Under the pieces are notes generated by a model that made no database searches, was not told the origin of the DNA, and saw only the letters and a list, made by a program, of their open reading frames with translations. DNA of 45,976 nucleotides, from NCBI GenBank assembly GCA_031276855.1, contig JAISMH010000056.1, forward strand, positions 1 to 45,976, given 5' to 3'. The position numbers and the translations under genes were made by a program. Shown here one piece after another: positions 1 through 45,976 of the stretch. This DNA comes from Synergistaceae bacterium. Its GTDB lineage: Bacteria > Synergistota > Synergistia > Synergistales > Aminobacteriaceae. The stretch's first letter is position 1. Every line of letters begins with the position of its first letter.

Positions 1-72
1 GTACAGCGTACAGCGTACAGCGTACAGCGTACAGCGTACAGCGTACAGCGTACAGCGTACAGCGTACAGCGT
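1..72. repeat. Heptanucleotide tandem array (GTACAGC)
   Basis: Ten perfect copies of GTACAGC plus two further bases run from the window edge, so the array may continue leftwards. The period of seven is not a multiple of three, so copy-number change inside a reading frame would shift the frame. No reading frame using it is visible in this window, and it lies upstream of a terminator and the glycosyltransferase gene. Confidence 0.95.
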
Positions 73-105
73 CTTTTCTAAAGTTTCCCTGTAATATACG
101 AAAAT

Positions 106-164
106 AAAAAAGTCTGGCCTCTGGGGGCGCATGTTTGCGCGTCCGCAGGGGCCGGACTTTTTTT
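106..164 (+). terminator. Rho-independent terminator, possibly bidirectional
   Basis: A 13-base arm at 111-123 (AGTCTGGCCTCTG) pairs with 147-159 (CAGGGGCCGGACT), allowing two G-U pairs. Seven T residues follow at 158-164, and an A-rich stretch precedes the stem, so it could also work on the other strand. It ends transcription of a gene left of the window and rules out the upstream in-frame start of the glycosyltransferase at 135. Confidence 0.8.
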
Positions 165-224
165 GTCCGCATTCCGTTCAAGCAATCCATAAAACCCGAA
201 TTTTTAATTAAGGAGCAAAATCGA

Positions 225-1220
225 ATGAACGCTCAAAACTCCGAAGCTCTCGCGCCGATCGCTTTTTTTGCCTACAGGCGCCCCGAACATACAAAGCGGA
301 CATTGGAGGCCTTGGCCGCAAATGCTCTGGCCTCCGAAAGCGATCTGTTCATTTTTTCCGACGGGCCGAGAAACGAGCAGGCCAAAGAGGGCGTCCGCGC
401 CGTTCGCGAATATATTCGTACCGTGAAAGGCTTCAAATCGGTCACTATCCGAGAGCACGAACAAAATCGCGGACTCGCGAAATCTTTGATTTCCGGGATC
501 ACGGAACTCTGTGACAGATTCGGACGGGTTGTCGTCGTGGAAGACGATGTCTTAACGTCTCCTTATTTTTTGCAATTCATGCACGACGGTTTGGAGAAGT
601 ATGAGGACAACGAAAAAGTTTTTTCGATAGGCGCTTGCTGGCCCTTGAAACCGGAATTGGGAGATAACGCGGCTTTTTTCCTGAACTCCTTCAGTGTATG
701 GGGTTGGGCAACGTGGAAACGCGCGTGGGATTTTTACGATTACCATGCCGCGGGCTGGGAAGAGCTTCTGAAAAATAAGCGGCTGGCCTGGGATTTTGAT
801 CTGGAGGGAAAAGCTGATGCCACGGCACTGTTGCTGTCGCAGGTCAAAGACAATATTGACACATGGGATATACAATGGGGTTGGGTCATTTACCGCGAAA
901 AAAAATTGAGTCTTTTCCCTCCGTACAGTTTGACAAAAAACATCGGCTTCGACAGCTTGGGCGAGCATACGACATCTCCGGCAGGAGAGTATTCCATGCG
1001 GAATATCGATCTGAGCATAAACAACGCAATAACATTCCCGACACAGGTTGAGCTGCATCAGGAGAAACGCGCCGCTTTGGGAGATTTTTGTTATTCCGAC
1101 GTCAAGAGAAGACGGGGAATGTCCTTGCGCGGGCTATTTTGGACATTTTACAGACCTTTACGCCGCATACTGCTGCCTGTGCCTTATGGGATAACCTTGA
1201 GGCATAACTTTCGCCTTTGA
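225..1220 (+). CDS. GT-A fold glycosyltransferase, family 2-like
   Basis: A 331-residue protein whose N-terminal half looks like a nucleotide-sugar-dependent GT-A glycosyltransferase: a beta strand followed by AYRRPEHTKRTLEAL, then SDGPRN near residue 45, NRGLAKS near 81 and an acidic VVVEDDV at 103-109 that matches the metal-binding DxD region. No signal peptide or membrane segment is visible, so it is probably cytoplasmic and acts on a surface polysaccharide, glycoprotein or lipid-linked sugar; the acceptor cannot be told. The ATG at 225 is preceded by AAGGAG nine bases upstream, whereas the longer frame from 135 would start inside a terminator hairpin. It stands alone, converging on the ABC importer genes, with the terminator directly upstream, so it should have its own promoter. 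Confidence 0.75.
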   Translation: MNAQNSEALAPIAFFAYRRPEHTKRTLEALAANALASESDLFIFSDGPRNEQAKEGVRAVREYIRTVKGFKSVTIREHEQNRGLAKSLISGITELCDRFGRVVVVEDDVLTSPYFLQFMHDGLEKYEDNEKVFSIGACWPLKPELGDNAAFFLNSFSVWGWATWKRAWDFYDYHAAGWEELLKNKRLAWDFDLEGKADATALLLSQVKDNIDTWDIQWGWVIYREKKLSLFPPYSLTKNIGFDSLGEHTTSPAGEYSMRNIDLSINNAITFPTQVELHQEKRAALGDFCYSDVKRRRGMSLRGLFWTFYRPLRRILLPVPYGITLRHNFRL

Positions 1221-1228
1221 TGACAGCC

Positions 1229-1254
1229 CCGGCGGCGCAGGCCGAGGCCGCCGG
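1229..1254. terminator. Hairpin between convergent genes
   Basis: A perfect 8-bp stem (CCGGCGGC with GCCGCCGG) and a 10-base loop sits between the stop of the glycosyltransferase and the stop of proV. There is no T run on either side, so it is a weak candidate for a shared terminator or a 3'-end stabiliser. Confidence 0.4.
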
Positions 1255-1256
1255 AT

Positions 1257-2510
1257 TTACGACAGGCTGGACAGGAGCGCGGCGCGGCTGACGATGCCTT
1301 CGAGGCGGCCCTGGTCGTCGAGTACGGCCAGAGGGAAGGGCGTGTCGGAGGCGGAACCGATGATGTCGCTGATTTGAACGTCCTGCCTCACATTCGGCAC
1401 GTCGCGCGTGATGATGGAAGAAACCGAGGACAGCCTGTCGATTCGGGCCTGAAGCGCGGCGGTGAGCGTCACGATTCCGATGAATTTCATCCCGTGCCCG
1501 ATCACGTAGGCCGTCGAGACGTCGTTCTCGCGCATCTCCCGGATTGCGGTGACGGGGTCGGCGTGCTCCCGAATCAGGCAGGACGGGGTGATCATGATGT
1601 GCCGCACGCTCAGAACCTTCGTCTTGTCCACGCTGTCCAGAAAATCCCGGACGTAGCCGTTGGCCGGCGAGAGCGCCAGCTCCTCCGGCGTGCCCAGCTG
1701 CTCGATTCGCCCGTCGCGCATGATGCCCACGGCGTCGCCCATCTTGAAGGCCTCGTTGATATCGTGCGTGATGAACACGATGGTCTTGTCCAGTTTTTTC
1801 TGTATCGAAAGCAGCTCGAACTGCATGTCGCGCCGCACCAGAGGGTCCAGGGCCGAAAAAGGCTCGTCCATCAGCAGGAGCTCGGGGTCGTTGCAGAGGG
1901 CCCGGGCGATTCCGACGCGCTGCTTCATGCCTCCGGAGAGGTCGTCGATCGGCTTGTGTTCCCAGCCCGTGAGGCCGACCAGTTCGATCATCTCCATCGC
2001 CCGGCTCTCCCGCTCGTCTTTGCCGACGCCCCGGACGTCCAGCCCGTAGGCCACGTTGCCCAGGACGTCCCGGTGGCTCATCAGCCCGAAACTCTGGAAC
2101 ACCATGGATATTTTGGAGCGCCGCAGGGCGCGCAGATCGCTCTTGTCCATGCGGGCGATGTCGCGCCCCTCGAAAAAAACCTCCCCCGAAGTCGGGCGCT
2201 GGAGCATATTGATGCAGCGCACGACGGTGGACTTGCCGCTTCCGGACAGGCCGATCAGGGCGAAGATCTTCCCCCGCTCCACATCGAACGAGACGTCGTC
2301 GACGGCCACGGTCACGCCTGTCTTCTTCAGGATCTCGTCCTTGCCGGCGCCCTCCTGAAGCATTTTCCGCGCCGCAGCGCGGTTGATGCCGAAGAATTTG
2401 CGAAGGCGGCGGACGCTCAGAAGCACGTCGGGATTTTTCGGAGAGGAATCGAATGTCCCCTCCGAAAAGGCGGACGTTTCCGGCGGAGCGGCGATCGTTT
2501 CGGGATTCAT
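1257..2510 (-). CDS. proV: Glycine betaine/proline-type ABC importer, ATP-binding subunit with CBS domains
   Basis: A 417-residue ATPase of the ProV/OpuAA family that powers uptake of compatible solutes such as glycine betaine. Walker A GLSGSGKS is at 87-94, the signature LSGGMKQR at 191-198 and Walker B LLLMDEP at 211-217. Roughly residues 295-410 form a CBS pair, which in OpuA senses ionic strength. The N-terminal segment with NRAAARKMLQEGAGKDEIL is typical of the ProV subgroup. Its start codon overlaps the proW stop by four bases (ATGA), so the two are translationally coupled. It is the last gene of the proX-proW-proV operon and converges with the glycosyltransferase gene. The family assignment is firm; the exact substrate is inferred. 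Confidence 0.93.
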   Translation of the reverse strand: MNPETIAAPPETSAFSEGTFDSSPKNPDVLLSVRRLRKFFGINRAAARKMLQEGAGKDEILKKTGVTVAVDDVSFDVERGKIFALIGLSGSGKSTVVRCINMLQRPTSGEVFFEGRDIARMDKSDLRALRRSKISMVFQSFGLMSHRDVLGNVAYGLDVRGVGKDERESRAMEMIELVGLTGWEHKPIDDLSGGMKQRVGIARALCNDPELLLMDEPFSALDPLVRRDMQFELLSIQKKLDKTIVFITHDINEAFKMGDAVGIMRDGRIEQLGTPEELALSPANGYVRDFLDSVDKTKVLSVRHIMITPSCLIREHADPVTAIREMRENDVSTAYVIGHGMKFIGIVTLTAALQARIDRLSSVSSIITRDVPNVRQDVQISDIIGSASDTPFPLAVLDDQGRLEGIVSRAALLSSLS

Positions 2511-3388
2511 CGGAGCTCACCCCTGTTTTTTCCGCCTTTTCCCAGAGAACCCTGGGTCAGGCGGTCCAGAATGATGGCGATGAAGACGATGGAGATGCCG
2601 GGCATCAGGGCGCGCCCCATCTCCGTGCGGTTGGTGGCGACCAAAATTTCCATGCCCAGCCCGTTGGCGCCGATCAGAGCACAGGTGACCACCATGCCCA
2701 TGGCCATCATGATGGTCTGATTGACGCCCGTCAGGATAGTGGGCAGGGCCTGGGGCACCTGAACGTTGAACAGGAGCTGGAGGCGCGAGGAGCCGAACGC
2801 GGTGCCCGCCTCGACGACCTCCTTGTCCACATGCCGAATTCCGTGGCTGGTCAGGCGGATCATCGGGACGACCGAGTAGATCAGCGTCGCCATGACGGCG
2901 GGGGTCTTGCCCACGCTGAAGAGCATCGCCGCCGGAATCAGGTATACGAAGGACGGAATCGTCTGCATGAAGTCCATGAGAGGGTACATGACCGTCTCGA
3001 CGTGGCGGTTCATGGCGACCACAACGCCCAGAGGAAAGCCCAGCGCGAGAGCCAGGGAGACGGAGAGCACGACGATAGCGAGCGTTTCGAGCATCAGACT
3101 CCACAGGCCGAAGCTCCCGACGAAAAAGAGCATCGCGCCGTAAAGAATCCCGGGCCACTTTCTGCGGCTGGCCTTCCAGCCCGCCCAGACCACCAGCAGG
3201 ATCAGCGCCCACCAGGGAATCAGTTCCAAAAGATCTTCGATTCCGGAGAGCAGCTGAACCGTGAGCCCCTTGATCGCGGAGAGCGAAGCGCGGTGACTGC
3301 GGCTGAACTGCCGGATGGCGTTGTCGACGAGATTGCCGGGGTTGATGACGAGGGCCTCGGGAAACTTGAAAAGCCATTCATACGTCAT
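2507..3388 (-). CDS. proW: Glycine betaine/proline-type ABC importer, permease subunit
   Basis: A 293-residue inner-membrane permease of the ProW/OpuAB type. A hydrophobic N-terminal region near residues 57-90 precedes the binding-protein-dependent permease core. The cytoplasmic coupling loop EAGTAFGSSRLQLLFNVQVP, the EAA motif that contacts the ATPase, is near residue 192. It belongs between the periplasmic receptor (proX, 45 bases upstream) and the ATPase (proV, overlapping its end by four bases). Length is normal for a single-permease system with a separate receptor, unlike OpuABC fusions. Confidence 0.93.
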   Translation of the reverse strand: MTYEWLFKFPEALVINPGNLVDNAIRQFSRSHRASLSAIKGLTVQLLSGIEDLLELIPWWALILLVVWAGWKASRRKWPGILYGAMLFFVGSFGLWSLMLETLAIVVLSVSLALALGFPLGVVVAMNRHVETVMYPLMDFMQTIPSFVYLIPAAMLFSVGKTPAVMATLIYSVVPMIRLTSHGIRHVDKEVVEAGTAFGSSRLQLLFNVQVPQALPTILTGVNQTIMMAMGMVVTCALIGANGLGMEILVATNRTEMGRALMPGISIVFIAIILDRLTQGSLGKGGKNRGELR

Positions 3389-3433
3389 GAGAATTCACCA
3401 TCATCGGAATCCGAGAGCAAGGGAACGGAGCCG

Positions 3434-4447
3434 CTACAGCCGGGCCAGAGCGCCGCGCGCCTTCTTCGCCTGCTCCGGGGTCAGCCAGTCGTCCAGAAGC
3501 GCGTCATGCTTTTTCAGGAACCACACGGCCGTTCTGGAGTGGCTCTCCCGGGTTTCCTCGATATGCGCCAGAGCCTCGGAGACGAAGGCGGAGCCCGTCC
3601 GGTATTTTTTGAAGAAATCGAGAAGTTCCGGGGCTTTTTCGGGGAAATGTCCTCCGCAGACGACGCGAAGGGCCTGCTTTGGAATCTCGCATTCCCCCTT
3701 CTGGAAAAGCTCGGGGTCGTAAGGCGCGTCGCCCAGCAGCACGACGTCCAGTTTGCCCGTGATCCAGGTGGGCTCGTAGCAATACCCGACCCAGGGCTCG
3801 CCCAGGTTGTAGGCGGAAGCCAGGGACGCGAAGAGCACGGCCTCGCTGCCCACCCGAAAGTAGTTGTATCCCTCGTTCAGCTTGTAGTATTCGTATTTTT
3901 TGTACAGGATTCCGTCGATCATCCATCCCGGAATGGCTCCGTAGAGGCGCCCCCGCCCGGGCTCTTCGGGGTCCTCGAAAACGTCGGCGTACCGGACGAG
4001 GTCCGCCACGTTTTTCAGGCCGGGAGTCCGGGGTTCGATGCCGCGTTTGGGGTCGCCCTCGATCATATAGCGGGGAACGTAAATCCCCTGCGCGCTGTCG
4101 GGAACCAGGACGCCCAAAGGAATGATGTCCTTCGCGGCGACATCGTCCTTGTACGTGGCGATGTTGTCCGTCCAACTCTCGATGTCGAGGTCCACGTCGC
4201 CGTTGATCAACCCCTGCCAATTCAAGGTGGATGAACCGGTCGAGAACCTCACCTCGTAACCGTCGAAGGCGTTCTCGACGATAAATTTGGCGACTTCGTT
4301 GTGAAACATCTGACTGTCCCATTGGTTGTTGGTGAATACGATCATCTTGGAACCTCCGGCGGCGGAAAGCGGCATTACCGTTCCGAACACCGCCGTGATG
4401 AGAGAAAAAGCAAAAAACACACGCGTCATCGTTTTGAACATAAACAT
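3434..4447 (-). CDS. proX: Glycine betaine-type ABC importer, substrate-binding protein
   Basis: A 337-residue secreted receptor of the OpuAC/ProX family. The N-terminus has basic residues, a hydrophobic core and a likely cleavage after PLSAA near residue 28, so it is exported by Sec to the periplasm. Aromatic motifs of quaternary-amine pockets are present: NNQWDSQ near the mature N-terminus, DIESWTDN, and WVGYCYEPTWI near residue 220. The ATG at 4447 was chosen because AAGGAG lies about five bases upstream and the signal peptide starts there; a longer frame to 4573 runs through the promoter region. A second ATG six bases downstream is possible. First gene of the operon. Confidence 0.9.
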   Translation of the reverse strand: MFMFKTMTRVFFAFSLITAVFGTVMPLSAAGGSKMIVFTNNQWDSQMFHNEVAKFIVENAFDGYEVRFSTGSSTLNWQGLINGDVDLDIESWTDNIATYKDDVAAKDIIPLGVLVPDSAQGIYVPRYMIEGDPKRGIEPRTPGLKNVADLVRYADVFEDPEEPGRGRLYGAIPGWMIDGILYKKYEYYKLNEGYNYFRVGSEAVLFASLASAYNLGEPWVGYCYEPTWITGKLDVVLLGDAPYDPELFQKGECEIPKQALRVVCGGHFPEKAPELLDFFKKYRTGSAFVSEALAHIEETRESHSRTAVWFLKKHDALLDDWLTPEQAKKARGALARL

Positions 4448-4563
4448 TCCACTCCTTTTCGATAGTGCCCGTCCGGGCCTGAAATACGAACGATTAAAGC
4501 CTCCTCGCATATACTTTTCATATTCACTCTGCATATTCAATTTGTACGGATGAACGCTGGAAA

Positions 4564-4592
4564 AGTATTCCAAATCCGGCTTCTCCTGTCAA
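4564..4592 (-). promoter_or_regulatory. Sigma-70-like promoter of proX-proW-proV
   Basis: On the minus strand TTGACA (4587-4592) and AATACT (4564-4569) are separated by exactly 17 bases, giving a predicted start near 4557 and a leader of about 110 bases before the proX ATG. Confidence 0.6.
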
Positions 4593-4633
4593 GGTAGATT
4601 GGCTTAAGCCGGCGTATTTGGAACCGCCCATGC

Positions 4634-4674
4634 CCGAAGACAGGCCCACGGCGGAATCGGGGGCCTGTCTTCGG
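4634..4674. repeat. Perfect 14-bp inverted repeat
   Basis: CCGAAGACAGGCCC at 4634-4647 is the exact reverse complement of 4661-4674, with a 13-base loop. It lies about 100 bases after the J-domain gene stop and upstream of the proX promoter. There is no T run, so it may be a terminator-like 3' end or an operator. Confidence 0.6.
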
Positions 4675-4777
4675 AGGAGAGAGTACAACACAAATACTAA
4701 CCTGTCCAATATCAACAAGTTATGGTTCGAGCCAATAATCGAATCAATATAAATGCTTGCCGCTGCTTATCCGCTGC

Positions 4778-5149
4778 TTATCTCAATAACGCCAATATGA
4801 TAACGGATACGACCCAGATCACAAAATAAAGACCGACAAAACCTATAAAATCTTTGGAAACATCCCTGTCTGAACTCAAAATGTTGTTATAGTCAGCCTT
4901 CGTATTCTCATTTTGTTTTATGTTCTGCGCTTTTCGCTGCTGTTCTTCGCGTTTTCTGTAAACGGTGATCACGCCGTACGCAAGATTTGCGCTTTCGATC
5001 ATTCGATTCGCTTGTTCCCACTGCACACTGTTCGTCTCAAAGTTATCCGGGTGCAATAACTTTATAACAAGGCGGTATGCAGACTTTACGTCATCCAACG
5101 ACGCATTCGGAGATACGCCTAAGACTTGACAAGCTGTTTTATAATCCAT
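4778..5149 (-). CDS. Membrane-anchored J-domain protein
   Basis: A 123-residue protein. Residues 1-65 form a J-domain, with DYKTACQVLGVSPNASLDDVKSAYR (first 20 residues diagnostic) and the HPD tripeptide in LLHPDNFE, which stimulates a DnaK ATPase. A charged, glutamine-rich linker follows, then one transmembrane helix at about 100-121, so the J-domain is tethered to the cytoplasmic face of the membrane. It lacks the Gly/Phe, zinc and client-binding regions of DnaJ. The gene and its flanks are visibly richer in A+T than the neighbours, which hints at transfer. AAGGTG precedes the ATG. It lies 65 bases downstream of argG on the same strand; the functional link, if any, is unclear. Confidence 0.8.
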   Translation of the reverse strand: MDYKTACQVLGVSPNASLDDVKSAYRLVIKLLHPDNFETNSVQWEQANRMIESANLAYGVITVYRKREEQQRKAQNIKQNENTKADYNNILSSDRDVSKDFIGFVGLYFVIWVVSVIILALLR

Positions 5150-5214
5150 TGCCGCACCTTATATAATGTCTGGCAGGTCATATTGGTTTCGGGCTCGCCT
5201 GCGAACGAAAGGCG

Positions 5215-6450
5215 CTACACCTCGATCGGGATCTCCGCCTTCTCCTGGGAGGGGTAGGTGGTGGTCCAAGTCTTGATCGGCAGGCCCCAAATCTTGATGA
5301 AGCCCACGGCGGCCGAGTGATCGAACGCATCCCCCTCGGAGTAGGTCGCCAGGTCGTGCCTGTAGATACTCCTGGCTGCTTTCATGCCGCGCACGACAGC
5401 CTGCCCCCTGAAGAGGCGCACCTTCACCGTGCCGCTGACGTATTGCTGCGTCTCGTTGACAAAGGCCTCGATGCACTTCTTGAGCGGCGAATACCAGTAA
5501 CCCTCGTACGTCAGCTCCCCGAACTTGATTTCCAGCTCCTTCTTGGCGGCGAGCACCCGCTTGTCGAGCGTCAGCGTCTCCAGCGCCCGGTGCGCGGTGA
5601 TCAGGGTGACGGGCGCGGGGCACTCGTAGACCTCGCGGCTCTTGAAGCCGACCAGACGGTCCTCGACCATGTCTATCCGCCCGACGCCGTGCTTGCCCGC
5701 GAGTGTATTCAATGACGCGATCAGCCTTACGCCGTCCATTTTCTCGCCGTTCAGCGCCACGGGAAGCCCTTTCTCGAATGTGATCTCGGCGTAATCGGGG
5801 GTGTCGGGCGTGCCGGAAAGGGGGTTCGCGGTCATTTCGTAGGCGTCCTCCGGCGGCTCGTTCCACGGGTCCTCCAGAAGCCCGCACTCGATGGAGCGTC
5901 CCCACAGGTTTTCGTCGATGCTGTAGGGCGAGGCCGCCGTCGCCTTCACGGGGATGCCGTGCTTGACGGCGTACTCCATCTCCGCCTCGCGGCTGAAATG
6001 CCAGTCCCGCACGGGCGCCAGAACGTCGAGCTTCGGGTTCAGCGCGTTGGCGCAAACTTCTATGCGTACCTGGTCCTGCCCCTTGCCCGTGCAGCCGTGG
6101 GCGACCGCCACCGCGCCCTCCTTGTTGGCGATGTCCACCAGAGTCTTGGCGATCAGGGGACGGGACAGCGCCGACGTCAGGGGATACGTCCCCTGATACA
6201 TGCCGTTGGCCTTGAGCGAGGGCCACACGAAGTTCTCCACGAAGGTCTTCTTCAGGTCGAAGATGTAGGCCTTCACCGCTCCGCTGTGCAGCGCCTTGCT
6301 CTTCGCCGCTTCGAGGTCGATGACCTCCTGCCCCACATCCGCCGTCATCGTGACGACATCGTAACCCTGTTCCGAAAGCCACACGACCGCCACGGACGTG
6401 TCCAACCCTCCGCTGTACGCGAGAACGACCTTGCCTTTTTTGTCCGCCAT
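5215..6450 (-). CDS. argG: Argininosuccinate synthase
   Basis: A 411-residue enzyme that joins citrulline and aspartate with ATP to make argininosuccinate, the penultimate step of arginine synthesis. The N-type pyrophosphatase P-loop AYSGGLDTS is at 11-19, and GCTGKGQDQVR and SPYSIDENLWGRSIE are conserved family motifs. The ATG at 6450 has GGGAGGG nine bases upstream; the longer frame to 6540 lies in the leader. Length is typical. No argH or other arginine gene is adjacent in this window, so the gene is transcribed alone or with the J-domain gene from the promoter at 6550-6578. Confidence 0.96.
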   Translation of the reverse strand: MADKKGKVVLAYSGGLDTSVAVVWLSEQGYDVVTMTADVGQEVIDLEAAKSKALHSGAVKAYIFDLKKTFVENFVWPSLKANGMYQGTYPLTSALSRPLIAKTLVDIANKEGAVAVAHGCTGKGQDQVRIEVCANALNPKLDVLAPVRDWHFSREAEMEYAVKHGIPVKATAASPYSIDENLWGRSIECGLLEDPWNEPPEDAYEMTANPLSGTPDTPDYAEITFEKGLPVALNGEKMDGVRLIASLNTLAGKHGVGRIDMVEDRLVGFKSREVYECPAPVTLITAHRALETLTLDKRVLAAKKELEIKFGELTYEGYWYSPLKKCIEAFVNETQQYVSGTVKVRLFRGQAVVRGMKAARSIYRHDLATYSEGDAFDHSAAVGFIKIWGLPIKTWTTTYPSQEKAEIPIEV

Positions 6451-6549
6451 ACAAAAACCCTCCCAACAGTTATAAAAGCCTTCCGCAAGAAAAGCATCTC
6501 CGCGGATTTCCGCGATATTTTCTGAACTTAAGGGTAACACATGTTGCTT

Positions 6550-6578
6550 ATTATACTCAATTTATAAACGATAATCAA
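6550..6578 (-). promoter_or_regulatory. Sigma-70-like promoter of argG
   Basis: Minus-strand TTGATT (6573-6578), a 17-base spacer and TATAAT (6550-6555). The predicted leader is about 93 bases. Confidence 0.7.
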
Positions 6579-6634
6579 CTGAAACCCAAGGAAATATACT
6601 AATTTTTATTATTATATGGACTCTGAACGTTTTG

Positions 6635-6711
6635 CTCCCGACCGACGGGAGGGGCCTTCTCCCGCTTCCATCAAACCCATCATGGGTCCAGGGCCCTGGG
6701 GCCCTGGTGGG
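6635..6711. repeat. Dispersed palindromic repeat, family 1, copy A
   Basis: This element in the 432-bp gene-free gap between argG and cysK has the same order of blocks as 15359-15434: CTCCCGACCGA, a CTTCTCCCGC block, ACCCAT..GGGTCC and a palindrome CCAGGGCC/GGCCCTGG followed by GGTGG. A third short copy is at 19704-19727. Its right edge directly abuts the -35 box of the cysK promoter. Confidence 0.8.
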
Positions 6712-6740
6712 TTGACAGGAGGAGCGAGAGGTTCTATTAT
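6712..6740 (+). promoter_or_regulatory. Sigma-70-like promoter of cysK-cysE
   Basis: TTGACA at 6712-6717, a 17-base spacer and TATTAT at 6735-6740. The -35 hexamer begins at the base after the family 1 repeat, so the repeat insertion may have shaped this promoter. Confidence 0.7.
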
Positions 6741-6766
6741 TATACTAGACTAAATTTATAAGATTT

Positions 6767-6820
6767 ATAAGTTAAAGATTTGTGAGTTAGAGATTTATGA
6801 GTTAGAGATTTATGAGTTGA
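6767..6820. repeat. 15-bp tandem repeat in the cysK leader
   Basis: Three clear 15-base units (6767-6781, 6782-6796, 6797-6811) with consensus ATGAGTTAGAGATTT and a decayed fourth copy that leads into GAAGGAAGAGG. It lies between the promoter and the cysK start. Confidence 0.85.
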
Positions 6821-6882
6821 AGGAAGAGGCGCGGGCGGAAGTGCCGGCGCGAAACCGCAAGGCGGGAAAGGGGAATGTTTTC

Positions 6883-7809
6883 ATGACGGTGCACGCGAGT
6901 ATCACGGATTTGATTGGGAGGACGCCGCTGCTCGAACTGGCGGGGTACGGCGCGAAGAACGAGCTTTCGGCGAAAATCATCGGGAAGCTGGAGTATTTCA
7001 ACCCAGCGGGGAGCGTGAAGGACCGCATCGCCAAGGCGATGGTGGAGGAAGCGGAGAAAAAGGGGCTTTTGAAACCGGACTCGGTCATCATCGAGCCCAC
7101 CAGCGGGAACACGGGCATCGGCCTCGCGGCCGTCGCGGCGTCGCGCGGATACCGGATCGTCCTGACCATGCCGGAGACGATGAGCGTCGAGCGCCGCAAC
7201 CTCCTGAAAGCCTACGGCGCGGAACTGGTGCTCACGGAGGGGAGCAAGGGAATGAAAGGCGCTATCGCGAAAGCCGACGAGCTGGCGAAGGAGACGCCCC
7301 ACAGTTTCATCCCCAGCCAGTTCACGAACCCGGCCAACCCCGCCGCCCACCGCGACACGACGGGTCCCGAAATCTGGCAGGACACGGAGGGAAAGGTGGA
7401 TGTTTTCGTCTCCGGCATCGGCACGGGCGGAACGATCACGGGGGCGGGGCAGTTCCTGAAGTCGAAGAAGCCCTCCGTCCGCGTCGTGGCCGTGGAGCCC
7501 GCGGGGTCCCCCGTGCTCTCCAAGGGAACGTCCGGAACGCACAAAATCCAGGGCATCGGCGCGGGGTTCGTCCCGGAGGTTTTGGATACCTCCGTCTACG
7601 ATGAAATCATCGCGGTCGCGGACGAGGACGCTTTCGCGGCGGGCCGCGCAATCGCCAGAACGGAGGGGCTGCTCGTCGGCATTTCGTCGGGGGCCGCGGT
7701 GTGGGCCGCCACGCAGATCGCCCGCCGTCCCGAAAACACGGGGAAAACCATCGTGGCGCTTCTGCCGGACACGGGGGAACGCTACCTTTCCACGCCGATG
7801 TTCGCGTGA
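6883..7809 (+). CDS. cysK: O-acetylserine sulfhydrylase (cysteine synthase A)
   Basis: A 308-residue PLP enzyme that makes cysteine from O-acetylserine and sulfide. The PLP lysine is K46 in NPAGSVKDR, the substrate loop TSGNTG is at 73-78, and [12 protein letters not shown] binds the PLP phosphate. The ATG at 6883 was preferred: AAAGGGGA lies about nine bases upstream and the protein then begins with the usual short lead before the [10 protein letters not shown] motif; an in-frame extension to 6817 exists but falls in the repeat leader. The gene is followed 14 bases later by cysE, the enzyme that supplies its substrate, so both form a two-gene cysteine operon. Confidence 0.96.
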
Positions 7810-7823
7810 CGATCCGGGCCGGT

Positions 7824-8792
7824 ATGCCGAAATTCGAGGACATCGCGGAAGCGTTTATAGAAAAATCCGTCCGAGGCGGGCGCAATATCCCTCTTCGGAC
7901 GGGCACCGTTCCGTCGTTTTCCGAACTGAAACGGCTGATGCAGTCTCTGAGAGTTCTCTTCTTTCCCGGTTTTTTCGAGCCCGGCTTTTTCAAAACGGGG
8001 GGAGCGGAAGAATCGGAAGCGCGCCCGCCGCGGGAGCGGACAGCCGCGCTTTTGGATGAGATTTTCAGAATCCTGACCGAGCAAATCGGCGTCGGAGTCC
8101 GCTTTTTCAGCAAGGACGAAGCCGACGCGCCCGCGCCCGAAGAAGCCGCCGAGTTCGCAGCCGCGACGGCAAGTGAATTCATACGGCGTCTTCCGGAGAT
8201 TCACGACCTGCTGGACGGCGACGTTCTGGCGGCTTACGAAGGGGACCCCGCGGCCAAAAGCAAGGCCGAGACCGTCTTTTGCTACCCGTCGATCTACGCC
8301 ATGACGAACCACCGCGTGGCGCACCAGCTCTACAGGCTCTCCGTGCCGGTGATCCCCCGCGTCATCAGCGAAATGGCGCACTCGCGCACCGGGATCGACA
8401 TCCACCCGGGAACCTCCATCGGGAGGGAGTTTTTCATCGACCACGGCACGGGCGTCGTTATCGGCGAAACCAGCGTCATCGGCAGCCGCTGCAAGCTCTA
8501 CCAGGGCGTCACCCTGGGGGCCCTGTCGTTTCCGAAAAACGCCGAGGGCGGCCTCATCAAGGGGCTTCCCCGCCATCCCATTCTGGAGGACGGCGTGACG
8601 GTGTACTCCGGGGCCACGATTCTGGGGCGGGTGACGATAGGGGCCGGGTCGATCATCGGGGGAAACGTCTGGATCACGGACGACATTCCGCCCGACTCGA
8701 AAGTCATACAGCAACACCTGACCTCGGCGGGCTCGGAGGAAAATCTTTTGGGGAAAAGCGAAACGGAGGACGTCTGGACGTTCGTTATTTAG
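7824..8792 (+). CDS. cysE: Serine O-acetyltransferase, long form
   Basis: A 322-residue enzyme that acetylates serine with acetyl-CoA, the committed step to cysteine. The C-terminal left-handed beta-helix is built from hexapeptide repeats at about 190-300, with active-site motifs DIHPGTSIG and FIDHGTGVVIGET and the cofactor-binding GGLIKGLPRHP. The N-terminal 150 residues are longer than in E. coli CysE and resemble the extended class found in anaerobes. The C-terminus ends in WTFVI; cysteine synthase complexes form when a C-terminal Ile of CysE docks into CysK, so complex formation is plausible. A GTG at 7806 overlapping the cysK stop is an alternative start. Confidence 0.93.
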   Translation: MPKFEDIAEAFIEKSVRGGRNIPLRTGTVPSFSELKRLMQSLRVLFFPGFFEPGFFKTGGAEESEARPPRERTAALLDEIFRILTEQIGVGVRFFSKDEADAPAPEEAAEFAAATASEFIRRLPEIHDLLDGDVLAAYEGDPAAKSKAETVFCYPSIYAMTNHRVAHQLYRLSVPVIPRVISEMAHSRTGIDIHPGTSIGREFFIDHGTGVVIGETSVIGSRCKLYQGVTLGALSFPKNAEGGLIKGLPRHPILEDGVTVYSGATILGRVTIGAGSIIGGNVWITDDIPPDSKVIQQHLTSAGSEENLLGKSETEDVWTFVI

Positions 8793-8837
8793 GCGTCGCT
8801 CAGGCGTCCTCCGGCGGGAGGGAGCTTCCCTTTATTT

Positions 8838-9917
8838 TTATTTTTCCTTCTTTTCCGGCGCGTGAGCTTTCCAGAAACGGCGCTGCAGCAAGGGAACGAA
8901 GTCGGTGATCTCCTTTTCCCCGTCCAGAAGCGACACCTGCTCTTTCCAGCAGAAGAGCTTGAAGTCGAGGTCGTCCGCCATGGAGACGACCATCGCCTCC
9001 GGCGTCGCGGGAAGGACGGGGGATCCAAATTCCCGGCTGCCGTGGTGACTGACCAGTATGTGCCCCACGGCCAGAACGCTCCTCGTGTCCAGGCCGCCGG
9101 CCCCGCCGCGCTCTTTCGCGTATTCCTCCGCCAGACTCATGAACCGGTGGTAACCCAGGATGATATGTTCCATGATGCTGCCCTCCAGCGTCATTTCGGG
9201 CGTCGGAGACAGGCGGTACGCCTCCAGCTTGCCGAGGTCATGCAAAAGCGCGCCCGCGATGACGATGCCGAGGTTCAGCCCCAGATTCTGCCCGCCGCCC
9301 GACAGATAGCTCCGCGCGATGGCGGCCGCCGACCGGGCGACCGAGACCGAATGCTCCAGAAGCCCGCCGACGTAGGCGTGGTGCAGCGACACGGCGGCGG
9401 GCCAGACGTTGTAGTCGTGCCAGATATTTTTTTTGAAGAAGAGGTACTCCAGAAAACCCTTTATCGGCTCCTCGCAGGCGTCGATCAGTCCGCGGAAATC
9501 CTGTTCCATTTTTTCGCCGGAAACCGGCGAGCGCCGGACGAACCCGTGCGGCGGATATTTTTCCTGATCCACGTAGTAGACGGCGTTGAAGTTGTACTGA
9601 TTCTGCTCCTTGAACGCCACGACCTTCCCCTGAGCGCCGACGGTCCGCCCTTCCAAGTTTCTGATTCTCTCCTCGGAGAGGGGATCCATTTTGTACGTCA
9701 TGTCGTCCGACCTGTTCCACCACTCCGAGCTGCCCCATATTTTGCCCTCGATCTGGCCCTCGGTGTCCATGATCGCGATGTCCCAAAAGGGATTGTCGTT
9801 TTTGTCCCTGCGCTGCGAGAAACGGGAGACTACGCCCAGCACGTAGAACGTCGAATCCCTCGGCAGTTTCCTGATCTCCAGCGTACTTAGCCGCCGCTTT
9901 TCCTTCTGCTCCGTCAA
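8838..9917 (-). CDS. YhaM-type 3'-5' exoribonuclease (OB-fold plus HD domain)
   Basis: A 359-residue protein. Residues 20-118 look like an OB-fold nucleic-acid-binding domain (ILGVVSRF-like strand, WDIAIMDTEGQIEGKIW). The second half is an HD phosphohydrolase domain with HH at 179-180, H189 in GLLEHS, HD at 226-227 in LLHDLGK, and a later SHHG. This is the layout of YhaM/CBF1, a metal-dependent 3'-5' exonuclease of Firmicutes; the family member here may act on RNA or single-stranded DNA. It converges on cysE (45-base gap) and is the last of a minus-strand run downstream of the SH3 protein gene. Confidence 0.8.
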   Translation of the reverse strand: MTEQKEKRRLSTLEIRKLPRDSTFYVLGVVSRFSQRRDKNDNPFWDIAIMDTEGQIEGKIWGSSEWWNRSDDMTYKMDPLSEERIRNLEGRTVGAQGKVVAFKEQNQYNFNAVYYVDQEKYPPHGFVRRSPVSGEKMEQDFRGLIDACEEPIKGFLEYLFFKKNIWHDYNVWPAAVSLHHAYVGGLLEHSVSVARSAAAIARSYLSGGGQNLGLNLGIVIAGALLHDLGKLEAYRLSPTPEMTLEGSIMEHIILGYHRFMSLAEEYAKERGGAGGLDTRSVLAVGHILVSHHGSREFGSPVLPATPEAMVVSMADDLDFKLFCWKEQVSLLDGEKEITDFVPLLQRRFWKAHAPEKKEK

Positions 9918-9946
9918 AATTTCACCTCATATATTAAAAGAAGCAC

Positions 9947-11881
9947 TTAGATATTGCCCACCGTGATGTTCTGAACCTTTCCGTTCCTCATCTGCACGGA
10001 CACGCCCTGATTGGGCCCTTCGAGATAAAGAAGCTGCCCCGAGCGGTATTCCGACGGGTAGCCCACGCTCTTGTAAAGCATTTCGTCCGTTATGCCGACG
10101 GCGATGCCGTTTTGGAAGACGTGCTTCGCGCTCGTGACCTGGAGGCGGGTCACCTCGCCGCCGTTCCTGAGGGCGGCCGCCAGCCCCGGCCACGTCAGAG
10201 CCGTCGGGGTCTCTCTGGCCGGCTGGCCCAAGCGGCCCGTCAGCTCCTCCCTGCCGGAGCCGAAAGCCTTCAGCAAAAGCGCCGTGTAACCCGGCGGCAG
10301 AGTGGCCGGCCGGGCGTCGAGGGGCTGGAAATACTGCCCGTAGATCCAGCCTTCCCTGTCGGAGAGGCGTATCCGGTACCACGCCCCGGACAGGGAGCCC
10401 GAGACCCCCTGCCACTGGCCGAGAACATCCGCCCGGTCGCCCTGGTTCAGCTTCGTGACGATCGCCCCCCTCGTGGAATGGTTGGGACGGACATTCACGT
10501 TCGCCCCCGTGACGATGCCCCGGGAGGGCGCGTCGATGCGGAGCGCCGCCAAAATTTCCTCCGGGCTCGCCGGCTCCCTGTCGGGAACGGCAATGTCTTC
10601 GGAATAGGCAATCTGCGGCTTCTCCGGGGGCAGGCCGGGCAGACCGTCTTCGGGCACCGTGCGCAGATCCAGAAGGAACCACGCCGTTCCCCCTACCGCC
10701 GCCAGAAGGACGGCCGCCCCCAAGATGCGGCGCGGAAGCGATCGGCGTCTGTACTTGCGCCGCCGCGTGTAGTTCCCGAACATGTGGTACGCGTTGTCCG
10801 GGCTGATGGAGTCGATGGAGATCGGGCGTTTGGGGACGGCGTCTTCGCTGCTGACCGGCTTGACGAATACCTTGTTCGGCGAGGGAATTTCAATAGGCTC
10901 CGGCGCGCCCTGCGGAACGAAGTCCTCTTCGCCTTCTCCGTCGAATTCCCCCTCGCCGAAGAGGTTCTCTTTCGTCCGCGCTCTTTCCCGCTCTTCCGTA
11001 AAACGCTCTTCATCGGTTTTACTTTCTTCAGATTTGCTTTCTCCAGATCTGCTTTCTTCAGATTTACTTTCTTCAAATTTGGAAAAAGGTTCCGGGCGGC
11101 GCGGAGTGTCGGCGGCATTCTCTCCGCCGCCGGAAAAGCCGGACGACGGCGGGATGTCGGCGCTTCGGGCGGCAGGCTCCGCCGGGCGGGCGGTGTGCAG
11201 CGGCGTCCCGCACGAATAGCAGAATTTATGCTCGATACCGACGCTGGCCCCGCAAACCGGGCAGACCTTGGAGGAGCGGAGCCGCACCGGCTCGTTGAGT
11301 TTCGAGAGGCTGTCTTTGCCAGCTCTGTAGGATTCTTTGTTCTCTCCGATTCTGAACGCGCGCTCCCGGATCCTCCCGCCGGCCGGGATTGAACGGTCAT
11401 GCTTCGCGTTTTTTCGCGTCGGCGCGCTCTTCGCGCCCTCTTCGCCGAATTCGTCCTCATCCCCCGCGCCGTCTTCGTCCGGGTAATCGTCCTCTTCGCC
11501 GATTTCGTCGTCATCTTCGTCTTCGTCGAAATCTTCATTCCCGCCGTCCCCGTAGCGGGAATCCCGGCGGCAAAAGAAGGCCAGAACCCCTCCGGCGAGG
11601 TAGAGTCCTCCGTGAATACGGAAGTCGCGGTGGGCGAAGAAACAGAGCGCGGCGGCGGCGAGAAGGAAAATCCCTCCCGAGCGCCGCCGGTTGAAGGCCA
11701 GGATTCCCCCGATCAGGGCGAAAAAGGCCGCCGCGCCCAAAAGCGAGTAAGTCAGCCACGTGAAGCCCGCGGCGCCCGCCGCCTGAAGCGTCCCTTCGGG
11801 TGAGAGCCCTATCTCAATTGCGCCGTGTATCAGCGACATGATCCCCGTACCTAAAGACAAAGCCAACACTATCAAACGCAT
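9947..11881 (-). CDS. Membrane protein with acidic linker, zinc ribbon and SH3b domain
   Basis: A 644-residue protein of unrecognised specific function. Three or four hydrophobic segments at 1-105 anchor the N-terminus. An Asp/Glu-rich stretch at 116-149 follows, then a zinc ribbon with Cys207, 210, 221 and 224 (CPVCG..CYSCG). A Ser/Glu repeat of five-residue units lies near 265-287, a basic stretch RRRKYRRRSLPRR leads into a transmembrane helix near 390, and an SH3b-like domain (NVNVRPNHSTRGAIVTKL ... GWIYGQYF) near 455-520 should be outside the membrane where it could bind cell wall. The rest of the C-terminus has no clear family. GGAGGAATG precedes the ATG. It may link a cytoplasmic ribbon to wall sensing; that is a guess. 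Confidence 0.7.
   Translation of the reverse strand: MRLIVLALSLGTGIMSLIHGAIEIGLSPEGTLQAAGAAGFTWLTYSLLGAAAFFALIGGILAFNRRRSGGIFLLAAAALCFFAHRDFRIHGGLYLAGGVLAFFCRRDSRYGDGGNEDFDEDEDDDEIGEEDDYPDEDGAGDEDEFGEEGAKSAPTRKNAKHDRSIPAGGRIRERAFRIGENKESYRAGKDSLSKLNEPVRLRSSKVCPVCGASVGIEHKFCYSCGTPLHTARPAEPAARSADIPPSSGFSGGGENAADTPRRPEPFSKFEESKSEESRSGESKSEESKTDEERFTEERERARTKENLFGEGEFDGEGEEDFVPQGAPEPIEIPSPNKVFVKPVSSEDAVPKRPISIDSISPDNAYHMFGNYTRRRKYRRRSLPRRILGAAVLLAAVGGTAWFLLDLRTVPEDGLPGLPPEKPQIAYSEDIAVPDREPASPEEILAALRIDAPSRGIVTGANVNVRPNHSTRGAIVTKLNQGDRADVLGQWQGVSGSLSGAWYRIRLSDREGWIYGQYFQPLDARPATLPPGYTALLLKAFGSGREELTGRLGQPARETPTALTWPGLAAALRNGGEVTRLQVTSAKHVFQNGIAVGITDEMLYKSVGYPSEYRSGQLLYLEGPNQGVSVQMRNGKVQNITVGNI
11021..11080. 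repeat. 15-bp tandem repeat coding for (K/R)SEES units
   Basis: Four in-register 15-base units (11021-11035, 11036-11050, 11051-11065, 11066-11080) inside the SH3 protein gene encode KFEES/KSEES/RSGES/KSEES, a disordered acidic linker. Copy number can change without a frameshift. Confidence 0.9.
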
Positions 11882-11952
11882 CGCTCATTCCTCCATACCG
11901 GCCCGGAACGCATACCGGCCAGAACGTCATCGCTGTATGAAAACGCGGTCTT

Positions 11953-12056
11953 CGATTTTAAGAACTTCAATTTTAAGAACTTCAATTCGCAAGAACTGCA
12001 ATTCTAAGAATCAGATTCTCAGATCAGATTCAAGGATCATATTCTAAGGATCATAC
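11953..12056. repeat. Degenerate short tandem repeats between sua5 and the SH3 gene
   Basis: A 286-bp gene-free gap (11882-12167) is dominated by imperfect A+T-rich units of 13-16 bases such as ATTTTAAGAACTTCA and ATTCTAAGGATCAT. No gene or clear promoter was recognised in the gap. Confidence 0.75.
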
Positions 12057-12125
12057 TGAAAGATAATACCCATAGACGCGAGGTTTGGCAAATGAAAAAA
12101 ATCCCAATTTTTAAGGCCGCTTCGA

Positions 12126-12167
12126 ATCGACTCTAAATCGGCTTAAATATCGACTTCAATATCGGCT

Positions 12168-12172
<5 letters not shown>
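12126..12172. repeat. 12-bp tandem repeat at the sua5 stop
   Basis: Four units of the type ATCGRCTYNAAT at 12126-12136, 12137-12148, 12149-12160 and 12161-12172. The sua5 stop codon (12168-12170) lies inside the last unit. Confidence 0.8.
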
Positions 12173-15176
<3,004 letters not shown>

Positions 15177-15192
15177 AATCACACCCTCCTTC

Positions 15193-15370
15193 GCAGGGGT
15201 CGCGGACCCCTGCACCCCGTTATGGGTCTGATAGAGGTAATATTACCCGTCTTTTTGAGCGAAAAGCAACTCCCCGACCGAGCAGGGGTCGTGGACCCCT
15301 GCACCCCGTTATGGGTCTGATAGGGGTAATATTACCCGTCTTTTTGGGCGAAAAGCAACTCCCCGACCGA
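15193..15370. repeat. 89-bp direct tandem duplication with internal palindromes
   Basis: Copy 1 at 15193-15281 and copy 2 at 15282-15370 match at 86 of 89 bases. Each unit holds a perfect 9-bp hairpin GCAGGGGTC/GACCCCTGC, a second palindrome around GGTAATATTACC followed by GTCTTTTTG, and ends with CTCCCCGACCGA, the first block of the family 1 repeat. The block CCCGTTATGGGTCT occurs inverted further right at about 15402-15416. Copy 2 contains the murG stop codon. Confidence 0.95.
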
Positions 15371-16441
15371 AGGGAGGGCGCCTTCTCCCGCCGCCCCCAG
15401 ACCCATAACGGGTCCAGGGCCTACGGCCCTGGTGATGTTGAGGAGGGCTTTGTTCAGGTCTTCTTCGGGGGCACTTTCGAGCCACAGGGGGTTTCCCGTG
15501 CGCCGGACGAAGTTTAGCGCGTTGGCTTCCTGATGTCCATCGGCGGCCTGCATCCAGGGAACCGCCAGGGCGGGAACGCCGTAGGCCGCCAGCTCGGCCA
15601 ATGTGGAGGCTCCCGCCCGGCAGAGCACGAAATCGCAGAGCGAGTAAAAAGCCGTCATGTCCCATTGTCTGCCGACAAAACGGACGTTGGGCCGCGGCAC
15701 GGCGGAACTCGGGGCGTCTCCCAGCACGACGAGGATAAAACGGCCCCCGCGGGCCTTTTGGGCGTTCAGGACGGACTCGGGGGGCTTCGCGGAGAGCCGG
15801 TCCACCAGCGCGTTCATAGAAGCGCTCCCGAGCGAGCCTCCAATCACTCCCGCGATGAGGTCCTCTTCCCGCGCATCCAGACCCAGAGCGGCGGCGGCGT
15901 CCCGCCGCGGAAGCCTTTTCAGGGCGCGCACGGGAATGCCGACGGGAACGAAGCGGCGTCCGCCCAGCCCGCGGCACTCGTCCCAGCCCGAGGCGACGGG
16001 AACCCCCAGCCGGGCGGCCAGCCGCGTCACCTTGCCCGCGCAGGCGTTCTGCTCGTGCATCACGGCGGGAATGCGGAGAAGGCGGCACCACAAAAGCGGC
16101 GCGGCGGAGACGTAGCCGCCGAAGAGGAAGCACACGTCCGGCCGGTCGCGCGTCAAAAGGACGCCCGTCCGAAAAAAAGAGCGAAGAAGGGCCGTCCATC
16201 GCTGAAAATTCTGCGCGGCGGACGCGCCTCCCAAAGGAGAGCCCGGCAGGGGGAGACGAATCGGATCGACGCCCTGAGAGCGGTAAATCTCCGCCTCCAG
16301 CGGCCTGCTGCCCGAGAGGTAGCGGATTCGTCCGGCTTTTCCGTGTTCCCGGAGCCAGTTGCCGAAGGCCAGGGCCGGGAAGATGTGCCCTCCCGTCCCC
16401 CCGGCGGCGATCAGGACGCTACTGCCGCTGTCGCCGCCCAT
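15332..16441 (-). CDS. murG: UDP-GlcNAc:lipid I GlcNAc transferase with a repeat-encoded tail
   Basis: A 369-residue GT-B enzyme that adds GlcNAc to lipid I on the inner face of the membrane, making lipid II. Seen: AGGTGGHIFPALA near 12-24, GGYVSAAPLLW, HEQNACAGKVT, GGSLGSASMN, the UDP-binding region CRAGASTLAELAAYG and VPWMQAADGHQEANA. The last 33 residues or so (from about ITRAVGPGP on) are read through the dispersed repeat at 15359-15434 and the 89-bp element, and do not look like the native C-terminal helix; see findings. The start overlaps ftsW by 23 bases. murC, which often follows murG, is not here; tatD comes next. Confidence 0.92.
   Translation of the reverse strand: MGGDSGSSVLIAAGGTGGHIFPALAFGNWLREHGKAGRIRYLSGSRPLEAEIYRSQGVDPIRLPLPGSPLGGASAAQNFQRWTALLRSFFRTGVLLTRDRPDVCFLFGGYVSAAPLLWCRLLRIPAVMHEQNACAGKVTRLAARLGVPVASGWDECRGLGGRRFVPVGIPVRALKRLPRRDAAAALGLDAREEDLIAGVIGGSLGSASMNALVDRLSAKPPESVLNAQKARGGRFILVVLGDAPSSAVPRPNVRFVGRQWDMTAFYSLCDFVLCRAGASTLAELAAYGVPALAVPWMQAADGHQEANALNFVRRTGNPLWLESAPEEDLNKALLNITRAVGPGPVMGLGAAGEGALPSVGELLFAQKDG
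15359..15434. repeat. Dispersed palindromic repeat, family 1, copy B
   Basis: It shares with 6635-6711 the ordered blocks CCGACCGA, GGGAGG, CCTTCTCCCGC, GACCCAT/GGGTCCAGGGCC and GGCCCTGGTG. Read on the minus strand it encodes most of the MurG tail. Confidence 0.85.
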
Positions 16442-17639
16442 ACGGAGACGCCTCGAGGCCCCCGCTCGTGTCGCGGAGGAAAAATTCTTTGCCGATACGC
16501 AGGAGGAACCCCACCCGAACCCACATGAAAACCAGGGACGTCCCCCCCGCGCTCAGGAAGGGCAGGGGAATGCCCGAGAGAGGCATCAGCTTCATCACGC
16601 CCCCCAGGTTCACGAACATGGGAAAGAGGACGGACCCCGTCATCCCCCAAATCAGGAGGGACGTGTAAGGCTCGCGGCTGCGCCGGTAGATCTGGTAGGA
16701 TTTCCAAGTCCAGGCGATGTAGGAGAAAATGACGGCAAGCGTCCCGATCAGACCGAACTCCTCGCCGATCACGGGGAAAATATAGTCCGTCTGAGCCGCC
16801 GGAAGATAGTTCATCTTTTGCAGCCCCTTCCCCACGCCCATGCCCAGAATGCCCCCGTTGCTGAAGGCGACCAATCCCTGAATGATCTGGAATCCGCTCT
16901 TCAGAGGGTCTTCCCACGGGTCGAGAAAGGCCGAAACCCGGCTCATGCGGTATTCTCTCATATGAATCATCAGGATGAAGAAGAGCACCAGAAAAAAACC
17001 GCCCAGCAAAGGATATTTCCACCCGCTGTCCACCACGTGCATGGAGATGCAGATGGCGAAGATCAGGATGAGGCCCCCCATGTTGGGCTGAAGGTAAAGC
17101 GGCAGAGCGGACAGCAGGGCTATCAGGAAAGAAGGGCTCCAGAAGCGTTGAAATCCTTCCTTCTTCGAGGCGTCCAGGCGGTCGGCCAGGTACAGGGGCA
17201 CGGCCAGAGTCAGAATTTCCAGCGGCTGGAACTGAATGAACCCCAGGTTCAGCCACCTGCGCGAGCCTCCGACCTTGACGCCGACGCCGGGTATCAGGGT
17301 CGCCCAAGCCATCAGGAGAGCGGCGAGCCACAGGTATCGGCTCAGACGGCGGGAGAGGGACAGGGGCGTGACGTAGACGATCAGCATGAACAGCCACCCC
17401 AGTCCCAAAAACTGAAACTGTTTGAACGACACGGCGTAAGACGCCGTCCCGCTCGGCGTGCCGGACGCCAGGAAGGCGATGATGGCGATGCCGAAGAGGC
17501 TCAGAAGCAGCGGAAGCATCCAGAGAGTCCAGTTGCTCTGCGGGGAATGTCTTTCATATGAAGAGGCTTCGGCCTCCGTCAGGAACAGGGAGGCTTCGGC
17601 TTCCGCGGGCTCAAGTTCCCAGGCTTTGTACGACGGCAC
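16419..17639 (-). CDS. ftsW: SEDS-family peptidoglycan polymerase FtsW
   Basis: A 406-residue polytopic membrane protein with about ten hydrophobic segments. SEDS signatures are present: GSRRWLNLGFIQFQPLEI (18 residues), QPNMGGLI, the catalytic-region stretch YHM-like AAQTDYIFPVIGEEFGLIG, and PLSGIPLPFLSAGGTS near the C-terminus. It polymerises glycan strands from lipid II at the septum with the partner transpeptidase FtsI, encoded upstream at 22267-23964. The cytoplasmic N-terminus is unusually long and acidic (about 35 residues with AEAEAS twice). It overlaps murD by 29 bases and murG by 23. Confidence 0.94.
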   Translation of the reverse strand: MPSYKAWELEPAEAEASLFLTEAEASSYERHSPQSNWTLWMLPLLLSLFGIAIIAFLASGTPSGTASYAVSFKQFQFLGLGWLFMLIVYVTPLSLSRRLSRYLWLAALLMAWATLIPGVGVKVGGSRRWLNLGFIQFQPLEILTLAVPLYLADRLDASKKEGFQRFWSPSFLIALLSALPLYLQPNMGGLILIFAICISMHVVDSGWKYPLLGGFFLVLFFILMIHMREYRMSRVSAFLDPWEDPLKSGFQIIQGLVAFSNGGILGMGVGKGLQKMNYLPAAQTDYIFPVIGEEFGLIGTLAVIFSYIAWTWKSYQIYRRSREPYTSLLIWGMTGSVLFPMFVNLGGVMKLMPLSGIPLPFLSAGGTSLVFMWVRVGFLLRIGKEFFLRDTSGGLEASPYGRRQRQ

Positions 17640-18990
17640 GGAAATGCTCCCCCCTTTGTTTGTAGCTTTCGTACATGTCCCAGCTCGTGCAGGCGGGGGA
17701 GAGCAGAACGACCATGCCGGGGCGGGCCAGGCGGCCGGCCGCGGCGACGGCCTCTTCCATGCTTCCGACCCGATGGACGGCCGAAAAGCCGCACTCGCGC
17801 AGAGCCGCCTCTATGCGATCCTTCTCCGCGCCGAGCAGCACAGCCGCGTCGGCCTCCCGCGCGACGGCCTCCGCCAGAGGAGCGTAATCCTCCCCCTTGC
17901 CCTTGCCGCCCAAAATGACGACCTTGCGCCCCTGAATGGAAGAAAGCGCCGTCACGGAGGCCGCGACGTTGGTGCCCTTGGAGTCGTCGATATAGGTCAC
18001 GCCGCCGAACGTCCCCGCCAGTTCACAGCGGTGCGGCAGAGGGGAAAAATCGCTCAGGAATTCCCGCGCTCTTTCGGCGCCCGCGGAAGCGCCGAGCAGG
18101 CGCGCCGCCGTGAAGGCCATCGCGGCGTTTTCGAGGTTGTGGTTTCCCAAAAGCGTCGTGTCCCCGTACCGGAAGAGAAGGCGCTCCTCTTCTCCGGGCA
18201 CACGCAGAAGCGCGGCCTCTTTCCCCATGAAGAGGTGTCCGGCCGCGGCGCTCTTCAGCCGGCCGTCCCAGCTCAGGGCGACGGTTTTTTCGAGCTTGGC
18301 CCCCTTCAGACCGAGCGCCTCGACGTCGCGGTCCTGCACGACGGCCCACCCCCGGGCGTCCTGAAGAGAGAGCAGTTTCGCCTTGGCCGCGGCGTAGGCT
18401 TCGTAGCTTCCGTGCCAGTCGATGTGGTCCGGCGCGAGGTTCGTGACGGCGGCAACGGCGCTCTTCAGGTTATGGGCCCAATGGAGCTGGAAACTGCTGA
18501 GTTCCAGCACCACGCAGTCGAAATCCTCCTCCGTGAAGAGGGACGCCGCCTCGCCGATGTTGCCGCCCACGCCGGTCTTCAGCCCGGCTTTTTTGAGAAG
18601 GTGCCCGGTGAGCGCGGTCAGAGTGCTTTTTCCGTTGCTTCCCGTCACCGCGGCAATGCGTCCCCGGATGTGGGGAACGACGAAATCCAGCTCCCCGACG
18701 ACGGGCAGGCCGCGCCTTTCGGCCTCCTCGACGCACCGGGCGCGAGGGGAAATCCCCGAACTGAGCAGGAGCGCGTCGGCCTCGAAGGCGCGCGCGGAGT
18801 GCCCTCCCGTCTCCCAGGCGATCCCCGCGCCCTCCAGCCGCTCGGCCGTGCCGGCCGGGAGCTTGTCCCTGTCCCGTTCCTCCGACACGAAAACCTCCGA
18901 GCCCAGCCGGCGCGCGAGAAGAGCCAAAGCCGTTCCGCTCACTCCCGCCCCGATTATCGTAAGCCGCTTGAAATTTTTGTCTTCTCGCAT
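17611..18990 (-). CDS. murD: UDP-MurNAc-L-Ala:D-Glu ligase
   Basis: A 459-residue cytoplasmic ATP-dependent ligase that adds D-glutamate to UDP-MurNAc-L-alanine. N-terminal Rossmann motif GAGVSGTALA near 14-23, ATP loop TGSNGKST near 114-121, ELSSFQL, NLAPDHIDWHGS, HNLENAAMA and DDSKGTN are all present. The start is ATG at 18990. It should directly follow mraY in a standard dcw cluster, but a YoeB/RelB pair lies between; the 140-base gap upstream holds a small hairpin (19084-19100) and no obvious strong promoter. Downstream it overlaps ftsW. Confidence 0.95.
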   Translation of the reverse strand: MREDKNFKRLTIIGAGVSGTALALLARRLGSEVFVSEERDRDKLPAGTAERLEGAGIAWETGGHSARAFEADALLLSSGISPRARCVEEAERRGLPVVGELDFVVPHIRGRIAAVTGSNGKSTLTALTGHLLKKAGLKTGVGGNIGEAASLFTEEDFDCVVLELSSFQLHWAHNLKSAVAAVTNLAPDHIDWHGSYEAYAAAKAKLLSLQDARGWAVVQDRDVEALGLKGAKLEKTVALSWDGRLKSAAAGHLFMGKEAALLRVPGEEERLLFRYGDTTLLGNHNLENAAMAFTAARLLGASAGAERAREFLSDFSPLPHRCELAGTFGGVTYIDDSKGTNVAASVTALSSIQGRKVVILGGKGKGEDYAPLAEAVAREADAAVLLGAEKDRIEAALRECGFSAVHRVGSMEEAVAAAGRLARPGMVVLLSPACTSWDMYESYKQRGEHFRAVVQSLGT

Positions 18991-19130
18991 TTGCGCTCTT
19001 CTCCTGTTTCAAAAGTTATTTTTTTCGCGCCAGGCGGCAGCGAATGGAATTCCGCCGGATATGCGGATAAAAAGACGCCTGACACTTGTTACAGACAAGT
19101 AAAAATCTGGCCAGAAAAGAGCCAATGGCT

Positions 19131-19400
19131 CTAATTGTCATCGTAATGCCCCCGGCACTGCAGAATTTCCACTGCGTCTCCATCTTCCACGATACGATAA
19201 AGCAAGCGATTTTTTTCATCAATACGCCGCGACCACCAGCCGGACAATTCGCCTCGCAAGGGTTCCGGCTTGCCTATGCCGTCATAACCGTTACGCTCAA
19301 TATCCAAAATTAAACGATTGATTTGCTTCAGTATTTTTTTGTCCTGTTCTTGCCAGTAAACGTAATCGCTCCAACCGGTTTTTGTAAAATCGACCTTCAT
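19131..19400 (-). CDS. yoeB: YoeB-family mRNA interferase toxin
   Basis: An 89-residue RelE-superfamily toxin that cleaves mRNA at the ribosomal A site. It closely follows the YoeB pattern: YVYWQEQDKK, KPEPLRGELSGWWSRRI, and the C-terminal HY in CRGHYDDN; the catalytic Glu, Arg, His and Tyr equivalents are all present, so the toxin looks active. Its ATG shares one base with the antitoxin stop (TAATG). The pair sits inside the cell-wall gene cluster between mraY and murD in the same orientation. An overlapping frame at 19016-19222 is a shadow. Confidence 0.92.
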   Translation of the reverse strand: MKVDFTKTGWSDYVYWQEQDKKILKQINRLILDIERNGYDGIGKPEPLRGELSGWWSRRIDEKNRLLYRIVEDGDAVEILQCRGHYDDN

Positions 19401-19675
19401 TATTCCATTGCCCGCAGTTCATCTGTCGTCTTAGTGACAAATTCACCTTCGGCCGCTTCCCGCATGGATTGCCGCAGGGCTTTCATATTTGTGAGATTAT
19501 AGTAAGGGTCGGCAGTTATTGAAATCTCAAAGGGAATTTTCCCCTGCCGCAGGGATTGACGCACGAAGATATTAAAAGCTGTACTCATATTCAAGCCAAG
19601 CTCGCCGAAAAATACTTCGGCCTGCTCTTTTAGTTTTCTGTCCATCCGAATATTCAGGTTAGTTGTGTCAGTCAT
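19400..19675 (-). CDS. relB: RelB/DinJ-family antitoxin
   Basis: A 91-residue antitoxin. The ribbon-helix-helix N-terminus NLNIRMDRKLKEQAEVFF and the helix MSTAFNIFVRQSLRQGKIPF are typical of RelB/DinJ, and the C-terminal half should wrap the YoeB toxin. Such dimers usually repress their own operon. YoeB more often pairs with YefM (Phd fold), so a RelB/DinJ-YoeB combination is a mixed pairing. The start is ATG at 19675 with AGAGGTG upstream. The family 1 palindrome lies 29 bases upstream, between it and mraY. Confidence 0.9.
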   Translation of the reverse strand: MTDTTNLNIRMDRKLKEQAEVFFGELGLNMSTAFNIFVRQSLRQGKIPFEISITADPYYNLTNMKALRQSMREAAEGEFVTKTTDELRAME

Positions 19676-19703
19676 GCGTCGTCACCTCTTTCCTTCAAAA
19701 TAG

Positions 19704-19727
19704 ATCCAGGGCCTAAGGCCCTGGTGG
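19704..19727. repeat. Dispersed palindromic repeat, family 1, short copy C
   Basis: ATCCAGGGCCTAAGGCCCTG plus GTGG matches the palindromic core of copies A and B. The mraY stop codon (19713-19715) lies within the palindrome, and the last MraY residues (GPPPGP) are read from it. It marks the junction between mraY and the inserted toxin-antitoxin pair. Confidence 0.85.
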
Positions 19728-20696
19728 CGGCCCTGGCAGAAATTCCGCAAAGAGCGCGGCGAGGAAGGCGGCTCCCAGGGCGTGAAAAATCAGGAAGCGC
19801 GAGGTGACGGCCGTCTCGTCCCAGCCCAGGCGCTGGAAGTGGTGGTGCAGCGGGGCCATCCTGAAGACCTTCCGGCCGAACCCCCGAATGGCGGCGATCT
19901 GTACGGCGGACGACAGAAGCTCGATTCCGAAAAGGAATCCGGCGGGAAGAAGCGCCGCCGCCGCCCCGCCCTGCACACACAGGGCGGCGAGGGCGCCCCC
20001 CAGAAAGTGCGAGCCCGCGTCTCCCATGAACGTGCGGGCCGGACGGACGTTGTGGAACAAAAATCCGCCCGTCATCCCGAAAAGGACGGCAAAGGCCGAG
20101 AGCAGCGGCCCGGAGCGCGAAAGGGGGAGAATGTATCCCAAAACGCCCAGAGAGATCATGAAAGCCCCGCCCGCCAGTCCGTCGAGGCCGTCCGTCACGT
20201 TGACGGCGTTCACCATTCCCACGACGGCCAGCACGGTCAGGGGCACGGCGGCCGGGGGCGGACAAGAGAAGCCCGGCCACAGGCACAGGGAAAATTCGTT
20301 CCGCCAAAAAAACCAGACGGTCCACAGGGACACGGCGAGAAACTGCGCCGCCAGCTTTTGGAGGCTGGCGAGGCCCTCGCTCGACCCGCGCCGGAATTTG
20401 AGCCAGTCGTCCAGAAATCCCACGCCGCCGCACGCGGCGGGGAGCGCCCAGAAAAGAGCGCTCTCCCCTCCCCTATCCGTCAGAAGGCAGTCCGCCGAAA
20501 AAAATAAAAGCGCCATGCCGATAAACACGAGCCCGCCCATTGCGGGCGTGGCGGCTTTGATCTCCGTGTCGATGCCGACGCCGTAGCTCTTCTGCGCCTG
20601 AGTCACGCGGAAGCGGCTTTGCGTGCCGATCCAGAAGTGCTGAAGCGACACTTCCAGAACGAGACTCAAACTTCCCGCGAGGAGCGCGTACAGCAT
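19713..20696 (-). CDS. mraY: Phospho-MurNAc-pentapeptide translocase
   Basis: A 327-residue inner-membrane enzyme that transfers phospho-MurNAc-pentapeptide to undecaprenyl phosphate, giving lipid I. About ten transmembrane segments; conserved FLDDWLK, NAVNVTDGLDGLAGG, FMGDAGSHFLGG and the histidine loop APLHHHFQRLGWDE are present. The usual Thr in the FMGDTGS motif is Ala here. Start ATG at 20696 is two bases after the murE stop. murF, normally between murE and mraY, is missing. The C-terminal PGPPPGP is encoded by the family 1 repeat. A long upstream frame only reads through murE. Confidence 0.94.
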   Translation of the reverse strand: MLYALLAGSLSLVLEVSLQHFWIGTQSRFRVTQAQKSYGVGIDTEIKAATPAMGGLVFIGMALLFFSADCLLTDRGGESALFWALPAACGGVGFLDDWLKFRRGSSEGLASLQKLAAQFLAVSLWTVWFFWRNEFSLCLWPGFSCPPPAAVPLTVLAVVGMVNAVNVTDGLDGLAGGAFMISLGVLGYILPLSRSGPLLSAFAVLFGMTGGFLFHNVRPARTFMGDAGSHFLGGALAALCVQGGAAAALLPAGFLFGIELLSSAVQIAAIRGFGRKVFRMAPLHHHFQRLGWDETAVTSRFLIFHALGAAFLAALFAEFLPGPPPGP

Positions 20697-20698
20697 TT

Positions 20699-22270
20699 TC
20701 AGGAATTCGCCAGCCTTTTCCACTCTTCGACGATTTCCGCGTCGCTGAAGGGGATCTTCCGGTTCCCGGCGATCAGAAATTTCTCCGGCCCCTTGCCCGA
20801 TACGACCAGCACGTCTCCGGGGCCCGCGACGCTGAGGGCCGTGCGGATCGCCTCTTTTCTGTCTAAAATCACCTGAAATCCGGTGTTTCTCCGCTTCTTG
20901 ATTCCCTCTACGATGCTCGCGGCGATCGACGCCGGGTCTTCGTCCCGGGGATTGTCCATCGTGACGAGGATCAGGTCGGCCAAAGAGGCCGCCGTCTCGC
21001 CCAAAGCCGTCCGATTGGCCTGATAGCGTCCCCCTCCGTGCCCGAAAACGGAGATCAGGCGTCCGGAGCAGAACCCGCGCACCGTCGAAAGCACGTTGCG
21101 CAGGGCCTCGGGAGTGTGGGCGAAATCGACGATGCAACAGGCGCCGTTCGGCATCATGTGCCTTTCGAGGCGTCCCGGCACCTGCGGGATTGCCGCTATC
21201 CCCTCGGCGACGGCGCCGTCGTCGATTTTCCCCCCTCCCCTGAACCCAGTTCCCCCGAATTCGGTTTCTCTGAACTCGATTCCCCTGAGCGCGGCGGCGG
21301 CCGCGAGCACGTTGGAGACGTTGAAAGTCCCCGCCAGAGGACTCCTGACCGGGAGGGGCGGGAGGCCTTCCGCCTCGATCGTGAAAACCGAGCCGCCGGC
21401 GCTCAGGCACGCGTTCGCGGCGTCGGAGACGCGGAATCCCCGCGCGTCCGGAAATTCTTCCAGCAAGCGGGCTCCGTAGGCGTCGTCCGAGTTGATCGCC
21501 GCAACCCTGTCTTTTTTGGAGTATTGCGTGAACAGGAGGCGCTTCGCCTGAAAGTAGCTTTCCATGTCCTTGTGAAAGTCCAGGTGCTCGGGGTAGAGGT
21601 TCGTAAAAACGGCCGCGTCGAAGAGGCACCCCGAGAGCCGCCCGAGCTGAAGCCCGTGGGAAGACGTTTCCATGACGCACGCGCCGCAGTTGTTCTTCAC
21701 CATGCCGGCCAGCAGGCGTTGGATGTCGCAGCTTTCGGGGGTGGTCCTTTCCGCGTCCCGCTCCCGGACTCCGTTGCTCTCGACGATGGTTCCCAGAAGG
21801 CCCGTCCTGACCCCCGCCGCCTGGAGGATGCTGCGCAGAACGTAGGTCGTCGTGCTTTTGCCGTTGGTTCCCGTCACGCCGACCATGAAAAGTTTCGACG
21901 CCGGATTCCCGTACACGGCGGAGGCCGTTTCTCCCATGACCTCCCGCGCGGAGCGGACGAGGATGGCGGGAAGACCGGTATCGACGGGGTATTCGCACAC
22001 GATGGCCGCCGCTCCGGCCGCCTCGGCGGCGGCGGCGTACCGGTGTCCGTCGTTTTTCTCTCCCCTGATACAGCAAAAGACGGAACCGGGCAGGATTTTG
22101 CGATGATCCGCGAAAACCCCCGAAACGAAAGGATCTTTTGAACCGGAAGGCTCCTTAGAACCGGAAAAATCTTTTTCCCGCTCACCCCGCGCCCCGACGG
22201 CGGAGAACTCAAACCCCTTTTCTCTCAGGGTCTGCGTCACGGACGACCATTTCATGCCGTTTCCTCTCAT
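20699..22270 (-). CDS. murE: UDP-MurNAc-tripeptide synthetase, meso-diaminopimelate type
   Basis: A 523-residue Mur ligase that adds the third stem residue. ATP loop TGTNGKSTTTY, TTPESCDIQRLL, TNLYPEHLDFH and the specificity motif DNPRDEDP are present; DNPR indicates meso-diaminopimelate. I start at ATG 22270, which overlaps the ftsI stop as ATGA and has GGGGAGGG upstream; a second ATG at 22255 has its own GAGAGGAA, because the start region is a 15-bp duplication. Two five-residue repeats are visible: SGSKEPSGSKDP near residue 35 and EFRETEFGGTGFRGG near 325, both likely surface loops expanded by 15-bp duplications. mraY follows directly. Confidence 0.93.
   Translation of the reverse strand: MRGNGMKWSSVTQTLREKGFEFSAVGARGEREKDFSGSKEPSGSKDPFVSGVFADHRKILPGSVFCCIRGEKNDGHRYAAAAEAAGAAAIVCEYPVDTGLPAILVRSAREVMGETASAVYGNPASKLFMVGVTGTNGKSTTTYVLRSILQAAGVRTGLLGTIVESNGVRERDAERTTPESCDIQRLLAGMVKNNCGACVMETSSHGLQLGRLSGCLFDAAVFTNLYPEHLDFHKDMESYFQAKRLLFTQYSKKDRVAAINSDDAYGARLLEEFPDARGFRVSDAANACLSAGGSVFTIEAEGLPPLPVRSPLAGTFNVSNVLAAAAALRGIEFRETEFGGTGFRGGGKIDDGAVAEGIAAIPQVPGRLERHMMPNGACCIVDFAHTPEALRNVLSTVRGFCSGRLISVFGHGGGRYQANRTALGETAASLADLILVTMDNPRDEDPASIAASIVEGIKKRRNTGFQVILDRKEAIRTALSVAGPGDVLVVSGKGPEKFLIAGNRKIPFSDAEIVEEWKRLANS
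21240..21284. repeat. 15-bp triplication inside murE
   Basis: Units at 21240-21254, 21255-21269 and 21270-21284 encode three diverged five-residue blocks (EFRET, EFGGT, GFRGG). In-frame, so tolerated. Confidence 0.8.
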
Positions 22271-22279
22271 GCCGTTCCC
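22250..22279. repeat. 15-bp duplication of the murE ribosome site and start codon
   Basis: On the minus strand GGGAACGGCATGAGA is followed by GGAAACGGCATGAAA. Each unit supplies a purine-rich Shine-Dalgarno and an in-frame ATG, giving murE two possible starts 15 bases apart. Confidence 0.85.
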
Positions 22280-23964
22280 TCCCCGCTCAGGCCGAAGATT
22301 CCCCATTCCGCCATGTTCTCGACGATTTTTTTGAACATGGGCGCCACCAGCTCGCCTCCGTAGTATTTCCCGCTCGAAGGCTCTCCGATCACGATGAGCA
22401 TGAGATACTGCGGATTTTCGTAGGGCCAGAAGCCGACGAAGGACGACACGTAGCGGTCCTTGATGTATTTGCCCTTTTCGGCGACCTGTGCCGTTCCCGT
22501 TTTGGCGGCGGCCTGAGTGACCTCGGTGCCGGCCTGCCGCCCCGTGCCGCTGAGTACGGTTTCCCGCATCACCCCGCGCAGCCACGAGCAGGTTTCGGGG
22601 GTCAGAACCTCCCGAATGACGGTTTTGCCTCCCCTGTAGACGACCGCGCCCTCGGAATTGACGGCCTCCTGCACGATATAGGGGCTCAGAAGCTCGCCTC
22701 CGTTGACGATAGCGGCTATGGCCGTGATCAGCTGCAGGGGGGTCACGGCCAGCCCCTGCCCGATGGAGATGTTCGCCGGGACGACGCCGCGCCACTGTCC
22801 CGGCGAGGCCAGAAGACCCTTTTCCGTGCCGCTCAGCTCGATGCCGCTGACTTTGCCGAACCCCCAGTTGAGAAGCGTACGGTACATGTCGATGGGCTTG
22901 GCCCGTATGCCGATCTGAGCCATGCCGACATTTGACGATTTGACCAGAACGTCGCTCGTGGAGATTTTTCCCATGGCCCTCGGATAGGCCTCGGAAATGA
23001 AACCGTCGGCGATTTTTATGCGCGCCGGGCAGTTGAAGGCCTCGTCTGCGCGTACCAATCCGCTTTCGAGAGCGATGCCCATGAAGACGGGCTTGAAGGT
23101 GGAGCCGGGTTCGTAGGCCCTCCCCACCGCGTTGTTGATGATGTTTTTCGAATCGGAGAGTTCTTCGCGGTTGTTGGGATCGAAGACGGGCCAGCTCGCC
23201 ATGGAAAGCACGGCCCCCGTGTTCGGGTCCATGCACAGGACGGCTCCCCATTTGGCCTTGTTCCCGACCATGACCTCGTCCAAATATTTTTCCACGAGAT
23301 GCTGGATTCTGATGTCCACGGTGAGCGTGATGATCGGGGACTCGGCGCTCCGGCTCCAGGATTTCGTGCTCAGAGGCAGGGGGCGCCCTCCCGGCCGCCG
23401 GAAGAGTATCCTGTAGCCGGGGGGTTCGCTGAGCGTGGAATCCCAAGCCAGTTCTATGCCGGCCTGCCCTTTGCCGTCGATGTCGCAGAACCCCAGAACG
23501 TGAGACAGGAGGGTTCCGTTGGGGTATTCCCTCTTTTTTTCTTCCTCTTTATAGAGGCCCTTGAGCTCCAGGGCCTGAATTTTCTGAGCCAGCTCGGGCA
23601 CCGCCATACGCGCGACCCTCACGTAGCGGCCGTCCATGGGGGCGGATATTTTGGCGATAACGCTCTCCGGGAGCAATCCCCTGAGTTTTTCGGCGTCCGG
23701 CAGGGACCAGTGGAGGGGATCGATAAAAAAACTCGGCATGGACTTGGAGAGCGCGAGGATATTCATCCCGCTCCTGTCCCGGATGATTCCGCGGTGGCCC
23801 TGGACGAGAGTGCGGACCCAATATTGGTGCCGCGCCTGAGAAAGTACGCGAGGATCCGGGAAACAATGGTATTCGAAGAGTTTCCAGATCACGAAACCGA
23901 AAAGGAAGACGAAAAAGAGCCAAGGACTTAAAAAATAACGCCTGGACGTCATTTTTGGACGCAA
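22267..23964 (-). CDS. ftsI: Division-type penicillin-binding protein 2/3 (transpeptidase)
   Basis: A 565-residue class B penicillin-binding protein. One N-terminal transmembrane helix (about 12-30), a dimerisation domain with RGIIRDRSGMNILA, then the transpeptidase with the three active-site motifs STFK (in YEPGSTFKP), SSN (in VKSSNVGMAQ) and KTG (in AAKTGTAQ). It crosslinks septal peptidoglycan in the periplasm as partner of FtsW. No PASTA domains are visible. The start is uncertain: TTG at 23964, with GGGA close upstream, or ATG at 23952. The stop overlaps the murE start. Confidence 0.93.
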   Translation of the reverse strand: MRPKMTSRRYFLSPWLFFVFLFGFVIWKLFEYHCFPDPRVLSQARHQYWVRTLVQGHRGIIRDRSGMNILALSKSMPSFFIDPLHWSLPDAEKLRGLLPESVIAKISAPMDGRYVRVARMAVPELAQKIQALELKGLYKEEEKKREYPNGTLLSHVLGFCDIDGKGQAGIELAWDSTLSEPPGYRILFRRPGGRPLPLSTKSWSRSAESPIITLTVDIRIQHLVEKYLDEVMVGNKAKWGAVLCMDPNTGAVLSMASWPVFDPNNREELSDSKNIINNAVGRAYEPGSTFKPVFMGIALESGLVRADEAFNCPARIKIADGFISEAYPRAMGKISTSDVLVKSSNVGMAQIGIRAKPIDMYRTLLNWGFGKVSGIELSGTEKGLLASPGQWRGVVPANISIGQGLAVTPLQLITAIAAIVNGGELLSPYIVQEAVNSEGAVVYRGGKTVIREVLTPETCSWLRGVMRETVLSGTGRQAGTEVTQAAAKTGTAQVAEKGKYIKDRYVSSFVGFWPYENPQYLMLIVIGEPSSGKYYGGELVAPMFKKIVENMAEWGIFGLSGEGTA

Positions 23965-23980
23965 TCCCGATCTTTGCGGG

Positions 23981-24370
23981 TCAGTTCATGGTGAATCCGA
24001 AAAACGACATCACGCCGGAGCGCCACCCCTTCGGGCTCGAGGAGGGCATGGCCGCGGCCCGAACCTCCCGGACGCGGACGACCTCCACGTGTTTGGGCGT
24101 GTCCATGCCCAGCTTGTCCTTGCAGTAACTGTAGACCTTGATGGGGGAAGTCAGGCTGGAAAAAACCTGCCAAAGCTCCATTTCTTCCTGAGAATAGGCT
24201 TCGATCTCCCTGTTGATTTCGCCCAAAAGGTGCTCGAGGCGGAAAGAATAGGATCGAAACCCTCCCAGGACGGTGAGCAAACCCAAAAAAAACATCACCG
24301 CGACGGCCCACCTGGATGAAAGTTTACTGGATGAAAGTTTAGAAGAAAATTTTCGTTTTTCGGTTCTCAT
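23981..24370 (-). CDS. ftsL: FtsL-like cell-division protein
   Basis: A 129-residue small bitopic protein in the ftsL slot between rsmH and ftsI. A basic, serine-rich cytoplasmic N-terminus (RKFSSKLSSSKLSS) leads to one transmembrane helix at about 20-40, followed by a leucine-containing coiled-coil segment (FRLEHLLGEINREIEAYSQE). Sequence similarity to FtsL is always low, so the call rests on size, topology and position. The ATG at 24370 is preferred over a frame to 24469 that overlaps rsmH. The KLSSS repeat comes from a 15-bp duplication at 24312-24341. Confidence 0.8.
   Translation of the reverse strand: MRTEKRKFSSKLSSSKLSSRWAVAVMFFLGLLTVLGGFRSYSFRLEHLLGEINREIEAYSQEEMELWQVFSSLTSPIKVYSYCKDKLGMDTPKHVEVVRVREVRAAAMPSSSPKGWRSGVMSFFGFTMN
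24312..24341. repeat. 15-bp duplication in the 5' end of ftsL
   Basis: Two identical copies of CTGGATGAAAGTTTA at 24312-24326 and 24327-24341 encode a repeated SKLSS pentapeptide just before the membrane helix. Confidence 0.95.
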
Positions 24371-24413
24371 AGCCTTTGCCCCCTGCCTCGTTCTGCACAC
24401 CAAATTAAATGGG

Positions 24414-25400
24414 TTACTTTTTTCTTTCGCTTTCCTTCCTGCTTCTCCGCGCCGAACCTTTTGCCGCAAAGCGAAACGCGCGGAGTTTCGCGCTGCGGGC
24501 CTTGAAATTTTTTTCTATCTCTTCCGCCGAAGGAAGAAGGGGGTGTCCGGTGAGGACGAAGCCCTCCCTTTCCTCCCGCTCCCAGGCTCTGAACGTGTGT
24601 TTGACTATGCGGTCCTCCAGCGAATGGTACGAAACGGCGATCACGAGCGTGCCCGGCTCCGAAAGCCTCCTCGCGGAGGCCAGCCCGGCCTCCAGTTCGT
24701 TCAGTTCGTCGTTGACGTAAATCCGAAGCGCCTGAAAAACCCGGCGCGCCGGGTGCGTTCCCATTTTTCTCTGCACGGGCGCGGGCAGAACACCCCGTAT
24801 CAGCGCGGTCAGATCGCCCGTCGTCCGCACGGAAAGCCCTTTTCGCCGGTTTTCTTCGATCCTTTCCGCGATGCGGCGGGAGTGCCGTTCCTCCCCGTAA
24901 AGCCAGAAGACCTCCGCCATATCCTGCGCGGAAAGGGTTTCCAGAACTTCCGCCGCGGTCCGGCCCGTGCCGGGGTCCATTCTCATGTCCAAAGGCCCGT
25001 CGTTTTGAAACGAAAACCCGCGCTCTGCCTCCGTCAGCTGCATATTGGAAACGCCCAAGTCGAAGACGAACGCGCCGAAGCGCGTTTTTTCGTCCACTTC
25101 CGTCCGAATTTCCGTCCAACCCGTTTCCGTCAGGGCCGTCTCCATATCCCCGAAGTTTGCGTGGCGCGCCTCGAAACGGGAACCGTACTCCGCGAGGCGG
25201 GCCTCCGCCAATGCGACGGCCGCCCGATCCCTGTCCAGCGCGCGGACCCGCGCGTCCGGGAAGGCCCGAAGGATTCTTTCGGAATAGCCGCCGAGGCCGA
25301 GCGTGCAATCGACGATGACGCTGCCCGGCCCTCCGGCTCCGTTCTCCGTCAGGAGCGCGATCACCTGCTCCGGCATCACGGGCTCGTGTTCAGGCGTCAT
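24414..25400 (-). CDS. rsmH: 16S rRNA m4C1402 methyltransferase
   Basis: A 328-residue SAM-dependent methyltransferase (formerly MraW) that N4-methylates C1402 in the ribosomal decoding centre. The N-terminal EHEPVMPEQVI, the SAM motif DCTLGLGGYSERIL, DLGVSN, GPLDMRMD, THPARRVFQALRIYVNDEL (first part) and SYHSLEDRIVK are the family hallmarks. It sits second in the dcw cluster directly after mraZ, as usual. The C-terminus is Lys/Arg-rich. Start ATG at 25400; its Shine-Dalgarno is duplicated. Confidence 0.96.
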   Translation of the reverse strand: MTPEHEPVMPEQVIALLTENGAGGPGSVIVDCTLGLGGYSERILRAFPDARVRALDRDRAAVALAEARLAEYGSRFEARHANFGDMETALTETGWTEIRTEVDEKTRFGAFVFDLGVSNMQLTEAERGFSFQNDGPLDMRMDPGTGRTAAEVLETLSAQDMAEVFWLYGEERHSRRIAERIEENRRKGLSVRTTGDLTALIRGVLPAPVQRKMGTHPARRVFQALRIYVNDELNELEAGLASARRLSEPGTLVIAVSYHSLEDRIVKHTFRAWEREEREGFVLTGHPLLPSAEEIEKNFKARSAKLRAFRFAAKGSARRSRKESERKK

Positions 25401-25402
25401 AC

Positions 25403-25438
25403 CCCAAAACCTTCCTCAATCCCAAAACCTTCCTCAAA
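25403..25438. repeat. 18-bp duplication covering the mraZ stop and the rsmH ribosome site
   Basis: Units 25403-25420 and 25421-25438 (minus strand TTGAGGAAGGTTTTGGG) are near identical. The copy nearer mraZ holds its TGA stop; each carries GAGGAAGG, so rsmH has two tandem Shine-Dalgarno sequences. Confidence 0.9.
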
Positions 25439-25865
25439 AACCCTCGACATCCGCCGCCATCTCGGCGAGGTTCTCCAGCCCGTTCCGCCACTTGGCCGCC
25501 CAGCGGTCCCTGTCCCAAATTTCGGCGTGGTCGCCGGCCCCCGATATGACCACTTCCTGCTTCAGCTGCGCGTACTCCCGCAACACGGCGGGCAGAAGGA
25601 TTCTTCCCATGCCGTCCAGCGGCGTTTCGTGCGCGCTGCCCAGCATGACGCGCGCGAAATCCCGGAACTTGGCGTTCGAGTAAAAGGGCAGTTTTTTGAT
25701 TTTCTCCGCAAAATTATTCCAATCCTCCTCGGAAAAAAGAGAAATGCAGTTGTCGAGCCCCGCGGCGACCACGGCGACATCGCCCAGCTTTTCGCGTATC
25801 TTCGCCGGGAGGACAACACGATATTTCGCGTCTATCCGATGTTCGTAAGTGCCGATATGCCCCAT
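25434..25865 (-). CDS. mraZ: MraZ transcriptional regulator
   Basis: A 143-residue DNA-binding protein with two AbrB-like halves, each with the DxxxR motif: YEHRIDAKYRVVLPAKIRE near 8-26 and ETPLDGMGRILLPAVLRE near 80-97. MraZ forms ring-shaped oligomers and represses or tunes the dcw operon by binding repeats in its own promoter. It is the first gene of the cluster, so it should control the following genes. Direct repeats that may be its operator are at 25918-25938. Confidence 0.94.
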   Translation of the reverse strand: MGHIGTYEHRIDAKYRVVLPAKIREKLGDVAVVAAGLDNCISLFSEEDWNNFAEKIKKLPFYSNAKFRDFARVMLGSAHETPLDGMGRILLPAVLREYAQLKQEVVISGAGDHAEIWDRDRWAAKWRNGLENLAEMAADVEGF

Positions 25866-25917
25866 ACGCCGGAATTTCTCCTGTTTTCTGCCCCCGCGCC
25901 GGAGGAGCGGCTTGCCA

Positions 25918-25938
25918 TTTCCTGCTACTTTCTGCTAC
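25918..25938 (-). promoter_or_regulatory. Candidate MraZ operator: direct repeats upstream of mraZ
   Basis: Minus strand reads GTAGCAGAAA then GTAGCAGGAAA, two direct repeats with a spacing of one helical turn, about 53 bases upstream of the mraZ ATG. Known MraZ boxes are also short direct repeats spaced about 10 bp, but with a different consensus (TGGGN), so the assignment is tentative. Confidence 0.4.
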
Positions 25939-26062
25939 TCGCCGCCACAATAGCACTATCAAACAAGACATATAAGGGTCTGCAGAATCATATATATTGG
26001 TACTTAAAGGCTCACTTGAAAAATACGGATGGGCTTTTCGGACTTTTTTATATTTGCAACCG

Positions 26063-26095
26063 GTAAACGTTCAAGCTCAGGAGGGCGGAACTCGT
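26063..26095. repeat. Dispersed repeat, family 2, copy A
   Basis: This 33-bp stretch matches 39738-39770 at 30 of 33 positions and, in inverted form, 35379-35402. Core: AAGCTCAGGRGGGCGGARCT, with short complementary ends. Confidence 0.85.
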
Positions 26096-26258
26096 CCAGT
26101 CGCTATGCTCCTTCACTTAAGCAAACGACCATTGAGCGAAGCGAATTGTGTCGGTCGCTTACCCGCGCGGCAATTTGCGCGGAGTATGCCCCCCGAGACC
26201 TCCTTGCGCAATCCCCGGGGAAAATATCCCGGACGAGCGACAAAAAACAAATATTGAC
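26096..26258. other. Gene-free stretch upstream of the AmmeMemoRadiSam operon
   Basis: Part of a 619-bp gap (25866-26484). It is GC-rich with short hairpins such as CCGCGC/GCGCGG around 26163-26183. Open frames exist but show no family signature. I see no gene here; it reads like a decayed or repetitive insertion attached to the family 2 repeat. Confidence 0.5.
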
Positions 26259-26386
26259 GCAGGGCAGACGCATCAACTTGCAACCCGTTGATATAGCTAG
26301 TTTTACGCCCTATATAAATACCTAGGCAAAATACGCAAATCTAGAATTTACAATGGTTTATGTATAGCTTCGTGCGTCTGCCCTGC
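26259..26386. mobile_element. 128-bp A+T-rich element with 14-bp terminal inverted repeats
   Basis: GCAGGGCAGACGCA (26259-26272) is the exact reverse complement of 26373-26386. The 100-base interior is A+T-rich, codes for nothing recognisable, and contrasts with the GC-rich flanks. This is the form of a MITE, or of a long RNA hairpin. No convincing target duplication is visible. Confidence 0.55.
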
Positions 26387-26484
26387 ACGGAATGTAAAAA
26401 ACAATGCCCCAGACATGCGTTCATGATAGAATGACCATCATGGTATGAACAGGAATTTTCCAGCGAGCAGGGGGATTGATTGAC

Positions 26485-27168
26485 ATGGGCGTGCTGCAAT
26501 TTCTCGGACATTCGGCTTTTTACGTGGAAGGGGAAGGAATCAGGGCTCTCATCGACCCGTTTCTGTCGGGCAATGCCATGGCCTCCGAAGGGCCGGAGGC
26601 GCGCGCGAAACTGGACTACATTTTCGTGACCCACGCCCACGGCGACCACCTCGGCGACGCGCCCGCCATCGCAAAACGCACCGGCGCGACGGTCGTCGCC
26701 TCGAACGAGCTGGCCGCTTACTTGGCGGGCAAGGGACTCAAAACGATCGGGATGCACATCGGGGGGAGGTCGAAATTTCCCTTCGGAAGGGTCAAACTGA
26801 CCCCGGCCTTTCACGGGTCCTCGGTCTCCGAGGGCGGGCACGTGGTCTGCGCGGACGTTCCGTGCGGCTTTCTTCTTGAGATCGGCGGCAGAAAAATATA
26901 CCACGCCGGAGACACGGGGCTGACCTCCGAAATGACGCTGCTCGAAGCGGAGGGCGTCGATATCGCGCTGCTCCCCATCGGCGGGCACTACGTCATGGAC
27001 ACGGACGACGCCGTGCGCGCCGTGGGCTTCATCAAACCCCGGAAAACCGTCCCCATGCATTACGGCACCTTCCCTCAGATCGAGGCGAACCCCGCCGAAT
27101 TCGCGGCCAAGGCGGCCGGCATGACCGAGGTCGTCGTGATGAAACCCGGCGATACACTGCCGTTCTGA
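26485..27168 (+). CDS. UPF0173-type metallo-beta-lactamase-fold hydrolase
   Basis: A 227-residue cytoplasmic MBL-fold protein of the UPF0173/UlaG-like group. The metal motif HxHxDH is H50-A-H52-G-D54-H55 in VTHAHGDHLGD; further ligands are in FHGSS, HAGDTGLTSE and MHYGTFP. The substrate is unknown; members may hydrolyse lactones or phosphodiesters. The ATG at 26485 has GGGGGA nine bases upstream; a TTG nine bases earlier is too close to it. It opens a plus-strand run with 34 bases before the ankyrin gene, leading to the Memo, AMMECR1 and radical SAM genes. Confidence 0.88.
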   Translation: MGVLQFLGHSAFYVEGEGIRALIDPFLSGNAMASEGPEARAKLDYIFVTHAHGDHLGDAPAIAKRTGATVVASNELAAYLAGKGLKTIGMHIGGRSKFPFGRVKLTPAFHGSSVSEGGHVVCADVPCGFLLEIGGRKIYHAGDTGLTSEMTLLEAEGVDIALLPIGGHYVMDTDDAVRAVGFIKPRKTVPMHYGTFPQIEANPAEFAAKAAGMTEVVVMKPGDTLPF

Positions 27169-27202
27169 CGAACGGACATTGAATACATAAAGGAACAGAC
27201 AA

Positions 27203-27985
27203 ATGGCAGAAACGGATTTTGACGCGGAGAAAACGGCAGTTTCGGAGAAGAGAAGCCTCTCGCCGAGGCAGAAAAAGCGCGCGGCGGCGATCATCGCGGC
27301 CGGCGTCACGGTTTTTTTGCTGGGCGCGGTCGGGTGGGTATTCTTGTTCCCCCATCAGAAGATTCCCGCGCACGCGAACCTCGCCCCTCTCCCCTTCCCG
27401 GAGATCGACGGGAAACTGCTCCAGGCCGTCAGAGACGACGACGCCGGCGAGGTTGCCCGTCTGCTGAATATGGGCGCCGATTTCAGCGCGAAAGACAGTT
27501 TCGGGGTCAGCGCGATGAAAGGGGCCATCGCGCTGAACAGGCTGGACATCGTCCGTCAATTTCTCGAAGCGAAGGGCGGCTCCTCTCTCATTCGGAAGGA
27601 CAATTCCTTGCTGGTCTACGCCGTCGTGCAAAATCGGGCGGAGATAGTTCGGGAATTTCTGAAATTGGGGCTCGACATCGACAAAGTCGATAAAAACGGC
27701 TATACGCCGCTGATGTACGCCATCGACAGAAACCTCGCGGAGATCGCCCGCGCACTCCTGAAAGCGGGGGCTGGCGCCAACCGGATCGACCGCTACGGAC
27801 AGACACCCCTGATACAGGCGGTGACCGTGGGGAGCCCGGACATGATCTCTCTGCTTCTGGAGTCCGGGGCGGACCCGCGCATCGTATCCCCCGGCGGGGA
27901 GACGGCGATGAGCATCGCCCAGAGAAAAAACAGGAACGTGGTCATCTCCCTCCTGATAAACGCCGGCTCTCCCCTTTTCTATTGA
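27203..27985 (+). CDS. Membrane-anchored ankyrin-repeat protein
   Basis: A 260-residue protein. A charged cytoplasmic N-terminus (1-28) with SPRQKKR is followed by one transmembrane helix (about 29-50) and then by five to six ankyrin repeats from about 70 to 258, including GYTPLMYAIDRNLAEIARALLKAG-type units (DKNGYTPLMYAI, DRYGQTPLIQAV, SPGGETAMSIA). Positive-inside topology puts the repeats in the periplasm. Ankyrin repeats bind proteins; no enzymatic domain is visible. It lies 34 bases after the MBL hydrolase and 22 before the Memo gene, so it is very likely co-transcribed with the AmmeMemoRadiSam trio. Confidence 0.85.
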   Translation: MAETDFDAEKTAVSEKRSLSPRQKKRAAAIIAAGVTVFLLGAVGWVFLFPHQKIPAHANLAPLPFPEIDGKLLQAVRDDDAGEVARLLNMGADFSAKDSFGVSAMKGAIALNRLDIVRQFLEAKGGSSLIRKDNSLLVYAVVQNRAEIVREFLKLGLDIDKVDKNGYTPLMYAIDRNLAEIARALLKAGAGANRIDRYGQTPLIQAVTVGSPDMISLLLESGADPRIVSPGGETAMSIAQRKNRNVVISLLINAGSPLFY

Positions 27986-28007
27986 TTTCCCGAAGGAGGC
28001 GAAAGAT

Positions 28008-28823
28008 TTGGCCGGAAGCGGAACTTGGGTGTGGGCGGCCCTCATGCCGCACCCTCCGATCATCGTTCCCGGGGTCGGAGGCGGAAGGGAAAAGGACGCG
28101 GCCGTCACCCTCGCGGGCGTCGCCGAGCTGATGAAGCGGCTGAACGCGCTCGGCGCTCCGGATCGGATTTTACTGCTCTCCCCCCATCAGGCCTATGTTC
28201 CGGGCGCTTTCGCGATCAACGGGGCTCCCCTGATACAGGGGGGACTTTCCCTGTTCGGCGCGCCGGACGCCTCTTTCGAGCTGCGAACCCCGGTGGAGGG
28301 CGTGAACGCGCTCGCCGCGCACCTCGCGGCGAAGAATGTTCCGGTGGCCCTGACGGGCAGCGCCAGCCTCGTTCACGACCAGGGCTCGACGGTTCCGCTG
28401 TATTTTCTCGAAAAAAGCTATGGGAAGCTGCCGGAAGTCGTCCTGTCGAGCCCCATCGGACTCGGCAAAACCCTGTCGCTGGAGCTCGGGCGCGCGCTCG
28501 CTTCGTTCGGCGACGGCCGGCGGTGGGGCCTGCTCGCGAGCGGCGACTTGTCGCACAGGCTGAAACCGGGCGCTCCGGCGGGATTCAGCCCGGCGGGGGC
28601 GGTGTTCGACAAAACGGTTGTCGAGTGCCTCGAACGCGCGGACGCGTCCGCGCTGCTCGCGATGCCGGACGAGACGATCGAGGACGCGGGAGAGTGCGGC
28701 ATGAGGTCGGTCATCGCGATGATCGGCCTGGTCTCGGAGCTGGGGGGGCGGATCGACGTCCTCTCTTATGAAGGACCCTACGGCGTGGGCTATTGCAACG
28801 CGGCAGCCGTGCTTGGGCCGTGA
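28008..28823 (+). CDS. amrB: AmmeMemoRadiSam system protein B (Memo/LigB-like)
   Basis: A 271-residue protein of the Memo family, which has the fold of class III extradiol dioxygenases. Candidate metal or active-site residues are H15 (MPHPPIIVPG), H60 (LLSPHQAY), H123 (LVHDQGSTVP) and H183 (SGDLSH). Starts at TTG 28008 with AAGGAGG nine bases upstream. It is followed by the AMMECR1-domain and radical SAM genes, the conserved trio called AmmeMemoRadiSam. The biochemical role in bacteria is, to my knowledge, not settled. Confidence 0.92.
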   Translation: MAGSGTWVWAALMPHPPIIVPGVGGGREKDAAVTLAGVAELMKRLNALGAPDRILLLSPHQAYVPGAFAINGAPLIQGGLSLFGAPDASFELRTPVEGVNALAAHLAAKNVPVALTGSASLVHDQGSTVPLYFLEKSYGKLPEVVLSSPIGLGKTLSLELGRALASFGDGRRWGLLASGDLSHRLKPGAPAGFSPAGAVFDKTVVECLERADASALLAMPDETIEDAGECGMRSVIAMIGLVSELGGRIDVLSYEGPYGVGYCNAAAVLGP

Positions 28824-28880
28824 GCGGATTAACTTCAATTCAGTATGAGATCGGAGTTGAGATTCGGAGTGAACGATGCA

Positions 28881-29435
28881 ATGACCGGCAAAGGCCATCC
28901 TTACGTCGTACTCGCGAGGCGCGCCGCGGAGCGGTGTTTGCGGCGTGAACCCCTTCCCTCGGGCGGGGCCGAGATAGACCCCGACGAGAGCCTCTGGAAC
29001 CTGAGACGGGCCTGTTTCGTCTCGATAAAAACCCTTTCCGGCGAGTTGCGCGGCTGCATCGGCACGATCGCGCCGGTTCAGCCCTCGCTCGACAGGGAGA
29101 TCGTCGAAAACGCCGTCTCTTCCTCGACGAGAGACCCGAGGTTTCCGCCGATGACGTTCGACGAGCTTTCCGGGGTCGTCTTTTCGGTGGACGTTCTGAG
29201 CGAGCCGGAGAAGGTCGCCGACAGGAGCCTTCTCGACGCCGGGAAATGGGGCGTGATCGTGTCGAAGGGGATGCGGCGCGGGGTGCTGCTGCCGGATCTC
29301 GAAGGCGTGGACACGGTCGAGGCCCAGTTGGAGATCGCCGCGCGCAAGGCCGGCATTTACGATATGAATGGAATCTCCATCGAGCGATTTTCGGTCGACA
29401 GATACCCCGAGCCGGCTTCAGGCTTTTTATCCTGA
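28881..29435 (+). CDS. amrA: AmmeMemoRadiSam system protein A (AMMECR1 domain)
   Basis: A 184-residue AMMECR1-domain protein. The invariant LRGCIG is at 56-61, with SLDREIVENAVSSSTRDPRF and FSVDVLSEPE conserved. The invariant Cys/Arg patch is thought to be functional but the reaction is unknown. ATG 28881 was chosen because the protein then begins MTGKGHPYV, as in relatives, with GGAG 11 bases upstream; an in-frame ATG at 28845 is possible. The leader holds a short duplication (GAGATCGGAGTT/GAGATTCGGAGTG). Eight bases separate its stop from the radical SAM gene. Confidence 0.9.
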   Translation: MTGKGHPYVVLARRAAERCLRREPLPSGGAEIDPDESLWNLRRACFVSIKTLSGELRGCIGTIAPVQPSLDREIVENAVSSSTRDPRFPPMTFDELSGVVFSVDVLSEPEKVADRSLLDAGKWGVIVSKGMRRGVLLPDLEGVDTVEAQLEIAARKAGIYDMNGISIERFSVDRYPEPASGFLS

Positions 29436-29443
29436 TTCACTCT

Positions 29444-30391
29444 ATGCCCGAACCGCCTGTGCTCGAACCGCGCTGGTGGCGTCCGGAGGACGTGAAGGAA
29501 GAAGACGGGAAAGCTCACGAAAAAAACGGAAAAAACTTTTCCGTGTGCGGCCTGTGTTTCCGCGGCTGCAGAATCGCGGACGGCGGCGCCGGCGCGTGCG
29601 GCGCGCGGGCGTACTCGAAAGGGCGTTTTTCCTCTCCGCACTTGGGGCGCTTCGTCTCGGTCGCGGTCGACCCGATAGAGAAAAAGCCGCTCCGCCGGTG
29701 GCGTCCCGGCACGGAAATTCTGTCGCTCGGCGGGCTTCGCTGCAATATGCGCTGTCCCTTCTGCCAGAACCACGCCATCGCGCATCCCGGGCCTCTTCCC
29801 GGACCTCTCTCTTCCGGACGCGGACTTGAACGCGGGATAACCTTCGAGGAACTCACGGCTCTGGCGAAGCGCGCCTCCCTCCGCTCCGTGGCGTACACGT
29901 ACAACGAACCGACGCTTCAGGCGGAGTACATATTCGCCGCGTCGCCTCTTCTGAGGGAGGAGGGAATCGCGACCGTGATGGTCACCAACGGGATGTTTTC
30001 GGAGGAGGTCTGCGAGGAGGCCGTCCGGTTCGTGGACGCCATGAACATCGACGTCAAAACCTTCGACGGCGGGACCTACGAGCGGCTGGGCGGCTCCCTC
30101 GGCACCGTGAAGCGCAATGTGGAGCGCCTTGTGAGGGGCGGTGTGCACGTCGAACTCACCCATCTCGTCGTCCCCGGGGTGAGCGACTCGCCCGGCGATT
30201 TCGCCCTTCTGCTCGACTGGGCGGCAAAGGAAGTGTCCGCCGATATTCCGCTGCACATATCGCGCTATTTCCCGGCGTTCAAATACGACGCTCCACCCAC
30301 GGACGCCGCCCTCATCGAAAAATTTTACCGCATGGCCAAAGGAAAACTGAAGCACGTCTACACCGGAAACCTGGGCCGGGGGTATACGTAG
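29444..30391 (+). CDS. amrS: AmmeMemoRadiSam system radical SAM enzyme
   Basis: A 315-residue radical SAM protein. The 4Fe-4S cluster motif is C100-NMR-C104-PF-C107, followed by QNHAIA; upstream Cys35, 38, 42 and 52 (CGLCFRGC, GACGAR) may bind a second metal or cluster. Also seen: DPIEKKPLRRWRPG, YTYNEPT, TNGMFSEE, DVKTFDGGTYERLGG and HISRYFP. This matches the PflA-like subfamily of the AMMECR1/Memo trio rather than a genuine PFL activase. ATG 29444 lies eight bases after the amrA stop without a strong Shine-Dalgarno, so translational coupling is likely. It converges on the monooxygenase-like gene. Confidence 0.92.
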   Translation: MPEPPVLEPRWWRPEDVKEEDGKAHEKNGKNFSVCGLCFRGCRIADGGAGACGARAYSKGRFSSPHLGRFVSVAVDPIEKKPLRRWRPGTEILSLGGLRCNMRCPFCQNHAIAHPGPLPGPLSSGRGLERGITFEELTALAKRASLRSVAYTYNEPTLQAEYIFAASPLLREEGIATVMVTNGMFSEEVCEEAVRFVDAMNIDVKTFDGGTYERLGGSLGTVKRNVERLVRGGVHVELTHLVVPGVSDSPGDFALLLDWAAKEVSADIPLHISRYFPAFKYDAPPTDAALIEKFYRMAKGKLKHVYTGNLGRGYT

Positions 30392-30401
30392 TTTCTTAAT
30401 C

Positions 30402-30707
30402 TCAAAGAGAGGTCTCTTTGGCGTCGAAGAGTTTCAGCACGACGCCCTTTTCGACGAGGTCTTTCCTCTGTTCTTTGAAAGCCGACAGGTGGGGAGATTG
30501 CAGGTGAGCTTTCAGGGCATCGAGATCCGTCCATTCCTCAATGAACTGCATCGTGACGCCGTCTTCGGAGGAAACGAAAAGCTCGTAGCGAATACAGCCT
30601 TTTTCCTTTCGCGTCGCCTCGATACAGGGACGGGCCAGCTCCAGCACTTGGGCTCTTTTGTCCGGAACGCTTTTGAACGTAGAAGTCACGACGATCACGG
30701 CAGTCAC
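30402..30707 (-). CDS. Antibiotic biosynthesis monooxygenase-domain protein (YgiN-like)
   Basis: A 101-residue dimeric alpha-beta barrel protein of the ABM family. The pattern VVTSTFKSVPDKRAQVLEL, GCIRYELF, FIEEWTDLDALKAHLQSPHL (first 20) fits YgiN and LsrG-like proteins. Such proteins act as quinol monooxygenases or small-molecule isomerases; the substrate here cannot be told. It stands alone, converging on the radical SAM gene. Confidence 0.85.
   Translation of the reverse strand: MTAVIVVTSTFKSVPDKRAQVLELARPCIEATRKEKGCIRYELFVSSEDGVTMQFIEEWTDLDALKAHLQSPHLSAFKEQRKDLVEKGVVLKLFDAKETSL
30403..30420. terminator. Small hairpin at a convergent gene end
   Basis: CAAAGAG and CTCTTTG form a 7-bp stem with a 4-base loop between the stops of the radical SAM and ABM genes, overlapping the latter's stop. 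There is no T run; weak candidate. Confidence 0.35.
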
Positions 30708-30837
30708 ACCTTTCCCAGTTTTATTCTAATCTGAATTCCAATCTTACTTTTCCGAAAAATAAAAAACACACAAAACACGCGACGGCCAAAACGCTTTGCA
30801 TCTGCCATATGTTGTGAGCGCCGACGTTACCCATTGA

Positions 30838-30843
30838 TATAAT
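30838..30843 (+). promoter_or_regulatory. Possible -10 box of the antitoxin gene
   Basis: A consensus TATAAT lies 77 bases before the antitoxin ATG, in a 213-bp A+T-rich gap. The best -35 (TTGTGA, 30812-30817) is 20 bases away, longer than ideal. AAGGAGG sits seven bases before the ATG. Confidence 0.4.
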
Positions 30844-30920
30844 AACATACAGGGTGCCCGCAAGGGAGCCCTCATTAAAAATAACACAATGTAAAAAATA
30901 CGTCTCGAAGGAGGTACATT

Positions 30921-31217
30921 ATGGGTACGGCAAATATAAATGTACGCACTGATAGCGAGGTTAAAACCGAGGCTGCACAAATTTTTGAATCTATCGGACT
31001 TGATATGTCAAGCGCGATCAATATTTTTTTGAAGCAGACTATACAACACCGCAACTTACCCTTCGTTGTCGGAGTGCAAACCATTGCGGGCGATGTCGGG
31101 CCAGGAAAGGAAAAAACGATGCGCCCCAAACCGGAGCCAGGCGCCTGGACAGGGAAAATATGGATGTCAGACGACTTTGACGTGCCGCTGGATGATTTCA
31201 AGGAATATATGCAATGA
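30921..31217 (+). CDS. RelB/DinJ-type antitoxin with a PIN-toxin-binding type tail
   Basis: A 98-residue antitoxin. The N-terminal half (NINVRTDSEVKTEAAQIF, MSSAINIFLKQTIQHRNLPF) is a RelB/DinJ ribbon-helix-helix. The C-terminus GKIWMSDDFDVPLDDFKEYM resembles the short toxin-binding tail seen on antitoxins that pair with PIN-domain toxins. That fits the next reading frame, which starts inside this stop codon (ATGA) with the first residues of a PIN protein but is gutted. The antitoxin is therefore probably an orphan. It is A+T-rich compared with flanking genes. Confidence 0.85.
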   Translation: MGTANINVRTDSEVKTEAAQIFESIGLDMSSAINIFLKQTIQHRNLPFVVGVQTIAGDVGPGKEKTMRPKPEPGAWTGKIWMSDDFDVPLDDFKEYMQ

Positions 31218-31294
31218 AGTATCTTCTTGATACTCATACCGTTATCACAGCGGACGAGAACATTCAAAAGTATGACGTGAAATGGGTCTGGTGA
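31214..31294 (+). pseudogene. PIN-domain (VapC-like) toxin with a large internal deletion
   Basis: The 26-codon frame overlapping the antitoxin stop reads MKYLLDTHTVI, the classic PIN N-terminus with its first acidic residue, joined directly to TADENIQKYDVKWVW, the usual PIN C-terminus with TADxxI. About 100 central residues, including the other acidic metal ligands, are missing, yet both ends stay in one frame and end in a stop. The product cannot be a nuclease. Confidence 0.8.
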
Positions 31295-31462
31295 AGCGCG
31301 ATGAGCGTATGGAAAGCTCCGCGCTCCGTTCTTATTCGCTTTTGGCACACCTGGACGCTGTCAAATTTGAAGCTGTTTTTCTTGAAATCCTCTCCCGTGC
31401 GCCGCATAATAAAAAAATAAAAAATCAGAAAGAATACGGATCGGGCTATTCGTTTTTCGGGC

Positions 31463-31512
31463 TTGACAATCAGTCTTGGCAGTTAATCTCAAACTTGGCA
31501 GTTCATCTCAAT
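31463..31512 (+). promoter_or_regulatory. Possible mtlA promoter over a 19-bp direct repeat
   Basis: TTGACA at 31463-31468 and TAATCT at 31484-31489 have a short 15-base spacer. Two 19-base repeats (CTTGGCAGTTMATCTCAAW type) lie at 31475-31493 and 31494-31512, before an AAAGGAAGG ribosome site. The repeat could be the binding site of the PRD regulator or just another tandem duplication. The remaining 31295-31462 shows no recognisable gene. Confidence 0.4.
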
Positions 31513-31532
31513 TCGAAAGGAAGGATGACAGT

Positions 31533-32927
31533 ATGAAACAAGGAGTGCAGAAGTTTGGCCGTTTCCTGAGCGGTATGGTCATGCCGAACATCGGGGCCTT
31601 TATCGCGTGGGGTCTCATAACGGCGCTGTTTATTCCGACCGGCTGGATTCCCAGCGAAAAGCTGGGCGCCATGGTCGGCCCGATGCTCAGTTACCTGCTG
31701 CCGCTGCTTATCGGCCACACCGGCGGCAGAATGGTGGGCGGCGTGCGCGGCGGCGTGGTGGGCGCAATCGCCACCATCGGGGTCATCATGGGCGCTCCGG
31801 CCGTGCCGATGTTCCTCGGGGCTATGGGCATGGGCCCGCTGGGGGGCTGGGTCATCAAGAAATTCGACGAGTGGGCGGAGGAAAAAATACCCGCGGGCTT
31901 CGAAATGCTGGTCAACAATTTTTCAGCGGGTATCTTGGGCGGAATCCTGTCCATTCTCGGCTACCTGGCCATCGGCCCGATAGCGGAGGCAATCAACGTT
32001 GCGATGGGCGCCGGCGTGGGCTGGCTGGTGAGCCGCGGCCTTTTGCCCTTCACCTCCATTCTGGTCGAGCCGGCCAAGGTTCTGTTCCTCAACAACGCCA
32101 TCAACCACGGCGTGTTCACCCCGCTGGGCGCTCAGCAGGCGGCGGAAGCCGGCCGATCCATTTTCTACATGATCGAATCCAACCCCGGGCCCGGACTCGG
32201 TTTGCTGGCGGCTTACATGCTGTTCGGCCGAGGCAGCGCCAAATCCAGCGCGCCCGGAGCCATCATCATCCACTTTTTGGGCGGTATTCATGAGATCTAT
32301 TTCCCTTACGTGCTGATGAATCCCGTGCTCATTCTCGCCATGATGGGCGGCGGCGCGGCGGGCGTCTTCACGCTCTCGCTTCTGGGCGGCGGACTGGTCG
32401 GCGCGGCCTCTCCCGGCAGCATTTTCGCGGAATTGCTCATGACGCCGAAGGGCGCGTACTTCGCCAATATCATGGGCATCCTTGTGGGAACCGTCGTGAG
32501 CTTCGTGCTTTCCGTCCTGCTGATGAAGGCGTTCGTCAGGGACGAGGGCGATTTGGAAGGGGCCGCCGCCAGGGTGAAAGCCATGAAGGCGGAAAGCAAG
32601 GGCCTCGGTTCCGCGTCTGACGCTCGGGACGCTTTGGAGAGAGCCGTGAACAAGATCGTGTTTGCCTGCGACGCCGGCATGGGCAGCAGCGCCATGGGCG
32701 CCAGCAAGCTGCGCAAAAAGCTGAAAGGCGCGGGACTGGAGAATATTACCGTCGTACATTCCCAAGTGGACGAGGTGCCGGGCGACGCGGACGTGATCAT
32801 CTGCCATGTGGAGCTGCGCGAGCGCGCGGCCTCCGCCGCCCCCGCGGCTCATCTCGTGACCATAAGGGACTTTTTGAACGCTCCCGAGTACGACACGCTG
32901 ATCGAAACGTTGAAGTTGAAGAAGTGA
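31533..32927 (+). CDS. mtlA: Mannitol-type PTS EIICB permease
   Basis: A 464-residue fusion of a membrane EIIC domain (about 1-345, eight or more hydrophobic segments; GRFLSGMVMPNIGAFIAWGL as first 20 diagnostic residues, and GGIHEIYFPYVLMNP) and a cytoplasmic EIIB domain whose phospho-cysteine is C379 in FACDAGMGSSAMGAS. It imports and phosphorylates a hexitol, most likely mannitol. EIIA is not fused but is encoded separately (35443-35877). ATG 31533 has AAAGGAAGG upstream. First gene of the seven-gene PTS operon. Confidence 0.93.
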   Translation: MKQGVQKFGRFLSGMVMPNIGAFIAWGLITALFIPTGWIPSEKLGAMVGPMLSYLLPLLIGHTGGRMVGGVRGGVVGAIATIGVIMGAPAVPMFLGAMGMGPLGGWVIKKFDEWAEEKIPAGFEMLVNNFSAGILGGILSILGYLAIGPIAEAINVAMGAGVGWLVSRGLLPFTSILVEPAKVLFLNNAINHGVFTPLGAQQAAEAGRSIFYMIESNPGPGLGLLAAYMLFGRGSAKSSAPGAIIIHFLGGIHEIYFPYVLMNPVLILAMMGGGAAGVFTLSLLGGGLVGAASPGSIFAELLMTPKGAYFANIMGILVGTVVSFVLSVLLMKAFVRDEGDLEGAAARVKAMKAESKGLGSASDARDALERAVNKIVFACDAGMGSSAMGASKLRKKLKGAGLENITVVHSQVDEVPGDADVIICHVELRERAASAAPAAHLVTIRDFLNAPEYDTLIETLKLKK

Positions 32928-32955
32928 TATTGAAGAAGTAATATTGAAGAGGCAG
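32916..32955. repeat. 14-bp triplication at the mtlA stop
   Basis: TTGAAGAAGTGATA, TTGAAGAAGTAATA and a decaying third copy from 32944. The mtlA stop is in the first copy. Each copy carries a purine-rich GAAGAAG stretch. Confidence 0.85.
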
Positions 32956-33012
32956 CGGAGGGGGGCCGTGTTTCGCGGCTCCTTCGCGCGCCGGGGAAAG
33001 GAAGGGGCTTCC

Positions 33013-33273
33013 GTGCAGCAGATCCAGATCGTTATTCGGGATAAAGACGGCATTCACGCCCGTCCCGCAGGGGTGCTGGTAAAGAAGATGCAGGAATTCC
33101 CCTGTGCCGTCACGGTGGAAAAAGGCGATAAAAAGGCCGATTGCAAGAAACTTTTCGCCTTGATGAAGCTGGCGATAAAGCAGGGAGAGAGCATCACGCT
33201 GACGGCCGAGGGCGAGCAGGAAGAGGCCGCCCTCGCGGCGGCGCAGGAAGTGTTCAGGGAAACCGGGCTGTAA
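33013..33273 (+). CDS. ptsH: Phosphocarrier protein HPr lacking the regulatory serine
   Basis: An 86-residue HPr. The phospho-histidine is H15 in DGIHARPAG, and numbering aligns exactly with classical HPr. Position 46, the serine phosphorylated by HPr kinase in Firmicutes, is lysine (DCKKLFALM), so HPr(Ser-P)/CcpA-type catabolite control is excluded for this protein. GTG 33013 was chosen because AAGGAAGGGG lies five to six bases upstream and the protein then has the family length; the longer frame from 32944 reads the repeat. HPr passes phosphate from Enzyme I (end of the same operon) to EIIA. Confidence 0.92.
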   Translation: MQQIQIVIRDKDGIHARPAGVLVKKMQEFPCAVTVEKGDKKADCKKLFALMKLAIKQGESITLTAEGEQEEAALAAAQEVFRETGL

Positions 33274-33293
33274 AAAAGAAGGGCGTGGGAATT

Positions 33294-35336
33294 GTGACCC
33301 CTATCCCGCCCAGGCTCGGCCGGATACTGACGCTGCTTCTCGAGGAAAACGCGCCCGTAACCGTGGATCGCCTTGCCAAAGAGCTGGGCGTGGGCCGCCG
33401 CACTATTTTCCGGGAGCTGGAAAACGCCGACTTCGTGCTGGAAGGAGTCGATCTTCTGCTGAATACCCTTCCCGGCCGGGGAATGACGCTGGTCGGCGGG
33501 GACGCGGCCAAAGCGGAGCTGAAAAGTACGCTCGACAGCGCGGCGGTCGTTCGCCCGAAGAACCAGTCCGACCGCCGCGCTTTTCTGACGTTGCTTCTGC
33601 TGGACGCGGGGGAGATGCAGAAGCTGTACTACTTCGCCAGGGCCCTTGACGTGAGTGAAGCCACCGTGAGCGGAGACCTGGACAAACTGGAGTCCTTTTT
33701 TTCCTCGCAGAATCTTCGTTTGGCGCGGCGCCAGAGTCAGGGCATCGAGGTGACGGGCCGCGAGGCGGACATCCGGCGGGCGATGGCGGACGTGATAGGC
33801 GGTATGCCGAATCTTTTGTCCTTCAGCAAAAATTTCGGCTGTCCTTCGGCGCATGTTTTGCGGGCCATCGACGGGACGCTGGAGGGCGAGTGGTTCTCGA
33901 AGCTGGATTGGATGACCGGCGAATCTCTGGAAATGCTGAAGATCCGGCTGGTCGTGATGGTGGAACGCGTCCTCAAACACCGAATGCTGGACGACGAAAA
34001 CGAAACGATAACCGGTTTGCCCGGACAATTGGCCGGACAGCTGTGCGACGCGCTGGAAAGCCTGTTTTCCGTTCGCCTGCCCGAACGCGAGCGGGCAAGC
34101 GTCGGCACCTTCATCCGCGCCAGCCGGGCCAAACAGCTCAGCCCGCTGAACGTAAACGACGCCGCGGCCTACGGCCGCGTACAGAACCTAGCCTGCCGGA
34201 TGATCGACGCTTTCGATCCGAGGCTGTCCCACAGCCTGAAGCTGAACGAGGACCTGGTGCGCGGCCTGAGCCTTCACTTATGGAGCGCGATCGTGCGCCT
34301 GAAACGGGGCATCCAGCTGAATGCCGCCATGCGGGAGCAACTGGCGCGGGATTTCCCGGAGGTGTACGCGAAGAGCGCTCACGCGGCCCAAGTTCTCGAA
34401 CGGGAATACGGCGTTCCGGTTCCCGAGAGCGAGGTCGCCTTTATCGCCTCCCACTTCGGGGCGGCCCTGATGCATTACGGGGAGCGCCGCAGCCGCCGCG
34501 TGGTGCTGAAGGCGGGGATTGTCTGCGTCGCGGGCGTCGGGGTTTCCTATATGATGGCCTCCCAGGTGCGCGGGAAGTTTCGCGGGCAGCTGGAAGTGAC
34601 GGTGAGCGACTGGAACAATCCGGAGGAGTGGGCCAATTTCGATCTGCTGATTTCCTCCATACCGCTGGAGCATGAGGGCTGTCCGGTCGTGGTGGTCAAC
34701 GCCATTCTGGAGCCCGCCGATTACGAGGCCATACGGAGGACCGTCGAAAACCACAATGTGACGGCGGAAGAAGAAATGCCCCGGCTTTCGGGCGCTCTGC
34801 CGCAGCGTCTGGAAAAGGCGGCCGCGCGGTTTTCCGAGATGGGGGCCATGCTCAGGAACTTCGGCAGCCAAAACATCCACAGTCAAACCATCCACGCGGA
34901 CTGCACCTTTGACGAGCTTGCCAAAACGGCCGGATACCTGTTCGGCCGGCGGCCGGAAAGCGGCGGGCAGATTTACCGCGATCTGAAAGAACGGGAAGCG
35001 ATTTCGACGCAGGTGGTCGCGCAGTTGGGCATCGTCCTGCTGCACGCCCGCACCGAGGGGGTACGGCAGCCTGTCATCGGCCTTATTTCGCCCGAAGGTT
35101 CCCGTTTTACCGACCCGTACTTCCAAAATGCCAAAGGCTGCGTTGTGATGCTGGTGCCGGCGCAAAGCGATAAGGACCTGCTGGAGGTTTTCGGCTGCAT
35201 CAGCGGCGCTTTGGTGGAGGACGAGGTTCTGCTCGCCGCGGTGCAAACCGGAGACCAGCCGGTGGCCTGCACCCGCGTCGAGGCGGCCATGCTGCAATAC
35301 TTGAAAGACTACTGGAACGAAAAGCTGGATGTCTGA
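33294..35336 (+). CDS. mtlR: MtlR-type PRD transcriptional regulator
   Basis: A 680-residue multi-domain regulator. Two N-terminal HTH segments (PPRLGRILTLLL...RRTIFRELE and ALDVSEATVSGDLDKLE) are followed by two PRD domains (about 200-400), an EIIB-like domain with its Cys in IVCVAGVGVSYMMASQVRGK, and a C-terminal EIIA-like domain whose phospho-His region reads IVLLHARTEGV. In MtlR, PTS phosphorylation of the PRDs, EIIB Cys and EIIA His sets activity, coupling sugar flow to transcription. It should activate this operon, which encodes all its phosphoryl donors. Start uncertain: GTG 33294 or GTG 33285, both about 10-20 bases after ptsH. Confidence 0.9.
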   Translation: MTPIPPRLGRILTLLLEENAPVTVDRLAKELGVGRRTIFRELENADFVLEGVDLLLNTLPGRGMTLVGGDAAKAELKSTLDSAAVVRPKNQSDRRAFLTLLLLDAGEMQKLYYFARALDVSEATVSGDLDKLESFFSSQNLRLARRQSQGIEVTGREADIRRAMADVIGGMPNLLSFSKNFGCPSAHVLRAIDGTLEGEWFSKLDWMTGESLEMLKIRLVVMVERVLKHRMLDDENETITGLPGQLAGQLCDALESLFSVRLPERERASVGTFIRASRAKQLSPLNVNDAAAYGRVQNLACRMIDAFDPRLSHSLKLNEDLVRGLSLHLWSAIVRLKRGIQLNAAMREQLARDFPEVYAKSAHAAQVLEREYGVPVPESEVAFIASHFGAALMHYGERRSRRVVLKAGIVCVAGVGVSYMMASQVRGKFRGQLEVTVSDWNNPEEWANFDLLISSIPLEHEGCPVVVVNAILEPADYEAIRRTVENHNVTAEEEMPRLSGALPQRLEKAAARFSEMGAMLRNFGSQNIHSQTIHADCTFDELAKTAGYLFGRRPESGGQIYRDLKEREAISTQVVAQLGIVLLHARTEGVRQPVIGLISPEGSRFTDPYFQNAKGCVVMLVPAQSDKDLLEVFGCISGALVEDEVLLAAVQTGDQPVACTRVEAAMLQYLKDYWNEKLDV

Positions 35337-35378
35337 CGGCGTCCGGCGGCGGGTTTTCATTCAGGGGGGTTCGGGTGG

Positions 35379-35402
35379 GCAAGCTCCGCCTCCCTGAGCT
35401 TA
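35379..35402. repeat. Dispersed repeat, family 2, inverted copy B
   Basis: GCAAGCTCCGCCTCCCTGAG followed by CTTA is the inverted match of the core in 26063-26095 and 39738-39770. AAGCTC/GAGCTT can pair across nine bases. It lies inside the PTS operon, between the regulator and EIIA genes. Confidence 0.75.
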
Positions 35403-35421
35403 AATCATGAAAGGTGGTGGC

Positions 35422-35436
35422 GCGCCCAGGGGGCGC
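35422..35436 (+). promoter_or_regulatory. Hairpin enclosing the EIIA ribosome-binding site
   Basis: GCGCCC (35422-35427) pairs perfectly with GGGCGC (35431-35436) over a 3-base loop. The AGGGGG Shine-Dalgarno of the GTG start at 35443 is in the loop and 3' arm, so folding would block EIIA translation. Confidence 0.5.
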
Positions 35437-35442
35437 ACAATC

Positions 35443-35877
35443 GTGGCTGAAATCGTCAAAATGGAAAGTATCGTACTCGACATGCCGTCTGAAACCCATG
35501 AGGACGCCATACGGCGCTGCGGCAAAATGCTGGTGGACGCCGGTTATGTCTCGTCCCGCTACGTGGAGGGAATGCTTGCCCGCGACCGGGATTTTTCGAC
35601 GGCCATCGGCAATTACATCGCCATTCCCCACGGGGCGAAAGAATACAAGGACGATATTCTGGAAACCGGTCTGGTTGTCGTCACTTATCCCGAAGGCATC
35701 GACTGGGGCGGCCAAAAAGTGCATCTGGTCATCGGCATCGCCGCCCAGGGCGACGCTCATCTGGATATTCTGGAAAACATCGTGAGCAAGCTGGAGGACG
35801 GCGACGATGTGCTGGCTCTGGTGAACGCCCACGACAAAAACGCCGTTTACGCCACGCTGACCGGGGGGCCGGAATGA
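35443..35877 (+). CDS. mtlF: Mannitol-type PTS EIIA
   Basis: A 144-residue EIIA of the mannitol/fructose class, the phosphocarrier between HPr and the EIIB domain of MtlA. The active histidine is H63 in YIAIPHGAKE. Also seen: SRYVEGMLARD and VHLVIGIAAQGDAHLDILENI (first 20). GTG 35443 gives the family length and follows an AGGGGG; in-frame ATGs at 35407 (no ribosome site) and 35461 are alternatives. Its stop overlaps the kinase start by four bases. Confidence 0.93.
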   Translation: MAEIVKMESIVLDMPSETHEDAIRRCGKMLVDAGYVSSRYVEGMLARDRDFSTAIGNYIAIPHGAKEYKDDILETGLVVVTYPEGIDWGGQKVHLVIGIAAQGDAHLDILENIVSKLEDGDDVLALVNAHDKNAVYATLTGGPE

Positions 35878-36803
35878 TTGTCACGGTGACCATGAACCCC
35901 GCGTTGGACAAGACGGCGGAGATTGCCCGTTTGGAACCGCGCCGGCTCAACCGCCTTTCCGGCGTCCGGGTGGACGCCGGAGGCAAGGGCGTCAACGTGA
36001 GCAAGATGATTAAAGTGCTCGGCGGCGAATCCGTCTGCACCGGGTTCGTGGGCGGCGGAGCGGGACAGGAGTTGTGCGAGCGCATCGAGCGAATGGGCAT
36101 CCGGCATCGTTTTTTGACGGTCGCCGGCGTCACCCGCACCAACCTGAAAATCATGGACGCCGACAGCGGCCTGACCGAGCTGAACGAGCCCGGCGTTGCC
36201 GTGACCGGCGCGGAGATGGATGCCCTGCTGGAGCAGACGAAAGATCTGGCGGGGCCGGACGGAATCGTCGTACTCAGCGGGAGCCTGCCGCAAAACGCGG
36301 AGGCCGGAACTTACCGCGTCTTCGCCGAAGCGCTGAAAGAGGCCGGATGCACCGTTTTGGCGGACGCGGACGGGGATTCCTTCAAAAAGGCGATCGAGGC
36401 CCCGCCCGACGTGATCAAGCCCAACCGTTTCGAGCTCCTGCAGTATTACGGACTGCCCCAGGACACCCCGGACGGCGAGCTGCCGTCTCTTTGCCGAAAG
36501 TTTCTGGAGCGCGGCGTGGCGTGGGTGATACTGAGCCTGGGGGAAAACGGCGCCATGTTTTTCACGAAGGATCGCTGCGTCAGGGCCGGGACTCTGCCGG
36601 TGGAGGTGCGTTCCACGGTGGGCGCGGGCGACAGCATGGTGGGCGCGGCGGCCTATGCCCTGGAAAAGCGGATGTCTTTCGAGGAGACGGCGAAGCTGGC
36701 TATGGCGGCCTCTATCGGGGCCGTCACCACGGAGGGGACCAACGCGCCCTCCCGGGAACTGGTCGGCGAACTGATGAGCCGTATCGCGCTGGAAGAGATA
36801 TAG
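35874..36803 (+). CDS. fruK: PfkB-family 1-phosphofructokinase-type kinase
   Basis: A 309-residue ribokinase-fold enzyme. The N-terminus MIVTVTMNPALDKT, GGKGVNVSKMIKVLG near 40-55 and the C-terminal anion hole/base motif STVGAGDSMVGA near 245 are those of FruK/LacC enzymes, which phosphorylate a ketose phosphate at the other end. Predicted: fructose 1-phosphate to fructose 1,6-bisphosphate; tagatose-6-phosphate is an alternative. Overlaps EIIA (ATGA-type), so it is coupled. Together with the next gene it suggests how the imported hexitol phosphate enters glycolysis. Confidence 0.88.
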   Translation: MIVTVTMNPALDKTAEIARLEPRRLNRLSGVRVDAGGKGVNVSKMIKVLGGESVCTGFVGGGAGQELCERIERMGIRHRFLTVAGVTRTNLKIMDADSGLTELNEPGVAVTGAEMDALLEQTKDLAGPDGIVVLSGSLPQNAEAGTYRVFAEALKEAGCTVLADADGDSFKKAIEAPPDVIKPNRFELLQYYGLPQDTPDGELPSLCRKFLERGVAWVILSLGENGAMFFTKDRCVRAGTLPVEVRSTVGAGDSMVGAAAYALEKRMSFEETAKLAMAASIGAVTTEGTNAPSRELVGELMSRIALEEI

Positions 36804-36815
36804 GAGGTAAATAAA

Positions 36816-38105
36816 ATGAAGGTAAAAGCGGTGCGCCTGTACGGAGCGGACGATTTGCGGCTGGAGGAGTTCCAACTGCCGGAAATCAAAGAGGATGAAA
36901 TTTTGGTGCGCGTCATCAGCGACAGCATCTGCATGTCCACCTATAAATTGCTCAAGCAGGGCAAAGCCCACAAGCGGTGTCCTCAGAACGTGGACACCCA
37001 CCCCATTATCATCGGGCACGAATTTGCGGGCGACATCGTAAAGGTGGGCGCAAAATGGCGGCACGAGTTCAAGCCGGGAGAAAAATTTGCCCAGCAGCCC
37101 GCCCTGAACTACAAAGGCAGGCTGGACTCCCCCGGCTACTCCTACGAATACTGCGGAGGGGCGGCCACATACTGCATCATGCCCCACGAGGTGATGGAGC
37201 TGGGATGCTTGCTGCACTACGACGGCGACGCGTATTTCGGCGCTTCCCTGGGCGAGCCCATGAGCTGCGTCATCGGCGGTTACAAGGTCATGTACCACAC
37301 CAACAAACAGAACTACGACCACGCCATGGGCGTCAAACCCGCCGGAAACGTCCTGATTCTGGGCGGCTGCGGCCCCATGGGACTGGGCGCGCTGGAGTAT
37401 CCGCTGGTCCTCGAGAAGAAGCCGGCCAGAGTGGTGGTCACGGATGTCGACGAGGGTCGGATATCCCGCGCGAAGCAGCTGGTCTCGCCCGAAATGGCCG
37501 CAAAGCACGGGGTCGAGCTCGTGTATGTGAATGCCGCCAGCCCCGAGGGCGGCGCGGAAAAACTGAAAGCCCTGACGGGCGGGCACGGGTATGACGACGT
37601 GTTTGTGTTCGCCCCCATCCGGCCTCTGGCGGAAATGGGCGACGCGCTGCTCGCCTTCGACGGCTGCCTGAACTTTTTTGCCGGCCCCTCCGACCCCAAC
37701 TTCAAAGCCCTCGTCAACCTGTACAATTGCCACTACACCAGCACCCATATTCTGGGCAGCACCGGCGGCAACACCGAAGATCTGAAGGAGGCGCTCCGGC
37801 TGTCGGCGGCGAACCGGCTGCGCCCGTCGGTGATGGTGTCCCACATCTGCGGCATCGACGCCATCGCCGAAACCACCGCCCGCCTGCCGGATATCCGGGC
37901 GGGGAAGATCCTCAGCTACACCCACTTCGACCTGCCTCTCACCGCCCTCGAAGATTTCGAAAAACTGGGGAAGGAAAGCGGCGGAAAGGAAAACAAACTC
38001 TTCGCCAGGCTGCACGAAAGCTGCCAGGCACACGGCGGCCTTTGGAACAGCCACGCGGAATCCGTTTTGCTGGAGCATTTCGGAGTGGGCGGTCCGTCTG
38101 TATAA
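36816..38105 (+). CDS. Zinc-dependent hexitol-phosphate/L-sorbose-1-phosphate dehydrogenase (SorE-like)
   Basis: A 429-residue medium-chain dehydrogenase resembling L-sorbose-1-phosphate reductase. Catalytic zinc ligands are expected in SICMSTYK (Cys near 39) and IIGHEFAG (His-Glu near 66); the Rossmann motif is LILGGCGPMGLGA near 183-195 with D following in VVTDVDEGR. It is longer than typical alcohol dehydrogenases, as SorE is. SorE interconverts L-sorbose 1-phosphate and a glucitol phosphate, acting at C2 beside a phosphorylated C1. In this operon it replaces the missing MtlD. GGAGG precedes the ATG. Confidence 0.85.
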   Translation: MKVKAVRLYGADDLRLEEFQLPEIKEDEILVRVISDSICMSTYKLLKQGKAHKRCPQNVDTHPIIIGHEFAGDIVKVGAKWRHEFKPGEKFAQQPALNYKGRLDSPGYSYEYCGGAATYCIMPHEVMELGCLLHYDGDAYFGASLGEPMSCVIGGYKVMYHTNKQNYDHAMGVKPAGNVLILGGCGPMGLGALEYPLVLEKKPARVVVTDVDEGRISRAKQLVSPEMAAKHGVELVYVNAASPEGGAEKLKALTGGHGYDDVFVFAPIRPLAEMGDALLAFDGCLNFFAGPSDPNFKALVNLYNCHYTSTHILGSTGGNTEDLKEALRLSAANRLRPSVMVSHICGIDAIAETTARLPDIRAGKILSYTHFDLPLTALEDFEKLGKESGGKENKLFARLHESCQAHGGLWNSHAESVLLEHFGVGGPSV

Positions 38106-38124
38106 CGAAAGGCCGGTGAACGGG

Positions 38125-39741
38125 ATGGAATTTCAGGGCAGAGGCGTCAGCAAGGGCGTCGCGGTCGGAAAGGTGCGCTATATCAGTCAGGTCCTGGACG
38201 AAGTGACGGCGCGCCCTATCGAGGACGTGCAAAAAGAACTGGCCCGCTTCGAGAGCGCCAGGGCCGTGGCCGCCACGCAGCTGGGCGAGCTTGCCGTCGC
38301 CGCCGCGGCAAAACTGGGCAAGGAAAATTCCCTTCTTTTCGAAGTGTACCAGATGATGCTGGAGGACTTGGACTACCGCGAGGCGGTGGAGCTCAAAGTC
38401 CGGGGCGGCAAGGTCTGCGTGGAGTATGCCGTGAGCGAGACGGCCAAGGAATTCTCGCGGGCTTTCGCGGAGATGGACAACGAGTACATGCAGGCGCGCG
38501 CCGCCGACGTGCTGGATGTTTCGCGCCGGGTGATCGAGATACTTCTCGGTAAAGATCCGCAAAAAGCGGTGTTCGACGAACCGGTCATTCTGGCCGCGCA
38601 CGATTTTGTCCCCAGCGAGACGGCGCAAATGGAGCGCACGACCACCCTCGCCCTCGTCACGGAGGGCGGTTCGGCCAATTCCCACACGGCGATTTTTGCC
38701 CGGACGATGGGGATTCCCGCCGTGATCGGCCTCGAGAGCGCTTTGGATGAAAGCTGGGACGGCAAGCAGTGCATCGTGGACGGCGAGACCGGGCGGATTG
38801 TTTTGGAGCCCACGCGGGAGCAGTTGGACGAGGTTCTCGAAAAGCAGAGGAAGCAGACGGAGTACGCCCGGATGCTGAACGCGTACCGGGGCCGGGAAAC
38901 CGCCACCCGAAGCGGCAAAAAAGTGCAGCTGTTCGCCAATATCGGCAGCGTAAAAGACGCGGAGCTGGCCATGGAAAACGACGCCGAAGGCGTCGGGCTG
39001 TTCCGCAGCGAGTTTTTGTATCTGGAAAGCAAGGATTACCCCAGTGAAGAGACCCAATTTGAAGCCTACAGGGCCGTGGCCGAAAAACTGGACGGCCGCA
39101 TGGTCGTCATACGCACCTTGGACATCGGCGCGGACAAGCAGGCGGACTATTTCAAGCTCTCCCCCGAGGAAAACCCGGCCTTGGGCCTGCGGGCGCTGCG
39201 GATATGCCTCAAGCGGCCGGAGGTGTTCAAAACCCAGCTCAGGGCCATTTACCGGGCGTCTGCCCACGGCAAAATCTCGATCATGCTGCCCATGGTGACT
39301 TCCCTGTGGGAAATTCAGGCGGCCAAAAAGCTGGCGCGGGAAGTACGCGCCGAGCTGACGGAGAAGGGCCTGGCTTTCGACGGTTCCGTACCGATCGGAA
39401 TCATGATAGAAACGCCGGCCGCGGCCGTCATCAGCGACATACTGGCAAAAGAGGCGGACTTTTTCAGCCTCGGCACCAATGACCTGACGCAATACACCCT
39501 GGCGGTAGACCGGCAGAATCAAAGCCTCGACGATTTCTGCGACCCCCACCACGAAGCGGTGCTGCGGCTGATCCGGCGGACGGCGGAGACGGCTCATGCC
39601 GCCGGAATATGGGTGGGGATCTGCGGCGAGCTTGGGGCCGACGAGAGCATGGCGGAAAGATTCCTCGAGATGGGCATCGACGAGCTGTCCGTTACGCCGC
39701 CGGCCATTCTTCCGCTCAGGAAGCACATTTGTGAATTGTAA
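38125..39741 (+). CDS. ptsI: PTS Enzyme I (phosphoenolpyruvate-protein phosphotransferase)
   Basis: A 538-residue Enzyme I that starts the phosphorelay from phosphoenolpyruvate. The phospho-histidine is H187 in GGSANSHTAIFARTMGIPAV; the C-terminal PEP-binding barrel has GVGLFRSEFLYL, IRTLDIGADKQ, MLPMVTS, GIMIETPAA, FFSLGTNDLTQYTLAVDR and GICGELGAD (catalytic Cys). ATG 38125 is chosen; a GTG at 38116 sits only three bases after AAAGG. The stop codon lies in the family 2 repeat at 39738-39770. It is last in the operon, so the cluster carries its own general PTS proteins. Confidence 0.95.
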   Translation: MEFQGRGVSKGVAVGKVRYISQVLDEVTARPIEDVQKELARFESARAVAATQLGELAVAAAAKLGKENSLLFEVYQMMLEDLDYREAVELKVRGGKVCVEYAVSETAKEFSRAFAEMDNEYMQARAADVLDVSRRVIEILLGKDPQKAVFDEPVILAAHDFVPSETAQMERTTTLALVTEGGSANSHTAIFARTMGIPAVIGLESALDESWDGKQCIVDGETGRIVLEPTREQLDEVLEKQRKQTEYARMLNAYRGRETATRSGKKVQLFANIGSVKDAELAMENDAEGVGLFRSEFLYLESKDYPSEETQFEAYRAVAEKLDGRMVVIRTLDIGADKQADYFKLSPEENPALGLRALRICLKRPEVFKTQLRAIYRASAHGKISIMLPMVTSLWEIQAAKKLAREVRAELTEKGLAFDGSVPIGIMIETPAAAVISDILAKEADFFSLGTNDLTQYTLAVDRQNQSLDDFCDPHHEAVLRLIRRTAETAHAAGIWVGICGELGADESMAERFLEMGIDELSVTPPAILPLRKHICEL

Positions 39742-39770
39742 ACGCTCAAGCTCAGGGGGGCGGAGCTCGT
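39738..39770. repeat. Dispersed repeat, family 2, copy C
   Basis: Matches 26063-26095 with three differences over 33 bases. It includes the ptsI stop codon and lies in the convergent gap before dus, where it could form part of the transcript end. Confidence 0.85.
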
Positions 39771-39864
39771 TTGCCCAAAAGCGGACTCACTGGCCCCCCG
39801 ATGGAAATCGGACGCAGGGGAGTTGAACGGCTGCCTTTCGTTTTGTTCGGGTGCGCCGGCCCGC

Positions 39865-40893
39865 TCACCGCGATTTTTCCGGCGTCAGGATATGCATCAG
39901 TTCGTCCAGATCGTTCGTGAGGCCCGCGCGGCGGCGCAGCGCCGCGGCGCTTTCCGAGCCCTTGAGCGCGCCGGCCAAAAGACGCTTGAGCAGAACCACG
40001 GTCGGACGCGGACCGTTGATTTCATGGGAGCTCTCTCCCAGACTTCTCAGAAACAGGAGGCGATCTTCGAACGCCGGGTTGAGCCGTTCTTCGGGGACAT
40101 CGTACCCCAGCGCCTTCAGCGCCAGGGGAAAAATGTACGGGTTCGCTAGAGCCCCGCGGGCCGGCATCACGCCGACACAGCCTCCGTTCAGGTACTCCAG
40201 AACGTCCTCCGCCGAGTAGACGTCGCCGCTTGCGCTGATTTTTCCCGGAAAGCGGCGCGCGGCGGCGCAGACGACCGACCGGTCGGCACGGCCCCCGTAG
40301 CGCTGTGCCGGCGTCCGACCGTGAATACAGACGTTGTCCGCCCCGGCGTTCAGGAGTCCCTCCGCGAAGCGGAGCGTGTCCGTTTCGTCTCCCGACGGCG
40401 CCTTGCGGGTTTTCACCCAGACGGGAAACCCCAGTTCCTTCAACCCGCGAACCATTTCGCAGGCGATGCCGGGGACGTTCATCAGGGCCGCGCCCGCCCC
40501 GCGCTTCGTCACCTTCGGCATGGGGCACGCCATGTTGACGCCCAGCGCGGCAAAACGCGCGGACGCGCCCTCCGAGGAAGCCGCCCGCCCGCCCGCCGCG
40601 ATCGCGGCCTCGGCCCCCTCCCTCATCGAGGCGGCATCGCCCGCGAAAAGCTGAAGCACCACGGGCCCCTCGCCGGGAAGCAGGCGAAGCATCCCCTCGG
40701 TCTTGCGGTTTCCGCGCACGATCCCCGCGCAGCTCACCATTTCGGTGTGGGTCAGCCCGGCCCCCAAGCGCGAAAAAAATTCCCGAACCGGGGGCGTCGT
40801 CACCCCCGCGAGAGGCGCGAGCCAAAGGGCGTTGTCCAGCTTCAGCCCCCCCGCTTCGATTTTCGGGTGTTCCTTCATTGCAGGTTCCTTCAT
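39865..40893 (-). CDS. dus: tRNA-dihydrouridine synthase
   Basis: A 342-residue FMN-dependent TIM-barrel enzyme that reduces uridines in tRNA D-loops. Seen: LAPLAGVTTPPVREFF near 24-40, TEMVSCAGI, the catalytic-Cys motif GVNMACPMPKVTKRGAGAAL (20 residues) near 118-137, KTRKAPSGDE, ICIHGRT-like VCIHGRTPAQRY, and ASGDVYSAEDV with GVMPARGALANPYIF. Which Dus subgroup it is cannot be settled. ATG 40893 overlaps the coaX stop as ATGA; a second ATG at 40878 has the better AAGGA spacing, the result of a 15-bp duplication. Confidence 0.93.
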   Translation of the reverse strand: MKEPAMKEHPKIEAGGLKLDNALWLAPLAGVTTPPVREFFSRLGAGLTHTEMVSCAGIVRGNRKTEGMLRLLPGEGPVVLQLFAGDAASMREGAEAAIAAGGRAASSEGASARFAALGVNMACPMPKVTKRGAGAALMNVPGIACEMVRGLKELGFPVWVKTRKAPSGDETDTLRFAEGLLNAGADNVCIHGRTPAQRYGGRADRSVVCAAARRFPGKISASGDVYSAEDVLEYLNGGCVGVMPARGALANPYIFPLALKALGYDVPEERLNPAFEDRLLFLRSLGESSHEINGPRPTVVLLKRLLAGALKGSESAAALRRRAGLTNDLDELMHILTPEKSR

Positions 40894-40898
40894 TCAGG
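40870..40898. repeat. 15-bp duplication of the dus start region
   Basis: Minus strand CCTGAATGAAGGAA and CCTGCAATGAAGGAA differ by a one-base indel. Each provides an ATG and an AAGGA, so dus has two tandem starts, and the coaX stop lies in the first. Confidence 0.8.
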
Positions 40899-41666
40899 CT
40901 TCTTCTTGCGGTTTCTTTCATAGATGATGCGCAGTCCGTCCAGGGTCAGCCAGGGATCGACGTGTTCGATGGTTTTCGAGAGGGACGCCATCACCTCCGC
41001 GTGACCGCCCGTAGCGACTACCGTGGCCTCGATTCCCAGCTCTTCGCGTATTTTCTCGACGAGGCGATCCGTCAGCCCCGCGTTGCCGTGAAGAATGCCG
41101 GACTGGGTCGATTCGTTCGTGTTGCGGCCGATCACGGAGGGGGGAACTTCCAGATTCACTTGGGGCAGTTTGGCCGCGCGGCTGAAAAGGGCCTGAACTC
41201 CGGTAATCAGCCCCGGGGCTATGACGCCGCCCAGGTACGCCCCGTCCGGGGAGACGACATCCAGAGTGATCGCCGTTCCGTAGTCCGCGACGATCACGGG
41301 CGCCCCGTACTTATGGCGCCCCGCGACCGCGTTGACGATTCGATCCGCCCCGACCTCGCGCGGAGCGCCGTAGCGTATCTCCATCCCCGTGTCGACGAAG
41401 GCGTCCACCTTCAGGCAATCGACGCCGAAGTACGCCCGGACCGCGTCACGGATCGGCGTGTCCAGCGGAGGAACGACGCTCGACAGAACCGCGCTGTCGA
41501 TCTCCCCGGGGGTCACGGAGATCGTGGAGAGAAGGGTCAGCAGATAAATCCCGAGTTCATCCGAGGTGTGCAGAATGGAGGACAAACGCCAATGGCTGAT
41601 CAGCTTTTCTCCATCGAACACGCCCACTACCGTCGTGGTATTCCCCGCGTCCATAACGAGCAGCAT
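40890..41666 (-). CDS. coaX: Type III pantothenate kinase
   Basis: A 258-residue ASKHA-fold kinase that phosphorylates pantothenate, the first step to coenzyme A. The phosphate loop MDAGNTTTVVGVFDGEKL is at the N-terminus; DCLKVDAF, GADRIVNAVAG, VADYGTAITLDVV and GGVIAPGLITG are family motifs. Type III enzymes are insensitive to CoA and need a monovalent cation. AAGGGGAGG lies 12-13 bases before the ATG, a little far. It overlaps dus by four bases. Confidence 0.95.
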   Translation of the reverse strand: MLLVMDAGNTTTVVGVFDGEKLISHWRLSSILHTSDELGIYLLTLLSTISVTPGEIDSAVLSSVVPPLDTPIRDAVRAYFGVDCLKVDAFVDTGMEIRYGAPREVGADRIVNAVAGRHKYGAPVIVADYGTAITLDVVSPDGAYLGGVIAPGLITGVQALFSRAAKLPQVNLEVPPSVIGRNTNESTQSGILHGNAGLTDRLVEKIREELGIEATVVATGGHAEVMASLSKTIEHVDPWLTLDGLRIIYERNRKKKPE

Positions 41667-41739
41667 TGTAAGACAAGGCCTCCCCTTTTGATAATAATGG
41701 CACTATGAAATAACGGCATTGCGTGACGATGGCGCCGCG

Positions 41740-41775
41740 TTCGGCAAGCGCAGCGAATTCGGCAAGCGCAGCGAA
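41740..41775. repeat. 18-bp perfect duplication between tsaB and coaX
   Basis: TTCGGCAAGCGCAGCGAA occurs twice in tandem (41740-41757, 41758-41775), just after the tsaB stop and in the coaX leader region. Confidence 0.95.
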
Positions 41776-41788
41776 TTCAAATTGAAAA

Positions 41789-42472
41789 TCAGCCGATTTG
41801 GGGTTCGCGCAGGTAGGAAATCCGCAGGGCCATGGGCTCGACGGCCGTTTCGCGCTCCCGCCGCGCGATGCGCGCCGCGGCGCCGGCGTTCGGCGGAGAC
41901 GGCATAACGGGCAGCCCGAGGATTTGGGGGGATCCGAGGGCCTGAGCGGCCTTCTGCGGGTCGTCCGAGACGAGCGCCGTTTCTTGCCCCGCGCGGGAGG
42001 ACAGCCACGATTCGAGCGCCGCGAGGGCGTACTCTCCCGCGGGCAGATTCAAACTTTTGCCGCGCTCGCCGCATCCGAACGAGGCGGCGTAGACGCGGCC
42101 CCGCCCCGCGTAAACGAGGACGAGGACGGCTTCCCCCGCCTCGGTATACGGGCAGGCCAGCATACGGAGCGTGGGAACCGGCACGACCCCAACCCCCAAA
42201 CCGTAAGCCAGAGCCATCGCGTAAGAGGCCCCCACCCGAAGTCCGGTGAAGTAGCCGGGCCCGTTCGTCACGGCCACGAGCCCCACCTCTTCGAGACGCC
42301 GGTCCGCCGCCGCGAGAACGCGCTCCACCGCCAGCGGCAGTTCCGCCGCCTGACGGCGCCCGATGTCGAGACTCTCCGAAGCGATAACCTCTCCCCCTTC
42401 CCCGAGGCCGGAAAAAACGGCTGCGTTCGTCCGCCGCAGACTGCAGTCCAGAGCCAGTATCAGATTCTCCAT
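41789..42472 (-). CDS. tsaB: tRNA t6A threonylcarbamoyltransferase subunit TsaB
   Basis: A 227-residue ASKHA-fold protein that dimerises with TsaD to transfer the threonylcarbamoyl group to A37. The N-terminus LILALDCSLRRTNAAVF and the block VTNGPGYFTGLRVGASYAMALAYG (first 20 diagnostic) are TsaB hallmarks. Its substrate-making partner Sua5 is encoded at 12168-13163. Its ATG is preceded by a 17-bp tandem array that repeats the ribosome site. Confidence 0.92.
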   Translation of the reverse strand: MENLILALDCSLRRTNAAVFSGLGEGGEVIASESLDIGRRQAAELPLAVERVLAAADRRLEEVGLVAVTNGPGYFTGLRVGASYAMALAYGLGVGVVPVPTLRMLACPYTEAGEAVLVLVYAGRGRVYAASFGCGERGKSLNLPAGEYALAALESWLSSRAGQETALVSDDPQKAAQALGSPQILGLPVMPSPPNAGAAARIARRERETAVEPMALRISYLREPQIG

Positions 42473-42477
42473 TTTCT

Positions 42478-42545
42478 TCCTTCATCCAATCCCATTCTTC
42501 ATCCAACCCAATCCTTCATTCAAACCAATCCTTCATCCAACCCCA
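42478..42545. repeat. Four 17-bp units repeating the tsaB ribosome-binding site
   Basis: Units 42478-42494, 42495-42511, 42512-42528 and 42529-42545, in exact register. Minus-strand consensus TTGGGTTGGATGAAGGA; three of four keep AAGGA. The array fills most of the gap between the kinase and tsaB. Confidence 0.95.
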
Positions 42546-42582
42546 TCGGCCGCCTCGCTCTTTTCCGTCGGGCCGCTCCGCT

Positions 42583-43233
42583 TTAATTTTTCAGACCGCT
42601 CCGCTCTTCGCGATTGGGGAAAAAGGCCTTCACCTGGGCCAGGAAGTGCTCCACTCGGGAGGGAGTACGGATAAAGCTGGGATCGGAGAGATCCAGCACC
42701 AAAAAGTTCGGGATCTCGACTTCTAATTTGAGGAAATCGAGGAAGGGCGCGTAGGCGTTGTAGAGCGCGCGCCAATATCCTTCGCCCGCGGCGACCTCGT
42801 CTTCCCGCCCCCGCGCGTGAATGCGGCGCATGATTTCCTCGAACGGACAGTGAACGAGAATCAGGAGGTGCGGCGGCTTCGCGCCCTTGAGGAGGGCGTC
42901 GTACAGGGTCAGGTAACACCCGAACTGGCTGTCCCTGAAATACCCCTGCTTGTAGTAAAGCGTGGCGTAAATTTTGTCGCCGAAGAGACTGCGGTCCATG
43001 ATGTAGTTGTCCGACTCGGAGGCGCACATATACTGGGAGAAACGTGTCACCAGAAAATTGAGCTGCATCGGAAACGCCCATCGCCGGTCGTGGTGGAAAC
43101 GGCTCAGCAGGTCGTATTGGTCGCGGAATTCCTCCGGCATGATGTCGAACCCCAGACGCTCCGACAAAAGCTGCACGATCGTCGATTTTCCGCTGGCGGT
43201 CATTCCCTCCATGATAATCTGAATCTGTCCCAT
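42583..43233 (-). CDS. Deoxynucleoside kinase
   Basis: A 216-residue P-loop kinase of the deoxyadenosine/deoxyguanosine kinase group, which salvages deoxynucleosides. P-loop GMTASGKST at 10-18, the DRS motif in YIMDRSLFGDKIYA near 82, and an arginine-rich lid IMRRIHARGRED near 136. The substrate is not predictable from motifs. It lies between the diguanylate cyclase (44-base gap) and tsaB on the same strand. Confidence 0.87.
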   Translation of the reverse strand: MGQIQIIMEGMTASGKSTIVQLLSERLGFDIMPEEFRDQYDLLSRFHHDRRWAFPMQLNFLVTRFSQYMCASESDNYIMDRSLFGDKIYATLYYKQGYFRDSQFGCYLTLYDALLKGAKPPHLLILVHCPFEEIMRRIHARGREDEVAAGEGYWRALYNAYAPFLDFLKLEVEIPNFLVLDLSDPSFIRTPSRVEHFLAQVKAFFPNREERSGLKN

Positions 43234-43277
43234 GCTCCGCGTTCCTTCCCGGCCTGAGCCTCAAGATTTTTTATTGT

Positions 43278-45071
43278 CTATTCCGCCGCCGCCTCGACCC
43301 GGTCGCCGCCTTTGCGTTTGGCCGCCGAAACGGCGCCGCAGACGGAGGCCGCGAGGGCCGCGGCGTCCATGCCCTGCCGGTACTCCGCGACGCCGGCGCT
43401 GAGAGTCACTCTGTTTTTGCCTTTGCCGTCCCAGGAATCCCCGAAGGCGCCGTTCCGCGCCACGCCGAGAATCGCTTCCGCCTTCCGGCAGGCCGGCGTG
43501 ACCGGCAGGGACGTCAGTAGCATGAATTCGTCCCCGCCCCAGCGCCCCAGAAAATCCGCCGGGCGGGTCTGAGACTTGAGACTTGCCGCCAGATCCCGAA
43601 GCACCTGATCGCCGGCCACGCAGCCGATCCGATCGGTCAGGCCGCGGAAATCGTCGATATTCAACAGAATCAGGGCAAGGGGCTCGCCGCAGGAGGAAAC
43701 GCGGCCGATCTCGGCGGCGAGGACGCGCTCCATGCCCTGACGGTTCAGAAGCCCCGTCGAGGCGTCCGTCGCGGACAAGCGCCGAAGCTGTTCTTCCGTC
43801 CGGCGCAGTTTTGTGTTGTCCGTACAGGCAACGAGCGTCACGTCGTCCGATCCCCACCTCAGGGGCGTCCCGCGCAGGCTCAGAACGAGGACTTCGTCGT
43901 CTCCGGCGCGGACTCTGCATTCCACCGGCGCGGAGAAGCCTCCGCGGATCGCCTGGACGATTTTTTCGGCAAGCCGCTCGCTCTCCGCGTCCCCCTGAAG
44001 GGCCAGGTCCCCGAAAGGACGCCCGACGATGTCACCGCGGGGCATCTTCAGGACACTCAAAAAACGGGTGTTGGCCTCGACGCAGCGACCTTTTCCGTCC
44101 ACGACGCAGAGCATTTCCGGGACGGCGTTCAGGAAGGAAGCCTGCGGAAGCGCGTTCCCGTTCCGGACGGTCTCGGCTGGGTTCAGCAGGGACGTCAGGT
44201 GTACGACCGCCCCGAGAATCTCTCCCGAATCGGGGCCCGTCAGGGGCGCCGCCGTCACGTTCCACTGCTTGCTTCCGTTCCTGCCCTCTTCGACGATGGA
44301 AGACAGGGCCGTGCGCCCCTGAGCGGCGTCCTGAATCAGGGCGCGAAGTTCCGCGGCGAACGCCGTGCCGGTCTCCCGGGGGTAAAGACGGCCGCGGACG
44401 CATTCCTGCCCCATGAAACGCCTGGAGATCTCCTGATAACCCCGCGTGGCGTAAAGCAGGCTCCCGTTTTTGTCCACCGCGAAGCACAAAAACCCGGGGC
44501 AGCTGTTCAGGATCGGCACGGCACAGGCACCGGCGGGATTTTTGCCGCCGGACGAAGACGGGAAAGCGAGGCCGTTCGTCTTCCCCTTCATCAGATCCGT
44601 GATGTCGGAGGCGATGATTTGAATGGAGTCGCTGCCCTGATAGACCGATCGGGAAAACTCGATGTCCAGCCAGCCCAGCGAGTCGTCGGCACGGACGATG
44701 GGGAAGGTGACGTGCGTCGGTTCCTCCATGGCCTCTTTCAGCATGGAGTCCACCTCCTGCAGATAGCCGGGGCCGGAAAGCGAATGGAGTGTCAAGTCCA
44801 CGCCGGACTGCAGACGGAGCCCAAAAAACTCCTCCGCCCGGCGGTTCATCAGCCGGAACACGCCGTCCGGGGTCAGTATGGCGTAAAGAAAGACGGCGCT
44901 ATCCATGATACTAAGGTAGCGCCGCTCCATCTCCCGCAGGACTTTTTCGGCGCGCTTCGTCTTCATCAGTTCTTTTTCCAGTTCGAGAGCCTGCTGAATA
45001 ATCTGATCCCTTTCCTGAGGAAACACGGGAGAATAAAGGCGGCTCTCGTCGTTGAAGGCATTCTCGGACAT
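43278..45071 (-). CDS. PAS-GGDEF diguanylate cyclase
   Basis: A 597-residue cytoplasmic signalling protein. A coiled-coil N-terminus (about 20-50) precedes three PAS-like sensor modules near 50-160, 185-300 and 305-420, then a GGDEF domain with intact GGDEF at 512-516 and an I-site RPAD at 503-506, five residues upstream, for product inhibition. It should make cyclic di-GMP. No signal peptide or membrane segment is seen, so it senses a cytoplasmic cue through PAS. No EAL or HD-GYP gene is in the window. Confidence 0.9.
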   Translation of the reverse strand: MSENAFNDESRLYSPVFPQERDQIIQQALELEKELMKTKRAEKVLREMERRYLSIMDSAVFLYAILTPDGVFRLMNRRAEEFFGLRLQSGVDLTLHSLSGPGYLQEVDSMLKEAMEEPTHVTFPIVRADDSLGWLDIEFSRSVYQGSDSIQIIASDITDLMKGKTNGLAFPSSSGGKNPAGACAVPILNSCPGFLCFAVDKNGSLLYATRGYQEISRRFMGQECVRGRLYPRETGTAFAAELRALIQDAAQGRTALSSIVEEGRNGSKQWNVTAAPLTGPDSGEILGAVVHLTSLLNPAETVRNGNALPQASFLNAVPEMLCVVDGKGRCVEANTRFLSVLKMPRGDIVGRPFGDLALQGDAESERLAEKIVQAIRGGFSAPVECRVRAGDDEVLVLSLRGTPLRWGSDDVTLVACTDNTKLRRTEEQLRRLSATDASTGLLNRQGMERVLAAEIGRVSSCGEPLALILLNIDDFRGLTDRIGCVAGDQVLRDLAASLKSQTRPADFLGRWGGDEFMLLTSLPVTPACRKAEAILGVARNGAFGDSWDGKGKNRVTLSAGVAEYRQGMDAAALAASVCGAVSAAKRKGGDRVEAAAE

Positions 45072-45117
45072 GATATCCTTCCTTCAGCGGATCAGGACAC
45101 CGGTTCCGCTCTCCGCC

Positions 45118-45651
45118 TCACAGCCTTTTCGGAAACCATCCCCCGCTGCAGCGCTTGACGTCGGATATTGTGACGAAACCCTGATCCATGAACAATTTTT
45201 CCACCGTTCCGAGGTCGCTCCGGCGGCAGAAGATCTTCACCACGAGCTTCGGTCCGCTGCGGCCCGTTCCGCTGACCACAGTCGCCCCCAGTCCCATGCC
45301 GCGCACGGCGTCGACGGACAGGCGGGCCTCCGCGTTGTCGTCCATGAACACTTCCGCCAGAATGAAGGTGTCCATCAAACGCTCCTCCAGCCAGGACCCC
45401 ACGTAGTTGCCCGAGGCGAAGCCTCCGCAGTAGGCGATGAGGGCCGGAAAGGAGAGCGTCTTCCCTCCCCCCAGAATGTAGCCGAGGACCACCATGTAGA
45501 CCATGACCTCGAAAAAACCGATACAGCCGGCAATAACGCGCCGGCCTCTGACGAGAAACAGAATCCGCACGGTATTGCAGCTCATGTCGATGATCCGCGC
45601 GAAAAAGATCATACAAAGCCCCAGCAGACCCGTCACGCCCACCGCATCCAA
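45118..45651 (-). CDS. DUF5698/DUF2179 (UPF0316) membrane protein
   Basis: A 177-residue protein. Three transmembrane helices at about 3-90, with the conserved ARIIDMSCNTVRILFLVRGRR (first 20) and GYILGG, form the UPF0316 membrane part, and a small alpha-beta DUF2179 domain (about 105-170; GTGRSGPKLVVKIFCRRSD) follows. DUF2179 domains occur in YitT-type membrane proteins and may bind a small ligand; function unknown. ATG 45651; a 14-bp triplication lies upstream. Confidence 0.85.
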   Translation of the reverse strand: MDAVGVTGLLGLCMIFFARIIDMSCNTVRILFLVRGRRVIAGCIGFFEVMVYMVVLGYILGGGKTLSFPALIAYCGGFASGNYVGSWLEERLMDTFILAEVFMDDNAEARLSVDAVRGMGLGATVVSGTGRSGPKLVVKIFCRRSDLGTVEKLFMDQGFVTISDVKRCSGGWFPKRL

Positions 45652-45696
45652 AAGACTCCGCCTCCCCGAACTCGAACGTCGGCCGATTTCCCGAAA

Positions 45697-45738
45697 ACTT
45701 CTGTCACTAAACTACTGTCACTAAACTTCTCTCACTGA
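45697..45738. repeat. 14-bp triplication upstream of the DUF5698 gene
   Basis: ACTTCTGTCACTAA, ACTACTGTCACTAA and ACTTCTCTCACTGA occupy 45697-45710, 45711-45724 and 45725-45738 in exact register. Confidence 0.92.
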
Positions 45739-45976
45739 CAGCATTATCTACTTTTGACGGGGGAAGTCAAGGTTATTCCCCAGTTCCTGTCACACGTCCG
45801 CGATAATGCATTCTCTTGCCTTGCGCACCGCGCCTCACCTCCGTTACAGTACAGTGGGGCAGAGTTAGAGTAAGGACAAAACCGAGGAGAGCAGGTTGTA
45901 AGAAGATTTTTTCAGGGTAGAAAAATAACTGCTGATTGCGGCAAACGCCTCCACGCCCAGCCACGAGCGAAAACAA
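45739..45976. other. Gene-free right edge
   Basis: No convincing gene, RNA or promoter is visible. A short hairpin TTGAC/GTCAA is near 45754-45770. The minus-strand frame open to the edge (45773-45976) has no family signature and is not called. Confidence 0.5.

Follow-up and report, generated by a model that had tools for sequence, protein, structure and literature searches.

The stretch of DNA analyzed in this study (hereafter, the window) comprises 45,976 nucleotides from a Synergistaceae bacterium, and five genes are arranged on its plus strand at positions 26485–30391. The first gene (26485–27168, ATG start at 26485) encodes a metal-dependent MBL-fold hydrolase of the UPF0173/PRK00685 family and the second (27203–27985, ATG start at 27203) encodes an ankyrin-repeat protein whose N-terminus carries a single membrane segment; neither is a component of the trio constituted by the subsequent three genes. 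The trio comprises a LigB/TK2203-like protein, formerly designated "Memo-like" (28008–28823, TTG start at 28008 behind AAGGAGG), an AMMECR1 protein, referred to as AmmeMemoRadiSam system protein A (28845–29435), and a short form of the AmmeMemoRadiSam-type radical SAM enzyme (29444–30391, ATG start at 29444). All five co-directional reading frames are located where a first-pass annotation of this DNA had placed them. That annotation gave the successive gaps as 34, 22, 57, and 8 bases; the values for MBL–ankyrin (34), ankyrin–LigB (22), and AMMECR1–radical SAM (8) are correct, whereas 57 requires a second ATG (28881), and the simpler AMMECR1 start at 28845 leaves 21 bases between LigB and AMMECR1. 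A consensus promoter scan of the five-gene run revealed no site inside it, and an Rfam search of the window yielded no match. The gaps of 8–34 bases and the negative promoter scan are compatible with a shared transcript, which the five genes may form in this genome; by itself, the scan favors neither joint nor separate transcription. Upstream of the run, a MITE-like short repeat element of approximately 127 bp (26259–26386, no strand assigned) with 14-bp perfect terminal inverted repeats (GCAGGGCAGACGCA) occupies the space between mraZ and MBL, which are divergently oriented. It has two more copies, 89–90% identical, at G000:C34:251-376 and G000:C128:2527-2652, and a direct repeat of 11 bases, nearly perfect, flanks the latter.

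The AMMECR1 protein scores 116.2 bits against TIGR04335, above the curated cut-off of 99 for system protein A, and 137 bits against PF01871. The share of bacteria carrying AMMECR1 is 3.4% among aerobes and 50.7% among anaerobes, and its importance is the highest among the anaerobe indicators of the same study (PMC13386939). For the radical SAM enzyme, TIGR04337 is by far the best family, although the score of 194.2 bits, from a match covering model positions 13–286 of 349, lies below the curated cut-off of 220; the deficit accompanies the absence of a C-terminal tail. The CxxC...CxxC tail is found in most homologues and is absent here as well as in about ten others (L001, L002, L004, L010, L047, L050, L053, L059, L071, and L077), and genome-wide short-form matches below or near the cut-off are found in many Synergistaceae. 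Four N-terminal cysteines (35, 38, 42, and 52) had been noticed in the first-pass annotation and regarded as extra. They are present, but they are invariant, together with the CxxxCxxC triad, in 41 of 41 radical SAM homologues, and the N-terminal Cys4 is thus a hallmark of the family. The nearest solved sequence relatives of the radical SAM domain are the PflA-type radical SAM activases (8fo0, 3c8f), at a weak level of similarity (E about 1e-4); unlike these, the enzyme in the window carries the additional N-terminal Cys4, and no glycyl radical enzyme gene was recognized beside it.

The first component of the trio matches PF02900 (LigB) with 107.9 bits, whereas no match was obtained at E 0.01 with the PF01875 (Memo) and protein-B (AmmeMemoRadiSam-B) models, and a PF01875 search of the whole genome found no Memo protein. 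Aspartate carbamoyltransferase matches of the same protein (E 0.01–0.1) were weak and partial and were discarded. An AlphaFold model of the protein (pLDDT 85, 10 sequences, with a weak stretch at 185–193) best matches TK2203 of Thermococcus kodakarensis (5hee; TM 0.77/0.80), followed by aminophenol and protocatechuate dioxygenases (TM ~0.7) and MEMO1 (7kq8; TM 0.55–0.59). Considering the PF02900 match and the fold nearer to TK2203 than to MEMO1, the component is better named LigB/TK2203-like, a superfamily relative of Memo among the Memo/dioxygenase metalloproteins. TK2203 is the best structural match of this model and also of the fusion model described below, although sequence identity is ~20% and TK2203 has an aspartate at the position aligned with C230. 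None of 47 homologues departs from H15, H60, D180, H183, and C230, and 45 of them keep E229; the protein combines the PCAD/LigB fold with two conserved metal-site histidines, as in class III extradiol dioxygenases. MEMO1 binds iron via H49, H81, and C244, the cysteine being where dioxygenases have Glu, and no dioxygenase activity was found for MEMO1 (PMC11081632). H15, H60, and C230 look like the MEMO1 ligands, the correspondence between C230 and C244 being drawn from motif reading, and the likely third-ligand position, with E229 and C230 as candidate ligands, has an invariant cysteine as in MEMO1. Thus, the superfamily fold and the two histidines and one cysteine at seemingly corresponding motif positions are shared with MEMO1, whereas the TM score is only 0.55–0.59 and a family-level sequence match is absent.

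The LigB-like and AMMECR1 reading frames of the window are in one frame with two stops between them (TGA GCG GAT TAA ... ATG), and the two components are encoded by a single open reading frame of 429–481 amino acids in 30 of 47 loci. The fusions of Synergistota and Firmicutes (e.g., L006, L007, and L009) share with the window the domains, their order, and the radical SAM gene that follows, and differ in that the window has two reading frames. The split state is also found in L001–L004, L010, and others. A high-confidence model of the 467-aa L006 fusion (pLDDT 92, pTM 0.80, 17 sequences) has domains that match the TK2203 and PH0010 structures, with a TM of 0.87 over TK2203. In one single-contig genome, AMMECR1 (G005:C1:1175564-1176062) is split over two frames in a frameshift-like manner.

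The conservation of the trio was surveyed in 49 trio or AMMECR1 loci, comprising 48 from relatives and that of the window. The order LigB–AMMECR1–radical SAM is contiguous in 40 of the 49, which bears out the first-pass description of an adjacent and conserved trio. Over 61 genomes, AMMECR1 and the radical SAM gene are both present in 49 and both absent from 8. A radical SAM gene lacking AMMECR1 is seen in 4, of which three are partial or border a contig end, and the converse, AMMECR1 lacking a radical SAM gene, is seen in none (Fisher p = 1.7e-7, or 0.023 within the family alone, both uncorrected for shared descent). The co-occurrence holds even though nine loci have no directly adjacent radical SAM gene, and in some relatives that gene is located away from LigB–AMMECR1. 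Because most relatives make LigB and AMMECR1 as one polypeptide, the radical SAM gene co-occurs even when unlinked, and the cysteine is invariant, the LigB–AMMECR1 fusion is a candidate for a single enzyme. On contig JAISYM010000085.1 the trio is present twice (L001 and L005) in a mirror-symmetric arrangement and with the same scores, a pattern suggestive of a palindromic assembly artefact in that public contig.

In comparison with the AmmeMemoRadiSam system (TIGR04335/TIGR04337), the window has protein A above its cut-off, a matching radical SAM family, and a metalloprotein of the Memo/dioxygenase superfamily, and its three genes adjoin one another in the order seen in relatives. By contrast, the third component of the system is here a PF02900 LigB protein and not a PF01875 Memo homologue, the radical SAM enzyme is short and below its cut-off, and LigB and AMMECR1 are separate proteins, whereas most relatives have them fused. 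The trio is accordingly filed as AmmeMemoRadiSam-type and not as a strict member.

The two upstream genes are located elsewhere in relatives. The MBL protein scores 263 bits against NF001911 (cut-off 144), and its nearest solved relative is TM_1162 (3x2z; E 3.7e-72). In relatives, hisS–aspS precedes the gene in 11 of 12 loci, and the two nearest MBL copies (75–77% identity) are among these, whereas neither hisS nor MBL adjoins aspS in the genome of the window. No MBL orthologue was found around the 48 related trio loci (~6 kb of flank on either side, shorter where a contig stops), and where both are located on one large contig, MBL and trio are 0.3–1.2 Mb apart (G004, G033, G044, G045, G048, G049, and G060). 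The ankyrin protein matches PF12796/PF00023 and has a hydrophobic segment at approximately residues 27–49 after basic residues, as read from its sequence. Its orthologues (44–54% identity) occur in ten relatives from several genera of the family (G001, G003, G007, G009, G014, G018, G020, G024, G030, and G032), with variable neighbours including nitronate monooxygenase, PlsY, CNNM, thiamine pyrophosphokinase, and glycerate-kinase-like genes. No such orthologue was found beside the trio in the same 48 neighbourhoods, again over flanks of ~6 kb or up to the contig end; the sole ankyrin matches near relatives' trios (L062 and L071) are other ankyrin proteins, and the genomes of the closest trio copies (L001–L004 and L010) contain weak, generic ankyrin matches only. 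The presence of either gene is independent of AMMECR1 (p = 0.73 for MBL and p = 1 for ankyrin). The first-pass proposal that both genes belong to the trio module consequently fails; the neighbourhood survey it had called for finds neither gene recurring, and the candidate five-gene system of MBL, ankyrin, and trio was rejected on neighbourhoods, co-occurrence, and the other conserved home of MBL. As a separate observation, four close relatives (L001, L002, L004, and L010) encode a different MBL-fold protein that adjoins the trio on its upstream side in divergent orientation; it belongs to another subfamily, shares only a short motif with the MBL protein of the window (BLASTP E 0.12), and was rejected as its counterpart.

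The surroundings of the trio in relatives indicate where it originally resided. In 23 of 49 loci the trio immediately follows a same-strand queA gene, mostly with gaps of 3–120 bases between queA and LigB (at most 120 bases in 20 of the 23), and ruvC, ruvA, ruvB, and a SpoIID-like gene precede queA and the trio in 21–22 loci; the usual home of the trio is thus ruvCAB–spoIID–queA–[trio]. On the 3′ side of the radical SAM gene, hutH is present in 13 loci and mltG–tldD–ftsK in about 11, the names of all non-trio neighbours in these loci being read from the sequences and not from family searches. The histidine ammonia-lyase-like gene follows in 13 Synergistota loci (L049, L054–L057, L060, L061, L063, L064, L066, L067, L073, and L075), with formimidoyltransferase, imidazolonepropionase, and cyclodeaminase-like genes behind it in some of them. 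In the genome of the window, contig C48 carries spoIID–queA–mltG–ftsK without the trio, and queA and mltG are approximately 40 bases apart. Because this queA–mltG site lacks the trio and aspS lacks MBL, the simplest reading is that the trio and the MBL gene each left an ancestral site and became neighbours in this lineage. The five-gene run was found in one genome only, whose genus is represented by a single species in the sample, and selection for the run inside the genus is possible. Nevertheless, the five genes seem to have been brought together by local rearrangement rather than to constitute a new five-part system, and the locus is an already recognized type of trio in an uninformative local context. 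Considered together, it is probable that the window contains a standard anaerobe-type trio relocated behind MBL and ankyrin genes of other origin, with the last three genes as the functional unit.

The mechanism of the trio that is considered most likely is an inference. Together, the LigB-like protein and AMMECR1 would form a complex whose substrate, a small molecule or a nucleobase, is bound at an iron site of the H15/H60/C230 (or E229) type operating without O2. The chemistry would be supplied by the radical SAM enzyme, which would generate the 5′-deoxyadenosyl radical and thereby activate a C–H bond of the substrate, and its N-terminal Cys4 probably holds an auxiliary iron–sulphur cluster. 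Gene identities, the LigB–AMMECR1 fusion, co-occurrence, and the altered gene locations are observed, whereas the metal, the complex with the radical SAM enzyme, the class of substrate, and the reaction are proposed tentatively, and the scheme as a whole is possible rather than probable. A more specific proposal is that the trio modifies a nucleobase or tRNA, mirrored in an ancestral operon with queA of the queuosine pathway. The same-strand position of queA directly upstream in 23 of 49 loci, mostly at a short distance, is suggestive of nucleobase chemistry, and Burroughs and colleagues reportedly suggested that Memo systems modify nucleotide bases or isoprenoids (J Biol Chem, 2019). However, queA remains at its site here while the trio has gone, the 3′ neighbours of the trio are hutH or mltG–tldD–ftsK, and queA and ruvCAB belong to the housekeeping genes, whose clustering often carries no functional meaning, such that the link can equally be housekeeping synteny; tRNA or nucleobase modification is therefore considered unlikely.

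It is still less likely that the five genes constitute one pathway, in which the MBL hydrolase would process a substrate or product of the trio and the periplasm-facing ankyrin protein would serve as a binding partner. The common strand, the short gaps, the negative promoter scan, and the divergent MBL-fold gene beside the trio of four relatives are in its favor, whereas neither orthologue was found within ~6 kb of the trio, or up to the contig end, in 48 related loci, and phyletic correlation is absent. Moreover, no clear ankyrin orthologue is present in the genomes with the closest trios, the two genomes that have a close MBL keep it by aspS, and the divergent MBL of relatives is not detectably related by sequence to that of the window beyond the short motif. 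It is very improbable that the run is a new operon through which the trio recruited the UPF0173 hydrolase and the periplasm-facing ankyrin protein; if true, the reaction of the trio would be coupled in this lineage to hydrolysis and to a partner in the cell envelope. An equally slight probability is given to the LigB-like protein being an O2-dependent extradiol ring-cleaving dioxygenase in aromatic degradation. The PF02900 match and the fold close to aminophenol and protocatechuate dioxygenases would agree with ring cleavage, but we know of no true ring-cleaving enzyme that occurs as an AMMECR1 fusion. Furthermore, the conserved EC pair at the third-ligand position is MEMO1-like and dioxygenase activity was not found for MEMO1 (PMC11081632), and an O2-using role is disfavored because AMMECR1 is far commoner among anaerobes than among aerobes and leads the anaerobe indicators in importance (PMC13386939). 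Least probable of all is a mis-join in the metagenome assembly, for although the genome is in 182 contigs and the repeat element is nearby at 26259–26386, the repeat is outside the run with other copies only 89–90% identical, the junctions are short intergenic spaces of 8–34 bases, and the genome yielded a single AMMECR1, a single UPF0173 MBL, and a single full-length orthologous ankyrin copy.

As an uncharacterized gene set, the trio is widespread in anaerobes and archaea, and its human relatives AMMECR1 and MEMO1 are linked to disease. The survey strips two false partners, the MBL hydrolase and the ankyrin protein, from the trio and sharpens the true ones, and the point of interest is the trio itself and not its neighbours in this genome.
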